Shown here: one piece after another, positions 1-64,000 of the stretch
How positions within the stretch are numbered: the first letter of the stretch is position 1
How the letters are laid out: the number at the start of each line of letters is the position of its first letter
NCBI GenBank assembly: GCA_003347645.1
Contig: QDFX01000008.1
Span: 62,001-126,000, forward strand
Reading direction: 5' to 3'
Length of the DNA: 64,000 nt
Source of the DNA: Rhizobiaceae bacterium CPCC 101076
GTDB taxonomy: Bacteria > Pseudomonadota > Alphaproteobacteria > Rhizobiales > Methylopilaceae
The notes under the pieces: generated by a model
Told to the model about the DNA's origin: nothing
Seen by the model: only the letters and a program-made list of their open reading frames with translations
Database searches by the model: none
Translations under genes and position numbers: made by a program

Positions 1-1839
1 TCACGAACAATCGGCACGATCATCGAGGCACGGGATATCAGCGCTGAGAAAGCCGCGCAGGAAGCGCTCAGGGCCACGGTCGCCGATCTCGCGACAGAGC
101 GCCAGGCGCTGGAAATTCTCAATGAGACCGGATCGCGCATCGCGGCCGAGTTGGACCTCTCCCGCGTGGTGCAATTGGTGGTCGACGCAGGAGTTACGCT
201 ATCGGGCGCTAAATTCGGAGCGTTTTTCTACAATGTCGAGACGGACCAAGGCGAGCGGCTGCTGCTCTACTCGCTGTCGGGTGCCGAGATTTCCGATTTC
301 GAGCGCTTCGGCATGCCGCGTGCGACGCCCATCTTCGCACCGACCTTCAAGGGCGAAGGGATCATCCGCTCCGATGATGTAACCGCCGACCCACGCTATG
401 GAAAAAATGCGCCGCATTCCGGCATGCCCGAGGGTCACTTGCCGGTCCGCAGCTACCTCGCTGTTCCCGTCGTCTCCCGTTCTGGAGAGGTCATCGGAGG
501 CTTGTTCTTCGGCCACCCCGAGCCAAACATCTTCGACGAGCGAGCGGAGCGGGTGATGAGCGGGCTTGCGGGACAGGCGGCGATAGCCATCGATAATGCA
601 CGGCTGTTCCAGGCCGCCGAGCGGGCACAGTCGCTTCTTGAGCAGCGAGTCGAGGAGCGCACGCAGGAGCTGGCTACAGCCAACGAGGCTCTGCGCCAGG
701 CACAGAAGATGGAGGCCGTCGGCCAGTTGACCGGCGGCATTGCGCACGACTTCAACAATATGCTGGCGGTGATCCTCGGATCGCTGGAGCTGCTCGGCCG
801 CCGCCTCTCGCCCGAGGACCCCCGCCTCGCCCGTTATCTCGGTGCCGCTCGGGACGGCGCGCAGCGCGCCGCCACGTTAACTCAACGACTGCTCGCATTC
901 TCCCGCCAGCAGCCGCTCGCCCCGGAGAACGTCAATGCGAATAAGCTCGTCGCTGGGATGTCCGACCTGCTGCGGCATTCCCTCGGCGCCAGCATTAAGC
1001 TGGAGACCGTGCTCGCCGCGGGATTGTGGCCGACCCACGTTGATCCGAACCAACTGGAGAGTGCGATTCTGAACCTGGCGGTTAATGCCCGCGACGCGAT
1101 GCCGGGGGGAGGCAAGCTGACCATCGAGACGCAATGTTGCCACCTCGACGAAAAGTACGTCTCGAATCACATCGGGCTGGAAGCGGGCCAGTATGTGATG
1201 ATCGCGGTTTCCGACATCGGCAGCGGCATGCCGCCCGAGGTGATCGCCAAGGCGTTCGATCCCTTCTTCACGACCAAGGAGGTCGGCAAGGGGACGGGCC
1301 TGGGCCTCAGCCAAGTCTACGGCTTTGTGAAGCAGTCGGGCGGGCATATAGCGATTTACTCGGAGCCCGGTGCGGGCACCACGGTGAAGCTCTACCTCCC
1401 CCGCCTAATGGCCCCTGCGGAACTGAGCAAAAGCGAGGGCCAGGCGCCCGACGTGCCCTTAGGCGATGAGGCCGAGGTCATTCTCGTCGTGGAGGACGAA
1501 GAGGCCGTCAGGCGCTACACCGTCGAGGCCTTGAATGAGCTCGGATACCAGGTGATCGAGGTCGAAAGCGCGACCAAAGCGCTCCGCATCTTGGAGACAC
1601 GGGCCGACATAGTCTTGCTGTTCACTGACATCGTCATGCCTGACGTGAACGGTCGGGAGCTGGCCGACGAGGCCCGCAGGCGCCGCCCGCATCTCAAGGT
1701 GCTGTTCACCACCGGCTATACGCGCAATGCGGTGGTTCATAACGGAGTTCTGGATGCCGACGTGAACCTGATTGGCAAGCCGTTCACGATCGATCAGCTC
1801 GCGCACAAGGTACGATCGGTGCTCGAAAGTCGAGCGTGA
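1..1839 (+). CDS. Hybrid sensor histidine kinase, 5' end missing (PAS end-GAF-HisKA-HATPase-REC)
   Basis: The frame is open from base 1, so the gene begins outside the window and the TTG/ATG codons near 151 are internal. The first ~20 residues look like the end of a PAS domain (IIEARDIS), followed by a short helical linker and a GAF domain (about residues 55-205). A coiled coil leads to the H-box GGIAHDFNN; the phospho-accepting His codon is at 745. An N-box (NLAVNARDAM), G/F boxes (DIGSG, FDPFFTTK, GTGLGLS) and a C-terminal receiver with VEDEE and acceptor Asp in FTDIVMP (codon 1627) follow. No membrane segment is visible, so this part is cytoplasmic. The kinase would pass phosphate to its own receiver, which has no DNA-binding output. 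The signal is unknown and no partner regulator is adjacent. Confidence 0.93.
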   Translation, partial: SRTIGTIIEARDISAEKAAQEALRATVADLATERQALEILNETGSRIAAELDLSRVVQLVVDAGVTLSGAKFGAFFYNVETDQGERLLLYSLSGAEISDFERFGMPRATPIFAPTFKGEGIIRSDDVTADPRYGKNAPHSGMPEGHLPVRSYLAVPVVSRSGEVIGGLFFGHPEPNIFDERAERVMSGLAGQAAIAIDNARLFQAAERAQSLLEQRVEERTQELATANEALRQAQKMEAVGQLTGGIAHDFNNMLAVILGSLELLGRRLSPEDPRLARYLGAARDGAQRAATLTQRLLAFSRQQPLAPENVNANKLVAGMSDLLRHSLGASIKLETVLAAGLWPTHVDPNQLESAILNLAVNARDAMPGGGKLTIETQCCHLDEKYVSNHIGLEAGQYVMIAVSDIGSGMPPEVIAKAFDPFFTTKEVGKGTGLGLSQVYGFVKQSGGHIAIYSEPGAGTTVKLYLPRLMAPAELSKSEGQAPDVPLGDEAEVILVVEDEEAVRRYTVEALNELGYQVIEVESATKALRILETRADIVLLFTDIVMPDVNGRELADEARRRRPHLKVLFTTGYTRNAVVHNGVLDADVNLIGKPFTIDQLAHKVRSVLESRA

Positions 1840-2414
1840 CACGGACAGAATGCTTCCCTTGCCCTTGTCCCAATCAGGCGCCTTTTAGAGCGGGTGTTCT
1901 TTCGCGACGGTTCTGCCATCCAGCGGTCGTACCACCGTCCCAGTAGTCGGCTTTCCGCCCAGCGCAGACATGCAAAATAGCGTCCGACGTGCGCTTCGCG
2001 GAAGTGGCGGCTGGCACTGGGATGACCAGGATTGGGGAGCTTAGCTGCCGAGATGGGCCATTGGAATCGACATCACTGGATGCCGGAAAACGTCGCGGTT
2101 CAGATCTTCGGCTGCCTCGATCTTCGCCAGCTCGTCGGCAAGGCGCTGCCGGGCGCGTCCACGCTTCTGCTCTTCTGGACAAACTCGCGCTAAGTCCTTG
2201 ACGGCGCCTACAGTCCAGACACGGCTCGTCCAGCTAACTTGCTGATCCAAAACGAACAGGCGGGGCTTGAAAATCCGCGTGTTCGTTGGTTCGATTCGGG
2301 CCCTGGGCATCATCATCCTAAAGGACTTAGCTCAAGCTTGGCAGCTACGTCGAAATGACGAGCTACACACCAGCGACAACGCTGTAGCCGGCTTCTGCGA
2401 GTTCTCGGCGGGAT
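1840..2414. other. 575-base gap without a convincing gene
   Basis: No frame here gives a protein I recognise. The best candidate is a minus-strand frame ending at 2041. Its last ~45 residues are charged and helical (EEQKRGRARQRLADELAKI), and it could be a small hypothetical protein or the remnant of one. I see no ribosome binding site that supports it, no hairpin followed by a T tract behind the kinase gene, and no repeat. It lies between the kinase and a divergent membrane-protein/regulator pair. Confidence 0.4.
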
Positions 2415-3002
2415 TCAATCGACCTTCGAACGCGCTTGTTCAAGTTTTCGCGGCAGGCCGCGAAAAGCGGCAACAGTCAGCCACACCGCCGACACCAGGA
2501 AATAGAACGCGCCGAATCCTGCATAGGGGGCGATGTCGAGAATCGAGGGCGGGACGGCCTCGATCGACTGCTTGATCATGAAGCCGCCGGCCAGCGTTGA
2601 CTGAGCGCCGCTCAGGATCATGGCCCACTGGGCGCCGTACAAACGCATACGCCGAATTCCAGTGTAGAGCTGCAGCAATCCCGAAAGGATCGCCCAAACG
2701 CCGAACACGGCGAGGACTGCGTGCATGTCCCGCATCACAGCGATGATGACGATAATCGTCATGATCGTGCTGGTGACGACATTCAGGGTCTGGGATCTGT
2801 TCGCCGCGAGCCCACCACTTGCTCGGGCGTCAGCAAAGTTCGCCAGAGCGTCCCAGGCTGGATAGATGATGAGTAAGACGGAGACGACGGTCCGATTATC
2901 CGCGAACAAAATGGCAGCAATTATCCAGGCGATCGAGAAGACGGCGCGGCCGTAATAATAGGACCGCAGCCAGCCGGACGGTGCAAAAAGTTCGTCTTTC
3001 AT
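2415..3002 (-). CDS. Multi-pass inner-membrane protein, DUF308/HdeD-like
   Basis: The 195-residue product has about six hydrophobic segments with short loops and a positively charged C-terminus. The internal near-repeat of paired helices and the G-x-L-x-L-x-x-G-I-R-R stretch resemble the DUF308/HdeD family of small membrane proteins of unknown function. The start at 3002 is chosen because AGAGAG lies 7-8 bases upstream. An in-frame TTG at 3035 would give 11 more residues, but it sits inside a candidate operator (3032-3047). The gene is divergent from a TetR regulator that probably controls it. Family placement is moderate; the membrane topology is clear. Confidence 0.72.
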   Translation of the reverse strand: MKDELFAPSGWLRSYYYGRAVFSIAWIIAAILFADNRTVVSVLLIIYPAWDALANFADARASGGLAANRSQTLNVVTSTIMTIIVIIAVMRDMHAVLAVFGVWAILSGLLQLYTGIRRMRLYGAQWAMILSGAQSTLAGGFMIKQSIEAVPPSILDIAPYAGFGAFYFLVSAVWLTVAAFRGLPRKLEQARSKVD

Positions 3003-3031
3003 AAAGGGCTCTCTCTGACCAAATTCGCAAA

Positions 3032-3047
3032 CCAACTAATTGGTAGG
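3032..3047. promoter_or_regulatory. Candidate TetR operator 1 (CCAACTAATTGGTAGG)
   Basis: This 16-mer matches the one at 3111-3126 at 12 of 16 positions (common pattern CCnACTAnnnGGTAGG). It lies 30 bases upstream of the membrane-protein start and could be bound by the TetR protein at 3134. A lone half-site GGTAGG is at 3091-3096. Confidence 0.6.
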
Positions 3048-3110
3048 AAATCTAATTACGTCAGCGCAAGCTGGTGTCGAGGGGGTAAAAGGTAGGCCTT
3101 GACATCTCAT

Positions 3111-3126
3111 CCTACTAGAAGGTAGG
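3111..3126. promoter_or_regulatory. Candidate TetR operator 2 (CCTACTAGAAGGTAGG)
   Basis: This is an inverted repeat, CCTAC-N6-GTAGG, ending 7 bases before the TetR start codon. It also overlaps the probable ribosome binding site AGGCGG, so bound repressor would block its own gene. A TTGACA hexamer is at 3099-3104, just upstream. Confidence 0.62.
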
Positions 3127-3133
3127 CGGACAT

Positions 3134-3706
3134 ATGGAGCAATCGACTTCCGAAAAAATCTTAGATGTTGCGCAGTCTCTCGTGGTAGCCGGCGGCTACA
3201 ACGGCTTCAGCTACGCCGATATATCGGCAGCCGTCGGTATTCATAAGGCGAGTATCCATCATCACTTCCCGACTAAGGCGGAATTAGTATCCGTGCTTGT
3301 TGGGCGATATGTGCGACAGGCCCAGGAAGGCCTGCGGTCTTTGAGGCAGCAGGTGAGTGATCCTGCCGAACAGCTCGACGCTTACGTCGGCTACTGGCAG
3401 AAGTGCGTCCTCGACGACGCGGAGCCGTTCTGCGTTTGCGCGATGCTAGCGAGCGAGATTCAGTTGCTCCCCGATGCTGTGGCCGCCCAAGTTCGTGCTC
3501 ACTTCCGGAACCTGGGTGAATGGCTTGCTACCGTCTTGGAGACCGGCGAGGAGCAAGGCTCGTTCCGCCTAAGCGCCTCTCCGGAAGAAGAGGCGCAAAT
3601 GCTCATGGCGTCGGTTCATGGCGCGCTCCTGTCTGCCCGAGCATTTGGGGACGCGAAGCTGTTTTTTGCGATCGTTAGTCCGCAGCTTGCTAAGCTCCGA
3701 ACCTGA
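3134..3706 (+). CDS. TetR/AcrR family transcriptional regulator
   Basis: The 190-residue protein has an N-terminal TetR helix-turn-helix (residues ~8-52) with the typical run GFSYADISAAVGIHKASIHHHF. The helical ligand-binding part contains three Cys close together (CVLDDAEPFCVCAM). The ATG at 3134 follows AGGCGG at good spacing. It is divergent from the membrane protein at 2415-3002, and two near-identical 16-mers lie between the genes, so autorepression and repression of the neighbour are likely. The ligand cannot be read from the sequence; the Cys cluster might sense electrophiles or oxidants, but this is speculation. Confidence 0.93.
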   Translation: MEQSTSEKILDVAQSLVVAGGYNGFSYADISAAVGIHKASIHHHFPTKAELVSVLVGRYVRQAQEGLRSLRQQVSDPAEQLDAYVGYWQKCVLDDAEPFCVCAMLASEIQLLPDAVAAQVRAHFRNLGEWLATVLETGEEQGSFRLSASPEEEAQMLMASVHGALLSARAFGDAKLFFAIVSPQLAKLRT

Positions 3707-3893
3707 CGCCATGTCCTTCGTCGCTGCCGACATCCAAATCGGGCAGGGCGCTGAGCCGCTGCGATCACCTGGAGATAGAAAGCTTGCAGCCTGTCGATTA
3801 GACGGCGCGAATCAGGCGTTCATAAGTGCGTGGGTAGTGCGGGCCGAGGAGCCGATCTCAAACCACGGCATTCCCCGCTTCTCCGCCTTACGA

Positions 3894-4787
3894 TCACTCC
3901 CTGTAGCGTAGCGCCTCGAGGAGCAGCGTGAATGCAGGCGTCGGCTGCCGCCGGCTGGGATAGTACAGGTGATAGCCGGGAAACGGAGGACACCAATCCT
4001 CGAGCACCCGGATCAGCCGTCCTTCTTTCACGTGTGCTTCGACTTCGTCCTCCGGAAGATAGGCGAGCCCCAATCCGGCCAGAGCGGAGTTCACGCGCAG
4101 CGCGAGATTGTTGAACACGAGCGGTCCTTCCACGCGCACCTTCAATTCGCGGTCGCCTTTTTCGAACTCCCAGGCGTAGAGCCCCCCGAACGTCGGCAGG
4201 CGTAGATTGATGCAATCATGGGCGGTCAGGTCCTGCGGTATCCGCGGGCGCTTGCGCCGTGAGAAATAGGAGGGCGCCCCGACGACCGCCATCCTCATGT
4301 CCGGTCCGATGCGCATTGCGATCATGTCCTGCGCGACCTGTTCCCCGAGACGGACACCGGCGTCGTAGCGTTCCGCGACGATGTCGGTCAGGCCATAGTC
4401 GACGATGATCTCGACATGGATGTCCGGATAGGCCGGCAACAATTTCGCTACTGCGGGCCAGAGGATTGCATTGGCCGAGTGTTCGCCCGCCGTGATCCGG
4501 ATCGTGCCCGATGGCTTCTCCCGAAGTTCGCCGAGCGCACGGAGCTCCACGTCGATCTCCTCGAACCGTGGGCCGATCGCCCTGAGGAGACGCTCCCCGG
4601 CCTCGGTCGGAGACACGCTGCGCGTGGTGCGGGTCAGAAGTCGAATGCCGAGCCGCTCCTCAAGCCTTCGGACGGTATGGCTCAACGCCGATTGGGACGT
4701 GCCAAGCTTGGCCGCGGCTCGCGTGAAGCTCCGCTCCTCCGCGACCGCCAGAAAGACCGCGAGGTCTCCGAGCTCCTCCCGTCTCAT
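3894..4787 (-). CDS. LysR family transcriptional regulator
   Basis: The 297-residue protein shows the LysR winged helix at residues 1-62 (SFTRAAAKLGTSQSALSHTVRRLE) and a full periplasmic-binding-protein-like effector domain, so it is complete. The ATG at 4787 follows CGGAG on the minus strand. It is divergent from the decarboxylase/cupin gene at 4892, with 104 bases between the starts, which is the usual arrangement for a LysR protein and its target. The C-terminal half resembles the CrgA/YafC type group that often controls oxidoreductase or short-chain dehydrogenase genes. The inducer is unknown. Confidence 0.92.
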   Translation of the reverse strand: MRREELGDLAVFLAVAEERSFTRAAAKLGTSQSALSHTVRRLEERLGIRLLTRTTRSVSPTEAGERLLRAIGPRFEEIDVELRALGELREKPSGTIRITAGEHSANAILWPAVAKLLPAYPDIHVEIIVDYGLTDIVAERYDAGVRLGEQVAQDMIAMRIGPDMRMAVVGAPSYFSRRKRPRIPQDLTAHDCINLRLPTFGGLYAWEFEKGDRELKVRVEGPLVFNNLALRVNSALAGLGLAYLPEDEVEAHVKEGRLIRVLEDWCPPFPGYHLYYPSRRQPTPAFTLLLEALRYRE

Positions 4788-4891
4788 TCATGAAACTCCG
4801 ATATGGCTGCATGCCGTTTCTAGCGTCTAATCATGGAGGAGAGTGAGCCCTAGTCATTGATCATCGCCTGAAATTGCACCGGAGTTGATCG

Positions 4892-6100
4892 ATGAAGCAG
4901 TTCGCTGTCGCGGCAGTCACAGCTCTCTCCTTGGCCGCACCGGTCGAGGCCGAGGAACCGAAATCGCCTCGGCGGAGTGTGGTCTCTCCCGATGTCCAGG
5001 CCACGGTGCCGGCGCTGGCCAACTATACCGACGACGTCCTGTTCGGCGACGTCTGGAAGCGCCCCGAACTCGCCCCCCGAGATCGGAGCATCGTCACGGT
5101 GAGCGCGCTCATCGCGGGCGGTCACACCGCGCAGATGACCGGCCACTTCAATCGCGCGCTCGACAATGGCGTGAAGCCGGAGGAGATCACCGCGATCATC
5201 ACCCATCTCGCTTTCTATTCGGGCTGGCCGAAGGCGATGTCGTCGGTCGCCGTCGCCAAGGCCGTTTTCGAGAAGCGCGGCGTCGATCCCGCGCAACTCG
5301 CCGCGGTGTCGGGCGAAGCGATCGCTTTCGACGAGGCCGCCGAAGCCCGGCGGAAAGACGCCGTGGACAAACAGGTCGGCGGCACCGTCCCGGCCCTGGC
5401 CCGATACACGAATGGCGTTCTGTTCGGCGATCTGTGGCGACGCGCGGACCTTGCGCCCCGGGATCGCAGCCTTGTCACCATCGCCGCTCTGATCGCCGAC
5501 AGTCAGGTCAATCAGCTGCCGTTCCATCTGAACCGGGGGATGGACAGCGGCCTGAGCCAGACCGAGATTTCCGAAGTGATCACGCATCTCGCTTTCTACG
5601 CCGGCTGGCCCAAGGCGATGTCCGCGGTGCCGGTGGCGAAGACTGTCTTCCAAGGTCGCGCCAGTGCGGGATCCAACCCTCAATCGGTGAAGGGAAACAC
5701 CAGGATGGAGATCATTCGCAGCGGCTCGGAGCCGAGCAAAGGACCGGCGGAATACTTCACCGGCTCCGTTTCGGTGGCTTCTCGCTTCCAGCGCGAGGCT
5801 CCGGCACGCATCGGCGGAGCCATTGTTTCGTTCGAGCCAGGCGCACGAACCGCCTGGCACACGCATCCGCTCGGCCAGACCTTGATCGTGACGTCGGGTA
5901 CCGGCTGGGTTCAGCGTGAGGGCGGTCCGGTCGAGGAGATGCGGGTCGGCGACGTGGTCTGGATACCGCCTGGCGAGAAGCACTGGCATGGCGCGACGGC
6001 TACCTCGCCGATGACTCATGTCGCAATCGCCGAGGCACTCGACGGAAAGACCGTGGACTGGCTGGAAAAGGTGACCGACGAGAAGTACGGCGCCCGCTAG
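4892..6100 (+). CDS. Secreted double carboxymuconolactone-decarboxylase/cupin fusion
   Basis: The 402-residue protein starts with a Sec-type signal peptide (residues 1-20, ending near VEA-EE). Two AhpD-like CMD domains follow (about 30-150 and 160-260). Both carry the R-D-R-S helix and the ITHLAFY-GWPKAM helix, and they are clear internal duplicates. The canonical CxxC of AhpD is absent from both. A cupin domain fills residues ~290-400, with metal motif 1 as HTHPLGQT (Gln where Glu is usual) and motif 2 as PPGEKHWH. The ATG follows GGAG (4881-4884). Its divergent LysR neighbour probably controls it. Function is uncertain: the folds occur in lactone decarboxylases and in peroxide-type reductases, and the export signal argues for a periplasmic role. 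Confidence 0.85.
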
Positions 6101-6184
6101 GGCGCGCTTGCCAGGCGATCGCCGACAATCACCCGAATCGGCCGCCGCCGATCAATCGCCTCTATCATCCGGCGTATCCGAGTT

Positions 6185-6203
6185 CTGTCATCCAATGTGA
6201 CAG
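6185..6203. promoter_or_regulatory. Inverted repeat CTGTCA-N7-TGACAG
   Basis: The six-base arms are perfect and 7 bases apart, the size of a typical dimeric regulator site. It lies 265 bases before the aldehyde oxidase operon and 85 bases after the upstream gene. The binding protein is unknown. Confidence 0.4.
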
Positions 6204-6311
6204 GACAACGGGTGGATACGTTTTGTTACAATTTTACCTTCGTTAGGCGTCGTCAGCGCACTGGCGCCCCGCGTGACACGCACCAAGTCCTTCTAAAGAC
6301 GGACGGGAAAC

Positions 6312-6335
6312 GTTTGGAATTGATGAATTCCAAAC
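6312..6335. promoter_or_regulatory. Perfect 24-base palindrome (10-base arms, GATG centre)
   Basis: GTTTGGAATT and AATTCCAAAC flank GATG. There is no T tract after it, so an operator is more likely than an intrinsic terminator. It lies 134 bases before the start of the aldehyde oxidase small subunit. In RNA it would form a ten-pair hairpin with a four-base loop. Confidence 0.5.
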
Positions 6336-6468
6336 ATAGGGGCATTCGGCCCAGTGCCGGTAATCGCGCGCTGATCGGCGCCCTATCCTTGGAACAAGTC
6401 CGACACGCAAATCGCAGCCAGCCGTTTCGTGCGGCGCCGGCTGATGCAACCAAGGAAGGGAAAGCCTG

Positions 6469-7116
6469 ATGCCAAGTAGCAGCGACTTCACCCGACGGGA
6501 CGTCCTGATCGTGGGCGCCGCCTCAGTGGTGGCAACCGCCGCGCCGAACATCGCTCACGGCCAGGTTCCCGCTTCCGCGGCACCGATCATTGCCGGAGCA
6601 CCCGTCATGTCGAAGGTTTCGCTGAACGTGAACGGCGGGATACGTGAGGTTGAGCTCGACATGCGCGCCACTCTGCTCGACGCGCTGCGCGAGAACCTGC
6701 AACTGACCGGTACGAAGAAGGGCTGCGATCACGGCCAGTGCGGCGCCTGCACCGTCATCGTCAACGGGCGTCGCATCAATTCATGCCTGACGCTCGCGGT
6801 GATGCATCAGGGCGAGACGATCACGACCATCGAGGGACTGGGCACGCCGGACAATCTTCATCCCATGCAGGCCGCCTTCATCAAGCATGACGGCTACCAG
6901 TGCGGCTACTGCACGCCCGGGCAGATCTGCTCGGCCGTCGCGATGCTGGAGGAGATCAAGGCCGGCATCCCGAGCCACGTCAGCACCGATCTGACTTCAG
7001 CTCCGCAGGACACCAACGAGGAATATCGGGAACGGATGAGTGGCAACATCTGCCGCTGCGGCGCCTATTCCAACATCGTCGAGGCCATCACCGAAGTCGC
7101 GGAGGGCCGAGCATGA
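6469..7116 (+). CDS. paoA: Aldehyde oxidoreductase, [2Fe-2S] subunit (PaoA/YagT type), Tat-exported
   Basis: The 215-residue protein has a twin-arginine leader (TRRDVLIVG, residues ~6-32). It then has the plant-type ferredoxin domain with [12 protein letters not shown] and the second-cluster motif CGYCTPGQ...CRCGAY. This is the electron-transfer subunit of a periplasmic molybdenum aldehyde oxidase. The ATG follows AAGGAAGGGAAAG. The stop overlaps the ATG of the FAD subunit (ATGA at 7113-7116). Only this subunit needs a leader, because the assembled complex is exported as one. In E. coli the PaoABC enzyme oxidises aromatic aldehydes; the substrate here is inferred to be similar. Confidence 0.94.
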
Positions 7117-8063
7117 AATCCTTCACCTATGAAAAAGCGACCTCCGCTGCCGACGCAGCCGCTGCCGCTGCGCGCAAAGAGGGAACCAAGTTCATCGCGG
7201 GCGGGACCAACCTGCTCGACTTGATGAAGCTCGAGATCGAGACACCGACCCATCTGATCGACGTGAACGGACTCGACCTCGACAAGATCGAACCGACCCA
7301 GGACGGTGGACTGCGCATCGGTGCCCTGGTCCGCAATACCGATCTCGCCGCCAACGAGCGTGTACGGCGCGACTATGGCCTGCTCTCGCGGGCGCTGCTC
7401 GCGGGCGCCTCGGGGCAGCTTCGCAACAGGGCGACGACGGCAGGCAACCTGCTTCAGCGCACCCGCTGCCCCTACTTCTACGACACCAACCAGCGGTGCA
7501 ACAAACGCCAGCCGGGCAGCGGCTGCGCCGCCATCGGCGGCATCAATCGGCAACTGGCCGTGGTCGGCGCGAGCGAGGCCTGCATCGCCACTAATCCGAG
7601 CGACATGGCGGTGGCCATGCGCGCGCTGGACGCGACGGTCGAAACGGTGCGCCCGGACGGCGCGACGCGGACCATACCGATCGCCGAATTCCATCGCCTG
7701 CCGGGCGACACGCCCCACATCGAAACGACGCTGACGGCGGGCGAGCTCATCACCGCAGTCACGCTGCCGAAGCCGGTCGGTGGAAAGCAGATCTATCGCA
7801 AGGTCCGGGACCGCGCGTCCTACGCCTTCGCCTTGATCTCGGTGGGAGCGATCGTTCAGCCGGACGGCTCCGGACGGGTGGCGGTGGGCGGGGTCGCCCA
7901 CAAGCCATGGCGCGTCGAGGCAGCTGAGGCCGAAATGCCGCGCGGCGCCCAGGCCGTAACCGAGCGGCTGCTTGCCGACGCCAAACCGACCGAAGAAAAC
8001 GGCTTCAAGATACCCCTGGTCGAGCGCACGCTCGGCGCGGTCCTGACAGAAGCGAGGGGCTGA
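7113..8063 (+). CDS. paoB: Aldehyde oxidoreductase, FAD/[4Fe-4S] subunit (PaoB/YagS type)
   Basis: The 316-residue protein belongs to the FAD-binding CO-dehydrogenase medium-subunit family. It has the FAD loops [13 protein letters not shown] and [12 protein letters not shown]. The cysteines in [15 protein letters not shown] and GSGCAAIGG match the extra [4Fe-4S] site known in PaoB, so this is the PaoB branch rather than the ordinary xanthine-dehydrogenase type. It starts at the ATG that overlaps the previous stop by four bases, a sign of translational coupling. An open frame extends upstream, but only as overlap into paoA. Confidence 0.93.
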
Positions 8064-8066
8064 CAG

Positions 8067-10277
8067 ATGAAGTTCGATACTCCAGCCACCACCAATCCGA
8101 TCGATCAGCTCAAGGTCATCGGCAAACCGACCGATCGTATCGACGGCCCGCTCAAGACCACAGGCACCGCGCCCTATGCCTATGAGCGCCACGACGTGGT
8201 GCAGAACCAAGCCTATGGCTACATGGTCGGCTCGGCCATCGCCAAGGGACGCATCGCTTCGATCGACGTGAAGGCCGCAAAGGCGGCGCCCGGCGTGCTT
8301 GCGATCGTCACCGCCGACAATGCCGGAAAGCTCGCCAAGGGCAGCTTCAACACCGCCAAGCTACTCGGTGGCCCGGATATCGAGCATTATCACCAGGCGA
8401 TTGCCGTGGTTGTCGCGGAGACGTTTGAGCAGGCACGCACCGCCGCCAATCTGGTTCGCATCGACTATGTCCCGACCAAAGGCGTATTTGAGCTCGCCGC
8501 CGCGAAGGACTCTGCGAAAGCGCCCGAGGCGAATGCATTCAGTGGCCCGCCGGACACCGCCGCCGGCGACTTCGCCGGCGCGTTCGCCGCCGCCCCGGTC
8601 CAGCTCGATGCCGTCTATACAACCCCCGACCATGCGCATGTGATGATGGAGCCACATGCCTCCATCGCTGCGTGGAACGGCGACAAGCTCACGATCTGGA
8701 CATCGAACCAGATGATCGCTTGGGGCGTGGGAGATGTCGCCAAGACACTCGGCATCCCGGTGGAGAATGTCCGCCTCGACTCACCGTTCATCGGCGGCGG
8801 CTTCGGCGGAAAGCTCTTCGTGCGGTCCGATGCCTTGCTTGCCGCTTTGGGCGCTCGCGCGGCCGGACGGCCGGTGAAGGTGGCATTGCCGCGCCCCCTC
8901 ATGATCAACAACACAACCCACCGGCCGGCGACGATCCAACGGATTCGCATTGGCGCGGCGAGGGACGGCAAGATCACAGCGATCGGCCATGAGACCTGGT
9001 CGGGAGACCTGCCGGGCGGTGGCGCCGAGCTCGCTGCCAATCAGACACGTCTCCTCTACGCCGGCGCGAACCGCATGACCGCGACGCGGCTCGCCGTGCT
9101 CGATCTGCCCGAAGGCAATGCCATGCGCGCGCCTGGCGAAGCGCCCGGCATGATGGCGCTCGAGATCGCCATGGACGAGATGGCCGAAAAGCTCGGCCTC
9201 GATCCGATCGAATTCCGAGCACTCAACGATACCCAGGTCGATCCGGAACACCCGGAGCGTCCGTTCTCGCAGCGACAACTCGTCGAATGCATGCGCATCG
9301 GCGCGGAACGCTTCGGCTGGAGCAAGCGCAACCCGAAGCCGGGCAGTGTCCGTGAAGGTCGATGGTTCGTCGGGACCGGGGTCGCTGCTGCGTTCCGCAA
9401 CAACCTGCTGACCAAGTCGGCCGCGCGTGTTCGCCTCGACGGTCGGGGAACCGTGACGGTCGAGACGGACATGACCGATATTGGCACCGGCACCTACACG
9501 ATCATCGGCCAGACCGCCGCCGAGATGATGGGCGTTCCGCTCGAGAAGGTCGTTGTGCGCCTAGGCGATTCCTCGTTCCCGGTATCGGCCGGCTCGGGCG
9601 GGCAATGGGGTGCCAACAACTCGACCGCGGGCGTCTACGCCGCATGTGTCAAGCTCCGGGAGGCCGTGGCCCAGAAGCTTGGCTTCAACTCGGAGGAGGC
9701 CGTTTTTGCGGACGCTTCGGTTCGCGCCGGCAACCGCAGCGTTCCCCTAGCTGAAGCGGCTCGCGACAAGGAGATCATCGCCGAGGACGCGATCGAATAC
9801 GGTGACCTCGACAAGAAGTACCAGCAATCGACGTTCGGGGCCCATTTCGTCGAGGTGGGGGTCGACGTGGCGACCGCAGAGGTCCGCTTGCGGCGCATGC
9901 TGGCGGTCTGCGCCGCGGGCCGCATACTCAATCCGAAGTCGGCTCGAAGCCAGGTCATCGGTGCGATGACGATGGGTGCCGGCGCGGCGCTGATGGAAGA
10001 ACTCGCGGTCGACAAGCGCCTCGGCTTCTTCGTGAACCACGACCTTGCCGGATACGAGGTGCCGGTCCACGCCGACATCCCTCATCAGGACGTGATCTTC
10101 CTCGAAGAGACGGATCCGATCTCCTCGCCGATGAAGGCCAAGGGCGTGGGCGAGCTCGGCATCTGCGGGGTCGGGGCGGCGGTTGCCAACGCGATTTACA
10201 ACGCCACGGGCGTTCGCGTGAGGGACTATCCGATCACTCTGGACAAGCTCCTGACGGAACTGCCGCAAACGGGATAA
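8067..10277 (+). CDS. paoC: Aldehyde oxidoreductase, molybdenum-cofactor subunit (PaoC/YagR type)
   Basis: The 736-residue catalytic subunit has the xanthine dehydrogenase large-subunit fold. Visible motifs are GGGFGGK in the cofactor-binding region (about residue 250), the MRAPGEAPG loop (about 350), and the C-terminal KGVGELGICG stretch with the conserved catalytic Glu. The length is normal. The ATG lies three bases after the paoB stop. No paoD-like molybdenum-cofactor maturation chaperone follows: the next gene is a convergent LysR regulator only nine bases away, so that function must be encoded elsewhere. Confidence 0.94.
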   Translation: MKFDTPATTNPIDQLKVIGKPTDRIDGPLKTTGTAPYAYERHDVVQNQAYGYMVGSAIAKGRIASIDVKAAKAAPGVLAIVTADNAGKLAKGSFNTAKLLGGPDIEHYHQAIAVVVAETFEQARTAANLVRIDYVPTKGVFELAAAKDSAKAPEANAFSGPPDTAAGDFAGAFAAAPVQLDAVYTTPDHAHVMMEPHASIAAWNGDKLTIWTSNQMIAWGVGDVAKTLGIPVENVRLDSPFIGGGFGGKLFVRSDALLAALGARAAGRPVKVALPRPLMINNTTHRPATIQRIRIGAARDGKITAIGHETWSGDLPGGGAELAANQTRLLYAGANRMTATRLAVLDLPEGNAMRAPGEAPGMMALEIAMDEMAEKLGLDPIEFRALNDTQVDPEHPERPFSQRQLVECMRIGAERFGWSKRNPKPGSVREGRWFVGTGVAAAFRNNLLTKSAARVRLDGRGTVTVETDMTDIGTGTYTIIGQTAAEMMGVPLEKVVVRLGDSSFPVSAGSGGQWGANNSTAGVYAACVKLREAVAQKLGFNSEEAVFADASVRAGNRSVPLAEAARDKEIIAEDAIEYGDLDKKYQQSTFGAHFVEVGVDVATAEVRLRRMLAVCAAGRILNPKSARSQVIGAMTMGAGAALMEELAVDKRLGFFVNHDLAGYEVPVHADIPHQDVIFLEETDPISSPMKAKGVGELGICGVGAAVANAIYNATGVRVRDYPITLDKLLTELPQTG

Positions 10278-10286
10278 AGCGTCCAA

Positions 10287-11177
10287 CTACCGGGTCTGGG
10301 TTCTGACAATCAGCTCGGTCAAGGTTGCGATTGCCGGGTTGTTGTTCGCAAGGCGCCAGGCCATGTGGAGCTCCACGACGCGGGCGGGCGCAATTTCGAT
10401 GTCTTTCAGGACGACGCCCTCGAAGTGGAGATTACCGGCTGCGGCAGGCACCAGAGCGAGGCCGAGCCCAGCCTTCACCAGGCCAAGGATCGAGTGGATC
10501 TGGCTGATGTGTTGAACGTAGGTCGGCGATATGCCGGCTTCGCCGAAAACCGTCACGAGCAGGTCGTAGAAGTAACGCGCCTCATACGGCGAATAGGTGA
10601 TGAACGGCTGGCGATCGAGATTCGAGAGCCTGACCTTACTTGCCGATGCAAGGGGATGATCGGCCGGCACCGCGAGGATGAGAGGCTCGCGGACGACGCA
10701 CAGCGAGTCGAATTCACGCCGGTTGAAGGGCGGCCGGATAAGGCCGACGTCGATCCGGCCCGCCGTCAGAGCCTCGATCTGGTCGGCTGACACCATTTCC
10801 TTGAGCACGAGATCGACATCGGGTGCCACGGCCCGAAAACTCGTGATCAGGCGAGGAAGAAACTCATAGCCCGAAGCTGCGGTGAAGCCGAGATTGATCG
10901 ATCCTGCTTCGCCGCGGGCCGTGCGGCGGGCCGCGAGGGCGGCGCCATCGGCAAAGCGCAGGAGCCGACGTGCCTCGGGCAGAAAATTCTGGCCGGCGCG
11001 GGTCAGGGTCACCGAACGACTGGTCCGTTCGAAAAGCCTCACCTCGAGTGCGTGTTCAAGAAGCTGAATCTGCCTGCTGAGAGGCGGCTGGGTCAGGTTG
11101 AGGCGTGCGGCGGCCCGGCCGAAATGGAGTTCCTCGGCCACCGCCACAAAGCATCGCAGCTGACCCAGCTCGAACAT
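10287..11177 (-). CDS. LysR family regulator, CatM/BenM-like
   Basis: This complete 296-residue LysR protein has its helix-turn-helix at residues ~3-62 (HFGRAAARLNLTQPPLSRQIQ), the sequence type of the CatM/BenM/CbbR branch. The effector domain follows from ~90. It is divergent from the tricarboxylate-transporter receptor gene (147 bases between the starts) and converges on paoC, so the transporter operon is the more likely target. The effector would then be the transported acid or a derivative. Confidence 0.92.
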   Translation of the reverse strand: MFELGQLRCFVAVAEELHFGRAAARLNLTQPPLSRQIQLLEHALEVRLFERTSRSVTLTRAGQNFLPEARRLLRFADGAALAARRTARGEAGSINLGFTAASGYEFLPRLITSFRAVAPDVDLVLKEMVSADQIEALTAGRIDVGLIRPPFNRREFDSLCVVREPLILAVPADHPLASASKVRLSNLDRQPFITYSPYEARYFYDLLVTVFGEAGISPTYVQHISQIHSILGLVKAGLGLALVPAAAGNLHFEGVVLKDIEIAPARVVELHMAWRLANNNPAIATLTELIVRTQTR

Positions 11178-11324
11178 CGATCCAAAAAAGGTATTGATCG
11201 ATGCTCAGAGTAGTTCGTTTGGTCATTGCCCGTCCAGTAGAGTGACCCGGTCAGGATCGAAAAGATCTGGCTCGCAACGCGACCGGTGGACAGCCGGATC
11301 GCGACGTTCTGGGAGGAACGACGC

Positions 11325-12299
11325 ATGGTTCTCGGCTCTATCCGGGTAGCGCTGGTGGCTGCCGCCATCACGCTGCTGCCTTCACTCTCCACGGCACAGG
11401 AATTTACTCGTCCCGTCCGGCTCATCGTCCCGTTCGCTCCGGGCGGTACATCGGACATTCTCGCCCGCCTGATCAGCCCGAAATTGTCGGCGGCGCTTGG
11501 CCAGCCGGTCGTGGTCGAGAACAAGCCCGGCGCCGCCGGCAATCTTGGCGCCGACACGGTCGCCAAGGCCCAGCCCGACGGCCACACACTACTGTTGATG
11601 GATGTCGGCTCGCTCGCCACGGCACCAAGCCTGTTTCCCGAGCTGAGCTACAACGTCGAGAAGGATCTCGCACCTGTCGGTATGGTCATGTTCGGACCTT
11701 ACGTGCTTGCAGTGAGCCCGACGTCCTCGATCACCTCCGTTAAGACCCTCGTCGACTATGCCAAGGCCAATCCCGGCAAGCTTGCGGTGGCGACCTCCGG
11801 CGTCGGCGCGATGAACCACATTACCGCCGTCCAGATCGCCAAGGGTCTGGGCATCGAATGGAAGACGGTTCCGTACAAGGGCGGTTCGGCCGCATCCCGT
11901 GCGGTGGTCTCCGGTGAAAGCCAGGTCATCATCAATGGTGCGCCGGCGACGCTGCCGTTCGTGACCAACAAGCAGCTCACCGGGATCGCTGTCAGCGGCG
12001 ACGAGCGCATCAAGAGCGCATCAGACCTTCCGACCTTCAAGGAAGCCGGTCTTGCCGCGACCGATGCCGGCACCTGGCAGGGATTGCTGACGACGGGCGG
12101 CACGCCTCCCGCAACCGTCGCCCGGCTGAATGCCGAATTGCAGAAGGTCCTCGCGATGCCAGACATCCAGGAGAAGATCGCCGAACAGGGCGGTCTGGCG
12201 CGGCCCGGTTCGCCGGATGATTTCAAGGCCTGGCTAAGCACCAACATCAAGTCGTTCGGAACGGTGATCCGCGACGCCGGCATCAAGATCGACGGCTGA
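11325..12299 (+). CDS. tctC: Tripartite tricarboxylate transporter substrate-binding protein (Bug/TctC family)
   Basis: The 324-residue protein has a signal peptide (residues 1-25, ending STAQE). It shows Bug-family features: RLIVPFAPGGTSDILAR near the N-terminus, VVENKPGAAGNLG, and AMNHITAVQIAKGLGI in the middle. It captures an organic acid in the periplasm for the TctA/TctB membrane pair encoded next. The ATG at 11325 follows GGGAGGAACG; a GTG at 11286 in the same frame would put 13 charged residues before the signal peptide and is rejected. Bug ligands range from citrate to aromatic acids, so the substrate is open. Confidence 0.92.
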   Translation: MVLGSIRVALVAAAITLLPSLSTAQEFTRPVRLIVPFAPGGTSDILARLISPKLSAALGQPVVVENKPGAAGNLGADTVAKAQPDGHTLLLMDVGSLATAPSLFPELSYNVEKDLAPVGMVMFGPYVLAVSPTSSITSVKTLVDYAKANPGKLAVATSGVGAMNHITAVQIAKGLGIEWKTVPYKGGSAASRAVVSGESQVIINGAPATLPFVTNKQLTGIAVSGDERIKSASDLPTFKEAGLAATDAGTWQGLLTTGGTPPATVARLNAELQKVLAMPDIQEKIAEQGGLARPGSPDDFKAWLSTNIKSFGTVIRDAGIKIDG

Positions 12300-12309
12300 C
12301 GGACACCCG

Positions 12310-12759
12310 ATGTCGGTTCGCAAAGTAGATCTGCACGATGTGCTGTTCGGCGGATTCCTCATTCTCGTGGCCGCGGGCGCGCTCATAGCCACGAGAAAAT
12401 TGTCCGTCGGCACGGCGGCCAATATGGGACCGGGATACATGCCGCTCGCCATCTCTCTCGGGCTGATGGCGTTTGGCGTTTTCTTCACCGGCCGAGGATT
12501 GTTTCGTCCCTTCCGGGGGATCGAACCCGTCCAGCTCCGTCCTCTCCTGGCCATCATCACGTCGGTGGCGGTGTTTGCGCTGCTTGCCGAACGTCTAGGA
12601 CTGGTCATTGCCGCGCTGGCGACGGTGATCATCGCCGGCTTCGGCGGCCGCGAGCACCGCTTCGTCGAGAGCGTGATTTTTGCGGTCATCCTGACCGGCT
12701 GCGCCGTTCTGCTGTTCGTCAGAGGCCTGTCCCTGCCGATCCCTGTCTGGCCCTGGTGA
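12310..12759 (+). CDS. tctB: Tripartite tricarboxylate transporter small membrane subunit (TctB)
   Basis: The 149-residue protein has four hydrophobic helices and the TctB hallmark MGPGYMP, preceded by SVGTAANM. It is the small membrane partner of TctA. It starts 10 bases after the receptor gene and is followed after 10 bases by tctA, so the three form one transcription unit in the order C-B-A. Confidence 0.9.
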   Translation: MSVRKVDLHDVLFGGFLILVAAGALIATRKLSVGTAANMGPGYMPLAISLGLMAFGVFFTGRGLFRPFRGIEPVQLRPLLAIITSVAVFALLAERLGLVIAALATVIIAGFGGREHRFVESVIFAVILTGCAVLLFVRGLSLPIPVWPW

Positions 12760-12769
12760 GATCGGCGAC

Positions 12770-14269
12770 ATGGAACTTCTTGACCATCTGATCCTCGGCT
12801 TCTCGACCGCGCTGCAGCCGGGCAACCTGCTGTTCTGCCTGATCGGCGTGCTGATCGGAACGGCAATCGGCGTGCTGCCCGGCATCGGTCCCATTCCGAC
12901 GGTGGCACTGCTCCTGCCGTTCACATTCGGCCTCGAACCGTCGTCGGCGATGATCATGCTGGCGGGCATCTTCTACGGCGCCCAGTATGGCGGCTCGACG
13001 ACCGCGATCCTGGTCAATGTTCCTGGCGAGACATCATCGGTCGTGACCTGCATCGACGGCCATGAGATGGCCAAACGCGGCCGTGCCGGCCCCGCGCTGG
13101 CAATCGCGGCGATCTCGTCATTCTTCGCCGGCACCGTCGCGACCGTCGTCATCGTGCTGCTGAGCCTGCCATTGTCGGCGCTGGCGCTGAAGTTCACGGC
13201 GGTCGAATATTTCAGCCTGCTGGTGCTCGGCCTGATAGCGGCAGTCGTGCTTGCGCACGGCTCGATCGCGAAATCGCTCGCAATGGTCCTGCTGGGACTG
13301 CTGATGGGCCTCGTCGGCATCGACGTGAACTCCGGCGCCTCGCGTATGACCTTCGGCGTTCCGAGCCTGTCGGACGGGTTGGACTTCGTCCCGGTCGCCA
13401 TGGGTCTGTTCGGCCTCGGGGAGATCATCGCGAACCTCGAACGCACGACCACGCGCGTCGTCGTCAAACAGTCGATCCGCGATCTCATTCCGAGCTGGGC
13501 CGACCTCAAGGCGGCATTCCCGGCGATGGTTCGCGGCACCGCGATCGGCTCGATCCTCGGAGTCCTGCCGGGCGGCGGCGCGGCGCTCCCGCCATTCACC
13601 GCCTATGCGATCGAAAAGAAGCTGGCGCGAGATCCGTCACGCTTCGGCAAAGGAGCGATCGAAGGTGTGGCCGGACCCGAAGCTGCCAATAACGCAGGGG
13701 CGCAGACAAGCTTCATCCCGCTGTTGACGCTCGGCATCCCGGCCAATGCCCTAATGGCGCTGATGATCGGCGCTCTGATGATGCAGGGCATCCAGCCCGG
13801 GCCGCAGGTCATGGCCGAGCAGCCGGCGCTGGTCTGGGGCCTGATCGCCAGCATGTGGACCGGCAATCTGATGCTGCTCATCATCAACCTGCCTCTCGTC
13901 GGCATCTGGGTATCGATGCTGAAGATCCCATACCGGCTGCTCTTTCCGGCGATCGTGCTGTTCTGCTGCATCGGTACCTACGGGATATCGAACAGCATCT
14001 TCAATGTCTGGGTGATGCTCGTCTGCGCGGGCGTCGGCTACTTCTTCATCAAGGTCGGAGTCGAACCCGCGCCGCTTCTGCTCGGTCTCGTTCTGGGACC
14101 TCAGCTGGAGGAGAACTTCCGCCGCGCAATGCTGCTCTCGGACGGCGACGTTACCGTGTTCCTGCGGCATCCGATCAGCGCCGTCCTGCTCGCGATCGTC
14201 GCGGTGCTGATGCTCGCGCTTCTCTCTCCAACCCTGTTCCGAAAACGCAAGCAGGCGCTCAGCGAATAG
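12770..14269 (+). CDS. tctA: Tripartite tricarboxylate transporter large permease (TctA)
   Basis: The 499-residue protein is of full TctA length, with about twelve membrane helices. It carries the conserved runs GTAIGVLPGIGPI (residues ~23-40) and GSILGVLPGGGAALP (about residue 262), the duplicated GxLPGxG motif of this permease family. It forms the proton- or sodium-coupled channel for the acid delivered by the Bug receptor. Nothing is missing, so the transporter should be functional. Confidence 0.94.
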   Translation: MELLDHLILGFSTALQPGNLLFCLIGVLIGTAIGVLPGIGPIPTVALLLPFTFGLEPSSAMIMLAGIFYGAQYGGSTTAILVNVPGETSSVVTCIDGHEMAKRGRAGPALAIAAISSFFAGTVATVVIVLLSLPLSALALKFTAVEYFSLLVLGLIAAVVLAHGSIAKSLAMVLLGLLMGLVGIDVNSGASRMTFGVPSLSDGLDFVPVAMGLFGLGEIIANLERTTTRVVVKQSIRDLIPSWADLKAAFPAMVRGTAIGSILGVLPGGGAALPPFTAYAIEKKLARDPSRFGKGAIEGVAGPEAANNAGAQTSFIPLLTLGIPANALMALMIGALMMQGIQPGPQVMAEQPALVWGLIASMWTGNLMLLIINLPLVGIWVSMLKIPYRLLFPAIVLFCCIGTYGISNSIFNVWVMLVCAGVGYFFIKVGVEPAPLLLGLVLGPQLEENFRRAMLLSDGDVTVFLRHPISAVLLAIVAVLMLALLSPTLFRKRKQALSE

Positions 14270-14308
14270 CCGAGCCCGCGCATCACACTCTCAACGAAAG
14301 GATTTGTC

Positions 14309-15076
14309 GTGGACCTGCCCATCAATCACTTCAAGCGTGCCATCATGGCCGGCGAGCAGCAGATCGGACTCTGGAGCAGCCTCGCCAGCAACATCACGAC
14401 CGAAGTGTTGGCGGGCGCCGGTTTCGACTGGCTGCTGATCGATGCCGAACACGCGCCGAATGATCTCCGGACGGTGCTGGGCCAGCTTCAGGCGGTGATG
14501 GAATATCCGAAGACGCAGGCGATCGTCCGTATCCCCTCCAACGACAAGATCGAGATCAAGCGCTATCTCGATGCGGGTGTCCTGAGCTTCCTCGTGCCGA
14601 TGGTGGAAACGGCGGACGAGGCCCGGCAGGCGGTAGCAGCAACGCGCTTTCCACCGGACGGCATTCGTGGGTTCGCCGGTGTATCACGCTCGTCGCGGTT
14701 CGGCCGGATCAAGAACTACCACAGCCGGGCCCACGAGGAGATCTGCATTCTGGTCCAGGTCGAGAGCGAACTGGGCATCCAGAATCTCGAGGACATCGCA
14801 GCGGTACCGGGCGTCGACGGCGTCTTCATCGGGCCCGGAGATCTGTCGGCGGCATTGGGGCATCTCGGCGATCAGGGCCATCCGGACATGGTCGCCCTCA
14901 TCGAGAAGTCCATCCACCGGATCGTCGCCGCCGGTAACCGGCCAGGCATCCTGACCGGGGATGAGAGCCTTGCCCGCCGCTACATGGCGGCCGGCTGCAT
15001 CTATACGGCCGTCGGGCTCGACACGGGCATTCTGGCACGTGGTGCCGAGGCGCTGGCGAGGAAGTTCAAGGGCTGA
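14309..15076 (+). CDS. HpcH/HpaI-family aldolase
   Basis: The 255-residue class II (metal-dependent) aldolase has the HpaI pattern. DAEHAPND carries the catalytic His, IVRIP the substrate Arg, and the metal ligands are Glu in VQVESELG and Asp in GPGDLS. Relatives cleave 4-hydroxy-2-oxoheptanedioate or 2-dehydro-3-deoxy-glucarate to pyruvate (or oxaloacetate) and an aldehyde. The start is GTG at 14309, preceded by GAAAGGA. It follows tctA by 39 bases in the same direction, so the imported acid, or a hydroxy-oxo acid made from it, is probably cleaved here. The exact substrate is not readable. Confidence 0.9.
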   Translation: MDLPINHFKRAIMAGEQQIGLWSSLASNITTEVLAGAGFDWLLIDAEHAPNDLRTVLGQLQAVMEYPKTQAIVRIPSNDKIEIKRYLDAGVLSFLVPMVETADEARQAVAATRFPPDGIRGFAGVSRSSRFGRIKNYHSRAHEEICILVQVESELGIQNLEDIAAVPGVDGVFIGPGDLSAALGHLGDQGHPDMVALIEKSIHRIVAAGNRPGILTGDESLARRYMAAGCIYTAVGLDTGILARGAEALARKFKG

Positions 15077-15142
15077 AGTCTCAGATCGTCATTTGACTTG
15101 GTGATGCGCTGGTGCTTTGAAGCAACGGCGCGTCCTCACCCG

Positions 15143-15715
15143 TCATTCCAAGTCGAACGTCGCGGCCTCCAGGGCGCGGCGGAGGCGCCAGCGATCGACG
15201 AAGCGCGGTCTGCGAAATATTCCCAAGGTCCCGACGCTCTCCTGCCAGCGCAGGAAGGGCAGGGCGCCGTGATAGGTCGGCCGGTTCCAGAAGTCATGCG
15301 CCATGATGACCGTGCCCGGCCGCGACTTCAGGACTGAGGTCAGCAGGCAGGCAAGGCGAAAACGGCCGTCGACGAAGATGAGATCGGGGTCGGGCTCCGT
15401 CGGCCAGGGAGCCTGAGCGTAAAGGGGCCAGTTGCTGCGTTGCGAGTCGTCTCTGGGCCGCCCCCATTTCCCGATCGGACCGATATCCACGTGGATGAGA
15501 CGCAGGCTGCCGGATGTTTCGGCGGCTTCGATGACCGCGTGGGAGCGCATCTTTCCGAGCCATTCCGGATCGGATTCGACCGCGCAGATTTTCGCTGAAG
15601 TCTCGGTGACGCCGAAATACGTGCTGCCCCCCGCGCCGAATTCGACGACGCGTTTGGCCTGCCTGTAATGGCGGGAGAAAGCGGTGAATTCCTCGTCGCT
15701 CAGTTCGGGCTTCAT
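15143..15715 (-). CDS. Class I SAM-methyltransferase-fold protein, function unknown
   Basis: The 190-residue protein begins at the Met of MKPELSDEEF. A longer open frame to 15838 would overlap the divergent cytochrome gene and has unlikely composition. Residues ~20-60 form a Rossmann motif I/II region (VVEFGAGGST, then AVESDPEW). Further on are DLIFVDGRFR and AHDFWNR, as in putative methyltransferases found in polysaccharide gene clusters. It is divergent from the cytochrome b561 gene, so it may be an outlying member of the 15.8-23.4 kb cluster. The fold is fairly clear; the activity is unproven. Confidence 0.68.
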   Translation of the reverse strand: MKPELSDEEFTAFSRHYRQAKRVVEFGAGGSTYFGVTETSAKICAVESDPEWLGKMRSHAVIEAAETSGSLRLIHVDIGPIGKWGRPRDDSQRSNWPLYAQAPWPTEPDPDLIFVDGRFRLACLLTSVLKSRPGTVIMAHDFWNRPTYHGALPFLRWQESVGTLGIFRRPRFVDRWRLRRALEAATFDLE

Positions 15716-15828
15716 TTCCAGGGTCGTAGCGCGCCGAGGAGCGGGCCGCAAACATCCGGACGCGCTCGCCTGTTGGTTCCGGCGCGGTCCCGCCTTACAA
15801 TCTTTCCAGGGAAACCGGAGCCTCGCTC

Positions 15829-16368
15829 GTGTCAGCACCGTCTTTCGATGTTCCGGGGCAGGCCTACCATCCCGCTCTGCGCGTCCTGCATTGGCTGACC
15901 GCGCTCTTCGTCTTCGTCGCCTTTCCGGTCGGCTTCGTCATCGATTACGTCAAGGACGAGTCGAAGACCGCCTTCTATCTCGTGCACGAATCCTTCGGCT
16001 TTCTGGTGCTGTGGGTGATGCTCACGCGTGTCGTCGTGCGATGGATATGGCCGCCACCGCCGAATGCCGAGATCAATCCGAGCCTTCATCTGGTCGCCAC
16101 ACTCGTCCACGGCGCGCTTTATGCGGCGCTGATTCTGCAGCCGGTGTTCGGGTTCCTAGCGACCAATGCCTTCGGCTTTCCGTTCAGCCTGTTCGGCGTG
16201 CTGCCGATTCCAAGTCCGATCGGCAAGGACCCGGCGCTCGCGCGCTATCTGATGGGCGCGCACATCTTCATCGGATATTCGATCCTCGTCCTATTCTGCC
16301 TGCACATCGGCGGCGTGCTCTATCATCAGGTCATCAGGCGCGACGCGATAGTGCAGCGGATGCTGTGA
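15829..16368 (+). CDS. Cytochrome b561
   Basis: The 179-residue protein has four membrane helices and the haem-binding histidines of bacterial b561: RVLHWLTALF in helix 1, LVHESFGFL in helix 2, VHGALYAAL in helix 3 and LHIGGVLYH in helix 4. These proteins shuttle electrons between quinol and periplasmic acceptors such as superoxide. The start is GTG (GTGTCAGCACCG). Its stop overlaps the GTG start of the dehydrogenase gene (GTGA at 16365-16368), so it is translationally coupled to the cluster downstream and may supply or drain its electrons. Confidence 0.9.
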   Translation: MSAPSFDVPGQAYHPALRVLHWLTALFVFVAFPVGFVIDYVKDESKTAFYLVHESFGFLVLWVMLTRVVVRWIWPPPPNAEINPSLHLVATLVHGALYAALILQPVFGFLATNAFGFPFSLFGVLPIPSPIGKDPALARYLMGAHIFIGYSILVLFCLHIGGVLYHQVIRRDAIVQRML

Positions 16369-17336
16369 CTTTCGTGCGTGCGACGGCGCTCTGGATGACG
16401 GGGCCGGGAACGGTGGAGCTGCGTTCGGCCGAGGTTCCGACGCCGGAAGCCGACGAGGTTCTGGTGCGAGTGCTCTATTCCGGCGTCAGCCGAGGCACCG
16501 AAAGTCTAGTGTTCGCGGGGCGGGTGCCGGCGAGCGAGCACCAGCGCATGCGGGCGCCGTTCCAGGAAGGCGAGTTCGGTTTTCCGGTGAAGTACGGCTA
16601 TTCGAGTGTCGGCGTCGTCGAGAACGGACCCGCTGAGCTTATCGGCCGGGTCATATTCTGCCTCCATCCGCACCAAGATCGCTGCATCGTTCCTGCCGCC
16701 GCCGTCGTACCTATCCCTGAAAACGTGCCGGAGGGCAGGGCGGTGCTGGCGGCGAATATGGAGACTGCGCTCAACGTGATTTGGGACGCCGACGTCAGCG
16801 CAGGCGATAGCGTCGCAGTCGTTGGTTGCGGCGTCGTCGGTGCTCTGGCCGCGCATCTGGCAAAACGTGAAGGCGCCGAAGTCACAATCGTCGACGTGAA
16901 TACCGACCGTGAGCGCATCGCCTCGGCGCTCGATTGCGCATTTGCCGTGCCCGAAGAGGCCCCGCGCGATTGCGATATTGTCGTTCACACCAGCGCGACG
17001 GCTGCTGGCCTTGCAACCGCTCTCGATTGTGGTGCGTTCGAGGGGACGATCATCGAGGCGAGCTGGTATGGCGACCAGCTCGTTCCCGTGCCGCTCGGCG
17101 GGGCGTTCCACAGCAGGCGGCTGAAGCTGATTTCGTCCCAGGTCGGGCATCTGCCGCCGGAAAAGCGCGCCGAGTGGACACATCGGCGCCGGATGGAGCT
17201 CGCCCTCTCTCTCCTGGCCGACGAGAGGCTCGATGTATTGATCTCCGGCGAGACCGATTTCGCGAACGCCGCGACCGACTATCCGGCTCGCCTCGGCGAC
17301 CCCAACACCCTTTGTCACCGCTTCCGCTATTTCTGA
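16365..17336 (+). CDS. Medium-chain dehydrogenase of the BchC-like type, zinc ligands missing
   Basis: The 323-residue protein has the medium-chain dehydrogenase fold with a Rossmann motif (VAVVGCGVVGALAAHL, about residue 145) and VDVN at the end of strand 2. The N-terminal region reads YSGVSRGTESLVFAG, matching the branch of 2-desacetyl-2-hydroxyethyl bacteriochlorophyllide dehydrogenase (BchC). The catalytic-zinc Cys of alcohol dehydrogenases is replaced, and the four structural-zinc cysteines are absent, so the usual database name 'zinc-binding' is doubtful. No bacteriochlorophyll gene is nearby. The start GTG overlaps the previous stop. In this context it probably oxidises or reduces an alcohol on the cluster's product. 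Confidence 0.85.
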   Translation: MTFVRATALWMTGPGTVELRSAEVPTPEADEVLVRVLYSGVSRGTESLVFAGRVPASEHQRMRAPFQEGEFGFPVKYGYSSVGVVENGPAELIGRVIFCLHPHQDRCIVPAAAVVPIPENVPEGRAVLAANMETALNVIWDADVSAGDSVAVVGCGVVGALAAHLAKREGAEVTIVDVNTDRERIASALDCAFAVPEEAPRDCDIVVHTSATAAGLATALDCGAFEGTIIEASWYGDQLVPVPLGGAFHSRRLKLISSQVGHLPPEKRAEWTHRRRMELALSLLADERLDVLISGETDFANAATDYPARLGDPNTLCHRFRYF

Positions 17337-17342
17337 GGATCC

Positions 17343-17738
17343 ATGTTCGCCGTCGAAGTTCGCGACCACATCATGATCGCCCATTCGCTGCCGTCACCCG
17401 TCTTCGGCCCGGCTCAGGGGCTGCACGGCGCGACCTATGTCGTCGACGCGGCGTTCTTCACGGAGGATCTCGATGACGACGGGCTGGTCGTCGATATCGG
17501 CCTTGCGACAACGGCTTTGGCGGACGTCCTCGACCTCTACCGTTACAAGAACCTCGACGAGATCGCCGACTTCGAAGGGCGCATCACCACGACGGAGTTC
17601 ATGGCGAAGGTCGTTTCCGATGCGCTGAAAGCGAAGATCGTGGCGGGAGAACTCGGGCCGGTGGGACGCATCAAAAAGCTTCGCGTGATGCTGCACGAGA
17701 GCCATGCCGCACGGGCCTGGTTCGAGACCGATTTGTGA
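17343..17738 (+). CDS. 6-pyruvoyl-tetrahydropterin synthase/QueD homologue with degenerate active site
   Basis: The 131-residue protein has the length and order of motifs of the PTPS/QueD family: FAVEVRDHIMIAHSLP, LHGATYVVDAAF, LVVDIG, TTTEFMA and VMLHES. Of the three zinc histidines, the first (His14) and second (His28) are present, but the third, in the usual HGH, is Ala30. The catalytic Cys ahead of HGH is missing (FGPAQGLHG), and the Asp-His pair of the relay is not seen. Glu119, which binds the pterin ring in the family, is kept. It starts 6 bases after the dehydrogenase and its stop overlaps the glycosyltransferase start. It may bind a pterin or pyrimidine without normal lyase chemistry. 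Confidence 0.82.
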   Translation: MFAVEVRDHIMIAHSLPSPVFGPAQGLHGATYVVDAAFFTEDLDDDGLVVDIGLATTALADVLDLYRYKNLDEIADFEGRITTTEFMAKVVSDALKAKIVAGELGPVGRIKKLRVMLHESHAARAWFETDL

Positions 17739-18769
17739 GGCGGCTGACCTTCGTCTTTCCCGGAGATTTGGCCCGGCCGACCGGCGGCTATGGCTATGAC
17801 CGGCGGATCATCGCGGAGCTCAGGGACATGGGCTGGACGGTCGAGACCTTGTCTCTCATCGGTGCGTATCCGTTTCCAACCGATCGGGAGCGAGCGGCGG
17901 CGGCCGAGGCCTTCGCCGCCATCCCGGATCGCTCGCTCGTCGTGGTCGACGGCTTGGCTTTCGCTGTCCTGCCTGAAATTGCCCGGACCCATGCGAGGCG
18001 GCTCGGGCTCGTAGGCCTCGTTCATCATCCGTTGTCGCATGAGTCCGGTCTGAATACGGCGGCGATCCGGACTTTGCACGAGAGCGAGCGCGAGGCCCTG
18101 GCTTGCGCAAGGGCAGTCATCGTGACCGCGCCAAAAACATCGAAGCTTGTCGTCGAGGAATTCGGCGTCGACGCCGGCGTAGTCACCGTCGCGGAACCCG
18201 GCACCGACCGCTTCGGACATGCCCTTGGCCGCGGCGATCCACCGGTTCTGCTCACCCTTGGCTCGCTGATCGAGCGAAAGGGGCATGACGTCCTGATCGA
18301 CGCGCTGAAACGATTGACGGATCTGCCGTGGCGCGCGCGATTTGTCGGCGAGGCGTCAGACCCGGAATGGGCCGCGATGTTGCGGGAACGCGCCGCAGGC
18401 CTCGGCGAACGCGTCACTTTCGCCGGCCCAACGGACAATGCGCATCACGAACTGCTCGGCGCCGACATCTTCGTTCTGCCGTCCCGTTATGAAGGCTACG
18501 GCATGGCCTTCACCGAGGCGCTTGCTTGCGGTTTGCCGGTGGTCGGCTGTCCGGTCGGCGTACTGCCGGACGTGTTGCGCGACGGCTCGGGGACGATGGT
18601 TCCGGTCGGCGATGTCGACGCGCTCGAGCGCGCTCTGCGCGACCTGTTGAGCGATCCGAAGCGCCGGGCGGAAACTGCCAGGGCGGCCGCGCGGGCGGGC
18701 AGCCTGTTGCCGGTCTGGGCGGAAACGGCGCATCGCTTCGGGGCCGCGCTGGAACGGGTCGCGCCGTGA
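17735..18769 (+). CDS. Family 4 glycosyltransferase
   Basis: The 344-residue GT-B enzyme begins with RRLTFVFPGDLARPTGGYGYDRRI, the N-terminal acceptor domain. Its C-terminal nucleotide-sugar domain has GSLIERKGHDVLIDAL (about residue 170), DIFVLPSRYEGYGMAFTEAL with the E-x7-E type motif, and PVGVLPDVL. It transfers a sugar from an NDP-sugar to an unknown acceptor with retention. The GTG start overlaps the PTPS-like stop (GTGA at 17735-17738), and its own stop overlaps the methyltransferase start in the same way. The four genes are thus tightly coupled. Confidence 0.93.
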   Translation: MRRLTFVFPGDLARPTGGYGYDRRIIAELRDMGWTVETLSLIGAYPFPTDRERAAAAEAFAAIPDRSLVVVDGLAFAVLPEIARTHARRLGLVGLVHHPLSHESGLNTAAIRTLHESEREALACARAVIVTAPKTSKLVVEEFGVDAGVVTVAEPGTDRFGHALGRGDPPVLLTLGSLIERKGHDVLIDALKRLTDLPWRARFVGEASDPEWAAMLRERAAGLGERVTFAGPTDNAHHELLGADIFVLPSRYEGYGMAFTEALACGLPVVGCPVGVLPDVLRDGSGTMVPVGDVDALERALRDLLSDPKRRAETARAAARAGSLLPVWAETAHRFGAALERVAP

Positions 18770-19533
18770 GCGGCTTCGATCCAGCGTGGCTCGATCTGAG
18801 ATCCGGCGCCGACGAGGCCGCCCGCGACGGAGACCTGCTGACGAAAGCGGTCGCTTTCGCAAGTGCCTTGCCGAGCCCGCTGATAGTCGATCTGGGGGCG
18901 GGGACGGGTGCGAGCACGCGGGTTCTGGCGCCACATCTGCCCTCGGCGCGTTGGCGGCTGGTCGATGGTGACAAGGAGCTCCTCAGGATAGCGGCGCAGC
19001 GTTGCCCCGATGCCGAGATTGTCCCTCTGGACCTCGCCTCATCGCCTCTCCCGATCCGGGATGCGCGTCTAGTAACCGCGTCGGCCCTGCTCGATCTCGT
19101 TTCCGCCCAGTGGATAGAGCGGCTCGTCAGAGATGTCGTCTCCGGGGGTGCGGCGTTCTATGGCGTTCTCAGTTTCGACGGTCTGATGAGCTGGTCTCCG
19201 GAGCATCCACTCGATGAGGATGTGCGGAGAGCCTTCAATCGTCATCAGCGCTCGGACAAGGGATTCGGCCTTTCCCTCGGCGGCGATGCGGTCGTCTATG
19301 CACGCGAATGCTTCGCCAATGCCGGATACGCCATCGAGATGACGGAGAGTCCGTGGCGGCTAGGTCCCCGCGACATGATGCTCAAGCGCCAGCTCATCAA
19401 GGGAATTGCGTCGGCGGCTGAGGAGGCGGGGCAGGCGGGGACGGCGGAGTGGTCCGTATTTCGTCTCGACCATCTGGCGACCGGCTCCTGCCGGATCGGC
19501 CATCAGGATCTGTTCGCTTCGCCCGCTTCGTGA
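18766..19533 (+). CDS. Class I SAM-dependent methyltransferase
   Basis: The 255-residue protein has motif I LIVDLGAGTGASTRVL (about residue 40), WRLVDGD for motif II, and DARLVTASALLDLV for motif IV. It therefore has the standard SAM-binding fold. Its GTG start overlaps the glycosyltransferase stop by four bases. The last 31 bases overlap the end of the convergent RibD-type gene. With a sugar transferase immediately upstream, it probably methylates the sugar or the heterocycle of the same product; the target atom cannot be told from the sequence. Confidence 0.88.
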   Translation: MSGFDPAWLDLRSGADEAARDGDLLTKAVAFASALPSPLIVDLGAGTGASTRVLAPHLPSARWRLVDGDKELLRIAAQRCPDAEIVPLDLASSPLPIRDARLVTASALLDLVSAQWIERLVRDVVSGGAAFYGVLSFDGLMSWSPEHPLDEDVRRAFNRHQRSDKGFGLSLGGDAVVYARECFANAGYAIEMTESPWRLGPRDMMLKRQLIKGIASAAEEAGQAGTAEWSVFRLDHLATGSCRIGHQDLFASPAS

Positions 19534-20273
19534 TGGTGGAACGCGCAGTCGATGACGATCTCGCCGCCGAGATCGTAGAAGGTGGTTCGCGGACGCAGGC
19601 AGTCGCGCAGGTGAGGCACCGGCGGCAGAGCGAGCCCTGACGGGCCGTCGCCGATGATCAGTGGCGACAGCGTGATGAGCAGGCGATTCATCGCGCCGGC
19701 AAGCAGGAACGGTCCGAGTGTCCGCGCTCCTCCCTCGACAAGCACTCGGGTCAGGCCTCTTTCCGCAAGGGCGGCCAGAATCGCCACGGGATCGATCGTG
19801 CCGTTGGCGGCATCGAGCCTGATGACATCGATCCCCTCCGGCCGTTTCGCATCGCAGGACTGGATGGTGATTCGCCTGGTCCCGTCGTCGGCGAAGACGC
19901 GGGCGGTGTCCGGAACGCGTCCGTGCGGATCGACGATCACGCGGACCGGGTGCGCGCCCTCGACCTCGCGCACCGTCAGCCGAGGATCGTCGTGGAGCAC
20001 TGTGCCCGCGCCGACGATCACCGCATCCGACAGCGCGCGCAGGCGGTGGAGGTGCTGCATCCCGGCTTTGCCCGAGACATTGCGGGCATCGCCAGAGGAC
20101 GTGGCGACGCGGCCGTCGAGCGACTGGCCGACCTGGCCGACGACGAAGCTTTCCTCCTTCGAGGCGGAGGCAAGTGGCCAGTAGAGCGGCAGAACATCCG
20201 TCTCAAGATCGCGAAGAGCGGCGATCTCGTAGGCCGTCGAAATATCAGCGTCGGGAGCGAGGTGGCGATTCAT
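19503..20273 (-). CDS. Stand-alone RibD-type (DHFR-fold) reductase
   Basis: The 256-residue protein matches the reductase half of RibD. VGQVGQSLDGRVAT is near the start of the domain (about residue 50), followed by SDAVIVGAGTVLHDDPRLTV, VEGGARTLGPFLLAG and LSPLIIGDG. The deaminase half is absent. RibD reductases use NADPH to reduce the ribose of a 5-amino-6-ribosylaminopyrimidinone, and relatives reduce other carbonyl or pterin-like substrates. The start at 20273 has GAGG five bases upstream; a longer frame to 20354 would overlap the sulfatase-fold gene. It lies last in a minus-strand operon. No other riboflavin gene is near, so a role apart from riboflavin is plausible. Confidence 0.87.
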   Translation of the reverse strand: MNRHLAPDADISTAYEIAALRDLETDVLPLYWPLASASKEESFVVGQVGQSLDGRVATSSGDARNVSGKAGMQHLHRLRALSDAVIVGAGTVLHDDPRLTVREVEGAHPVRVIVDPHGRVPDTARVFADDGTRRITIQSCDAKRPEGIDVIRLDAANGTIDPVAILAALAERGLTRVLVEGGARTLGPFLLAGAMNRLLITLSPLIIGDGPSGLALPPVPHLRDCLRPRTTFYDLGGEIVIDCAFHHHEAGEANRS

Positions 20274-20280
20274 GCGCGCC

Positions 20281-21885
20281 TCAACTTGATCCGGAACCGG
20301 AGAACGCGGCCACAAATCTCTTCCGGAACTCTTCCATCGGCCATGCCTCGACATTCAAGCTGGGGCGCATGCCGTTTGTCCATCTCCAGCCGTCAATTCT
20401 GGCCAATGTCGATGGGTTCCCCGCGATGATATGAACGGGCACGGAATGCCCGACATCTTTTCCGGCCACCCAGGGGATCGGCTGATGGTCACCGACGACG
20501 ATTACGACGGTGCGCTCATTGCCATAGCGCTCGATCCATGAGGAGAGCGTGGCGAGCACGTATTCGATTGAGCGGAGGTAATGGTCTCGCACCTGATCCG
20601 GACTGCGCCAGACCGTGTCCGGCGGTTCACCCGCATCGACCTGAGCGTTGAAGATGGTGCCGTCGCCGATCTTCTCCCACTCAACGAGTGAGGGTAGCGG
20701 TGCCCACGGAATGTGGCTCGACAGCAGTGTGATCTGCGCCATGACAGGCCCATCGCCCTTCAGCCGCTCGAAGCTTTCGAGCGTGAACTGGTCGGGCATG
20801 GTGACCCAGTCGAAGCTCTTGCCGCGATAGCCCAAATCCTTCGCCGCCATCACGCGGTCGAAGCCGAACCATTGGCCCTCCGGCCAGGGCATGGTGATCC
20901 CCGGCATGACGGCTTCGGTGGTCCAGCCGGCCCGCTTGAAGTCCTTCACCAGTGTGCCGTGGGTGCCCCGGACGAGCGCCTGATAGCGGCGCTGATTGTC
21001 GATCCGCAGGCCTGAAAGAAGGGTCGAATGGGCGAGCCAGCTCTGGCCGCCGAGCGTGGTGGAGGTCAGGAAGCCCGAGCGTGCGACCATGTGCTTGCGG
21101 GCGAGCGCCTCGTCGAACTTTGCGAGAGCCGTTTCGGTGCGTGCCTTGAAGGCCGGATCGGTGAGGAGCGTACCGCCATAGGATTCGAAGAAGACGACAT
21201 ATACGTCGTTGCCGGCTAGCGCCGTGAGGAGGTCGGCGGGAAGCTCTTCCGTTATCGGGTCTGATGTCGCCTCCCGGTGAAATGCGTCGAGGTCGACGGC
21301 GCTCTGCTGCGCCCGGGTGACCTGGCTGATCAGCAGGTTCGACGCATTTGCGGTGACGCCGGGCGTGTCGAGAACGAAGCCCGCAATGGAGATCGCCGAG
21401 AACGCCGCGAGCGCGATCCGCTGGGGGCCGGGTATTTGCGCGAAACGCCCCAGCATTCGCAGCGATATCCAGATCAGGAAGAGCAGGCCGAACAGCGCAT
21501 TGATCAGCGCGATGATGCCGAGAACGGCCAGGACGTTGCCGAGCGTGCCGCTCATCAGATTGCGGACGGCGCCGAGCAGATCGAGATCTAGGACGAGATC
21601 GAACGGACGGCCTGACGCGAAATACATCCCGGCATTGGCGAGCTTGGCGACGAGCAACAGAAACAGCGCGATTGTCGTCAGGCTGCGGATGACCGCACCC
21701 ATCGCGCCACCGACGAGCAGGAGCAACAGCAGGAGGACGGGCAGTTCTACCGGTACGCGGGCGAAGGACGCCGCCTTCATTGCCTCCAGCCTGTCCGGCG
21801 CGACGAGCAAAGCCCAGACGAACAGAAGCGCGAACAACACACCGATGATGCGCGGCCGAGAGAGGGCAGCGGTCGGCTCTGTCAT
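20281..21885 (-). CDS. LTA-synthase-like membrane enzyme (alkaline phosphatase/sulfatase fold)
   Basis: The 534-residue protein has about five N-terminal membrane helices (residues 10-175) and a C-terminal sulfatase-fold domain outside the membrane. Fold motifs seen are VYVVFFESYGG (metal-binding Glu), GGQSWLAHSTLLSG around the expected Ser/Thr nucleophile, SHIPW, and VVGDHQPIPW with the Asp-His metal pair. Relatives transfer glycerophosphate or phosphoethanolamine from phospholipids to glycans, or cleave sulfate esters. It lies seven bases upstream of the RibD-type gene and overlaps the FkbM gene by four bases. With a CDP-alcohol phosphatidyltransferase in the same operon, a phospho-group transferase is more likely than a sulfatase. 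Confidence 0.85.
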   Translation of the reverse strand: MTEPTAALSRPRIIGVLFALLFVWALLVAPDRLEAMKAASFARVPVELPVLLLLLLLVGGAMGAVIRSLTTIALFLLLVAKLANAGMYFASGRPFDLVLDLDLLGAVRNLMSGTLGNVLAVLGIIALINALFGLLFLIWISLRMLGRFAQIPGPQRIALAAFSAISIAGFVLDTPGVTANASNLLISQVTRAQQSAVDLDAFHREATSDPITEELPADLLTALAGNDVYVVFFESYGGTLLTDPAFKARTETALAKFDEALARKHMVARSGFLTSTTLGGQSWLAHSTLLSGLRIDNQRRYQALVRGTHGTLVKDFKRAGWTTEAVMPGITMPWPEGQWFGFDRVMAAKDLGYRGKSFDWVTMPDQFTLESFERLKGDGPVMAQITLLSSHIPWAPLPSLVEWEKIGDGTIFNAQVDAGEPPDTVWRSPDQVRDHYLRSIEYVLATLSSWIERYGNERTVVIVVGDHQPIPWVAGKDVGHSVPVHIIAGNPSTLARIDGWRWTNGMRPSLNVEAWPMEEFRKRFVAAFSGSGSS

Positions 21886-22622
21886 GCTACGAGCCGTGCG
21901 TAGATGTCACCGGAGGAGCGGCTGCTTCTCAGCAATTTCAGGTGCTCGATCATCGTGGCCGCTGGCACCCAATTCCTGGAAGCAAACGTGAAACTCTCGC
22001 CGCGCACGCGATTGAAGCGATAGTCGCCTAGTTGCGCGATGAGGTTCACGCAGGTCTCGGCACGGTCGAGAACAGCGGGAAGGTACTCGAAGGCGATGCA
22101 TGGGATCGGCCGGCTCAGTCCGCGCAGAACGTCTGCCTCGAAGCCCTCGACGTCGATCTTGCAGAAGCGCGGCAGGCCGTGTTCCGCAATCATCGCATCG
22201 AGCGTTGTGACCTTGACGCGGTGCGTGCCGTCCCAATTGACCGCGCCGAAACCGGGATCTGTTCTGACGCCATCGATCCAGTCCGCGGACAACGTCGAGA
22301 CGGTCGGGTGTCGTGACGAGATGTGCAGGTTCGCCTCCCCCGCCTGGGCGCCGACTGCATAGTCGCGAAGGATGACGTTCGCGGGCTGGGTCTTTGTCAA
22401 GAAACGAAAGAACAAAGGCTGCGGCTCGACCGCGACGACGTGCGCCCCGAGTTTGCTGAATACGCGCGAGCGGCTGCCGACATGCGCGCCGATGTCGAAG
22501 ACGAGGTCGCCGGGTCTGATCATGGCGCTATAAAAACGGCGCGCCGCACGCGTCTTCCAAGGCCGGCCGTAATAGATCGCGATCGAGCGGGCGAGGCCGA
22601 GGGTTTCGTTCAGGCTCGCCAT
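21882..22622 (-). CDS. FkbM family methyltransferase
   Basis: The 246-residue protein shows the FkbM pattern. LVFDIGAHVGSRSRVFSKLGAHVVAVEP (motif I and II, residues ~38-66) is followed by VTTLDAMIAEHGLPRFCKIDVEGFEADVL, the family's diagnostic C-terminal block. Such enzymes O-methylate sugars or other hydroxyls. The ATG at 22622 overlaps the stop of the CDP-alcohol phosphatidyltransferase (TGATG). A much longer frame upstream is the shadow of that gene. Confidence 0.9.
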   Translation of the reverse strand: MASLNETLGLARSIAIYYGRPWKTRAARRFYSAMIRPGDLVFDIGAHVGSRSRVFSKLGAHVVAVEPQPLFFRFLTKTQPANVILRDYAVGAQAGEANLHISSRHPTVSTLSADWIDGVRTDPGFGAVNWDGTHRVKVTTLDAMIAEHGLPRFCKIDVEGFEADVLRGLSRPIPCIAFEYLPAVLDRAETCVNLIAQLGDYRFNRVRGESFTFASRNWVPAATMIEHLKLLRSSRSSGDIYARLVA

Positions 22623-23356
22623 CAGAGGGCGGGCGCGGTCCTGCGCAATAGCCAGGCCGTGTCGATCGCGAATGACAGGACAAGAGCGCCCAGGGTGATC
22701 GCCCCGATCGCGTTCGCGAGGGGCGGTTCCAGCAGAAGCATGACGATCAGCGCACACACCTGCATGACGCAGACTGCTTTGCGGCGGAAGGATGGAAAGA
22801 GCGGCGCGGTGAGCGCGGGCCATACAATGCCGGCGATGACGAAGGCATAGCGAAGGAGACCGGCGGCGAGAATCCACGCGCCTGCTTTGCCAAGCACAAG
22901 GCAGAGCACGGACAGCACCAGAATCAGGAAGGCATCGACTTCCATGTCGAAGCGTGCCCCGAATTCCGAAATTGTATTCGAACGCCGGGCGATCCAGCCG
23001 TCCAGTCCGTCCGTGGCGAGCGCGAACGCGGCAATCGCCACGGGCAGGATGCCTGCGGCGGGTTCGGTCACGATCGAGAATTGCACCGAGAGGCCGGCGA
23101 GTACACTGGTGAGGATGGCTCTAAACAAGGTGATCGCGTTTGCGAGACCGAGGGGAAGCCCGAGCGGGATGGCGAGGCTGACCGCGATTCCCACGCCGAC
23201 GAAGACGAACAGGCTGACCAGAAGCCCGTGAACAGCGAGGCCAGATAAGAGACCCAGCAGAGGGGTGGCCAATGCTCCGATAGTGAGCGCGGCTCCGGTG
23301 GACAGGCCGAGACTGCTCGGCTCGCTCGCAACGGTCATGGACTCAGGAACACCCAT
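22622..23356 (-). CDS. CDP-alcohol phosphatidyltransferase
   Basis: The ~244-residue membrane protein has six or more hydrophobic helices and the complete catalytic signature D-G-x2-A-R-x8-G-x3-D-x3-D, visible from DGLDGWIARR to DMEVDAF. It joins a CDP-activated lipid to an alcohol, or uses another CDP-alcohol. It is the first gene of a four-gene minus-strand operon ending with the RibD-type reductase. The start could be 23356 (MGVPES) or 23338 (MTVASE); neither has a strong ribosome binding site, and an open frame continues to 23500. The lipid product is unknown. Confidence 0.88.
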   Translation of the reverse strand: MGVPESMTVASEPSSLGLSTGAALTIGALATPLLGLLSGLAVHGLLVSLFVFVGVGIAVSLAIPLGLPLGLANAITLFRAILTSVLAGLSVQFSIVTEPAAGILPVAIAAFALATDGLDGWIARRSNTISEFGARFDMEVDAFLILVLSVLCLVLGKAGAWILAAGLLRYAFVIAGIVWPALTAPLFPSFRRKAVCVMQVCALIVMLLLEPPLANAIGAITLGALVLSFAIDTAWLLRRTAPAL

Positions 23357-23549
23357 CTCTGCGCGCCGCTCGAACAATGGCCGCGCGTCAATCACGCACA
23401 CACAGATACGGAGCTCAACGCGGCGCGGATGTGGCCGCGAGGAAAATCTCCTATGGATCAGGACGATCCCAGCACGAAACGAATCCGCGCCTAAGGACAT
23501 ATGACGGGAGGATGGCTCACCCCGGCCGGATGGTCGGGGCCGTTCGCGT

Positions 23550-26177
23550 TCAGGCGCCGCGAGCGACGGGTTCCGCTTTCGGCTCGGCTTCCGGCTTCTT
23601 GCGCGGCTCGCCCATCAGGGCCGGCTGGAACAGAAGCGCCGAGGCGAGAGTGCAGGCGAAGGAGAGCGCCAGCAGCTTGCCCATGCTCGACGTGCCGGGA
23701 TGGACCGAGAACCACAGGCTACCGAAGGCGACGGCGGTCAGGAGCGCGCTGAAGAACACCGCGCGGGTCAGCGTCGATTGCAGGAAGTCGGTCTGACCGC
23801 GCTGCCAGGCGACGATGTAGTAGATCTTGAACGCCACGCCGACGCCGAGCAGCACCGGCAGCGCGATGATGTTGGCGTAGTTCAGGGCGAAGCCCGTCAG
23901 GCCGCAGATCTCGAACGTCATCAACGCCGCAACGATGAGAGGCACGAGCGTCGCGGCGACATCCTTGATGCTCCGCAGAACGATCCAGAGCAGGATGGCG
24001 ATGCCGAGCAGAGCGAGACCCGACGCCTGGGCGAAGGCGGTAATGATCGCGCGGCCCCAGTTCAGCGTATCGACGGCAGGACCGGTCGCGCGCGAATCGA
24101 TCTTCTCGATGGCGCGCGCGAAGTTCAGCAGCGTGTCGTTGTCGTTCGGGTCGCCCTTGGGCAGGATATCGACGCGGTAGCGGCCGTCCGGCGTCACCCA
24201 ATCCTGCGCGATGACCTTCGGCACCGAATTGGCATCGACAGGCCCCGCCGTCAGGAGCAGGCGCAGGTCGTCCATATTCTGCTGCAACGGCACGAGCACG
24301 GCCTCGCCAGCCTTGTCCCGATGGTCCTCGTCGGCGGTGGCGAGATTGCGCAGATTGCCGGCCAGCCTTTTGGCGGCCTCGGCACCAGGGCCGGTCCGGC
24401 CATTGGCCGCGCTGCTAAGCTCGTCGGCGCCCTTGCTCAGCGCGGCGATGTTTTCCTGATCGCTCGGTGCGGGCTGTTTCGGCCCGTTGATGGACTGATC
24501 GAGGACTTGCGCGGCGTTCTGGATGTAGTCGAGCTTCTTCGCCTGATCCTGCATCGGGACGAGCGTGTCGAGCGTGCGCGTGGACGCGACCTCAGGTACT
24601 TCCTTCAGCCGCGCCGCGAGGGCGATCGACTCGTCGTGATCCTTTGCGAGAATCTGGGCGCTCTGCGCGCCGACCGCCGGGTCCTTGCTGAGTTCGACGA
24701 AGGTCTTCACCGCTTCCGAATTCGGATCGCGCAGGTGCAACGGGTTGAAGTCGAACTGCAGCTTCATCAGCGCCGGAGCCCCGGCCAGCACGATCAGCGA
24801 GGTGAGCGTCACGACCCAGAGGCGGTGGCGCTTCAGGAAGTTGTCGACGGGGATCAGGAAGGGCTGGGTCAGCGAATGCGGCTCTTCCGGCGGACGGACG
24901 CCCTTGAACAGGGCCGGAAGCAGGACGAGGCTGGCGACATACGCCACGATCATGCCGCCGCCCGCGATGATGCCGAGCTGGGCGAGACCGGCATAGGCGG
25001 TCGGCATGAAGGACAGGAAGCCGATCGCCGCCGCGACGGCAGCCAAAGTCAGGGGTGCGCCGATCTTGCCGGCGGTCGCGACCAGAGCGTTCCGGGTGTT
25101 CTTCAACTCGTGCCGGTTCTCGCGGTACTGCATCCCGAATTGGATAGCGAAGTCCGCGCCGATGCCGACGAACAGGACGGCGAAGGCGATCGAGATCGGG
25201 TTGAAAGCGCCGACCATGGCGATGCCGAGCGCGGCGGTGATGATGAGGCCGACACCGAGCGTCAGGCAAACTGCGAAAACGAGGCGGAAGGAGCGGAGCG
25301 CCAGCCAGAGGATGATCACGACGAGCGCACCGGTGATCGCGCCGTTGACCGCCGCGCCATCATTGACGCTCGAGAATTCCTCGTCGGTGATCGGTACCGT
25401 GCCGGTCAGGCGGACATCGGCGTGATATTTCCCGGCGAGGTCGAGGTCACTGATCGCCTTCCGGACAGCACCCGTCGCCTTCGCGCCCGGTGTCAGCGAA
25501 CCCAGATCGAGCTTGGCGGTGAGAAGCAGGATGCGGCGCAGTCCGTTCGGCTGGCCTTCCTGCTGCGGCAGCAGGCGCTTCCACGAGAAAGTCGGGAAGC
25601 CGTTGGACGCCGTGGTCTCGATGGTGTCCGATGCCGAGTTGAGCAGTGGCGCCATGCCGTCGAGCGTGACATCGCCGCCGTCAATGCCGTCGAGACCCTT
25701 ACGAAGAGCTTCCATCAGCCCACGAATGCTGGGATCGGTCGCGAACGTGCCCAGCAGCGGCTCGGCGTCCATCATGTTGTTGGTGGTGTCGCGGACCTTC
25801 TCGGTGGGCAGGAAGAGAAGGCCGTTCTTGCGGAAATAAGCGTCGCCCTGGGCATCCTCGACGGCGGTGAAATGGTCGGTCTGCTTCGACAGGTCGTCGA
25901 CCAAAGCGGAAGTTGCCGCACTGGTCAGCTCGGCGGTCGGCGCTTGGACGACGACGATGATCTGGCGCGGCCGCTGCGGAAACGCCTTCTGATAGGCGAG
26001 CTGTTCCTTGCGCCAGGGCAGCTCGGCCGAGAGCAGGTCGTTGATGTTGGTGTTGATGCGGAAATGATGCGCTGCGTAGAAGCCGCAGCCGCCAGCGATC
26101 AGGAGCGCGGCCAGGATCACGAGCGTAACCCGGCCGGTGAAGACCTCGACGGCGCGGGCAATGAAGCGATTCAGCAT
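23550..26177 (-). CDS. hpnN: Hopanoid-associated RND/MmpL exporter HpnN
   Basis: The 875-residue protein is an MmpL-type RND permease. It has one N-terminal helix (residues 15-35), a large periplasmic loop, helices 2-6 (about 270-430, with FVGIGADFAIQFGMQYRENR), a helix at ~455, a second periplasmic loop with many Ala and Gln, and helices from ~720 (GVGVAFKIYYIVAWQRG) to ~860. The size and the GADF/GVAF loops fit HpnN, which moves hopanoids to the outer membrane in Rhodopseudomonas and Burkholderia. No other hopanoid gene is in the window. A Lys/Glu/Ala-rich tail closes the protein. The ATG at 26177 is the natural start. Confidence 0.85.
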   Translation of the reverse strand: MLNRFIARAVEVFTGRVTLVILAALLIAGGCGFYAAHHFRINTNINDLLSAELPWRKEQLAYQKAFPQRPRQIIVVVQAPTAELTSAATSALVDDLSKQTDHFTAVEDAQGDAYFRKNGLLFLPTEKVRDTTNNMMDAEPLLGTFATDPSIRGLMEALRKGLDGIDGGDVTLDGMAPLLNSASDTIETTASNGFPTFSWKRLLPQQEGQPNGLRRILLLTAKLDLGSLTPGAKATGAVRKAISDLDLAGKYHADVRLTGTVPITDEEFSSVNDGAAVNGAITGALVVIILWLALRSFRLVFAVCLTLGVGLIITAALGIAMVGAFNPISIAFAVLFVGIGADFAIQFGMQYRENRHELKNTRNALVATAGKIGAPLTLAAVAAAIGFLSFMPTAYAGLAQLGIIAGGGMIVAYVASLVLLPALFKGVRPPEEPHSLTQPFLIPVDNFLKRHRLWVVTLTSLIVLAGAPALMKLQFDFNPLHLRDPNSEAVKTFVELSKDPAVGAQSAQILAKDHDESIALAARLKEVPEVASTRTLDTLVPMQDQAKKLDYIQNAAQVLDQSINGPKQPAPSDQENIAALSKGADELSSAANGRTGPGAEAAKRLAGNLRNLATADEDHRDKAGEAVLVPLQQNMDDLRLLLTAGPVDANSVPKVIAQDWVTPDGRYRVDILPKGDPNDNDTLLNFARAIEKIDSRATGPAVDTLNWGRAIITAFAQASGLALLGIAILLWIVLRSIKDVAATLVPLIVAALMTFEICGLTGFALNYANIIALPVLLGVGVAFKIYYIVAWQRGQTDFLQSTLTRAVFFSALLTAVAFGSLWFSVHPGTSSMGKLLALSFACTLASALLFQPALMGEPRKKPEAEPKAEPVARGA

Positions 26178-26421
26178 CGAATGGATATCCAGAAAACTCC
26201 GCCGAACCGTTTGGGGCGGATTACGGCGATCTAATGCTTTGATGCCCGTAAAGGATGATTGGGAGGATTAGACATTCGGCTATAGGTTGCGGTGCCGTGA
26301 GCGGCTGGACGCTGGAAATCCGTATCCGCAGTGTCATCGGCCGAGCGCTAAACTTGTCGCCCTCGAACTTCGCCGTCCGGCCCCTACAATCGTGCGGCGG
26401 ATCACATCGAAAGCGAGCGGG

Positions 26422-28011
26422 ATGCAGGACGCCTTCTGGTGGCAGCGCGGGATCGTCTATCAGGTCTATCCGAGATCGTTCCAGGATTCCGACGGCGACG
26501 GCATCGGCGATCTCGAAGGTATCCGGCAGCGGCTCGACCACCTCGTCTGGCTCGGCGTCGATGCGGTCTGGATCTCGCCGATCTTCGTCTCTCCGATGGC
26601 GGATTTCGGCTACGACGTCGCGGACTATTGCGCGATCGAACCCATGTTCGGCTCGCTCGAGGATTTCGACCGATTAGTCGCCGAGGCGCATGCGAAAGGC
26701 CTGAAGGTCATCCTTGATTTCGTGCCGAACCACACCTCGGAACAGCACGCCTGGTTCAGGGAAAGCCGCTCATCGCGCGATAACCCGAAGCGCGACTGGT
26801 ACATCTGGCGCGACCCCGCGCCGGACGGCGGTCCGCCGAACAACTGGATTTCGAATTTCGGCGGTTCCGCGTGGCAACGGGACGAGGCGACCGGGCAATA
26901 TTACTATCACGCCTTCCTGGTGCAGCAGCCGGACCTCAACTGGCGCAATCCGCAGGTCCGCGCGGCGATGTACGACGTTCTGCGCTTCTGGCTCGATCGC
27001 GGGGTCGATGGCTTCCGCGTCGACGTGATCTGGCACCTGATCAAGGACGTCGATTTCCGCGACAACCCGGACAACGCCGGCTACCAGCCCAGCCAGCCGA
27101 TGATCGGCCGCTTCCAGCAGACCTATTCGGCCGACCGGCCGGAGGTGCACGAGGTGGTTCGGAACATGCGCGCGGTGCTTGAGGACTATGACGAGCGGGT
27201 TCTGATCGGCGAAATCTACCTGCCGGTCGAGCGCGTCGTCGCCTATTATGGCGAAGGCCTCTCCGGTGCGCATCTGCCATTCAATTTCCAGCTGCTCGAA
27301 ACGCCCTGGGATGCGCGGCTTCTTGCCAGGATGATCGAGCGCTATGAGGGCCTCCTGCCGCCGGGCGGATGGCCGAACTGGGTACTCGGCAATCACGACC
27401 GTCAACGCATAGCGGCGCGGGTCGGCGAGGCTCAGGCGCGGGTGGCCGCGATGCTGCTGCTGACGTTGCGCGGCACGCCGACGGTCTATTACGGCGACGA
27501 GATCGGCATGCCCGATGTCGCCATACCGCCGGAACGGGTCCAGGACCCATGGGGCGTGAATGAGCCGGGCCTCGGACTTGGCCGCGATCCGGTCCGCACC
27601 CCGATGCAATGGGCCGGCGACAACTTCGCGGGCTTTAGCACGGTCGAGCCATGGCTTCCTCTTTCGGATGACTGGCGAGAGAAGAATGTCGAGAGGCTGA
27701 AAGAGGATCGCCATTCGATCCTCAGCCTCTACCGGAATCTCATCTCGCTCCGCCGCGCCCATCGGGCGCTCTCGGTAGGTGACTATGCGGCCGTCGCGCG
27801 CGATGGAAACGTGCTCGCTTACGAGCGACGCTTCGAAGGAGAGCATCTGCTCGTCATCCTCAATCTCGGGCACGAAAAGCAGCTCGAAGACCTCTCCATG
27901 TTCGGAGATGCGACCATTCTTTTGTCGACCCATCTCGACCGGGAGGGAGCGTCCGGAAGCAGTGTCGTTCTGCGTCCCTCCGAGGGACTTTTGCTCCGCG
28001 TCGATTCCTGA
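26422..28011 (+). CDS. GH13 alpha-glucosidase/oligo-glucosidase
   Basis: The 529-residue protein carries the full set of GH13 motifs. These are QVYPRSFQDSDGDGIGDL near the start, region I DFVPNHTS, region II GFRVDVIW with nucleophile Asp201, region III IGEIYLP with acid/base Glu264, and region IV LGNHDRQR with Asp326. It resembles the cytoplasmic alpha-glucosidases (GH13_23/31) that split short alpha-glucosides; no signal peptide is present. The ATG at 26422 is chosen because the protein begins directly with the catalytic barrel. It is divergent from hpnN and has no sugar transporter nearby. Confidence 0.93.
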   Translation: MQDAFWWQRGIVYQVYPRSFQDSDGDGIGDLEGIRQRLDHLVWLGVDAVWISPIFVSPMADFGYDVADYCAIEPMFGSLEDFDRLVAEAHAKGLKVILDFVPNHTSEQHAWFRESRSSRDNPKRDWYIWRDPAPDGGPPNNWISNFGGSAWQRDEATGQYYYHAFLVQQPDLNWRNPQVRAAMYDVLRFWLDRGVDGFRVDVIWHLIKDVDFRDNPDNAGYQPSQPMIGRFQQTYSADRPEVHEVVRNMRAVLEDYDERVLIGEIYLPVERVVAYYGEGLSGAHLPFNFQLLETPWDARLLARMIERYEGLLPPGGWPNWVLGNHDRQRIAARVGEAQARVAAMLLLTLRGTPTVYYGDEIGMPDVAIPPERVQDPWGVNEPGLGLGRDPVRTPMQWAGDNFAGFSTVEPWLPLSDDWREKNVERLKEDRHSILSLYRNLISLRRAHRALSVGDYAAVARDGNVLAYERRFEGEHLLVILNLGHEKQLEDLSMFGDATILLSTHLDREGASGSSVVLRPSEGLLLRVDS

Positions 28012-28056
28012 GCACGGCAGGCCGCGACTCTCCGCGAAAATCATCCTATCCGACCC

Positions 28057-28082
28057 GGAACGCGAACACTCCTCCAGCGGTT
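28057..28082 (+). promoter_or_regulatory. Candidate EcfG (general stress) promoter
   Basis: GGAAC (28057-28061) is followed after 17 bases by GGTT (28079-28082). This fits the alphaproteobacterial general-stress consensus GGAAC-N16/17-cGTT except for the first base of the -10 box. It lies 62 bases before the start of a three-gene operon of stress-type proteins. Confidence 0.5.
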
Positions 28083-28143
28083 GAAAGTGCATCTGCGGGC
28101 GCTCGTCCCACAGGCCCCTTGGACCTCAACCGCGAGAGATGCC

Positions 28144-28782
28144 ATGAGTAATTTTCCATCTACCGACAGCACACAGTCGTCGGGCGGCACGTTTGCCGAC
28201 GCGCGGGACGATGCCGCGCGTTCCTTCGACGACATCCGCAGCGAAACCGATCGCCAGGTCGGTGCCCTTCGTGACCAGGCACAGTCCGCCGCCCGCGACG
28301 CGCGCTCGGACGTTTCGAGCCTCGCCGACGACGTGAAACATCGCGCCAGGGATTATGCGAACGAGAGTATCGGCGCCGGCGCCGACCGCCTCGACAGCAT
28401 TGCGGGGGCGGTGAGGCGCGCCGCCGACGACCTCGAGCAGCAATCGCCGCAGATCGCCGGCTATGTCCGTGGCGCGGCGGAAAGCGTGGAGCGTTTCACC
28501 TCCAGCGTGCGGCAGCGCAATGTCGACGATCTCATCCACGACGCGCGCGACTTCACTCGCCGCAATCCGGCGTTGGTCTTCGGCGGCGCGGTACTCGCAG
28601 GTGTGGTGTTGTCGCGCTTCCTGAAGAGCTCCGCCGACAGGCGTTCGGCAAGCGACGACCTCGACCGCTCGACCCGCCGCTTCTCCGACAATCGCGGCGC
28701 GCTGCCGCTCGGCGAGGGAGCAGAACGTTCCGATTACGAGATCGGACCCGGCATCGGAGGAACGCGCAATGTCGGCAACTGA
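28144..28782 (+). CDS. Helical stress-type protein with a C-terminal membrane anchor (ElaB/YqjD-like)
   Basis: The 212-residue protein is mostly charged amphipathic helix (Ala/Asp/Arg/Ser-rich, residues 15-135). One membrane helix follows at ~142-158 (ALVFGGAVLAGVVLSRFL) and then a polar tail. This architecture resembles DUF883/ElaB-YqjD proteins, which sit in the inner membrane and bind ribosomes in E. coli, and also LEA-like desiccation proteins. The ATG at 28144 follows GCGAGAG. The stop overlaps the next gene by 14 bases. An EcfG-type promoter lies upstream. Family name is moderate confidence. Confidence 0.75.
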   Translation: MSNFPSTDSTQSSGGTFADARDDAARSFDDIRSETDRQVGALRDQAQSAARDARSDVSSLADDVKHRARDYANESIGAGADRLDSIAGAVRRAADDLEQQSPQIAGYVRGAAESVERFTSSVRQRNVDDLIHDARDFTRRNPALVFGGAVLAGVVLSRFLKSSADRRSASDDLDRSTRRFSDNRGALPLGEGAERSDYEIGPGIGGTRNVGN

Positions 28783-29173
28783 ACAACGAACCGACACCCG
28801 CTCGGTGCCTGGACTGATCGCCGATCTGTTCCAGCAGTCGACCGCTCTGTTCGGCAAGGAGCTTCAACTCGTCCGCACCGAACTGTCCGAAAAGGTCACG
28901 CAGGGCGTGGCCGGACTAGGCCTGATGATCGGCGGCGCGGTGCTTCTCATCGGCGCCGTCAACGTGCTGCTCGCGGCCTTGGTCGCGGCTCTCATCGAGG
29001 TCGGCATCGCCGCGCCTTGGTCCTCGCTCATCGTCGCGGTGGTGATCGGCCTCGCCGGCTACCTCCTCGTCAATCGCGGGATCAGCAATCTCAAAGTGTC
29101 CAACCTCGCGCCATCTCGCTCAACCGGTCAGGTCAAGCGTGACGCCGCATTGCTCAAGGAGCAGGTGAAATGA
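28769..29173 (+). CDS. Phage-holin-superfamily III/YqjE-like membrane protein
   Basis: The 134-residue protein has an N-terminal amphipathic segment (VPGLIADLFQQSTALFGKELQLVRTEL) and two membrane helices (~48-75, 82-102). The pattern matches the Phage_holin_3_6/YqjE family. Despite the name, these are normal chromosomal membrane proteins of unknown function that travel with YqjD-like and DUF3618 genes, as here. It overlaps the gene before by 14 bases and the gene after by four, so the trio is one operon. Confidence 0.82.
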   Translation: MSATEQRTDTRSVPGLIADLFQQSTALFGKELQLVRTELSEKVTQGVAGLGLMIGGAVLLIGAVNVLLAALVAALIEVGIAAPWSSLIVAVVIGLAGYLLVNRGISNLKVSNLAPSRSTGQVKRDAALLKEQVK

Positions 29174-30165
29174 CCATGCAGGACAACAGGTCCAGCGCCG
29201 AAATCGAACGCGATGTCGAACAGACCCGAGCCGGCGTCGCCAGCACGCTGGATCAACTCCGCAACCGCATGACGCCCGGCGAACTTGCCGACGAGGTCTG
29301 GGATTATGCCCGCAACGGCGGAGGCGGCGAATTCGTCCGCAATCTCGGCCGGGGCATGCGCGACAATCCCATCCCGGTCGCCCTCGTCGGCGTCGGTCTC
29401 GCCTGGCTGATGACGGGACGCAGCGGAAAGCTGCCAAGTCTGTCGCGGGACCGGCGTTCGAGACGCGATCTCTACGACTATACCGGCTCGACAGGCGGCT
29501 ACAGCTCCGTCGACGACGAGGCGGACGAGCTTCATTCCGCGCCGTATTCCTCGGACTACCGGTCGAGCGGTCAGAGTTCGGATAGCCTCCTCGGTAAAGC
29601 GCGCGAGGCCGGACATCGGGCCTATGATGCGGTTGCCGGCGCCGGCGAAAGCGTCGCCGAAGCGGCGTCTCAAGTCGGTGATCGCGCCAGCGAGCTTCGA
29701 CATCAGGCAAGCCGTCGTGGCCGCGAACTCGGGCATCAGGCCTATGTCGCCAGCCGCGATGTTCGTCGCACGGCAACCGACTTCGCCAACGAGCAGCCAC
29801 TGATAGTGGCGGCGGCGGGTCTCGCCATCGGCGCGGCACTCGGCGCGATCATGCGTACGACGCGAACCGAGGCGCGCCTGATGGGCGAGGCCAGCGATCG
29901 CGTCAAACAGCAAGCGCGCGACCTGGCGGATCAAGGTTACGAGCAGGCGGCGGCCATCGCCGAGAACACCTATGAACAGGTGGTGGACGAGGCGAAGGCC
30001 CAGGGCCTCACGACCTCGGATGCCAAGGACGCAGTCGGCGGTCTCGGAGATCGCGTCAGGGCGGTGGCGGAACGCGGCAAGGAAGCGCTGCGCGGGGAAA
30101 TTGGCGCTGCAGAAAACGACGCCGAGAAGAAAGTCGAAGAGAACTCGCCGTACGCAGGCGCATGA
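29170..30165 (+). CDS. DUF3618 domain protein
   Basis: The 331-residue protein begins with the DUF3618 block (SSAEIERDVEQTRAGVASTLDQLRNRMTPGEL, residues ~7-40). A short hydrophobic segment follows (NPIPVALVGVGLAWLM, ~72-88). A long Ala/Gln/Arg/Ser helical region contains a second hydrophobic patch (LIVAAAGLAIGAALGAIM, ~215-232). The last 90 residues are again amphipathic helix. It overlaps the holin-like gene (ATGA at 29170-29173). Members are called nutrient-deprivation-induced proteins in rhizobia. The role is probably membrane protection under stress. Confidence 0.85.
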   Translation: MTMQDNRSSAEIERDVEQTRAGVASTLDQLRNRMTPGELADEVWDYARNGGGGEFVRNLGRGMRDNPIPVALVGVGLAWLMTGRSGKLPSLSRDRRSRRDLYDYTGSTGGYSSVDDEADELHSAPYSSDYRSSGQSSDSLLGKAREAGHRAYDAVAGAGESVAEAASQVGDRASELRHQASRRGRELGHQAYVASRDVRRTATDFANEQPLIVAAAGLAIGAALGAIMRTTRTEARLMGEASDRVKQQARDLADQGYEQAAAIAENTYEQVVDEAKAQGLTTSDAKDAVGGLGDRVRAVAERGKEALRGEIGAAENDAEKKVEENSPYAGA

Positions 30166-30173
30166 CGATTATC

Positions 30174-30197
30174 GAGGCGAGGCGTCAGCCTCGCCTC
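30174..30197 (+). terminator. Hairpin after the DUF3618 operon
   Basis: GAGGCGAGGC, loop GTCA, GCCTCGCCTC forms a perfect ten-pair stem starting 9 bases after the DUF3618 stop. No T tract follows, so it would act as a factor-assisted terminator or a 3'-end stabiliser. Confidence 0.6.
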
Positions 30198-30209
30198 ATT
30201 GGAAAAAAT

Positions 30210-30237
30210 TGGAAACGTTGCTTTTCATTAGTTTCCA
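30210..30237. promoter_or_regulatory. Inverted repeat TGGAAAC-N14-GTTTCCA
   Basis: The seven-base arms are perfect. It lies 79 bases before the dioxygenase start in an A/T-rich stretch, a good place for an operator. Which regulator binds is unknown; the LysR gene at 32061 is one possibility. Confidence 0.42.
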
Positions 30238-30315
30238 TTTATGCGCGATGCGGCGCCTCCTAACTTAGCGGTCATGCAAACGCCGGCACCGGCCGGCGCC
30301 ATGGAGATCACCGCT

Positions 30316-31248
30316 ATGAGCGCTTCTGGAATTCATCACGTCACCGCCATCGCCGGCCCAGCGCGCCGCAATGTCGAGTTCTACACCAAGGTCCTCGGCC
30401 TGCGTCTGGTGAAGAAGACCGTCAACTTCGACGATCCCGGCACCTACCACCTCTATTACGGCGACGAGACCGGCTCGCCCGGTACGATCCTGACCTTCTT
30501 TCCGTGGGATCACGTGGCGAAGGGCCGGGTCGGCGTCGGCGAGACGCAGGAAACCGTGTTCCGCGTGCCGGAAGGCTCGATCGGATATTGGACCCATCGC
30601 TTCATCGACAAGGGCGTCGAGCATGAGCCGTTGGTGAAAAGGTTCGGAGAGCCGATCCTGTCGTTCCGCGACCCGGACGGCATGCGTCTTGCTGTCGTCG
30701 GTGTGCCTGGTGTCGAAACTGAGGCGGCATGGACCGGCAGCGATATTCCGGCCGAGCATGCGATCCGGGGCTTCCACAGCGTCAATCTTCTGCTCGCCAA
30801 GGCCGCTCCCACGGCGGCGATCCTGACCGATGTCCTCGGCTTCACCGAGGTCGCTCGCGAGGGCTCGCTGATCCGCCTGAAGGCCGGCGACACGAGGAAC
30901 GGCGGCATCGTCGACCTGCATGAGGTCGGCGGCTTCCTTGCCGGTCGGGCTGGTGGCGGCTCGGTGCATCATATCGCCTTCCGCGCGGCCGACGACGCGG
31001 AAGAGGCGGCGATGGTCGAGAAGCTGGCGCAGAACCACGGCATCCGGACCACGGAGCAGAAAGACCGCAACTACTTCCGGTCGGTCTACTTCCGCGAACC
31101 CGGCGGCGTGCTGTTCGAGATCGCGACCGACATCCCCGGCTTCGCCGCGGACGAGCCGGTGGCGAAGCTCGGCGAGGCGCTGAAGCTGCCGGGCTTCCTC
31201 GAAGCGCATCGCGAACGCATCGAAGGCGTGCTCCCCGAGCTCGTCTGA
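30316..31248 (+). CDS. VOC-family ring-cleaving dioxygenase (MhqO-like)
   Basis: The 310-residue protein has two vicinal-oxygen-chelate halves (about 5-130 and 150-290). Metal ligands fit HHVTAIAG (His near residue 6), HHIAFRA (His near 220) and Glu in GGVLFEIATD. It resembles MhqO/MhqE-type extradiol enzymes, which cleave hydroquinones or catechols. The ATG at 30316 follows ATGGAG at 9-base spacing; ATGs at 30241 and 30301 are in frame but poorly placed. The serine hydrolase downstream completes an mhqO-mhqD-like pair. The pair is known elsewhere for quinone and electrophile resistance; the substrate here is inferred. Confidence 0.88.
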   Translation: MSASGIHHVTAIAGPARRNVEFYTKVLGLRLVKKTVNFDDPGTYHLYYGDETGSPGTILTFFPWDHVAKGRVGVGETQETVFRVPEGSIGYWTHRFIDKGVEHEPLVKRFGEPILSFRDPDGMRLAVVGVPGVETEAAWTGSDIPAEHAIRGFHSVNLLLAKAAPTAAILTDVLGFTEVAREGSLIRLKAGDTRNGGIVDLHEVGGFLAGRAGGGSVHHIAFRAADDAEEAAMVEKLAQNHGIRTTEQKDRNYFRSVYFREPGGVLFEIATDIPGFAADEPVAKLGEALKLPGFLEAHRERIEGVLPELV

Positions 31249-31316
31249 TCCAGTCGAAACCTCTGTCGAAGAGGGAGCCGGTGGCCGAAAGGCAGCCGGC
31301 TTCCCGGAGCATTCCC

Positions 31317-31937
31317 ATGTCCACGACAACCGAACTTGATTTCATCCACCGCTACGAGCCGGAAACCGTGATCGGCTCGCCGCCGCTTCTGATGCTGCAC
31401 GGCACTGGCGGCAACGAGCACGATCTCGTCGATGTCGGCCGCGTCATCGCGCCGGGCTCGGCCATTCTCTCGCCGCGCGGCAAGGTGCTGGAAGGCGGCG
31501 TGCCGCGCTTCTTCCGCCGCCTTGCCGAGGGCGTGTTTGACGAGGACGACGTCCGCCGTCGCGCGAACGAACTCGCCGATTTCGTCGAGGAGGCGCGCGA
31601 GCGGTATGGGCTCGCCAAGCCGGTGGCGGTCGGCTTTTCGAACGGCGCAAACATCGCCGCGGCGATGCTGCTGCTCAGGCCCGGTACGGTTGCCGGCGCG
31701 GTGCTGCTGCGGGCGATGGTGCCGCTGAAGGAGATGCCGAAGGCGGATCTGCACGACACGCCGGTTCTTATGCTCTCGGGCGTGATGGACCCGATCGTGC
31801 CGCAGGAGAATGCGGCGCGGCTGGCTTTGGCGCTGACCGAGCGTGGCGCGGACGTCGATCATCGGCTTCTGCCGTTGAGCCATGGCCTCGGACAGGCCGA
31901 TCTCTCGCTGTCCAGCGACTGGATCGCGCGACGCTAG
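31317..31937 (+). CDS. Phospholipase/carboxylesterase-type hydrolase (MhqD-like)
   Basis: The 206-residue alpha/beta hydrolase has the oxyanion start LMLHGTGGNEHDL. The nucleophile is Ser in GFSNGANIAA (about residue 103), the acid is Asp in GVMDPIVPQ, and the His is in LSHGLG. This order and size match the MhqD/YtpA-like carboxylesterases encoded beside VOC dioxygenases. The ATG at 31317 follows CGGAG. It lies 68 bases after the dioxygenase and probably shares its transcript. It likely hydrolyses the ring-cleavage product or an ester adduct. Confidence 0.87.
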   Translation: MSTTTELDFIHRYEPETVIGSPPLLMLHGTGGNEHDLVDVGRVIAPGSAILSPRGKVLEGGVPRFFRRLAEGVFDEDDVRRRANELADFVEEARERYGLAKPVAVGFSNGANIAAAMLLLRPGTVAGAVLLRAMVPLKEMPKADLHDTPVLMLSGVMDPIVPQENAARLALALTERGADVDHRLLPLSHGLGQADLSLSSDWIARR

Positions 31938-31996
31938 CTCGGCGTCGTCCTCCGGCTCGACCAGGGGACCCATCAAGCCCGTGCCGTGTGACGTGG

Positions 31997-32019
31997 ATCC
32001 TCCGGTCAAGCCGGAGGAT
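31997..32019. repeat. REP-like hairpin ATCCTCCGG-TCAAG-CCGGAGGAT
   Basis: A perfect nine-base stem with a five-base loop lies between the hydrolase gene and the LysR gene. Palindromes of this wording recur in many rhizobial intergenic regions (general knowledge; not counted here). It could also work as a terminator for the hydrolase transcript. Confidence 0.6.
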
Positions 32020-32060
32020 GACGGTGGGAGCAAATGACGACAAAACGGGGAGATGGCGGC

Positions 32061-33017
32061 ATGATCCGGATCCAACCTGGATTCGGCATGCCGCATCTCC
32101 CCGATTTCGAAGCCTGGGCGATCTTCGCCAAGGTCGCCGAGCACGGCTCCTTTTCGGGGGCCGCGAGCGATCTCAACCTGTCGAAGGCGACCGTCTCGAA
32201 GGCGATCACGCGCCTCGAATTCCGCCTCGGCACGTCTCTCTTCCACCGCACCTCACGGAAACTTTCTCTGACCGAAAGCGGTCGGGCGTCGCTCGACCGC
32301 GCTACGCGCATCCTCGCGGAAGGCGAGGCGATCGAGGAGGAGATCACCGAGGGTGCCGCGGTTCCGCGCGGGCTTGTCCGGCTGTCCGCGCCGATGTCGT
32401 TCGGCATCCAGCATCTCGGTCCGGCGCTCGCGGCGTTCTTCAAGGAATATCCGGAAGTCTCGGTCGATCTCCGGCTGAGCGACACCCGCACCGACCTCGT
32501 CGCGGAGGGGATCGACGTCGCGCTCCGCATCGGCGTGCTGTCGGATTCGTCGTTCCGCGCCCGCCGCCTGTTCGCGGTGCGCCGCCCGCTGGTGGCGTCG
32601 CCGGACTATCTGGCGAAGCACGGCGCGCCGACACATCCGCGCGAGCTCGAGAAGCACAATACCGTCGTCTTCTCGCACCTCGCCGCGCCGACCTCGATCA
32701 CGCTGCACCATCCGCATCAGGGCGAGTTCATCGCGCGCATCCAGGGCTGCCTCTCGGTCAACAATGCGGACGTGGTCGTGCCGCTGCTGACCGGCGGGCT
32801 CAGCATGTGCCTGATGCCGGAATTCCTGATCTGGCGGGAACTGCGCGACGGCAAACTGGTCGAGGTATTGCCCGACTGGTCGTCGGAACTGCTGGCGCTT
32901 TACGTGCTGACACCGCCGGGAACGGTACGCCCGGTCCGGGTCAGCGTGTTGATCGACTTCCTCAGCAAGCGATTGTCGAAAGCGCCGTGGGCGCATGAAC
33001 TGCCGAAGCTGGATTGA
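32061..33017 (+). CDS. LysR family transcriptional regulator
   Basis: The protein (318 residues from 32061) has the LysR helix-turn-helix SFSGAASDLNLSKATVSKAITRLE and a CrgA-type effector domain (LVRLSAPMSFGIQHLGPALAAFF). The start at 32061 has GGGGAG upstream; ATGs at 32034 and 32088 are alternatives. It follows the MhqO/MhqD-like pair in the same direction with a hairpin between, so it probably has its own promoter. Its target may be that pair, whose own promoter carries an inverted repeat, but this is not shown. Confidence 0.9.
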   Translation: MIRIQPGFGMPHLPDFEAWAIFAKVAEHGSFSGAASDLNLSKATVSKAITRLEFRLGTSLFHRTSRKLSLTESGRASLDRATRILAEGEAIEEEITEGAAVPRGLVRLSAPMSFGIQHLGPALAAFFKEYPEVSVDLRLSDTRTDLVAEGIDVALRIGVLSDSSFRARRLFAVRRPLVASPDYLAKHGAPTHPRELEKHNTVVFSHLAAPTSITLHHPHQGEFIARIQGCLSVNNADVVVPLLTGGLSMCLMPEFLIWRELRDGKLVEVLPDWSSELLALYVLTPPGTVRPVRVSVLIDFLSKRLSKAPWAHELPKLD

Positions 33018-33036
33018 TGCAGCCGAGGCGGCGCCG

Positions 33037-33060
33037 CCTCTCTCCCCGACACGGGGAGGG
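33037..33060. repeat. Short palindromic repeat, copy 1 (TCTCCCCGACACGGGGAG type)
   Basis: CTCCCCG-ACA-CGGGGAG is a GC-rich hairpin of the same unit that occurs twice more at 33453-33600. It lies just before the DUF559 gene. The frame runs through it upstream of the chosen start, giving the typical 'PLSPTRGG' artefact translation. Confidence 0.65.
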
Positions 33061-33096
33061 ATTGCGCTCGTTGTTGGGCTCGCTGACACTTCACCG

Positions 33097-33432
33097 ATGT
33101 CCGTCCCGTTCGCCCGCTCCCTCCGCAAGCGCATGACACCGCCCGAGGTCAGGCTGCGGGTGCGGCTGCGCGAATTGCGGGCGCGCGGCTTTCACTTTCG
33201 GAGGCAGGCGCCGCGTCTGGGCTATGTGCTCGACTTCGTTTGCCTCAAGGCCGGCCTTGTAATCGAGGTCGACGGCGATACCCATGCGATGGGGACTGCG
33301 CCAGCGAGAGATGCGATCCGTGACGCGCGGCTTCGAGAAGAGGGAATGCGCGTGTTTCGGGTTACCAATGCCGAGGTGATGGAAAATCCGGACGGCGTGA
33401 TGGAAGCCATCCTCGCAGAACTCGGCCACTGA
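33097..33432 (+). CDS. DUF559 endonuclease-like protein
   Basis: The 111-residue protein has the DUF559 (Vsr/PD-(D/E)xK-like) pattern. RKRMTPPEVRLRVRLRELRARGFHFRRQ is followed by YVLDFVCLKAGLVIEVDGDTH, with the candidate nuclease Asp and Glu, and by RVFRVTNAEVMENPDGV. The ATG at 33097 is the first start after the repeat at 33037-33060. The nuclease fold is well accepted for the family, but the substrate is unknown. It stands alone between a LysR gene and an RND operon, with palindromic repeats on both sides. Confidence 0.85.
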   Translation: MSVPFARSLRKRMTPPEVRLRVRLRELRARGFHFRRQAPRLGYVLDFVCLKAGLVIEVDGDTHAMGTAPARDAIRDARLREEGMRVFRVTNAEVMENPDGVMEAILAELGH

Positions 33433-33452
33433 ACGGGAAGGTGCGTTTGGGT

Positions 33453-33600
33453 CTCCCTCCCCGGAACGGGGAGGGCCGAGTCGCGCGTCAGCGCGAGCCG
33501 GGGTGGGGAGCGGCCTCCGCGAGGCATAACTTTCCGAAGGGTCTTTGCCCCACCCCGCTCGCTTCGCGAGTCGGCCCTCCCCGACACGGGGAGGGAGGGC
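33453..33600. repeat. Inverted pair of ~55-base palindromic repeats
   Basis: The left arm (33453-33508) starts CTCCCTCCCCGGAACGGGGA and ends GGGGTGGGG. The right arm (33548-33600) is nearly its reverse complement, with CCCCACCCC at its left edge and a CCCGACACGGG core. Each arm also has its own small hairpins, so the ~150 bases can fold into one large cruciform. It fills the gap between convergent DUF559 and RND genes and could end transcription from both sides. Confidence 0.75.
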
Positions 33601-33613
33601 GCCGTGCTGTGGG

Positions 33614-36600
33614 CTAATGCGCTTGAGCGGGTGAGGGGGATTTCTCCTTGTCCTCGTGCTTCTCGCCGCTCAGCCAGTCCGACAGCCGGTCGAGATAGAG
33701 ATAGACGACAGGCGTCGTGAAGAGGGTCAGGGCCTGGCTGACGAGGAGGCCGCCGACCATGGCGTAGCCGAGCGGCTGGCGGATTTCCGAGCCGGCGCCC
33801 GCGCCCAGCATCAGCGGCACGCCGCCGAGCAGGGCCGCGGCCGTCGTCATCATGATCGGCCGGAAGCGCAGCAGGCAGGCGCGGCGTATCGCGGCTTCGG
33901 CGGAAAGCCCCTCGTTGCGCTCCGCCTCGATGGCGAAGTCCACCATCATGATGCCGTTCTTCTTCACGATGCCGATGAGCAGGACGACGCCGATCAGGCC
34001 GATCAGGCTGAAATCGAAGCCGAACAGCATCAGCATCGCGAGCGCCCCGAGACCCGCCGACGGCAGCGTCGAGAGGATGGTCAGCGGGTGGATGTAGCTC
34101 TCGTACAGGATCCCGAGGATCAGGTAGACGACGACGAGGGCGGCGCCGACGAGGAGAGGTTCGGTCGCGAGCGATGCCTGGAACGCCTGGGCATTGCCCT
34201 GGAACGAGCCGGACACCGAGGGTGGCGTGCCGATCTCCGCCTTGGCCTGTTCGACGATCTGCGTCGCCTGGCCGAGCGAGACGCCGGGCGCGAGGTTGAA
34301 GCTGAGCGTCACCGCCGGGAACTGGCCCTGATGACTGATCGAGAGTGGCGCGACCTTCTGCAGCGTCCACTTGGCGAATGCGCCGAGCGGCACCTGCTGG
34401 CCGGTGGTTGAGGACTTCAGGTAGATGCGGTTCAGCGTGTCCGGGTTGCGCTGCAGCTCGGGCGTGATCTCCAGCACCACGTGGTAGCTGTTGATCTGGG
34501 TGAAATACTGAGCGATCTGCCGCTGGCCGAAGGCGTCGTAGAGGGTGGCGTCGATCGTGTCGGGCGTGATGCCGAAGCGGGCGGCCTGGTCGCGGTCGAT
34601 GTCGAGCGTCAGCGTGCGGCCGTCGGTCTGCTGGTCGGTGCCGACATCACGCAGCCCCGGCAGCGTCTTCATCTTGTCGAGAAGCTTCGGCGCCCATTCA
34701 TTCAGCTCGGCCAGGTTCGGATCCTGCAGCGTGTACTGGTAGAGCGTGCGCGCCGCGCGGCCGCCGACATTGATGTCCTGCGCCGGCTGCATGAACAGTG
34801 CGATGCCCTGCACCTCGGCGATCTTCGGGCGAAGCCGGTTGATGATCTCCGTCGCCGACGCATCGCGCTCGTCACGCGGCTTGAGCGAGATGAACATACG
34901 GCCGGTATTGGCTGTCTGCGCGCCTCCGCCACTGCCGATCGCCATCGCGACGCTGGCGACAGCCGGATCCTGCATCACGACGCGGCCAGCCGCCTCCTGC
35001 AGCTTTGTCATCGCCGCGAAGGAGATGTCCTGCGAGGCTTCCGATGTCGCCTGGATCAATCCGGTGTCCTGCACCGGGAAGAAGCCCTTCGGGATGTAAT
35101 AGAAGAGGGCGCCCGACGCGCCGACCGTCATGAAGAAGACGAGAAGCGTCAGCCGTTGGTGCCGTAGCACGCCGTCGAGGCCCCAGGCATAGCCGCGCAG
35201 CATGGCGTCGAAGCCGCGCTCGACGACCAGATAGAACCGGCCGTGCTTCTCGCCCTCGTGGTTCTTGAGGAAGCGCGAGGCCAGCATCGGCGTCAGCGTC
35301 AGCGAGATGATCGCGGAGACGACGATCGTCATCGTCACCGTCACCGCGAATTCGCGGAACAGGCGGCCGATGATGCCGCCCATCATCAGGAGCGGGATGA
35401 ACACCGCGATCAGCGACAGGCTGATCGAGATGATGGTGAAGCCGATCTCGCCCGCGCCCTTCAGCGCCGCCTCCATCGGCTTCTCGCCGTTCTCGATGTG
35501 CCGGACGATGTTCTCCAGCATGACGATGGCGTCGTCGACGACGAAGCCGACGGCAATGGTCAGCGCCATCAGCGAGAGATTGTCGAGGCTGTAGCCGGTC
35601 ACATACATCAGCGCGCAGGTGCCGAGCAGCGCCAGCGGCACGGTGAGGCTGGGGATGATCGTCGCCCAGACGTTCCGCAGGAACAGGAAGATCACCATCA
35701 CGACGAGCGCGATCGTCAGCATCAAAGTGAACTGGACGTCCTGAACCGAGGCGCGGATCGTCTGCGTGCGGTCACTCAGGATCTTGACGTCGATCGCCGG
35801 CGGGATCGAAGCCTGCAGGCGCGGCAGCTCCTTCTTGATCTGGTCGACCGTGTCGATGACGTTGGCGCCGGGCTGCTTGAAGATGATCAGGAAGACGCCG
35901 CGCTTGCCGTTGGCCCAGGCCGCCTTCTTCGCATCCTCGGGACCGGACACCGCCTGGCCGATATCGCTGACGCGGATCGGCGCGCCGTTGACGTAGGCGA
36001 TGATCGCCTTATCCCACTGATCGGCCTTGGTGAGCTGGTCGTTGTTGTAGATCGTGAAGGTGCGGCTCGCGCTATCGAGGCTGCCCTTCGGCCGGTTGAC
36101 GGTGAGGATCGACAGGTTGGCGCGCACGTCCTCGAGCGACAGGCCCTTGGCCGCGAGTCTCGCGGGATCGATCTGGACGCGGATCGCTGGCTTCTGCTCG
36201 CCGCCGATCGAGACCTGTCCGACGCCCGGAATTTGGCTGAGCTGCTGCGCGATCTTGGTGTCGGCGGCGTCGTCGACATCGGTCAGCGACAAAGTATCGG
36301 AAGTCGCCGACAGCAGCATGATCGGCGAGTCGGCCGGGTTGACCTTGCGATAGGTCGGCGGGCTTGGCAGGTCGCTCGGAAGCTGGCCGCCGGCGGCGTT
36401 GATGGCGGCCTGCACGTCACCGGCCGCGGCGTCGATCTGGCGGTTGAGGTCGAACTGGATCGCGATCGAGGTCGTGCCGAGCGAACTCGTCGAGGTGAGC
36501 TGCGTCACGCCGGAGATCTGCGCGAACTGCCGTTCCAGCGGCTGTGCGACCGAGGACGCCATCGTCTCCGGGCTGGCGCCGGGATAGTTGGCCGAGACCT

Positions 36601-36889
36601 GGATCGTCGGGAAGTCGACCTGCGGCAGCGGCGCGACCGGCAGCAGCGGGTAGGCGAGGAGGCCGACGAAGACGAGACCCGCCATGAGGAGCGAAGTCGC
36701 GATCGGGAAGCGGATGAACGGGCCGGACATGCCGCCGTTCGAGCCGCGTCCTCCGCCGCCGCCATGTTCCGGCCCGAACGGCTGTTCCGACTTGCCACGC
36801 GGCTTGTCACCGACGCTCGTATCCTCGAACGAAACCGGAGGCTCGACCTCCGTTGCGTTCCTAGGTTCATCCTCAGGGCGGAAGTTCAT
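33614..36889 (-). CDS. RND efflux permease, MdtB/MdtC-like
   Basis: The 1091-residue protein has the RND layout: helix 1 at ~60-80, a porter loop, helices 2-7, a second loop and helices 8-12. Landmarks are IRFPIATSLLMAGLVFVGLLAYPLLPV, VDDAIVMLENIVRHIE (helix 4 proton-relay Asp pair), GGIIGRLFREFA and LLIGIVKKNGIMMVDFA. The hydrophobic run resembles MdtB/MdtC more than AcrB. A 53-residue polar, Gly-rich, presumably cytoplasmic extension precedes the usual start (MSGPFIRF); the ATG at 36889 overlaps the adaptor stop, which supports the long form. It works with the adaptor encoded upstream; no outer-membrane channel gene is present. Confidence 0.93.
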   Translation of the reverse strand: MNFRPEDEPRNATEVEPPVSFEDTSVGDKPRGKSEQPFGPEHGGGGGRGSNGGMSGPFIRFPIATSLLMAGLVFVGLLAYPLLPVAPLPQVDFPTIQVSANYPGASPETMASSVAQPLERQFAQISGVTQLTSTSSLGTTSIAIQFDLNRQIDAAAGDVQAAINAAGGQLPSDLPSPPTYRKVNPADSPIMLLSATSDTLSLTDVDDAADTKIAQQLSQIPGVGQVSIGGEQKPAIRVQIDPARLAAKGLSLEDVRANLSILTVNRPKGSLDSASRTFTIYNNDQLTKADQWDKAIIAYVNGAPIRVSDIGQAVSGPEDAKKAAWANGKRGVFLIIFKQPGANVIDTVDQIKKELPRLQASIPPAIDVKILSDRTQTIRASVQDVQFTLMLTIALVVMVIFLFLRNVWATIIPSLTVPLALLGTCALMYVTGYSLDNLSLMALTIAVGFVVDDAIVMLENIVRHIENGEKPMEAALKGAGEIGFTIISISLSLIAVFIPLLMMGGIIGRLFREFAVTVTMTIVVSAIISLTLTPMLASRFLKNHEGEKHGRFYLVVERGFDAMLRGYAWGLDGVLRHQRLTLLVFFMTVGASGALFYYIPKGFFPVQDTGLIQATSEASQDISFAAMTKLQEAAGRVVMQDPAVASVAMAIGSGGGAQTANTGRMFISLKPRDERDASATEIINRLRPKIAEVQGIALFMQPAQDINVGGRAARTLYQYTLQDPNLAELNEWAPKLLDKMKTLPGLRDVGTDQQTDGRTLTLDIDRDQAARFGITPDTIDATLYDAFGQRQIAQYFTQINSYHVVLEITPELQRNPDTLNRIYLKSSTTGQQVPLGAFAKWTLQKVAPLSISHQGQFPAVTLSFNLAPGVSLGQATQIVEQAKAEIGTPPSVSGSFQGNAQAFQASLATEPLLVGAALVVVYLILGILYESYIHPLTILSTLPSAGLGALAMLMLFGFDFSLIGLIGVVLLIGIVKKNGIMMVDFAIEAERNEGLSAEAAIRRACLLRFRPIMMTTAAALLGGVPLMLGAGAGSEIRQPLGYAMVGGLLVSQALTLFTTPVVYLYLDRLSDWLSGEKHEDKEKSPSPAQAH

Positions 36890-38076
36890 GTGCCCTGATC
36901 CTTCGGAGCGGAGCTCTCGTCGGCGCTCTTCGCCGTCGCCGGATCGGTGGCCTGCACGACCGTGTCCTGCCTTAGCCGGTACTGCCCGCCGGTGACGACC
37001 GTCTCGCCGGGCTTCAGCCCGCTTTCGACCGCCATGCGACCGTTGGCGACGACGCTCGTGGTCAGATTGCGGACCTGCGCCTTGTTGTCCGGGCCGATGA
37101 CGAAGGCATAGGCGCCCTTGTTGCCCTGCAGCACCGCTTCCGGCGGGACCGTGGTCGCGTTCTTGATGGTGCGGACGAGGACCCGCGCGCTGATCGACTG
37201 GCCGGGCCAGAGCGCGAGATCTGCATTGGGGAACTCGGCCTTGAGCTTGATCGTGCCGGTCTGCATGTCGACCTGGTTGTTGAGGAGAAGCAGCTTGCCC
37301 TTGGCGAGATCGGTCCTGCCATCCGGGGTCACTGCCCAGACGTCGACCTCGCCGGCCCGCTCTGCATCCGCGAGCGGCTGGAGATCGGATTCCGGCAGCG
37401 CGAACACGGCGGTGATCGGCTGGAGCTGGACGATGTCGACGAGGCCGGTCGTGTCGGTCGCGTGGACGATCGAGCCGCGATCGACGAGGCGGAAGCCGGT
37501 GCGGCCGTTGAGCGGCGAGCGGATGGTCGAATAATCGAGCTGGAGCTGCGCCATCTCGATCGCCGCCTGGTCCGCCTGAACGAGGGCGGTCAGTTGATCG
37601 ACCAGTGCCTTCGCCGTGTCCTGCTGCTGCTTGGTGTCGAAGCCGCGCGAGGCGAGATCGTTGGCGCGGCCGAGGTCGAGCTTGGCATTCGCGAGCTGGG
37701 CCTCATCCTGCGCCTTCTTCGCGACCGCCTGATCGACGGCGGCCTTGAACGGACGCGGATCGATCTGGGCGAGCACGTCGCCCTGCTTCACGAACTGGCC
37801 TTCGTTGAAATTGACTTGCTGAAGCTCACCGTCGACGCGGGTGCGCACGGTCACCGTATTGTAGGCTTGAATGGTGCCGACACCGGTCAGATAGACGGGC
37901 AGGTCCTGAGTAGACACTTGCGTAACCGTGACCGGAACGGGCGGAGCTGCGTGATACCGGGCGGCAGCTTCCTGCGCGGCCTTGGAGGACTGCCACCACC
38001 AGAGACCGACGCCGGCCAGAAGGACGATAAGCCCCCCTATGATCAGCGGTCCCTTGCCCCTGTTTTGATCGCTCAT
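36886..38076 (-). CDS. RND periplasmic adaptor (MdtA/AcrA type)
   Basis: The 396-residue membrane-fusion protein has an N-terminal membrane anchor (GPLIIGGLIVLLAGVGLWWW, residues ~7-28). A lipoyl half follows (TGVGTIQAYNTVTVRTRVDGELQQVNFNEGQFVKQGDVLAQIDPRPF), then an alpha-hairpin with many Ala/Gln (~95-160) and a beta-barrel region (about 200-330). The C-terminus is charged. It bridges the RND permease to an outer-membrane channel. It is the first gene of a two-gene operon, overlapping the permease by four bases. The LysR gene upstream in the same direction may regulate it. Confidence 0.93.
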   Translation of the reverse strand: MSDQNRGKGPLIIGGLIVLLAGVGLWWWQSSKAAQEAAARYHAAPPVPVTVTQVSTQDLPVYLTGVGTIQAYNTVTVRTRVDGELQQVNFNEGQFVKQGDVLAQIDPRPFKAAVDQAVAKKAQDEAQLANAKLDLGRANDLASRGFDTKQQQDTAKALVDQLTALVQADQAAIEMAQLQLDYSTIRSPLNGRTGFRLVDRGSIVHATDTTGLVDIVQLQPITAVFALPESDLQPLADAERAGEVDVWAVTPDGRTDLAKGKLLLLNNQVDMQTGTIKLKAEFPNADLALWPGQSISARVLVRTIKNATTVPPEAVLQGNKGAYAFVIGPDNKAQVRNLTTSVVANGRMAVESGLKPGETVVTGGQYRLRQDTVVQATDPATAKSADESSAPKDQGT

Positions 38077-38246
38077 GATCTTGGTCCGGAATCACGGCAC
38101 TACCCGCGTCTACGGGAAGAATTCGGATTCAAATGTAGCTCAATAACGGCATAAGCCTGATTTCGATCCTCCTGATATTGCATGCGTGCTTTGTCAAAAC
38201 AGATTGAATAGTACTTTTTGCCTACTACATTGGTCGATCTGAAGTA

Positions 38247-39167
38247 TTACAATTGCGTAATATTCCGGTTCATGCTGTCGGCCCTGCGTGAAAACTCCTG
38301 CTGAGCCCAGTCGAGAAACACGCGAACGCGGGGCGAAAGCTGGCGGTTGCGCGGATAGAGCAGCGACACCGGTGCCGTCGGCGGTGGGTACTTCTCGATC
38401 AACGGGACCAGCGCGCCGCTCTTCAGATCGTCCTGGATATGGAAATAAGGCAGTTGCGCGATACCGAAACCGAGTCTGACCGCAGGAAGATAGCTCTCCG
38501 GTCCGGTGACCGACATCGTCGTCGGCAGCATGACGATATGCTGCGTCCCGTCCTTCACGAATTGCAGCGGAGTCAGAGCACTCGTCGATGACAGGCGAAT
38601 GCCGACCATCCTGTGACTGTCGAGCTTGGTGAAGTCCGTCGGCGTGCCGAAGCGTTTGAGATAGGACGGCGCCGCACACGTGATGCGCTCCAAAGTCGCG
38701 ACACGCCGCGCGACCATGTCGCTGTCCGGCAACTGGCCATAGCGCACCACGCAATCGACGCCCTCGCGTACGACATCGACCCAGCGGTCGCTCTCGCTCA
38801 TGAACAGCTCGATGTCCGGATATTGCTCGAAGAAACCGGGCAGGCTCGGCAGCAGGAAATGGCGGGCGAGGGTGCCTTGTACCTCGACGTGCAGCAGGCC
38901 CTTCGGCTTCGCACCCGCGAACGCGGCTTCCGCCTCTTCCAGATCGGCCATTAGGACCAGGCAGCGGCGGTAATAGGCCTCGCCGTCGAGCGTCGGGCTG
39001 ACATGCCGCGTGGTTCGCTGCAGCAGCCGAACGCCGAGCCGCGTTTCGAGCTGTTTGATGGCATCGGTCACAGTCGAGCGCGGCAGGCCAGTGTCCTGCG
39101 CGGCGAGAGTGAAGCTCCGCCGTTCAACGACGCGTGTGAAGACGCGCATGGCGTCGAAACGGTCCAT
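38247..39167 (-). CDS. LysR family transcriptional regulator
   Basis: The 306-residue LysR protein has the helix-turn-helix SFTLAAQDTGLPRSTVTDAIKQLE (residues ~17-42) and a CrgA-type effector domain with VEVQGTLARHFLLPSLPGFF. It is divergent from the short-chain dehydrogenase gene (120 bases between starts, with two inverted repeats) and lies 170 bases upstream of the RND operon on the same strand. The dehydrogenase is the more likely target. It uses the first ATG (MDRFDAMRVF). Confidence 0.92.
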   Translation of the reverse strand: MDRFDAMRVFTRVVERRSFTLAAQDTGLPRSTVTDAIKQLETRLGVRLLQRTTRHVSPTLDGEAYYRRCLVLMADLEEAEAAFAGAKPKGLLHVEVQGTLARHFLLPSLPGFFEQYPDIELFMSESDRWVDVVREGVDCVVRYGQLPDSDMVARRVATLERITCAAPSYLKRFGTPTDFTKLDSHRMVGIRLSSTSALTPLQFVKDGTQHIVMLPTTMSVTGPESYLPAVRLGFGIAQLPYFHIQDDLKSGALVPLIEKYPPPTAPVSLLYPRNRQLSPRVRVFLDWAQQEFSRRADSMNRNITQL

Positions 39168-39170
39168 CTA

Positions 39171-39218
39171 TTGTTCGTGCTTTTCGGACAACATTGCCGG
39201 ATAGTGCCCGATTATCCG
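39171..39218. promoter_or_regulatory. Two inverted repeats in the LysR/dehydrogenase divergent region
   Basis: TTGTTCG...CGGACAA (39171-39191, one mismatch) has the T-N-A form of LysR sites. CGGATA-N9-TATCCG (39198-39218) is a second, perfect one. Both lie between the divergent starts, as expected for a recognition site and an activation site. Confidence 0.5.
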
Positions 39219-39287
39219 CAAAGGAGAAAGGTCCATCTTTCCCTCATCGGCCGACGCGATCGGCCATCGCAGAGAAGGAGCGGACCA

Positions 39288-40019
39288 ATGATCAACCAAG
39301 TAGCCCTCGTCACCGGCGCCTCGCGCGGTATCGGCGCCGCTGTCGCCGAGCGCCTTGCCCGCGACGGCTTCACGGTCGTCGTCAACTATGCCGGCAGCCA
39401 GACCCCCGCCGAGGCGCTGGTGCGCAAGATCGAAGCAGCCGGCGGCCGTGCGCTCGCTGCTCAGGCGGACGTTTCGAGCGCGGTCGAAGTGGCCCGCATG
39501 TTCGATGCGGCGGAAGCCGCATTCGGCGGCGTCGACGTCGTCATCAACAGTGCCGGCATCATGAAGTTGGCGACGCTCGCGGACAGCGACGACGCGCTGT
39601 TCGACAGCCAGATCGCCGTCAACCTCAAAGGCACGTTCAACACGTTGCGCGAAGCGTCCCGCCGCCTTCGCAATGGCGGCCGGATCGTCAACTTCTCGAC
39701 CAGCCTCGTTGGCGCGAGGCTTGAGACCTACGGCGTCTACGCGGCGACGAAGGCTGCGGTCGAGACGATGACGGCGATCCTGTCAAAGGAGCTGCGCGGC
39801 CGCTCGATCACCGCCAACGCGGTCGCACCGGGTCCGACCGGGACCGAGCTCTTCTTCGACGGCAAGTCGCCGGAGGTGATTGCTCGCTTCGAAAAGATGA
39901 ATCCGCTCGAGCGTATCGGCACCCCCGCGGATATCGCGGCCGTCGTCTCCTTCCTAGCCGGCCCTGACGGCGGCTGGATCAACGGTCAGGTCCTGCGCGC
40001 CAATGGCGGCATGGTCTGA
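39288..40019 (+). CDS. Short-chain dehydrogenase/reductase (glucose/3-oxoacyl-type)
   Basis: The 243-residue classical SDR has GASRGIGAAVAERLA (cofactor, residues ~9-24) and NSAGIM, with catalytic Ser in NFSTSLVG and YxxxK as YAATK. The C-terminal APGPTGTELFF loop and GGWINGQVLRANGGMV end match the FabG/3-oxoacyl reductase-like group. VNYAGSQ after strand 2 suggests NADP(H). The ATG follows AGAAGGAG at ideal spacing. A divergent LysR gene lies upstream and a second SDR follows in the same operon. The substrate is unknown. Confidence 0.92.
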   Translation: MINQVALVTGASRGIGAAVAERLARDGFTVVVNYAGSQTPAEALVRKIEAAGGRALAAQADVSSAVEVARMFDAAEAAFGGVDVVINSAGIMKLATLADSDDALFDSQIAVNLKGTFNTLREASRRLRNGGRIVNFSTSLVGARLETYGVYAATKAAVETMTAILSKELRGRSITANAVAPGPTGTELFFDGKSPEVIARFEKMNPLERIGTPADIAAVVSFLAGPDGGWINGQVLRANGGMV

Positions 40020-40057
40020 GCACCCTCAATCTGAAATCGAACTTGGAGAATCGTGTC

Positions 40058-40957
40058 ATGAAACAGGTCATCGTCATAACCGGTGCGTCCAGCGGATTTG
40101 GCGCACTCACCGCCCGTGCCCTCGCCGATGCCGGCCATACGGTCTTTGCCGGCATGCGGCAGACCACCGGCCGTAACGCTCCACAGGCCGAAGCTGCCCT
40201 GAAATATGCGGTCGAGCATGGGGTCGACCTGCGCGCCGTCGAGCTCGACGTATCCGACGATGCCTCGGTCGAGGCTGGCATTGCCAGGATCGTCGAGGAA
40301 GCCGGTTGGCTCGACGTCGTCATGCACAATGCCGGGCATATGAGCTTCGGACCAGCTGAAGCCTTCACACCCGAGCAATATGCGGAACTGTTCGATATCA
40401 ACGTCCTCAGCACCCAGCGCGTGAACCGGGCGGCGCTGCCGCAGTTGCGCAAGCAGGGCAAGGGCCTGATCGTCTGGGTGTCGTCCAGCAGCGCACGAGG
40501 CGGCACGCCGCCCTATCTGGCGCCGTATTTCGCGGCGAAGGCGGCGATGGATTCACTGGCGGTCTCCTATTCGGGCGAACTGACCCGCTGGGGCATCGAA
40601 ACCTCGATCGTCGTGCCCGGAGCTTTCACCAAGGGAACGAACCACTTCGCACATTCCGGCTCGCCGGACGACAAGGCGCGGGCGGCGGAGTACGACGAGG
40701 GGCCGTACAAGGGCGTGCCGGAACAGGCTCTCAAGGGACTGGCGGCGCTTGAGCCTGCCGATGCCGACGCGGCGGAAGTCGCGAAGGCCATCGTGAACGT
40801 CGTCGGCATGCCATTCGGCAAGCGCCCGTTCCGTGTCCATATCGACCCGTCGCAGGACGGCGCGGAGATCGTGAACGGGGTCGCCGACCGGGTTCGTGCC
40901 GAACTCATCCGCCGTATTGGTCTCGAAGACCTGCTGTCGCCGCGGATAATTGGTTGA
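40058..40957 (+). CDS. Short-chain dehydrogenase/reductase
   Basis: The 299-residue SDR has TGASSGFGALTARALA (residues ~8-24), FAGMRQT after strand 2, HNAGHM, and catalytic YxxxK as YFAAK. It is longer than the first SDR because of a C-terminal extension. That layout resembles oxidoreductases annotated as retinol- or steroid-dehydrogenase-like. It starts 38 bases after the first SDR, with GGAG upstream, so the two are co-transcribed. The reaction is not deducible. Confidence 0.9.
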   Translation: MKQVIVITGASSGFGALTARALADAGHTVFAGMRQTTGRNAPQAEAALKYAVEHGVDLRAVELDVSDDASVEAGIARIVEEAGWLDVVMHNAGHMSFGPAEAFTPEQYAELFDINVLSTQRVNRAALPQLRKQGKGLIVWVSSSSARGGTPPYLAPYFAAKAAMDSLAVSYSGELTRWGIETSIVVPGAFTKGTNHFAHSGSPDDKARAAEYDEGPYKGVPEQALKGLAALEPADADAAEVAKAIVNVVGMPFGKRPFRVHIDPSQDGAEIVNGVADRVRAELIRRIGLEDLLSPRIIG

Positions 40958-41017
40958 CGGCGAAGTGATCGAACCGCGAGGTTACTCGGGGTTCGATCAT
41001 GTTCTGGAAGCGCCCCG

Positions 41018-41275
41018 ATGCACACGATCATGGTCATTTCCGGCGGTCTTCTTCTTCTCGCCGTTTCGCTATTCGTCGGTCGTGCCACGGGCCACGCCGC
41101 AACTGCCGTGACGATCTTCATCCCGGTCTGGCTGGCGGCCTCACTGGTCAATCTGTGGATCGGCGTCAGCCGCGCCGGTTATACCATTCTCGAGGAACTA
41201 CCGATCCTCGTTCTCGTTTTCGGCGTTCCGGCGCTGGCCGCCGCCGCGATCCTTTGGTGGCTCCCGCGAGCCTGA
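41018..41275 (+). CDS. Small membrane protein, unknown function
   Basis: The 85-residue product has three hydrophobic helices (~4-22, 27-48, 62-82) and little else, with MHTIMVIS at the start and WWLPRA at the end. It follows the SDR pair in the same direction and ends 10 bases before the convergent DUF305 gene. I do not recognise a family. The coding case rests on the clean hydrophobic pattern. Confidence 0.6.
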   Translation: MHTIMVISGGLLLLAVSLFVGRATGHAATAVTIFIPVWLAASLVNLWIGVSRAGYTILEELPILVLVFGVPALAAAAILWWLPRA

Positions 41276-41285
41276 TCGGCCTGCC

Positions 41286-41648
41286 TCACTTCTTGTGCTT
41301 CGCCAGCCAGTCCTTCATCTCGGCGATCTCGCGTTCCTGGTCGGCGATGATCTTTTCGGCGAGCTTCTTCGTTTCCGGGTCCTTCGCGTGCTCCAGCGCC
41401 ACCTTGGCGATGTCGATCGCGCCCTGATGATGGGGGATCATATGGGCGCGGAAATCGACATCGGCGTCGCCCGTGTAAGGGATCGACATATCCTGCATCA
41501 TCTTCTTGTCGGCGGCTTCGAACGCGGCAGTCGAGGGCGAGGACGACGCCCCGCTCGTGCCGTGCGCCGAATGGTCCATCTGGGCGAAGGCGCTGCCGGG
41601 GAGGGTGACCGCCAAGGCCAACAGGGCAGGCAGGATCTTCATCGACAT
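41286..41648 (-). CDS. Secreted DUF305 protein
   Basis: The 120-residue protein has a signal peptide (residues 1-24, ending AFAQ) and then the compact DUF305 domain with the hallmark HMIPHHQGAIDIAKVALEHAKDPETKKLAEKII. The first part of the mature chain has a Met/His stretch (MDHSAHG). Such His/Met motifs suggest metal binding, and DUF305 proteins often lie near copper genes; none is visible here. ATGs at 41648 and 41642 are possible; GAGAG favours 41648. Longer frames upstream are not supported. Confidence 0.87.
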   Translation of the reverse strand: MSMKILPALLALAVTLPGSAFAQMDHSAHGTSGASSSPSTAAFEAADKKMMQDMSIPYTGDADVDFRAHMIPHHQGAIDIAKVALEHAKDPETKKLAEKIIADQEREIAEMKDWLAKHKK

Positions 41649-41940
41649 GGGTGTTTCTCTCGTTACGCTTGAACCTTCCTGACAGATGGCACGCTTCACG
41701 GCGAATTCGAGGCGCTCCGGCCAGTCGGGGCCAGCGGCCTGTGGCCGCCTTGATGGTCGCCGCGAAACGTGGGAAACAGCCGGGCTCGAAACGCGTGCGT
41801 CGCATGCATCCGGCGAGGCCAAAGAGGCCCGCTCCCAGATCGGGACTGATTTCTTGAGCCATCGCGGCCAAAGGCCAGCCACAAGCGCAGGAACTTCTCG
41901 CACGTCCGCATCGCCGTCGCCGCGGTCGTCCGTCGGGAAC

Positions 41941-43707
41941 ATGGCCCTTCTCAAGCGGCTCCTGCGGGAGGAAGGTCGCCAATACGCGCCGCGCTATGTC
42001 CTCGCACTCGCCTTGATGGGCGTGGTCGCTGCCGCGACCGGCGCCAGCGCCTGGATCATCCAGAGCGTCGTCAACGACATCTTCATCAACAAGAACGCGG
42101 CCATGATCTGGGTCGTCGCGACGTCGGTGCTCGCGATCTATCTGGCCAAGGGGGTCGCAGACTATTACCGCGCCAAGGTGATGAACCGCATCGGCACGGA
42201 CATCATCTCGTCGCAGCAGAAGCGGCTCTACGCTCATCTGCTCGATCAGGGCATGGACTATTTCAACTCTGCTTCGATCGGCGACGTCGTCACCCGTGTC
42301 TCCGGCAATGCCCTGGCAATCCGCCGCGCGCTCGACCTCATCGTTACGAGCTTCGGCAAGGATTTCCTGTCGCTCGTCAGCCTGGTCACGGTGATGGTGA
42401 TCCAGGATCCGTGGCTGTCGCTGGTCTCGCTGGTGATCATGCCGGCCGCCGTGCTCGGCGTGACGAGCCTCGTCAAGCGAACCCGCAAGATCGCCGGTCA
42501 GGAATACCAGACCCAGTCGCGCATCGTGGACACGCTGAAAGAGACGATCCTCGGCATCACCGTGGTCAAGAGCTTCGGCATGGAGCCGCGCATGCGCGTC
42601 GACATGAACAGCGCGATCGACCGAAGCGCCTGGCAGTCGTTGAAGATCGCCAATCTCGGTGCGCGGACCTCCCCCTTGATGGAGAGCCTCGCCGGCGTCG
42701 CGGTCGCGGTCATCGTCATCTATGGCGGCTACGGCGTGATCCATCTCGGCCGCGATGCCGGCTCGCTGTTCTCGTTCCTCGCGGCGCTGCTCCTCGCCTA
42801 CGAGCCCGCCAAGCGGCTAGCGAAGCTGCAGGTGCAAATGGAATCGACGCTCGTCGGTGTTTCGATGATGTACGACTTCCTCGATACGCCCTCGACGCTG
42901 GTTGATCACCCGCAGGCCGCGCCACTGCATCTCGTGCAGGGTCAGGTTGCATTCGACGCAGTGGGTTTCCACTACGGCAACACACCGGCTTTGCGTAATC
43001 TCAGTCTCGTCTTTCCGGCCGGCCGCGTTTCAGCACTGGTCGGCGCGTCCGGCGCCGGCAAGTCGACGATCTTCTCGCTGATCGAACGTTTCCACGATCC
43101 CAGTTCGGGTCAGGTGCTGATCGACGGCCAGGATCTGCGCGGCGTGACGCTGCAATCGCTCCGCGCCTCGATCGCTTATGTCACGCAGGACCCGTTCCTG
43201 TTCGACGGCACGATCCGCGACAACATCCTGGCGGGTCGACCCGGTGCGACGGAGCGCGAAATGATCGCCGCGGCGGAGGCCGCCAACGCTCATGATTTCA
43301 TTGTCGGCTTCCCGGACGGCTACGATCATCCGGTCGGCGAGGGCGGCGGAAACCTCTCCGGCGGCCAGCGGCAGCGCGTGGCAATCGCCCGCGCCATGCT
43401 GCGCGACGCGCCGATCCTCCTCCTCGACGAGGCGACCTCGGCCCTCGATGCCGAATCCGAGGCGAAGGTGAAGAGCGCGCTCGACCGGCTGATGAGCGGC
43501 CGCACCACCATCGTCATTGCCCATCGTCTGTCGACAGTGCGCAACGCCGACGTCATCCATGTCCTTGATCGCGGCCGGCTGGTCGAGTCCGGGACGCACG
43601 ATCAGCTTGTCGCTCATAACGGCGTCTACGCGCGCCTCGCCGCCTTGCAGTTCGCAACGCAGCCCGCTCGTCGTCCTCGCCGCGCGGCAACCGCTCCCGT
43701 GGTGTGA
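41941..43707 (+). CDS. ABC exporter, MsbA/lipid-A-type half transporter
   Basis: The 588-residue protein combines six membrane helices (~18-320) with one nucleotide-binding domain (~340-575). That domain has Walker A GASGAGKST, the Q-loop, signature NLSGGQRQR, Walker B ILLLDEATSALD and switch AHRLST. It is a homodimeric exporter of the MsbA/multidrug group. The ATG at 41941 begins the natural N-terminus (MALLKRLL). The frame stays open to 41686, but that region has shadow-like composition. The stop overlaps the next gene's ATG (TGATG). Cargo is unknown; lipids or drugs are typical. Confidence 0.9.
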   Translation: MALLKRLLREEGRQYAPRYVLALALMGVVAAATGASAWIIQSVVNDIFINKNAAMIWVVATSVLAIYLAKGVADYYRAKVMNRIGTDIISSQQKRLYAHLLDQGMDYFNSASIGDVVTRVSGNALAIRRALDLIVTSFGKDFLSLVSLVTVMVIQDPWLSLVSLVIMPAAVLGVTSLVKRTRKIAGQEYQTQSRIVDTLKETILGITVVKSFGMEPRMRVDMNSAIDRSAWQSLKIANLGARTSPLMESLAGVAVAVIVIYGGYGVIHLGRDAGSLFSFLAALLLAYEPAKRLAKLQVQMESTLVGVSMMYDFLDTPSTLVDHPQAAPLHLVQGQVAFDAVGFHYGNTPALRNLSLVFPAGRVSALVGASGAGKSTIFSLIERFHDPSSGQVLIDGQDLRGVTLQSLRASIAYVTQDPFLFDGTIRDNILAGRPGATEREMIAAAEAANAHDFIVGFPDGYDHPVGEGGGNLSGGQRQRVAIARAMLRDAPILLLDEATSALDAESEAKVKSALDRLMSGRTTIVIAHRLSTVRNADVIHVLDRGRLVESGTHDQLVAHNGVYARLAALQFATQPARRPRRAATAPVV

Positions 43708-44549
43708 TGTCTGACGACCCGCCATCGCACGACAATTCCGCGCAGATGGCGGCCTCCGCCTACCGGTTGGCGGCGCTCGACCCCGATTTCCTGATGGGCG
43801 ACAGCACGCGTGGCGTCCGCTTCCTGCTGGAATACGCCAAGGCCGAGGAGATGCTGCGCGCCTGGTCGATACGCTCGACCATCGTGGTCTTCGGCTCGGC
43901 TCGTATCATGCCCGGCGGCAGTGGCGACCCGGAGGATACGAGTTCCACCTTGATGCCCGGCCAGAAACCGCGTCCCGGCACGCATTCGGCATTCCTCTAT
44001 GAGGAGGCGCGAAGATTCGGCCGCATCGCCTCCGAGCGCGGTGGCGCGTTGCATCCCCGGGATGGCGTGCTCGACAACGTCATCGCGACCGGCGGCGGTC
44101 CGGGCATCATGGAGGCCGCGAACCGCGGCGCGACCGAAGCCGGAGCGCCCTCGATCGGCTTCAACATCCAATTGCCGTTCGAGCAGGAGCCGAATGCCTT
44201 CTCGACACCGGACCTGACGTTCCAGTTCCATTATTTCGCGATGCGGAAGATGCATCTGGCGATGCGGGCGGCGGCGCTGGTCGTGTTCCCCGGCGGCTTC
44301 GGCACGTTCGACGAACTGTTCGAGATCCTGACGCTTCGCCAGACCGGCAAGGCGCCGGAGATGCCGATCGTGCTGTTCGAGAAGGATTACTGGACCCGGG
44401 TGATCAATTTCGAAGCTCTGGCCGAGGAGGGCATGATCAAGCCGGAGGATCTGGCGCTCTTCCAGTTCGCCGAGACGGCGGAGGAGGCGTGGGAATGCCT
44501 CGTCCGCCGGGGACTGACCGTTCGCGGTCCGAAGCCGATCACGACCTAG
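43707..44549 (+). CDS. LOG family (cytokinin-activating-type) phosphoribohydrolase
   Basis: The 280-residue protein has the LOG/Rossmann pattern VVFGSARI at strand 1, GGGPGIMEAANRGA, and the diagnostic PGGFGTFDELFE. LOG proteins remove ribose 5'-phosphate from nucleotide monophosphates. This long form, with an N-terminal extension of ~50 residues, belongs to the TIGR00730-like group also called lysine-decarboxylase-like by old error. The ATG overlaps the ABC exporter's stop by one base, so the two genes are coupled. A link between export and nucleotide cleavage is not obvious. Confidence 0.9.
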   Translation: MSDDPPSHDNSAQMAASAYRLAALDPDFLMGDSTRGVRFLLEYAKAEEMLRAWSIRSTIVVFGSARIMPGGSGDPEDTSSTLMPGQKPRPGTHSAFLYEEARRFGRIASERGGALHPRDGVLDNVIATGGGPGIMEAANRGATEAGAPSIGFNIQLPFEQEPNAFSTPDLTFQFHYFAMRKMHLAMRAAALVVFPGGFGTFDELFEILTLRQTGKAPEMPIVLFEKDYWTRVINFEALAEEGMIKPEDLALFQFAETAEEAWECLVRRGLTVRGPKPITT

Positions 44550-44596
44550 GCAAATCTACATATGATTCGCGTGCGATCTGGCCTTTAACATACCGA

Positions 44597-44615
44597 GTTT
44601 AGGTGTTATCTAAAC
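44597..44615. promoter_or_regulatory. Irr-box-like palindrome upstream of cysG
   Basis: GTTTAG-N7-CTAAAC is an inverted repeat that matches the bfd box (62443-62461) at 15 of 19 positions. It ends 33 bases before the cysG start, a plausible operator position. If bound by Irr, sirohaem synthesis would respond to iron or haem status. Confidence 0.5.
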
Positions 44616-44648
44616 TGCATCGCCGCGTGCGGGCGGTGGAAAGGCCGA

Positions 44649-46082
44649 ATGCGCTATTTTCCGATCTTCATCGACCTCAGGGATCGCCGGGCTTTCGTCT
44701 TCGGCGGCGGCGAGGCGGCTCTGAACAAGGTGCGGCTCCTGACCGGAGCAGGCGCCCGCGTGAGGCTGTACGCTGATGAGGTCCTGCCCGAACTGCAGGA
44801 ACTGGCGGCGGCGGGAGAGATCGAGATCGCAGGCGCGGTCGATCCAGAGACTGTTGATCTCTCCAGCGTCGCGGCGATCGTCTCATCGGCCGGCGATCCG
44901 GTCGACGGCCTGATTTCAGCCCGCGCCAAGTCACTCGGCATTCCGGTGAACGTTGTCGATCGCACCGAGCTTTGCAGCTTCATTACGCCCGCCATCATCG
45001 ATCGCGGAACGGTCCTTGCCGCCATCGGCACCGAAGGCGCGGCCCCGGTTCTCGCCCGCCGGCTGCGTGCGCGCATCGAGGCGCTGCTGCCGGCGCGTCT
45101 CGGCGGGCTTGCCGATCTGATCGGCTCACGCCGCGAGCGGCTTGCGACATTCGCTCCCGAAGCCGTCGATCGTCGCCGGTTCTGGGAGAATGTCGTCGAC
45201 GGTCCGATCGGCTCGGCGTTCCTCTCCGGGCGCACGGAAGAGGCCGCGGTCGCGCTCGATGCCGCGATTGACGACGCGGCATCGGCTCCGATTTCGCGCA
45301 AGGGCATCGTCTTCCTCGTCGGCGCGGGTCCGGGCGATCCCGAGCTTCTGACCCTGAAGGCGCTCCGCGTCCTGCAGGATGCGGACATCATCTTCCACGA
45401 CGAGCTCGTCACTGCCGAAATCCTCGATCTCGCGCGCCGCGACGCCGAGCGTGTCTTCGTCGGCAAGAAGGCCGGCACGAAATGCGTCGCCCAGCGGTCG
45501 ATCAACGAGGAATTGGTGCTCGCCGCCCGCAAGGGCCTTCGGGTCGTCCGGCTGAAGGGCGGTGATCCGTTCGTCTTCGGCCGGGGCGGAGAGGAGCTTG
45601 AGCATCTTCAGGACGCCGGCATCGAGGTCGTGGTCGTGCCGGGCATCACGGCCGCCGTGGGCTGCGCCGCCGAGGCAGAACTGCCGCTGACCTTCCGCAA
45701 CGAATCCGGCCGCCTGATCCTGATGACCGCCCATCGCGCCGCCGAGGCGGAGGCGATCGACTGGAGCGGGCTCGTCCGCGACGATTTCACGCTCGCCGTC
45801 TACATGGGCAAGGCGACCGCCGGAGTGATTGCGCAGGGCCTCATCGCCGCCGGACGCGATCCCGAGACGCCGGTCGCCGTGCTGGCGCGCGGCACTCGGC
45901 CGGACGCGGCGTCGGCGACGGGCCTGCTTCGCGATCTTCCAGGTCTCGTCACCGAAGTCGGCGACGGTCCCGCGCTTTTGGTCCTAGGCCAGGTCGTCCG
46001 CCGCTCGCGACCCTGGCGTCAACGCTTCGGCGCCGCCATATCCAGCATCGCGGGCAAGACCCGCCAGTTTGAGAACGTCTGA
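44649..46082 (+). CDS. cysG: Sirohaem synthase CysG
   Basis: The 477-residue fused enzyme has an N-terminal NAD-dependent precorrin-2 dehydrogenase/ferrochelatase part (residues 1-~215, FVFGGGEAALNKVRLL). Its C-terminal uroporphyrinogen-III methyltransferase (~218-460) has VGAGPGDPELLTLKALR, VRLKGGDPFVFGRG and VPGITAAVGCAAEAELPLT. It makes sirohaem, the cofactor of sulfite and nitrite reductases. Its stop overlaps the cysH ATG, forming a sulfate-reduction operon. cysI (sulfite reductase), often between them, is not in the window. Confidence 0.95.
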   Translation: MRYFPIFIDLRDRRAFVFGGGEAALNKVRLLTGAGARVRLYADEVLPELQELAAAGEIEIAGAVDPETVDLSSVAAIVSSAGDPVDGLISARAKSLGIPVNVVDRTELCSFITPAIIDRGTVLAAIGTEGAAPVLARRLRARIEALLPARLGGLADLIGSRRERLATFAPEAVDRRRFWENVVDGPIGSAFLSGRTEEAAVALDAAIDDAASAPISRKGIVFLVGAGPGDPELLTLKALRVLQDADIIFHDELVTAEILDLARRDAERVFVGKKAGTKCVAQRSINEELVLAARKGLRVVRLKGGDPFVFGRGGEELEHLQDAGIEVVVVPGITAAVGCAAEAELPLTFRNESGRLILMTAHRAAEAEAIDWSGLVRDDFTLAVYMGKATAGVIAQGLIAAGRDPETPVAVLARGTRPDAASATGLLRDLPGLVTEVGDGPALLVLGQVVRRSRPWRQRFGAAISSIAGKTRQFENV

Positions 46083-46801
46083 TGTTCGACCTCGCCATTC
46101 CCGCCGACGAAGCCCTCGCGCATCGCGCGGCGGAGCTCGACGTGAAAGTCGCCAATGCGACGCCGCAGGACGTGCTGGAAACGATCCTCGCCGAGCGGTT
46201 CCCGGGCGGCATCGCCGCGGTGTCCTCGTTCGGCACGGAATCGGCGGTGCTGCTGCATATGATCTCCGAGATCGATCCCTCGACGCCGGTGCTTTTCCTC
46301 GATACCGGCATGCTGTTCTCCGAGACGCTCGATTATCGCGACACGCTGCAGGACCAGCTCGGCCTGACCGACATCCGCGTCTTCAAGCCGGACCAAGCGG
46401 ACCATGACCGGCTCGACCCGGAAGACATGCTGTGGGCGAGCGACACCGACGCCTGCTGCGGCTATCGAAAGGTCCTGCCGCTCGGCCGCGCGCTCGACGG
46501 TTTCGGCGCCTGGATCAATGGCCGCAAACGCTACCATGGCGATAGCCGTTCGAACCTCGCGGTTGTCGAGGCGGATGGTCCGCGCATCAAGGTGAACCCG
46601 CTGGCGACCTTCGACGGGCAGGACATCCAGTCCTATTTCGTCCGCCATCACCTGCCGTTGCACCCGCTCCAGGCTCTGGGCTTCTCGTCGATCGGCTGCA
46701 TGCCCTGCACGAGCAGAACCGCTGAGGGCGAGGGCGCTCGCGCGGGCCGCTGGAGAGGCTCGGGCAAGACCGAATGCGGTATTCACATCGGCGACAAATA
46801 A
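46082..46801 (+). CDS. cysH: Adenylyl-sulfate (APS) reductase CysH
   Basis: The 239-residue protein has the PP-loop-like SSFGTES near residue 48, LDTGMLFSETLDY, and the iron-sulfur cysteines CCGYRK and CMPC. The C-terminal redox Cys is in ECGIH. The double-Cys motif with CxxC marks the [4Fe-4S] APS reductase branch rather than the PAPS-only type. It reduces adenylyl sulfate to sulfite with thioredoxin. It overlaps cysG by one base. No ATP sulfurylase (cysDN) is present here. Confidence 0.93.
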   Translation: MFDLAIPADEALAHRAAELDVKVANATPQDVLETILAERFPGGIAAVSSFGTESAVLLHMISEIDPSTPVLFLDTGMLFSETLDYRDTLQDQLGLTDIRVFKPDQADHDRLDPEDMLWASDTDACCGYRKVLPLGRALDGFGAWINGRKRYHGDSRSNLAVVEADGPRIKVNPLATFDGQDIQSYFVRHHLPLHPLQALGFSSIGCMPCTSRTAEGEGARAGRWRGSGKTECGIHIGDK

Positions 46802-46813
46802 TACGCAAAAATT

Positions 46814-46847
46814 ACGTAGATAAAAATAAGAGACATAAAATCTACGT
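46814..46847. promoter_or_regulatory. Inverted repeat ACGTAGAT-N18-ATCTACGT upstream of the sulfate ABC operon
   Basis: The eight-base arms are perfect, and the spacer is almost pure A/T/G. The surrounding ~100 bases are strikingly A/T-rich. A TTGACA hexamer follows at 46854-46859. The site lies ~90-125 bases before the binding-protein gene, which suits an activator of the CysB/LysR kind. Confidence 0.5.
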
Positions 46848-46937
46848 TCTTTGTTGACATATCGCATCTTGCGTTGCAGGTATAGCCATCTTAAGCCGTT
46901 CCCGGCGTGGGAAATGGCGTCAGACGGGATGCACGCA

Positions 46938-47933
46938 ATGCTGTTCAAGAAACTTCTGGCGACCGCCGCCGCCGTGCTGATTGCCGCCCCGGCATTTGCC
47001 GCCGACATCAATCTGCTCAACGTGTCGTACGATCCGACCCGCGAGCTCTATGTCGAGTTCAACAAGGCGTTCGCGGCCAAGTGGGCTGCCGACCACAAGG
47101 GGGACACCGTCACCGTCAAGCAGTCGCATGGTGGCTCGGGCAAGCAGGCCCGTTCGGTGATCGACGGCCTCCAGGCCGATGTCGTCACTCTGGCGCTAGC
47201 CTATGACGTCGACGAAATCGCCGAGAAGGGTTTCCTCGCCGCCGACTGGCAGAAGAAGCTGCCGGAGAACGCCGCACCCTACACCTCGACGATCGTCTTC
47301 CTCGTCCGCAAGGGCAATCCGAAGGGCATCAAGGACTGGAACGACCTGGTGAAGCCGGGCGTGCAGGTCATCACCCCGAACCCGAAGACCTCGGGCGGCG
47401 CCCGCTGGAACTATCTCGCGGCATGGGCCTACGCCAAGAAGGCATATGGCTCCGACGAGAAGGCCAAGGACTTCGTCAAGCAACTCCTCGGCAACGTCCC
47501 GGTTCTCGACACCGGCGCACGGGGCTCGACCGTCACCTTCACCGAGCGGGGTATCGGCGACGTCCTGCTGGCCTGGGAAAACGAGGCCTATCTCTCGGTC
47601 AAGGAACTCGGCCCGGACAAGTTCGAGATCGTGACGCCGACCCTGTCGATCCTCGCCGAGCCGACGATCGCCGTCGTCGACAAGGTCGTCGACAAGAAGG
47701 GCACCCGCGAAGTCGCGACGGCCTATCTGAACTATCTCTACTCGCCGGAAGGCCAGGAGATCGCAGCCAAGAACTTCTATCGTCCGCGCAACGAGGCGGT
47801 CGCCGAGAAGTTCAAGGATCAGTTCGCCAAGGTGAACCTCGTCACCATCGATCAGGATTTCGGTGGCTGGCGTAACGCCCAGAAGACCCACTTCTCGGAC
47901 GGCGGCACCTTCGACCAGATCTACACGAAGTAA
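46938..47933 (+). CDS. sbp: Sulfate-binding protein of the sulfate ABC importer
   Basis: The 331-residue protein has a signal peptide (about residues 1-21, ending AFAAD). It then shows the sulfate/thiosulfate-binding pattern: [41 protein letters not shown], and [22 protein letters not shown]. It traps sulfate in the periplasm for CysTWA. The ATG at 46938 is chosen because the signal peptide starts there; the same frame is open to 46851, with other ATGs at 46914 and 46929. It begins the sulfate import operon, just after cysH. Confidence 0.94.
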
Positions 47934-47956
47934 GTGCGGGAAGCGGGTCGTCCGTA

Positions 47957-48811
47957 ATGTCTTCTCTCCCCATTGCGGGCACCCGCGCCGCTCCTAAAAC
48001 GGTGATCCCGGGCTTCGGGATCACGTTCGGCTTGACGCTAGCCTGGCTCGGCCTGATCGTTCTGATCCCGCTGGCCGGGCTTTTCCTCAAGACCTTCGAA
48101 CTGACCTTCGAGCAGTTCATCGGCATCGTCACCAGCGCGCGCGTGCTGAACGCGCTCAAGATCAGCTTCGGCATCGCGCTGGCCGCGGCGGCGATCAATC
48201 TGGTCTTCGGGTTCTTCGTCGTCTGGGCGCTGACGCGCTACGAATTCCCCGGCCGCCGCCTGTTCGATGCGATCGTCGATATCCCGTTCGCGCTGCCGAC
48301 GGCCGTCGCCGGCATCGCCCTGACGACGCTCTACGCGCCGAACGGCTGGATCGGCTCGCTGCTCGAACCGCTCGGCATCAAGGTCGCCTATACGCCGCTC
48401 GGCATCCTCATCGCGCTCGTCTTTATCGGCCTGCCGTTCGTCGTGCGCACGGTGCAGCCGGTCCTGATCGACCTCGAATCCGAGCTCGAGGAGGCTGCAT
48501 CGAGCCTCGGCGCCAATCGCTGGCAGGTGATCATCAAGGTGGTCATCCCGACCTTGCTGCCGTCGCTGCTCACTGGCTTCGCGCTCGCCTTCGCCCGCGC
48601 GGTGGGCGAATACGGCTCGGTCATCTTCATCGCGGGCAATCTTCCGAACATCTCCGAGATCGCGCCGCTCCTGATCATCATCCGCTTGGAGGAGTTCCGC
48701 TACGCGGACGCGACCGCGATCGCCGTGGTCATGCTGCTCGCGAGCTTCGTGCTTCTCTTCGCCATCAACGGCCTGCAGCGCTGGTCGGAATCCCGGAGCG
48801 CCGCGTTCTGA
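47957..48811 (+). CDS. cysT: Sulfate ABC permease CysT
   Basis: The 284-residue membrane protein has six helices and the permease EAA loop ([30 protein letters not shown], about residue 175-205). The N-terminus ([31 protein letters not shown]) and the tail are typical of CysT/CysU. It pairs with CysW to form the channel. The stop overlaps the cysW start. Confidence 0.94.
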
Positions 48812-49712
48812 TGAGCATTGCGACCGAAGCTGACGTCACCGATTTCGTGCCCGAAACGACGGCTACGACCGTTCACGTCGCGACCGGCACTCCGCGTCCG
48901 GTCCGCACCGAACCCGCGCCGGTGCGCTGGGCGATCATCGGGATCGCGCTCGCCTTCCTGTCGATCTTCATCGTCCTGCCGCTGGTCACGGTGTTCCAGC
49001 AAGCCTTCGCGCGCGGCTGGGACGTCTATGCCGCCGCGATCACCGATCCGGACGCGCTGCATGCGATCAAGCTGACGCTGACCGCCGCCGTCATCGCGGT
49101 CGTCCTCAATGTCGTCTTCGGCCTGGTCATGGCCTGGGCGGTCGCCAAGTTCGAATTCAAGGGCAAGAGCTTCCTCATCACCCTGATCGACCTGCCGTTC
49201 TCGGTCTCGCCGGTGGTCGCCGGCCTGATCTTCGTGCTTCTCTTCGGTGCGCAGGGCTTCTTCGGTTCGTGGTTCATCGACCACGACATCAAGATCATCT
49301 TCGCGCTGCCAGGCATCGTGCTGGCGACCGTCTTCGTCACCTTCCCCTTCGTCGCGCGCGAACTGATCCCGCTGATGCAGGAGCAGGGCACGGCCGAGGA
49401 AGAGGCGGCGATCTCGCTCGGTGCGTCCGGGTGGTCGACGTTCTTCCGCGTCACTCTGCCGAACGTGAAATGGGCGCTGCTCTACGGCGTGCTGCTCTGC
49501 AACGCCCGCGCGATGGGCGAGTTCGGCGCGGTGTCGGTCGTCTCCGGCCATGTACGCGGCGAGACCAACACGATGCCGCTGCACATAGAAATCCTCTACA
49601 ACGAGTACCAGTTCTCGGCGTCCTTCGCGGTCGCCTCGCTCCTGGCCTTCCTCGCGCTCGTCACGCTCGTGCTGAAGACCGTCCTCGAAAATCGCCTCTC
49701 GGAAACCCGCCG

Positions 49713-49716
<4 letters not shown>
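48811..49716 (+). CDS. cysW: Sulfate ABC permease CysW
   Basis: The 301-residue permease has six helices, with the EAA loop at [26 protein letters not shown]. An ~40-residue polar N-terminus precedes helix 1. The sequence GRWDVYA-like '[23 protein letters not shown]' is the CysW hallmark. It overlaps cysT by one base and cysA by four, so all three are translated together. Confidence 0.94.
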
Positions 49717-50756
<1,040 letters not shown>

Positions 50757-50763
50757 GGATGAA

Positions 50764-50867
50764 CCTCATCCTGAGCCGAGCCGAAGGCTCGTGTCGAAGG
50801 ATGACCCAGGCACGGAGGGCTTGGCCATCCTTCGACACGGATGCTGCGCATCCGGCTCAGGATGAGG
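50764..50867. repeat. Nested perfect inverted repeat (14- and 13-base arms)
   Basis: CCTCATCCTGAGCC (50764-50777) pairs with GGCTCAGGATGAGG (50854-50867). Inside them GTGTCGAAGGATG (50791-50803) pairs with CATCCTTCGACAC (50826-50838). It fills nearly the whole gap between the convergent cysA and the small secreted-protein gene. This wording is a known type of alphaproteobacterial intergenic repeat (general knowledge), and it could stop transcription from both sides. Confidence 0.75.
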
Positions 50868-50873
50868 ACTTGA

Positions 50874-51356
50874 TCACTCAGTCCTCGCGCTCACCAGCAT
50901 GCCGTCCGCGGTGTGGCAGACCACCTCCGACGTCCGTTCGTCGCGCGGATAGATCATCGTGATCTCCGCACGGATGCGGTGCCCACCATCCGGCGTCTCA
51001 CGTACATAATCGACACGGTCGATCTCGGCATCATAGGCGCCGTGACGACGCGCCACGTCGAGCAAGCCCTGGCGGCAGGCATTGACCGCCTCGTCAGCCG
51101 TCTCGTCATAACCGCGATCCGGGCCGTAATAGGCCGGAGCCGGCGGCGGGGGAGGCGGCGGATAATACGGATCGGCGTTGGCGGCCGAACTCGCGGCCAA
51201 TGCGCCAAGGAAAACGCCCGCGCCAAGCGCGGCGCCGACGGCGGCACCGTTGCCATCGCGGTGGTGGTGACGATGATAGTCGCGCGCGAAGGCAGGCGCG
51301 CTGACAAGAAGCATCGTGGCCGCGGCGGCCGACGCCATGATCTTACGTGTGGTCAT
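50874..51356 (-). CDS. Small secreted His/Pro-rich protein, unknown function
   Basis: The 160-residue product has a signal peptide (residues 1-24, ending APAFARD). The mature part has a His/Asp-rich patch (DYHRHHHRDGNG), a glycine/alanine stretch, a seven-proline run followed by AP-rich tyrosine sequence (about residues 62-82), and a compact C-terminal domain with two Cys. The His patch might bind metal. The ATG follows GAGGGGATC. It is convergent with cysA. I do not recognise a defined family. Confidence 0.75.
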   Translation of the reverse strand: MTTRKIMASAAAATMLLVSAPAFARDYHRHHHRDGNGAAVGAALGAGVFLGALAASSAANADPYYPPPPPPPAPAYYGPDRGYDETADEAVNACRQGLLDVARRHGAYDAEIDRVDYVRETPDGGHRIRAEITMIYPRDERTSEVVCHTADGMLVSARTE

Positions 51357-51449
51357 GATCCCCTCATTCCGCCGGTCGGCGGCTCTCTTCGCGAACCCGT
51401 CGCATTGAGAGTGATGCTGCACGAATGTGGCTGAATGGAGCGTGAATGC

Positions 51450-52718
51450 TCAGAGCCTGTCGCGCAGCGCGTACCAGAGCATCGCGACGACCATCAGCGG
51501 ATGGCGGAACATCACGCCGCCGGGAAAGCTCGGCACCGGCAGGCGGGACAGAACGTCGAAACGCTCCATGGTCCCGGCCACCGCTTCCGCGAGCACCGAG
51601 CCGGCGAAAGGCGCCAGCGCGACACCCTGGCCGGAATAACCCGCCGCGAGCAGAACGTTCGACTTCACCCGCCGGATCATCGGAAGCCGCGTCGGAGTGA
51701 CGCCGACGATGCCGCTCCAGGCGAACTCGAAGGGGATGCCTGCCGTCTGCGGAAACACCGCCGTCATCGCGCGGCGGACGAGGTTCGCGGGATCGGCGAC
51801 GTAGGAATTGGCGTAGCTCTCGCCGCCTCCAAACAAGAGACGGCCATCGGCCGTCGGGCGGAAATAGTTCACGACGAAGCGGCTGTCGGCCACGGCCATC
51901 GGCGTGTTCAGAATGTCCTTCATCCGCTCGCCGAGTGGAGCCGTGACGCCGATCGTCGAGGCAATGGGAAGGATGCGGGCATCCGCCTCGGGAAGCAGCC
52001 CTTTCATCAGACTGTCGCCGGCGATGATCACCCAGTCGGCCGCGATCGTTCCGGTCTTGGTCACGACACGCGTTCGCGCACCGTCGATCAAGGCTTCGGC
52101 CCTCGTGCCCTCGAATATCCTCGCGCCACCGGCGACCGCCGCGCGGGCGAGGCCGAGGGCGTATTTCAGCGGGTGCAGATGACCGCCGCCGCGATCGATC
52201 ATGCCACCGTGATAGTCCTCCGAGCGAACGAGCGCCCGGATGCCGTCGCGGTCCAGAGCCTCGACTTTGCCGTACGAGTACTTGTCGCGCAGATAGCGGA
52301 CATAGCGATGGGTGTCCGCGACGTAGCGCGGCTTGTGATCGGCGTAGACCAATCCCGAGCGGCGTTCGCAGTCGATCCCGTAACGGGCGATGCGTTCGTC
52401 GATCTGGGCGATCGCGGCCTGGCCGATCTCCCAGAGAAGCCAGGCATCGCTCCTGCCGAATTGCTGCTCCAGATGCATCTGGTCGCGACGCATCCCGCTA
52501 TGAATCTGGCCGCCGTTTCGTCCCGACGCGCCCGAGCCGACCCGGTCCTGCTCCAGCACCACGACGGAGTAGCCGCGCTCGACCAGCGACAATGCGGAGC
52601 TGAGACCGGTGAAGCCTGCGCCGATGATGCAGACATCGGCGCGCCGGTCGCCGTCGAGCGGCGGAAATTCGGCAAGCGGTTCGGCGGTGGCTTCGTAGTA
52701 GGTTTGCGGCTGGCTCAC
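51450..52718 (-). CDS. puuB: FAD-dependent oxidase, gamma-glutamylputrescine oxidase type
   Basis: The 422-residue DAO-family flavoprotein has the FAD Rossmann motif VCIIGAGFTGLSSALSL at residues ~29-45, then GSGASGRNGGQIHSG and the C-terminal VLLAAGYSGQGVALAPFAG block. Together with the gamma-glutamylputrescine synthetase gene just upstream, PuuB is the natural reading: it oxidises gamma-glutamylputrescine to the aminoaldehyde and H2O2. The GTG start overlaps the synthetase stop (GTGA). A much longer frame in the same phase continues upstream but is antisense-like there. Confidence 0.87.
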   Translation of the reverse strand: MSQPQTYYEATAEPLAEFPPLDGDRRADVCIIGAGFTGLSSALSLVERGYSVVVLEQDRVGSGASGRNGGQIHSGMRRDQMHLEQQFGRSDAWLLWEIGQAAIAQIDERIARYGIDCERRSGLVYADHKPRYVADTHRYVRYLRDKYSYGKVEALDRDGIRALVRSEDYHGGMIDRGGGHLHPLKYALGLARAAVAGGARIFEGTRAEALIDGARTRVVTKTGTIAADWVIIAGDSLMKGLLPEADARILPIASTIGVTAPLGERMKDILNTPMAVADSRFVVNYFRPTADGRLLFGGGESYANSYVADPANLVRRAMTAVFPQTAGIPFEFAWSGIVGVTPTRLPMIRRVKSNVLLAAGYSGQGVALAPFAGSVLAEAVAGTMERFDVLSRLPVPSFPGGVMFRHPLMVVAMLWYALRDRL

Positions 52719-54109
52719 ACGTTCAACAGCAGAAATTCGCGTTCCCAGGGGCTGATCACGCGCATGAACGTTTCGTACTCGCCTCGCTTGATCGCTGCAT
52801 ATGTCTGTACGAAGGTCTCGCCGAAGATGCCGCGCAGCGCCTCGTTCTCCTCGAGATTGGAGACCGCTTCGAGGAGCCCGCGCGGCAGGTCGTAGTCGAG
52901 GCCGTGCGCAGAGCCTTCGACCGGCTCGGTCGGCTGCAGTCCTTCCTGCATACCGAGATAGCCGCAGGCGAGGCTCGCCGCGATTGCGAGATATGGATTG
53001 GCGTCGGAGGAGGGCACGCGGTTCTCGACGCGCCGCGCCTCGGCGCCGGCTGGCGGTACCCGCAGGCCGGTAGTGCGGTTGTCGTAACCCCAGGCGACGT
53101 TGATCGGCGCCGTCGCGTCCTTGGTCAGGCGGCGATACGAGTTCACATAGGGCGCGAGGATGCACATCACCGAGGGCAGGTATTTCTGCTGGCCGGCGAT
53201 GAAGTTGAAGAATTCCGGCGTCGGCTTGCCGTGCTCGTCGGAAAAGATGTTCTGTCCTTCGCTGTCCACTACGGACTGATGGATGTGCATGGCCGAGCCC
53301 GGCTGGCCGGCGATTGGCTTCGCCATGAAGGTCGCGTAGATGTTGTGGACGAGCGCCGCCTCGCGGATCGTGCGTTTGAACATGAACACCTGATCGGCGA
53401 GTTGCAGCGGATCGCCGTGGCGCAGATTGATCTCCATCTGCGCCGCACCCTCTTCGTGGATGAGGGTGTCGATCTCCAGGCCCTGCGCTTCCGAGAAGTC
53501 GTAGATGTCCTCGAACAGGTCGTCGAACTCGTTCACCGCGGAGATCGAATAGCTCTGGCGGCCGGTCTCCGGGCGGCCTGAGCGGCCGACCGGCGGCTCC
53601 AGCGGATAGTCCGGGTCGGTGTTCGGCTTGACGAGATAGAATTCGATCTCCGGCGCCACCATCGCCCGCCAGCCCTTGTGGGCATAGAGCTCGACGATGC
53701 GCCTCAGGAGCTGGCGTGGCGCGACCTCGATCGGCCGTCCGTCCCGGTGATAGCAGTCGTGGATGAGCTGCGCCGTCGGATCGTTTGCCCAGGGCACCAC
53801 GCAGAGCGTCGAGAAATCCGGCACGAGCACGAGATCGGCGTCCGCTGGATCGCCGGCTCCGGGCATGTCTTCGTCGGGATACTCGCCTGCGATCGTCTGG
53901 TGAAAGATCGAGGAGGGCAGGTTCATCGCCGGCGAGTTGAAGAACTTCGACGCCGGCATGATCTTGCCGCGCGCGACGCCCGCCTGATCCGGCACGACGC
54001 ATTCCAGTTCCTCGATGCCACGCGCGGCCACCCAGGCCCGCGCCTCTTCCACGTTCGCAACGCCTCGAAGTGACGAGGCGGCGTCCTTTTGAGCTTTTTT
54101 CTTTGCCAT
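52715..54109 (-). CDS. puuA: Gamma-glutamylputrescine synthetase (glutamine synthetase family)
   Basis: The 464-residue protein is of the glutamine-synthetase fold: MVAPEIEFYLVK, the active-site stretch MEINLRHGDPLQ, GSAMHIHQSV, and NRTTGLRVPPAGAEARRVENRVPSSDANPYLA. The shape of the ATP and glutamate motifs is right, while the wording follows the PuuA/GlnA-like group that ligates glutamate to amines. Start 54109 (MAKKKAQ) is preferred over the TTG at 54136. It heads the puuAB operon and is divergent from the putrescine importer; the 278 bases between hold promoters I could not resolve. Confidence 0.88.
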   Translation of the reverse strand: MAKKKAQKDAASSLRGVANVEEARAWVAARGIEELECVVPDQAGVARGKIMPASKFFNSPAMNLPSSIFHQTIAGEYPDEDMPGAGDPADADLVLVPDFSTLCVVPWANDPTAQLIHDCYHRDGRPIEVAPRQLLRRIVELYAHKGWRAMVAPEIEFYLVKPNTDPDYPLEPPVGRSGRPETGRQSYSISAVNEFDDLFEDIYDFSEAQGLEIDTLIHEEGAAQMEINLRHGDPLQLADQVFMFKRTIREAALVHNIYATFMAKPIAGQPGSAMHIHQSVVDSEGQNIFSDEHGKPTPEFFNFIAGQQKYLPSVMCILAPYVNSYRRLTKDATAPINVAWGYDNRTTGLRVPPAGAEARRVENRVPSSDANPYLAIAASLACGYLGMQEGLQPTEPVEGSAHGLDYDLPRGLLEAVSNLEENEALRGIFGETFVQTYAAIKRGEYETFMRVISPWEREFLLLNV

Positions 54110-54387
54110 GCGCTTTCGCGTGAGCCGCGGTTTCAAGGAACCGCGAAGGCCCCTTCAAACTGCGGCTCCGGACCCCTCGGGCCCGCGCGCTCCGGTACGT
54201 TTTGCTGGTCGACGCGCCCGCGCCGAACCTTCCCCAAGAGTGCCGGTCGGCATGAAGGCCGTCAATCCGGGCGCCGTGACAACCTCAACCAAATCGGGCG
54301 ATCAGCGTTATCCAATGGTGGCTTGTGCATTCCGCAGACGCTTCGTAACCTGCAAAAGGAATGCGTTATCAGAAGGAAGCGCGAAGT

Positions 54388-55494
54388 ATGGGTGGTCGCC
54401 CTCTTAAGTTGTTTGTGGGAGCAATCGCAACTCTAACGGCTGGGTTCAACTTCGCGGTCGCGGCGTCTGCGCAAGAAATCCACATCTACAACTGGTCCGA
54501 CTATATCGACGAACAGATATTGAAGGACTTCACCGCCGAGACCGGCATCAAAGTCGTCTATGACACCTTCGATACCAACGAGCTGCTCGAGACAAAGCTC
54601 CTCACCGGCTCGACCGGCTACGACATCGTCGTCCCGACCGCGACCTTCCTGAACCGTCAGATCAAGGCGGGCGTGTTTCAGAAGCTCGACAAGTCGAAGA
54701 TCCCGAACCTCAAGAATATGTGGCCGGAAATCCAGGACCGCGTCGCGCGCTACGACCCCGGCAACGAATACTCTGTCACCTATATGTGGGGCACGACGGG
54801 CATCGGTTACAACGTCGCCAAGATCAAGGAGACGCTGCCGAACGCGCCGGTGAATTCCTGGGGCCTGCTCTACGATGCGGAAAACCTCAAGAAGCTCAGC
54901 TCCTGCGGCGTGATGCTGCTCGATTCCGCCGAGGACCTCCTGCCGTCAGTGATGAACTATATCGGCCTGAAGCCCGACCTCACCAATGCCGAAGACATCG
55001 AGAAGGCCGGCGCGACGCTCGAAAAGCTTCGTCCGAACATCAAGAAATTCCACTCCGACGAATGGAAGAACGCGCTCGCGGACGGCGATATCTGCGCGGC
55101 GGTCGGCTATTCCGGCGACGTCTTCCAGGTCGCCTCGCGCGCCGAGGAAGCTGGCAAGGGTGTCGAGATCGCCTATGTGATCCCGAAGGAGGGCGCGCAG
55201 CTCTGGTTCGACGTGTTCGCCATCCCGGCCGATGCTCCGAACGCGGACGGCGCGCACAAGTTCATCGATTACATGATGCGTCCCGAGGTTATCGCGAAGG
55301 CCACGAACTTCGTAGCCTACGCGAATGCGAACCTCGCCTCGCAGCAGTTCGTCGACAAGGAAGTGCTCGACAATCCGTCGATCTATCCTGACGCGGACAC
55401 GCTGAGCCGGCTTTATACCGTCTCGACGGTGGAGGATCCCAAGCTGCAGCGCGTCATCACGCGCGCCTGGACGAGAGCAAAAACCGGCAAGTAG
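54388..55494 (+). CDS. potF: Polyamine-binding protein of the ABC importer (PotF-like)
   Basis: The 368-residue protein has a signal peptide (residues 1-29, ending ASAQE). It then shows the PotF/PotD pattern: IHIYNWSDYIDEQ, VVYDTFDTNELLETKLLTG, YDIVVPTATFLNRQI, TYMWGTTGIGYN and AYANANLAS. It captures putrescine in the periplasm. The start at 54388 has AAGGAAG upstream; an ATG at 54361 is in frame but has its AAAGGA too close. It begins a four-gene operon and is divergent from puuA. Confidence 0.93.
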   Translation: MGGRPLKLFVGAIATLTAGFNFAVAASAQEIHIYNWSDYIDEQILKDFTAETGIKVVYDTFDTNELLETKLLTGSTGYDIVVPTATFLNRQIKAGVFQKLDKSKIPNLKNMWPEIQDRVARYDPGNEYSVTYMWGTTGIGYNVAKIKETLPNAPVNSWGLLYDAENLKKLSSCGVMLLDSAEDLLPSVMNYIGLKPDLTNAEDIEKAGATLEKLRPNIKKFHSDEWKNALADGDICAAVGYSGDVFQVASRAEEAGKGVEIAYVIPKEGAQLWFDVFAIPADAPNADGAHKFIDYMMRPEVIAKATNFVAYANANLASQQFVDKEVLDNPSIYPDADTLSRLYTVSTVEDPKLQRVITRAWTRAKTGK

Positions 55495-55557
55495 CCCGAC
55501 TATCCAACCTCGCAGTCTGGAGCCGGGCGCGGGGGCGCCCGGTGGGGGAGCCCAGAA

Positions 55558-56721
55558 ATGCCCGCAGCACCCGTCAAGGCGGCACTCGGACCGGTCCGCC
55601 GGGCGTTCAGCCCATGGACCGATCCGGCCGCCAAACCGCTGATTCGCTTCGAGAACGTCACCAAGCGCTTCGGCGATTTCACCGCCGTCGACAATCTCAC
55701 GCTGAACATCTATGAGCGCGAATTCTTCGCGCTCCTCGGCCCGTCGGGCTGCGGCAAGACCACCCTGATGCGCATGCTGGCCGGGTTTGAGGATCCGACC
55801 GAGGGCCATGTGTTTCTCGAAGGCCGGGACATCGTCGGCACGCCGCCTTACAAGCGGCCGGTCAACATGATGTTCCAGTCCTACGCGCTCTTTCCGCATA
55901 TGAGCGTCACAGACAACGTCGCCTTCGGCCTCAAGCAGGCGGGCATGCCGAAGGAAGAGCGGGCCAAGCGCGTCGACGAGATGCTGACGCTCGTCAAGTT
56001 GACCCAGTTCGCCAAGAGGAAGCCGCACCAGCTGTCCGGCGGCCAGCGCCAGCGCGTCGCGCTCGCCCGGTCGCTGGCGCTTAAGCCGCGCGTCCTGTTG
56101 CTCGACGAGCCCCTTGGCGCACTCGACAAGAAGCTTCGCGAGGAAACCCAGTTCGAGCTGACCGATCTCCAGGTCACGCTCGGAATGACCTTCCTGATCG
56201 TCACCCACGACCAGGAAGAGGCAATGACAGTCGCCGACCGCATCGCGGTAATGAATCACGGTGAGATCATCCAGGTCGCGACGCCTGGCGAGATCTACGA
56301 ACAGCCGAATTCCCGTTACGTCGCGGACTTCATCGGCGATGTGAACATCATCCCCGGCAAGGTCGAGAACAACGCGTCCGGCAATGTGAAGCTCAAGAGC
56401 GAGTGGACCGACGCGCCGATCCTCGTCACCAATCCCGTCGAATGCGCGCAGGGCGGCGATGCGTGGCTCGCCCTTCGCCCCGAGAAGCTCATCGTCGCGC
56501 TCGAGCCGCCGCCGCCCGGTACGCCGAACGTGCTCGCGGGCGAGGTCTGGGACATCGGCTATCTCGGCGACCTCTCGGTCTATCGCGTGAAAATTCCGAG
56601 CGGCGATATCGTCAAGGCGACGGTGACCAACCGCACGCGTCTGGTCGAGCGGCCGATCAGCTGGGAAGACAAGGTCTGGCTTACCTGGGCGCCCGAACAG
56701 GGCGTTCTCCTCACCAACTGA
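55558..56721 (+). CDS. potG: Polyamine ABC ATPase (PotG-like)
   Basis: The 387-residue ATPase has Walker A GPSGCGKTT, signature LSGGQRQR, Walker B LLLDEPLGALD, and THDQEEAM. A C-terminal TOBE-type domain (~270-385) is present. A ~28-residue N-terminal tail before the ABC core is also typical of PotG. The ATG follows GGGGGAG. It lies 63 bases after the binding-protein gene. Confidence 0.94.
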   Translation: MPAAPVKAALGPVRRAFSPWTDPAAKPLIRFENVTKRFGDFTAVDNLTLNIYEREFFALLGPSGCGKTTLMRMLAGFEDPTEGHVFLEGRDIVGTPPYKRPVNMMFQSYALFPHMSVTDNVAFGLKQAGMPKEERAKRVDEMLTLVKLTQFAKRKPHQLSGGQRQRVALARSLALKPRVLLLDEPLGALDKKLREETQFELTDLQVTLGMTFLIVTHDQEEAMTVADRIAVMNHGEIIQVATPGEIYEQPNSRYVADFIGDVNIIPGKVENNASGNVKLKSEWTDAPILVTNPVECAQGGDAWLALRPEKLIVALEPPPPGTPNVLAGEVWDIGYLGDLSVYRVKIPSGDIVKATVTNRTRLVERPISWEDKVWLTWAPEQGVLLTN

Positions 56722-56732
56722 CGGGGGCGGTC

Positions 56733-57650
56733 TTGGCAGAACGGGGGGAAAGGAACTGGCAGAGGCTGATAGAGGTCGGCGTGCCGTTCCTGTGGCTGAT
56801 CCTGCTGTTTCTTGTGCCCTTCCTGATCGTCCTGAAGATCAGCCTGTCGACGGCCGTCATTGCGCAGCCGCCTTATGATCCGAGCTTCGATCTTCTGGTC
56901 GACGGGATTTCCGGCATCTGGGAGAAGATCAGGAGCTTCTCCTTCGCCAATTACGCCTTCCTGGCTGACGACCCGCTTTACTATCAGAGCTATCTGTCGA
57001 GCCTGCGCATCGCGGGGATCTCGACCGTGCTTCTGCTCCTGATCGGCTATCCCATCGCCTATTCCATGGCGCGTGCGCCAAAGAGCCTCCAGCCGATGCT
57101 CCTGATGCTGGTGATCCTGCCGTTCTGGACCTCGTTCCTGATCCGCGTCTACGCCTGGATCGGCATCCTGAAGCCGGAAGGCCTCCTGTCGACCTTCCTG
57201 ATCTGGCTCGGTGTCATCGATCAGCCGCTGGCGATCATGAACACCGAGACGGCGGTCTTCATCGGCATCGTCTATTCCTACCTGCCGTTCATGGTCCTTC
57301 CGCTCTATTCGAGCCTCGAAAAGCTCGATGAGACGCTGCTGGAGGCTGCCGCCGATCTCGGTTCGCCGCCGATCCGATCCTTCTGGCAGATCACGTTCCC
57401 GCTTTCGATCCCCGGCATCGTCGCCGGCTGCATGCTCTGCTTCATTCCAGCCGTCGGCGAATTCGTGATCCCGGATCTGCTCGGCGGTTCAGACACGCTG
57501 ATGATCGGCCGCACGCTCTGGAACGAATTCTTCCTCAACCGAGACTGGCCGATCGCCTCCGCTGTCGCCGTGCTCCTGCTGCTCGTGCTCGTCGTGCCGA
57601 TCGTGATCTACCAGCATGTCCAGCAGCGCCAACTGGAGGCCGAGAAGTGA
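56733..57650 (+). CDS. potH: Polyamine ABC permease (PotH-like)
   Basis: The 305-residue membrane protein has six helices, with the EAA loop at LEAAADLGSPPIRSFWQITFPLSIPGIVAG. A long loop with DPLYYQSYLSSLRIAG follows helix 1. The TTG at 56733 is the start, with GGGGGCGG upstream, 11 bases after the ATPase stop; the open frame further upstream overlaps the ATPase. It forms the channel with the PotI-like protein. Confidence 0.92.
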   Translation: MAERGERNWQRLIEVGVPFLWLILLFLVPFLIVLKISLSTAVIAQPPYDPSFDLLVDGISGIWEKIRSFSFANYAFLADDPLYYQSYLSSLRIAGISTVLLLLIGYPIAYSMARAPKSLQPMLLMLVILPFWTSFLIRVYAWIGILKPEGLLSTFLIWLGVIDQPLAIMNTETAVFIGIVYSYLPFMVLPLYSSLEKLDETLLEAAADLGSPPIRSFWQITFPLSIPGIVAGCMLCFIPAVGEFVIPDLLGGSDTLMIGRTLWNEFFLNRDWPIASAVAVLLLLVLVVPIVIYQHVQQRQLEAEK

Positions 57651-58468
57651 AAAAGGGCCTCTCCCCGTTCAACATCGTCTCGCTGACGCTCGGCTTCGCC
57701 TTCCTCTACATCCCGATCATCATCCTGGTGATTTACTCGTTCAACGCCTCGCGCCTGGTCACGGTCTGGGGCGGATTCTCGACGCAATGGTATGGCGCGC
57801 TCTTCCGGAACCAGCAGCTTCTGGACGCCGCCTGGGTGACCGCCCGCGTCGCCTTCCTGTCGGCGACGGTCGCGACCTTGCTCGGCACGATGGCGGCGAT
57901 CGCCCTTGTCCGGCACGGCCGGTTTCGGGGGCGCACTCTGTTCTCGGGGCTGGTCTACGCGCCGCTCGTCATGCCGGAGGTCATCACCGGCCTATCCCTG
58001 CTGCTGATGTTCGTCGCCATCGGCATGGCGCGCGGTTTTTGGACCCTGACGCTCGCGCACATCACGTTCGGCATGTGCTACGTCACGGTCGTCGTTCAGT
58101 CGCGGCTTCTGAGCTTCGATCGAAGTCTGGAAGAGGCCGCGCAAGACCTCGGTGCGACGCCAGCCAAGACCTTCTTCGTCATCACTTTGCCGATCATCGC
58201 GCCGGCCGTGATTTCCGGCTGGATGCTCGCCTTCACCATCTCGCTGGACGATCTGGTGATCTCGAGCTTCACGACGGGCCCTGGGGCCACGACGCTGCCG
58301 ATGCGCATCTATTCATCCGTCCGCCTCGGCGTGACGCCTGAGATCAACGCGGTCTGCACCATCCTGATTGGCATCGTCACGGTCATTGTGATCGTCTCAT
58401 CGATCGCGACCAAGCGCGCGGCGGTCGAGCGCGAGCGCGCCGAGCGGATGGCCGCCGCTGGTGGCTGA
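57647..58468 (+). CDS. potI: Polyamine ABC permease (PotI-like)
   Basis: The 273-residue permease has six helices with the EAA loop at LEEAAQDLGATPAKTFFVITLPIIAPAVISG and the PotI-type SLDDLVISSFTTGPG. The GTG start overlaps the potH stop (GTGA at 57647-57650). It is the last gene of the importer operon and converges on fbpB, with only four bases between stops. Confidence 0.93.
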   Translation: MKKGLSPFNIVSLTLGFAFLYIPIIILVIYSFNASRLVTVWGGFSTQWYGALFRNQQLLDAAWVTARVAFLSATVATLLGTMAAIALVRHGRFRGRTLFSGLVYAPLVMPEVITGLSLLLMFVAIGMARGFWTLTLAHITFGMCYVTVVVQSRLLSFDRSLEEAAQDLGATPAKTFFVITLPIIAPAVISGWMLAFTISLDDLVISSFTTGPGATTLPMRIYSSVRLGVTPEINAVCTILIGIVTVIVIVSSIATKRAAVERERAERMAAAGG

Positions 58469-58472
58469 GCCG

Positions 58473-60182
58473 CTAGGCTTCGGATGAAATCCGGCCGGCG
58501 GTTCGTACACCTTCGGCATGAGGCACCTGACTTGCGCGGGCGAGCAACGCCACCGGGATCAGGCCCACGAGAACGATGAGCAGCGCCGCGACGGACCCGT
58601 CTTCATAGGTGCCGCGCGAGGCCTCCGAATAGACGTGCGTCGCGAGCGTTTCGAAGCCGAATGGGCGCAGCAGCAGCGTCGCCGAGAGTTCCTTCATTGC
58701 ATCCACGAAGACGAGCAGCGCCGCTCCTCCGAGGGCGGGGCGCAGCAGCGGAATGTGGACGCGGCGGATGACGCCCGATGAGGTTTCGCCGAGATTGCGC
58801 GCAGCGGCATCGAGACTCGGTGCGATCTTCAGGAAGCCGGATTCCACTCCGCCGGTCGAGATCGCGAGGAAGCGCACCGCATAGGCGTAGATGAGCGCGA
58901 AGCCGGTACCCGAGAGCAGCAGCCCGGTCGAGACGCCAAACCATTGCCGCATCACGCCGTCGATCGCGTTGTCGAAGCCGGCAAGCGGGACGAGCAGGCC
59001 GACGGCTAGCACAGTGCCGGGGATCGCATAGCCGATGCTGCCGGCGCGGACGAGAAACGGCGGCAGCGGTCCGCGCACGAGACGTGCCGTATAGGCGAGG
59101 ATGAGGCCGAGCCCCACCGTCACAACGGTGGCGATGCTGGCAACCGTCACGGTCGTCGCGGCTTCCCTGAGCAGATGGGGAGCGATGCCGTCCCGTGCGA
59201 TCACTTTGGCGGCCTCCTTCAGCAGGTATAGCCCCGGGAACAGGAAGCCGAACAGGATCGGTGCGGCGCAGAACAGGATCGCGCCAAAGGCCGCGATACC
59301 AGTCAACGGCGAGGGAGCAATGCGTCGGCTTCGCTGCGCCTGCGTGTTGAATCGCTGATGCCGCCGGGCCCACCGTTCCAGCGCGATCAGCCCGAGCACG
59401 ACCGCAAGCATCACAAGCGCGATCTGTGCCGCGCCGCCGAGACTCGAATTGTTGACCCAGGTCGAATAGATCGAGACCGTCAGCGTGCGAACGCCGAGGA
59501 TGTCGGACGCGCCGAGATCGTTCAGCGCTTCCATCATTACGAGGCTGGTGCCGACCGCGATCGCCGGCCGCGCCAGCGGCAGGGCCACGCGGAAGAAGGC
59601 GGCGGGGCGTCCCGCACCCAGCGTGCGCGCCACGTCGATCACGCAGGCTGATTGCATCAGGAACATCGCCCGCGTGGCGAGATAGACGTATGGGTAGAGC
59701 ACAAACCCGAAGATCAGGATCGCGCCCCACATCGTGCGCAGATCCGGCAGCCGAAAGTCGGCGGGGCTGGCGATGCCGAGGACGGCGCGGATCGCGGTCT
59801 GGATTGGCCCGAGCGGGTGCATCAGGTCGATCGTGGCATAGGCCATGATGTAGGTCGGCACCGCGAGCGGCAGCAGAAGCGCCACTTCGAGCAGGCCGCG
59901 GCCGGGAAAGCGATGCGCGGTGACGAGCCAAGCCGTGCCGACGCCGATAAAGGCGGCAAGGCTACCTGTGCCGATCAGGAGGGTCGCGGTGTCGACGATG
60001 GCTGTCGGCAGAACATAGCGAATGAGGTGCGGCCAGAGCTCGCCCGATCCGCGGGCGGCGATGAAGCCCAGGGCGACGACCGGCGCGAGGACGAGAGCGA
60101 CCACAAATCCGCTCGCGACGAGCCAGCCGTTCAACGGAGCACGGCTTTTCGACGTGTGGGCGATCTCTTCGAAAACGGTCAT
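58473..60182 (-). CDS. fbpB: Ferric-iron ABC permease FbpB
   Basis: The 569-residue permease is the fused two-module type of FbpB/SfuB, with about twelve helices. It has two EAA-like loops, DVARTLGAGRPAAFFRVALPLARPAIAVG (about residue 185-213) and DAAARNLGETSSGVIRRVHIPLLRPAL (about 470-497). It passes ferric iron from FbpA to the cytoplasm. It lies 46 bases downstream of fbpA on the minus strand. No ATPase (fbpC) gene is next to it, so that subunit is encoded elsewhere. Confidence 0.92.
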   Translation of the reverse strand: MTVFEEIAHTSKSRAPLNGWLVASGFVVALVLAPVVALGFIAARGSGELWPHLIRYVLPTAIVDTATLLIGTGSLAAFIGVGTAWLVTAHRFPGRGLLEVALLLPLAVPTYIMAYATIDLMHPLGPIQTAIRAVLGIASPADFRLPDLRTMWGAILIFGFVLYPYVYLATRAMFLMQSACVIDVARTLGAGRPAAFFRVALPLARPAIAVGTSLVMMEALNDLGASDILGVRTLTVSIYSTWVNNSSLGGAAQIALVMLAVVLGLIALERWARRHQRFNTQAQRSRRIAPSPLTGIAAFGAILFCAAPILFGFLFPGLYLLKEAAKVIARDGIAPHLLREAATTVTVASIATVVTVGLGLILAYTARLVRGPLPPFLVRAGSIGYAIPGTVLAVGLLVPLAGFDNAIDGVMRQWFGVSTGLLLSGTGFALIYAYAVRFLAISTGGVESGFLKIAPSLDAAARNLGETSSGVIRRVHIPLLRPALGGAALLVFVDAMKELSATLLLRPFGFETLATHVYSEASRGTYEDGSVAALLIVLVGLIPVALLARASQVPHAEGVRTAGRISSEA

Positions 60183-60228
60183 TTCATAAGGCGGCGACCC
60201 GGGCGGACCCGGATCGCCGTGTCAAACC

Positions 60229-61257
60229 TCAATTGTCGAAACCGACTCGGTCGATGAGTTCGGCTGCCAGCTTGCGATGGCTCGCGATCTCGGTGAGCGA
60301 CAGGGAATCGACCTTCAGCGTTCCAAGCGCCTTGATGGTCGGGTTAGGCTCGCCGACGATCGGGTACTCGAAATTATCGTCCGCATAGAGCTTCTGGACA
60401 TCCGGCGAAGCCAGGAAGTCGAGCAGGGCAATGGCGTTGTCCTTGTTCGGCGCATTCTTGGCAAGCGCCGCGCCCGATACGTTCACATGGGTGCCGACGC
60501 CGTCCGAGAAGGTCGGGAAGAGGACGTTGATCGCCTCGCCCCATTTACGCTGCTCGTCTTCCTTGGCGGTGCGCATCAGGCCGACATAGTACGAGTTCGC
60601 CGGGCCGATGTCGCAGATGCCGCCGAGGATGTCGCGGGCGACGTCGCGATCGCCGCCGGCGGCCTTGCGCGCCAGGTTGGCCTTCACGCCCTTCAGCCAT
60701 TCCTCGGTCTTCGCCTCACCGTGCTTGGCGATGAAGGCTGCGATCATGGCGACGTTGTAGGGGTGCTTGCCCGAGCGAATGCAGACCTTGCCCTTCCACT
60801 TCGGATCGGCGAGGTCCTCATAGGTAATGTTGGTGTCCTTCACCCGGTCCTTGGACGTGTAGAAGACACGGGCGCGCAGGGTCAGCGACGTCCAGCTGTG
60901 ATCGGCGGCACGTAGGTTAGCCGGCACTTCCGAGTCCAGCACCTTCGAGACGATCGGCTGGGTGACGCCTTGGTCGACGAGGTCCTTGAGGTTGCCGATG
61001 TCGACGGCGATCAGCAGGTCGGCCGGGGAGTTCTGTCCCTCGGCCTTAACGCGCTCGCCAAGGCCTTCCTTGATGAACACCGAGTTCGCCTTGATGCCGG
61101 TCTTTTCCTGGAAGGCGTCCAGCATCGGCTGGATCAGGCCGGGCTCGCGGGTCGTGTAGATGTTGACTTCCTTGCTCTGCGCGAACGCGGGCATGGGAAG
61201 CATGGAGATCGCGACTGCGGCGTAAGCAAGCGGTCGGGAGAGGGAGAAGGCAGACAC
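60229..61257 (-). CDS. fbpA: Ferric-iron-binding periplasmic protein FbpA
   Basis: The 342-residue protein has a signal peptide (residues 1-26, ending AFAQS) and the Fe(III)-transferrin-like fold: VNIYTTREPGLIQPMLDAF, KVCIRSGKHPYNVAMIAAFI, GDIGPANSYYVGLM-like CDIGPANSYYVGL with the paired iron-binding tyrosines, and LYADDNFEYPI. The GTG start at 61257 is preceded by AAGGAGG at six bases. The upstream DNA holds a weak Irr-box match. It heads a two-gene operon with fbpB. Confidence 0.94.
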   Translation of the reverse strand: MSAFSLSRPLAYAAVAISMLPMPAFAQSKEVNIYTTREPGLIQPMLDAFQEKTGIKANSVFIKEGLGERVKAEGQNSPADLLIAVDIGNLKDLVDQGVTQPIVSKVLDSEVPANLRAADHSWTSLTLRARVFYTSKDRVKDTNITYEDLADPKWKGKVCIRSGKHPYNVAMIAAFIAKHGEAKTEEWLKGVKANLARKAAGGDRDVARDILGGICDIGPANSYYVGLMRTAKEDEQRKWGEAINVLFPTFSDGVGTHVNVSGAALAKNAPNKDNAIALLDFLASPDVQKLYADDNFEYPIVGEPNPTIKALGTLKVDSLSLTEIASHRKLAAELIDRVGFDN

Positions 61258-61362
61258 GACATTCCTCCTTGGATCGCGTTCCGGTTGACCGGAATGTGGT
61301 GCCTTGTAGAAGCCCGGGGAGGACGCGGCAATAGAAACGCCAGCAGATTCAATAGCTTATAA

Positions 61363-61377
61363 TTAGAACAATTCGAT
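61363..61377. promoter_or_regulatory. Weak Irr-box match upstream of fbpA
   Basis: TTAGAA-CAA-TTCGAT fits TTAGAA-N3-TTCTAA perfectly in the left half and at 4 of 6 bases in the right half. It is ~106 bases before the fbpA start, in an A/T-rich stretch. The match is weaker than those at bfr and bfd. Confidence 0.33.
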
Positions 61378-61520
61378 ATTGGCCGAAATAGGCGGGCGCC
61401 TTCACGGACCTAGCCGAAAGTCGAAAGCCGGAGCTTCTTTGGACGGTTTTTTGTCGGCGCGAAATTTCACAAAAGGCGGGAACTGGAATGCCGTACCGAC
61501 CCCCGGGTGGAAGCACGTGC

Positions 61521-61552
61521 AAAAACAAAAAGCCCAGGCATTGCCCGGGCTT
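61521..61552 (-). terminator. Intrinsic terminator of bfr
   Basis: On the minus strand the RNA reads AAGCCCGGGC-AAU-GCCUGGGCUU followed by UUUGUUUUU. That is a ten-pair stem with one G-U pair and a U-rich tail. It begins 22 bases after the bfr stop, the correct side and spacing. Confidence 0.9.
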
Positions 61553-61574
61553 CGGTGTCCAGCGAAAAGGCCGA

Positions 61575-62054
61575 TCAGCCTTCGAGTTCGCCGATATGGT
61601 GCTGCGAGTACAGCTCGACGCCGAGCTTGGCGATGAGGTCCAGCTGCTCTTCGAGGAAGTCGATGTGGCCTTCCTCGTCGCTCATCAGTTCCTCGAACAG
61701 GTCACGGCTCGGGAAGTCGGCGACCGAATGGCAGTAGATCGCGGCTTCCTGGTAGAGCTTGCGCGCGTCGTGTTCCGCGGCAAGGTCGCTTTCCAGGATC
61801 TCCTTCACCGACTGGCCGATGCGGAGCGGGTCCAGTACCTGCAGATTCGGGAAGCCCTCGAGGAAGAGAATGCGAGCGATGAACTTGTCCGCGTGACGCA
61901 TCTCCTCGATCGATTCCTCGCGCCATTTCTTGGCGAGGTCCTTGAAGCCCCAATTATCGAAGATGCGGTAGTGCAGCCAGTACTGATTGATGGCCGTCAG
62001 CTCCGATCGCAGACCGCGATTGAGATATTCGATGACCTTGGCGTCGCCCTTCAC
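61575..62054 (-). CDS. bfr: Bacterioferritin
   Basis: The 159-residue protein is a complete 24-mer-type bacterioferritin. The ferroxidase ligands Glu18, Glu51, His54, Glu94, Glu127 and His130 and the haem ligand Met52 are all at the expected positions. It stores iron. The minus-strand ATG at 62054 has AGGAG upstream in GAATTCAGGAGACGT. It lies 84 bases downstream of bfd, with a perfect Irr-type palindrome between, so it has its own iron-controlled promoter as well as possible read-through. An intrinsic terminator follows. Confidence 0.96.
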
Positions 62055-62077
62055 GGCACGTCTCCTGAATTCGACTT

Positions 62078-62094
62078 CTTAGAAGTCTTCTAAG
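62078..62094. promoter_or_regulatory. Irr-type palindrome upstream of bfr
   Basis: CTTAGAA-GTC-TTCTAAG is a perfect inverted repeat that fits the iron-control element TTTAGAA-N3-TTCTAAA except at the outer base. It ends 24 bases before the bfr start. Irr represses bfr in other Rhizobiales under iron limitation. Confidence 0.75.
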
Positions 62095-62138
62095 TTATGG
62101 AGGTGGCGAGGGCAAGAGGCAACAGGAACGCAAGCGCC

Positions 62139-62420
62139 TTATTCGGCGGCTTCGTCGATCGCCAGTTCGCTGATGTGTGGGAGCATGTCATTCTCGTTGT
62201 GCGCGTGCGCATGCCCGCTCGGGCAGACCGCGCACGCCGCCGGGCAGGCGGCCAGTGCCTGATCCAGGATCGTCTTGATGGTGCGCGAACAGCGGCCGCA
62301 CTGCGGGCTGCACCCAAGGCAGCGATAGACCTGGCCGGGGGTACGCGGAGCCGCGTCCAGCGAAGCACATGCCTCGCGGATGGCGGTCTCACTCAGGACA
62401 TTACAGGAGCAAACGATCAT
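62139..62420 (-). CDS. bfd: Bacterioferritin-associated ferredoxin with a Cys/His-rich tail
   Basis: The first ~60 residues are a Bfd [2Fe-2S] domain, MIVCSCN at the start with Cys4 and Cys6, and YRCLGCSPQCGRC, of which Cys41 and Cys44 fit the CxxC. Bfd reduces iron in bacterioferritin so that it can be released. The protein is 93 residues, against ~64 in E. coli. The extra tail reads CPAACAVCPSGHAHAHNEND, a Cys/His cluster that could bind metal. It lies upstream of bfr in the same direction. An Irr-type palindrome precedes it. Confidence 0.93.
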   Translation of the reverse strand: MIVCSCNVLSETAIREACASLDAAPRTPGQVYRCLGCSPQCGRCSRTIKTILDQALAACPAACAVCPSGHAHAHNENDMLPHISELAIDEAAE

Positions 62421-62442
62421 AGGGTCCGGAGCTACAAACGCA

Positions 62443-62461
62443 GTTTAGAAATAATCTAAAC
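62443..62461. promoter_or_regulatory. Irr-type palindrome upstream of bfd
   Basis: GTTTAGA-AATAA-TCTAAAC is a perfect inverted repeat of the iron-control-element type, 22 bases upstream of the bfd start. It pairs with the bfr box to make two iron-controlled promoters in the locus. Confidence 0.75.
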
Positions 62462-62632
62462 TACTGATCCTGAATGTAAAATCGTGACTCGCGCAGCCAG
62501 AGTCAATGGTCCGTTGGTGCGAATCCTGTGGTTGTGGTCAACGTCACGCCTCGTCTTTCCGGCGTCTCCTCTGGAGAGCATGATCGGCCGCGTCACCCCG
62601 TCGCGGCTTTGCCATCCGCCCGCCCCAAAACT

Positions 62633-62657
62633 GGAACCTGACACGCTCGGGAACGTT
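62633..62657 (+). promoter_or_regulatory. EcfG (general stress) promoter, full consensus
   Basis: GGAAC (62633-62637), 16 bases, CGTT (62654-62657) matches the alphaproteobacterial general-stress promoter exactly. It lies 73 bases before the DUF3096 gene. The stretch 62462-62632 upstream shows no gene or other structure I can name. Confidence 0.72.
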
Positions 62658-62730
62658 TTGCGTGCGGACCGCCGTGCCGGAATGTGCGGCAGCCTCGGCC
62701 CGAAAGGCCGTTCAAGAGAGGAAAACGTCC

Positions 62731-62871
62731 GTGGAGATCAATATCGTCACGTTACAACCGATCGTCGCCTTGCTCGCCGGCGTGCTCATCCTGATCATGC
62801 CGCGCCTGCTCAACTACATCGTGGCGATCTACCTGATCTTCATTGGTCTTTCCGGCCTCCTCGGCCGCTGA
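62731..62871 (+). CDS. DUF3096 small membrane protein
   Basis: The 46-residue protein starts at GTG (MEINIVTLQP) with AGAGAGGA eight or so bases upstream. It is nearly all membrane helix: IVALLAGVLILIMPRLLNYI, then VAIYLIFIGLSGLLGR. This is the DUF3096 pattern, a very short two-helix family of unknown function. Behind a perfect EcfG promoter, it is probably a stress-induced membrane peptide. A longer frame from 62662 has no ribosome binding site. Confidence 0.85.
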   Translation: MEINIVTLQPIVALLAGVLILIMPRLLNYIVAIYLIFIGLSGLLGR

Positions 62872-62930
62872 AAACCCGGGGCTGCTTCCCGCGTACCGGA
62901 GAGCCGCTCGACAACCGAAAGGGTGACATA

Positions 62931-63254
62931 ATGAGCTACACCGATCCAAATGACCCGATGGAACGCCGGATCGATCCGGTCCCGGTCGAGACCCGCTCCG
63001 ACAGCGGGGTGACCTGGTTCATCGTCGGCGCCCTCGTCATCGCCGCCGGCGTGCTCGCCTATCTCTATTTCGGCGAGAACAACACGACGGCGCAGAACAC
63101 TTCGCCGACTTCAACCGAGGCTCCGGCCGATACCGGCCGCGCGTCGACCCCGGCCTCTCCGGCCGAACCGGCCTCTCCGCCGGCCCCGGCTCCGGCTTCG
63201 CCGCCGGCCCCGGCCCCGGCTCCGGCCTCGCCGCCGGCCTCTCCGCCGCAGTAA
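62931..63254 (+). CDS. Membrane-anchored Pro/Ala-rich protein, unknown function
   Basis: The 107-residue product has a polar N-terminus with many charged residues and one membrane helix (~28-46, WFIVGALVIAAGVLAYLYF). The tail is of low complexity: Thr/Ser/Asn, then repeats of SPPAPAPA type. The nucleotide sequence repeats likewise (ccggccccggctccgg), so tail length may vary by slippage. It follows DUF3096 by 59 bases and probably shares its promoter. A strong terminator follows. I know no family. Confidence 0.72.
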   Translation: MSYTDPNDPMERRIDPVPVETRSDSGVTWFIVGALVIAAGVLAYLYFGENNTTAQNTSPTSTEAPADTGRASTPASPAEPASPPAPAPASPPAPAPAPASPPASPPQ

Positions 63255-63273
63255 TCCTGCATCACTTCGTAAG

Positions 63274-63307
63274 AAACGGCCGGCGTCATGCCGGCCGTTT
63301 TTCTTTT
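63274..63307 (+). terminator. Intrinsic terminator
   Basis: AAACGGCCGGC, loop GTCAT, GCCGGCCGTTT followed by TTCTTTT gives an eleven-pair stem with a T tract, 19 bases after the stop. It closes the DUF3096 operon. Confidence 0.93.
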
Positions 63308-63379
63308 GGGGTTATGTGTCGCTCGCGAACACGCCATATTCGTCACCCACAACGCCGCGACCTCGCTGGGGAACAAGAC

Positions 63380-64000
63380 GTGCGTAGCGAAAATGCCGTG
63401 GAGGACGGCAGGAAGGACTCATTGCCTGACCGACCGGCGGGAGAGCACGCGCCGACGCAAAGCCGCGCCCGCATGCTCCTGCGCACTCTTGTCGGCAGGG
63501 TCGAGGCCGGTTCGCTGACACGCGACGACGCGTTGCTGCAGATCCCTCCGCTGCTGCTCGACGAACTTCTCCATCCGATGATCGATCCGGCGTTCCAGCG
63601 CTGCGTCATCGCCAAGGGCCTCCCCGCATCTCCCGGCGCCGCCTGGGGCGAGATCACCTTCTCGCCGAACGAGGCCGAAAGACTGGCCGGCGAGGGCAAG
63701 AAGGTCATCCTCGTCCGCGTCGAGACGAGCCCCGAGGACATCCACGGAATGCACGCCGCGACCGGCATCCTGACCGCGCGCGGCGGCCGGACGAGCCACG
63801 CCGCCGTTGTCGCCCGCGGCATGGGCAAGCCCTGCGTCACCGGCGCCGGCGAGATCCGCGTCGACGAGCGCGCCGGCACGATGTCGGCCGGCGGCATGAT
63901 CCTGAAGGCGGGCGACATCGTTACGCTCGACGGCACGGCGGGCCAGGTGCTGGAAGGCGCGGCGCCGATGACCGAGCCGGAGCTTCCGGCCGACTTCACC
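63380..64000 (+). CDS. Pyruvate-phosphate-dikinase-like protein without ATP-grasp domain, 3' end missing
   Basis: The frame runs off the right edge (207 codons visible from GTG 63380). After ~32 residues that do not match the family, the sequence joins PPDK just before its phosphohistidine domain: RTLVGRVEAGSLTRDDALL, VIAKGLPASPGAA, KKVILVRVETSPEDIHGMHAATGIL and the phosphate-carrying GGRTSHAAVVARGMGKP. The whole N-terminal ATP-grasp part (about 400-500 residues) is absent, and no such domain is encoded upstream. Starts at 63314 (ATG), 63380, 63398 (GTG) and 63473 (ATG) are possible. It could be a PEP-binding relative or a broken gene; the missing end decides. Confidence 0.72.
   Translation, partial: MRSENAVEDGRKDSLPDRPAGEHAPTQSRARMLLRTLVGRVEAGSLTRDDALLQIPPLLLDELLHPMIDPAFQRCVIAKGLPASPGAAWGEITFSPNEAERLAGEGKKVILVRVETSPEDIHGMHAATGILTARGGRTSHAAVVARGMGKPCVTGAGEIRVDERAGTMSAGGMILKAGDIVTLDGTAGQVLEGAAPMTEPELPADFT

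Follow-up and report, generated by a model that had tools for sequence, protein, structure and literature searches.

A sequence-only reading of the window, the whole 64,000-nucleotide stretch from Rhizobiaceae bacterium CPCC 101076 analysed here, had described nine genes of named families meeting head-on, and all nine were found where it had placed them, with their family matches confirmed.

15829..16368, plus strand: cytochrome b561-family membrane protein, a possible redox partner (PF01292, 3.2e-25)
16365..17336, plus strand: BchC-like MDR dehydrogenase without the zinc Cys (profile matches, alignment column)
17343..17738, plus strand: PTPS homologue of the SCO6650 type (PF01242, 7.9e-20)
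17735..18769, plus strand: GT4 glycosyltransferase (PF00534, 1.9e-33)
18766..19533, plus strand: class I SAM methyltransferase, MT (PF13649, 6.4e-8)
19503..20354, minus strand, start more likely at 20273: single-domain RibD-type reductase (PF01872, 2.3e-39)
20281..21885, minus strand: sulfatase-superfamily membrane enzyme, a possible phospho-group transferase (PF00884, 5.2e-8)
21882..22622, minus strand, start taken at ATG 22622: FkbM-family methyltransferase (PF05050, 1.9e-15; TIGR01444 above cut-off)
22622..23356, minus strand: CDP-alcohol phosphatidyltransferase, CDP-OH (PF01066, 4.7e-18)

On the plus side, the 4-base overlaps read at the b561/dehydrogenase, PTPS/GT4, and GT4/MT junctions and the 6-base gap between the dehydrogenase and PTPS genes were borne out by the sequence. 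The minus side, left unmentioned by that reading, is equally tight: CDP-OH and FkbM have 1 base in common given the FkbM start at ATG 22622, a 4-base overlap joins FkbM to the sulfatase-fold gene, and 7 bases separate the latter from RibD if RibD starts at ATG 20273. Where the two runs converge, the 3' ends of the MT and RibD genes share 31 bases. No known RNA family or riboswitch reached its gathering score between positions 8000 and 30000 of the window. EcfG, the general stress sigma factor, was considered as a regulator and rejected: its promoter pattern was seen close to the start of the dehydrogenase gene in 1 of 142 loci, where the background of 0.014 per 700 bases predicts about 2.

The PTPS homologue is present in 54 of the 199 genomes of the host's order, and a dehydrogenase of at least 44% identity occurs in the same 54 genomes (54/54) and, as a fragment, in 1 of the 145 others, these counts being uncorrected for kinship. 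The locus also occurs in other alphaproteobacterial orders, gammaproteobacteria, and some Actinomycetota, and one genome collection contains at least 321 stretches related to it. With the PTPS homologue as the sole query, 111 loci were collected (2 of them the window itself and 29 of them 3.4 kb or shorter); in these, tblastn recovered the dehydrogenase in 109, MT in 107, GT4 in 95, RibD in 76, CDP-OH in 54, the sulfatase-fold gene in 52, FkbM in 48, and b561 in 47, whereas four flanking window genes (14309, 15143, 23553, and 26422) were recovered in none; the gene company kept by the PTPS homologue exceeds chance. Profiles run on six-frame reading frames, in which the named loci score high by construction because most profiles were built from them, gave per-locus counts for the order sample (n = 54) and a second set (n = 80), respectively, of 53 and 79 for the dehydrogenase, 52 and 64 for GT4, 48 and 79 for MT, 28 and 74 for RibD, 25 and 43 for b561, 21 and 48 for FkbM, 5 and 53 for CDP-OH, and 3 and 52 for the sulfatase-fold gene. 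The most constant part of the locus is thus the dehydrogenase-PTPS-GT4-MT core. Orthologues scattered with no conserved neighbourhood had been named in advance as the refutation of a shared pathway; the neighbourhood is conserved, and that test therefore fails. The PTPS homologue stands alone in 3 of 12 plasmid loci (L123, L125, and L126, all Streptomyces) and likewise in L155.

The sole solved relative of the PTPS homologue is SCO6650 (PDB 3d7j), matched at E 2.7e-37 over residues 1-129 of 131, which makes it a whole-protein relative of the SCO6650 type; SCO6650 itself presumably has neither zinc nor PTPS activity. The host genome has no second PTPS-family gene. Like QueD and the other COG0720 subfamilies (PTPS-I to VI), the homologue belongs to the T-fold family and keeps what we take to be the first zinc His and the pterin-anchor Glu, the latter retained in 145 of 145 relatives with a letter at that position. 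Unlike them, its group has HGA in place of HGH and Ala in place of the catalytic Cys in all 147 relatives. Its annotation is 6-carboxytetrahydropterin synthase, but it scores 34.7 bits against the NCBI equivalog cut-off of 89.25 for QueD and lacks the QueD motif, given as CxxxHGH in PMC5041015, so that a QueD identity is rejected. The same paper describes the function of one subfamily, PTPS-V, as unclear.

The best solved relatives of the RibD-type reductase are 2azn and 6p8c, both single-domain pyrimidine reductases of the archaeal type, and only the RibD_C domain was matched. This domain is common to the bifunctional RibD proteins (deaminase plus reductase), but the window gene has no deaminase domain and falls under both TIGR cut-offs (TIGR01508, 109.1 versus 186.45 bits; TIGR00326, 107.3 versus 156.35 bits). 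Another RibD_C match lies within a 417-residue frame elsewhere in the host genome.

The sequence-only reading had proposed looking for GTP cyclohydrolase II (GCHII) or creatininase genes beside this set. At a threshold of 100 bits, GCHII was indeed in the locus in 21 of 54 and 51 of 80 cases, whereas the search of the host genome for a zinc-site GCHII was negative, and the loci of its three nearest relatives have neither RibD nor GCHII. In the order sample, GCHII never occurs in the locus without RibD (both in 21, RibD only in 7, neither in 26; n = 54), and in G106 and G070 it adjoins RibD, away from PTPS. All three zinc Cys are present in 76 of 76 GCHII proteins found in loci, a few of which are probably ordinary riboflavin enzymes; the GCHII genes of L167, L173, and L178, at a distance of several kb, probably encode ordinary enzymes, and those of L156 and L158 are divergent. 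The active-type Tyr occurs in 72 of the 76 and Met in 2, both of the latter from Streptomyces with a creatininase gene alongside, a combination that, on our assumption about its role, fits a pyrimidine route. Creatininase accompanies GCHII in both these Streptomyces copies but not in alphaproteobacteria at large, where it was matched in 2 of 54 and 0 of 80 loci, both times weakly (70 and 84 bits), and it is rejected as a general partner there. In L141 and L179, a weak creatininase match occurs alongside a GCHII of the Tyr type. The creatininase profile gave 331 bits for L124 and 573 bits for L119, the latter a self-match because the profile was built from the L119 protein.

The dehydrogenase is an MDR protein for which BchC is the nearest of the models, as the label of the sequence-only reading implied, but it is not BchC proper, with 70.1 bits against an equivalog cut-off of 291.25. 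Of the relatives with a residue aligned at what we take to be the catalytic-zinc Cys position, all 140 have Ser. Against solved chains, the GT4 profile matched Tll1590 (6kih, 6.3e-36), 3c4q (6.3e-32), D-inositol 3-phosphate glycosyltransferase (7qsg, 1.2e-30), and PimB (3okc, 1.4e-23). UDP-glucose:tetrahydrobiopterin glucosyltransferase (5zer) shares the GT4 fold, but its match was weaker than these four (3.6e-12) and covered profile residues 169-333 only, outside the acceptor half; MshA and PimB are nearer.

Turning to the envelope genes, the CDP-alcohol phosphatidyltransferase belongs to its family (66.5 versus 22 bits) and reached the cut-off of no equivalog model; all 5 aligned loci, which come from two phyla, share the residues of its presumed catalytic motif without variation, and its subfamily is common to the window and Streptomyces at 39-48% identity. 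For the next enzyme, described as LTA-synthase-like, the one ground for the narrower name is its Pfam Sulfatase match (5.2e-8); its profile, of two sequences only, found no solved chain at E 0.001. Four genomes of one family (loci L193, L194, L197, and L198) combine CDP-OH, sulfatase-fold, LPG-synthase-TM, FkbM, and OpgH genes but have neither a PTPS relative nor a close dehydrogenase; GT4 is present in 2 of these 4 loci. No such CDP-OH gene turned up in 44 of the 54 PTPS-positive genomes (14 candidates scored per genome, a weak match in G164 left out of the count), and it is rejected as an obligatory part. The likeness to the OpgH/MdoH periplasmic-glucan system lies in an MdoH-family enzyme near the core in at least 36 of 54 and at least 11 of 80 loci, lower bounds from clustering; the window's own locus differs in having none, the best host relative lying on another contig at 37% identity.

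Two separable modules emerge, one for a GTP-derived heterocycle and one for the envelope. Their genes are adjacent on the same strand, with stop-to-stop frames less than 150 bases apart, in 35 of 147 loci from alpha- and gammaproteobacteria and Actinomycetota. The junction types are GCHII-CDPOH, RibD-sulfatase-fold (the window's own), RibD-CDPOH, MT-LPG-TM, and CDPOH-dehydrogenase; the first accounts for 25 of the 35, nearly all rhizobial, and in L124 the frame on which the junction depends runs over the neighbouring one by 1353 bases. The lipid or phosphate link suggested earlier is favoured by this adjacency, and disfavoured by the separability seen in the envelope-only genomes and the CDP-OH gaps. 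Similarly, the proposed glycosylated, methylated heterocycle agrees with the conserved neighbourhood and with GCHII elsewhere, and less well with a host in which no zinc-site GCHII was found and near relatives without RibD.

The gene set probably builds a small molecule from GTP, which may be fixed to a membrane lipid or an envelope sugar. Our leading reading, to which we give a probability of roughly 0.45, is a conserved biosynthetic system of two cooperating modules making a ribityl-pyrimidine or pterin unit that is methylated, glycosylated, and possibly lipid- or glycan-linked. Counted for it are the conserved neighbourhood, the PTPS-dehydrogenase co-occurrence, the anchor Glu, the nearness of RibD to pyrimidine reductases, the GCHII-RibD pattern, the Tyr and Met GCHII types, the shared CDP-OH subfamily, and the 35 joined loci; counted against it are the host without a found GCHII, the three nearest relatives without RibD or GCHII, the envelope-only genomes, the CDP-OH gaps, the PTPS-alone loci, the one dominant junction, the L124 frame, and the Tyr-type GCHII with weak creatininase in L141 and L179. 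From gene content, we infer the following steps and their order. GCHII, where present, would open GTP to 2,5-diamino-6-(5-phosphoribosylamino)pyrimidin-4-one, and the single-domain RibD reductase would convert the ribosyl to a ribityl chain. The SCO6650-type homologue may then bind the ring of the pyrimidine or pterin but catalyse neither the PTPS nor the QueD reaction, and the zinc-less dehydrogenase and the methyltransferase may tailor the ring or side chain. In the envelope module, GT4 would supply the glycosylation step, the CDP-alcohol transferase would couple the polyol to a CDP-lipid, and the sulfatase-fold enzyme and FkbM may act on the product at the membrane by modifying, moving, or extending it, a role that the LPG-synthase-TM protein or OpgH may share in other loci; b561 is a possible redox partner. 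A bolder form, which we think unlikely, is that a membrane phospholipid or periplasmic glycan of at least two phyla carries the GTP-derived, methylated, and glycosylated ribityl-pyrimidine or pterin as its head group, and that this is an anchored cofactor for redox or light absorption, with the neighbouring b561 serving it.

The product of the heterocycle module could instead be a soluble glycosylated, methylated pterin-like compound, and the envelope module next to it an independent system for a glycolipid or periplasmic glucan. The envelope genes without PTPS in four genomes, the PTPS core without a found CDP-OH gene in 44 of 54, and the constancy of the core all agree with this, but the modules are joined through several junction types in alpha- and gammaproteobacteria and Actinomycetota and GT4 recurs in half of the envelope-only loci, and we consider it somewhat unlikely. 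An envelope glycolipid system spanning the entire locus, with PTPS and RibD relatives acting on other substrates, for instance a sugar or polyol, and no pterin or pyrimidine as product, would suit the universal loss of the PTPS catalytic motif, a GT4 profile closer to MshA and PimB than to the tetrahydrobiopterin enzyme, and the host without a found GCHII; it is improbable in our judgement, since the zinc Cys of locus GCHII proteins, the anchor Glu, and the Streptomyces Met-type GCHII with creatininase (its role again as we assume it) all argue against it. Ordinary queuosine or riboflavin genes in a misleading neighbourhood would explain the PTPS annotation and the riboflavin families of RibD and GCHII, but these readings are rejected on motif, score, and neighbourhood, with QueD and RibD models under their cut-offs and another RibD_C match in the host, and we give them hardly any credence.

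The locus matters because it is common, reaching 54 of the order's 199 sampled genomes, and its central protein is routinely named a queuosine enzyme. If the lipid or glycan link is true, it would mean a new kind of envelope molecule and a role for the orphan SCO6650-type PTPS homologues, and the gene set puts the question within reach of a direct test in culturable strains.

A locus of this kind was, we believe, noticed earlier in Streptomyces, and the S. coelicolor SCO6650 locus presumably contains the GCHII SCO6655. A search of titles and abstract starts, a weak one covering few subscription papers, brought up no paper that we recognised as dealing with the product of the locus. The PTPS alignment ties the window to S. 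coelicolor, and the Streptomyces plasmid loci L119 and L124 hold dehydrogenase, PTPS, GT4, MT, CDP-OH, LPG-TM, creatininase, and GCHII genes together. On the other hand, most alphaproteobacterial loci lack creatininase and have a Tyr-type GCHII, and the sulfatase-fold, FkbM, b561, and OpgH partners are found on the alphaproteobacterial side. SCO6655 is given as GTP cyclohydrolase II in PMC2853524. SCO6652, placed in the SCO6650-6655 stretch by gene number alone, shows log2 values of 0.8, 4.3, and 4.1 at 24, 48, and 72 h relative to the first mycelium in PMC3610822.

Family profile matches placed the nine genes where the sequence-only reading had put them (15829-23356 of the window) and in the families it had named, and reading of the sequence bore out the plus-run junctions it had described. 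The plus run comprises cytochrome b561, a BchC-like, Zn-less dehydrogenase, the PTPS homologue (the sole PTPS-family gene in the host genome, which is 3.7 Mb and 98.86% complete), a family 4 glycosyltransferase (GT4), and a class I methyltransferase (MT), joined by a 4-base overlap, a 6-base gap, and two 4-base overlaps. The minus run is equally tight: the CDP-alcohol phosphatidyltransferase (CDP-OH) and FkbM genes have 1 base in common, FkbM runs 4 bases into the sulfatase-fold gene, and RibD follows after 7 bases, provided that it starts at ATG 20273; RibD thus closes the lipid-side run. Plus and minus runs meet tail to tail, with an overlap of 31 bases.

With the PTPS homologue as query, a match was found in 57 of the 199 genomes of the order (host counted), three of which are weak (33-35% identity), the other 54 being real relatives (48-100% identity; a 55-residue piece in genome G083). 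Neighborhoods were read up to 10 kb each side in 54 loci from 53 of these genomes, host excluded ("order loci"; 11 incomplete), and in the best 80 of at least 321 related stretches from the named genome collection ("named loci"; 15 incomplete).

Genes in or beside the locus: order loci (of 54); named loci (of the best 80 of at least 321)
Dehydrogenase: 53; 79
GT4: 52; 64
MT: 48; 79
RibD: 28; 74
b561: 25; 43
GTP cyclohydrolase II (GCHII): 21; 51
FkbM: 21; 48
CDP-OH: 5; 53
Sulfatase-fold gene: 3; 52
MdoH/OpgH-family glucosyltransferase, beside the core: 36; 11

Carriers among the named loci include Rhizobium, Agrobacterium, Paracoccus, Roseovarius, Palleronia, Fulvimarina, and Arenibaculum. The dehydrogenase also accompanies the PTPS homologue in 9 of the 12 plasmid loci fetched (from 20 plasmid matches), with carriers such as Methylosinus, the gammaproteobacterium Thiodictyon, two Streptomyces, Microbacterium, and Arthrobacter. 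Four flanking window genes, taken as a control, were found in 0/111 loci. The locus is real and conserved; scattered orthologues, named beforehand as the outcome that would count against a shared pathway, are not what is seen. Across genomes, the dehydrogenase is present at ≥44% identity in 54/54 PTPS-positive genomes versus 1/145 others (Fisher p 2.6e-48, kinship ignored), the next best matches lying at 33-36% identity. In the single exception, G111 (L203, 7656-11265), a dehydrogenase fragment overlaps a RibD fragment with OpgH alongside, apparently what is left of the locus. The PTPS homologue stands without other locus genes on Streptomyces plasmids (L123, L125, and L126), among cupin, MBL-fold, and regulator genes, and may therefore have an additional role outside the locus; the second copy in G167 (L155) is also solitary.

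At E 0.01 the PTPS homologue has a single solved relative, Streptomyces coelicolor SCO6650 (3d7j), reportedly without zinc and without PTPS activity. Across 147 relatives taken at ≥80 bits, HGH is replaced by HGA and the catalytic Cys by Ala in 147/147, the first His is retained in 147/147, and the pterin-anchor Glu in 145/145 having a letter there. Public annotation is mostly 6-carboxytetrahydropterin synthase; as a candidate QueD, the protein was rejected, scoring far under the QueD cut-off. A review distinguishing PTPS-I to VI describes PTPS-V function as unclear (PMC5041015).

With regard to ring supply, GCHII in the order loci never occurs without RibD (21 both, 7 RibD only, 26 neither); in G106 and G070, GCHII and a RibD_C gene lie ~1 kb from each other and >50 kb from PTPS. 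The window RibD has the reductase domain only by profile match, and the two solved proteins closest to it are single-domain pyrimidine reductases. Three zinc Cys are retained in every one of the 76 GCHII proteins found, with Tyr (72), Met (2), or Leu (2) at the switch position. Both Met-type enzymes, in Streptomyces loci L119 and L124, have a creatininase neighbor, and L141 and L179 combine Tyr-type GCHII with a weak creatininase match. The GCHII SCO6655 is reported to halt at a formylated product because Met replaces Tyr. This distribution, resting on two Met cases, fits a common diamino pyrimidine intermediate, reached directly or via a formyl form and a deformylase. In the host genome, which does have a RibD, the search for GCHII gave no recognizable zinc-site enzyme, and its GCHII-related proteins (G000:C12:246970 and C17:33368; L112 and L113) are a URC1-like one and a RibBA whose GCHII half lacks the zinc Cys. 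The nearest relatives, G095, G155, and G058, gave GCHII-search matches in the same two classes as the host, by score alone; their locus contains neither RibD nor GCHII, and in them the ring would have to derive from housekeeping enzymes.

On the envelope side, the CDP-alcohol transferase has kept its motif, and the protein of the window recurs, at 39-48% identity, in loci of Peteryoungia, Thiodictyon, Microbacterium, and Streptomyces. Leaving out a seventeenth, weak match, strong CDP-OH matches occur in 16 order-sample genomes, 10 PTPS-positive and 6 PTPS-negative (Fisher p 0.002, kinship ignored). Four of the latter, from one family (L193, L194, L197, and L198), cluster CDP-OH, sulfatase-fold, LPG-TM, FkbM, and OpgH, with b561 in 3/4 and GT4 in 2/4, and no heterocycle gene within the 16-20 kb read; an exo/endonuclease/phosphatase-family gene was also seen in 3/4. 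L195 and L196 have CDP-OH and the sulfatase-fold gene only. The MdoH/OpgH gene is mostly divergent from the dehydrogenase, and gene order and orientation vary. Heterocycle and envelope modules are thus separable. Junctions between them recur as well, with a gene of each adjacent on the same strand in 35/147 loci: GCHII-CDP-OH in 25, nearly all rhizobial and hence not independent; RibD next to the sulfatase-fold gene or CDP-OH in 5, window included; and MT-LPG-TM in 5, one also with CDP-OH-dehydrogenase and one (L124) depending on a doubtful reading frame. The lipid link suggested by the sequence-only reading is an optional trait among species and is unproven.

The GT4 profile is nearest Tll1590, MshA-type, and PimB enzymes and more distant from tetrahydrobiopterin glucosyltransferase; MshA-type and PimB enzymes have inositol phosphate or phosphatidylinositol glycans as their substrates.

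The observations cover the gene families, their conservation and co-occurrence, the module structure, and the loss of the PTPS motif, whereas the chemistry as a whole is inferred. In the likeliest scheme, GTP would be opened and the ribose reduced to ribitol, with the PTPS homologue binding the ring and the Zn-less dehydrogenase and methyltransferase tailoring it; GT4 would glycosylate the polyol or sugar; and, in loci with the envelope module, the CDP-alcohol transferase would link the product to a lipid, with handling at the membrane. A literature text search, with most subscription journals outside its scope, returned no account of the locus product. A locus of comparable kind was partly known from Streptomyces; new here are its lipid and OpgH partners, a variant free of creatininase, and the division into two modules.

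Beside the window locus, a 231-residue reading frame (15143-15838, minus), with no Pfam or NCBIfam match and not found in the other loci searched, extends 10 bases past the start of b561. An HpnN gene for a hopanoid transporter (23553-26177, minus; 1100.9 bits, cut-off 1100), without relatives in the other loci searched, adjoins the CDP-alcohol transferase across a gap of ~200 bases.
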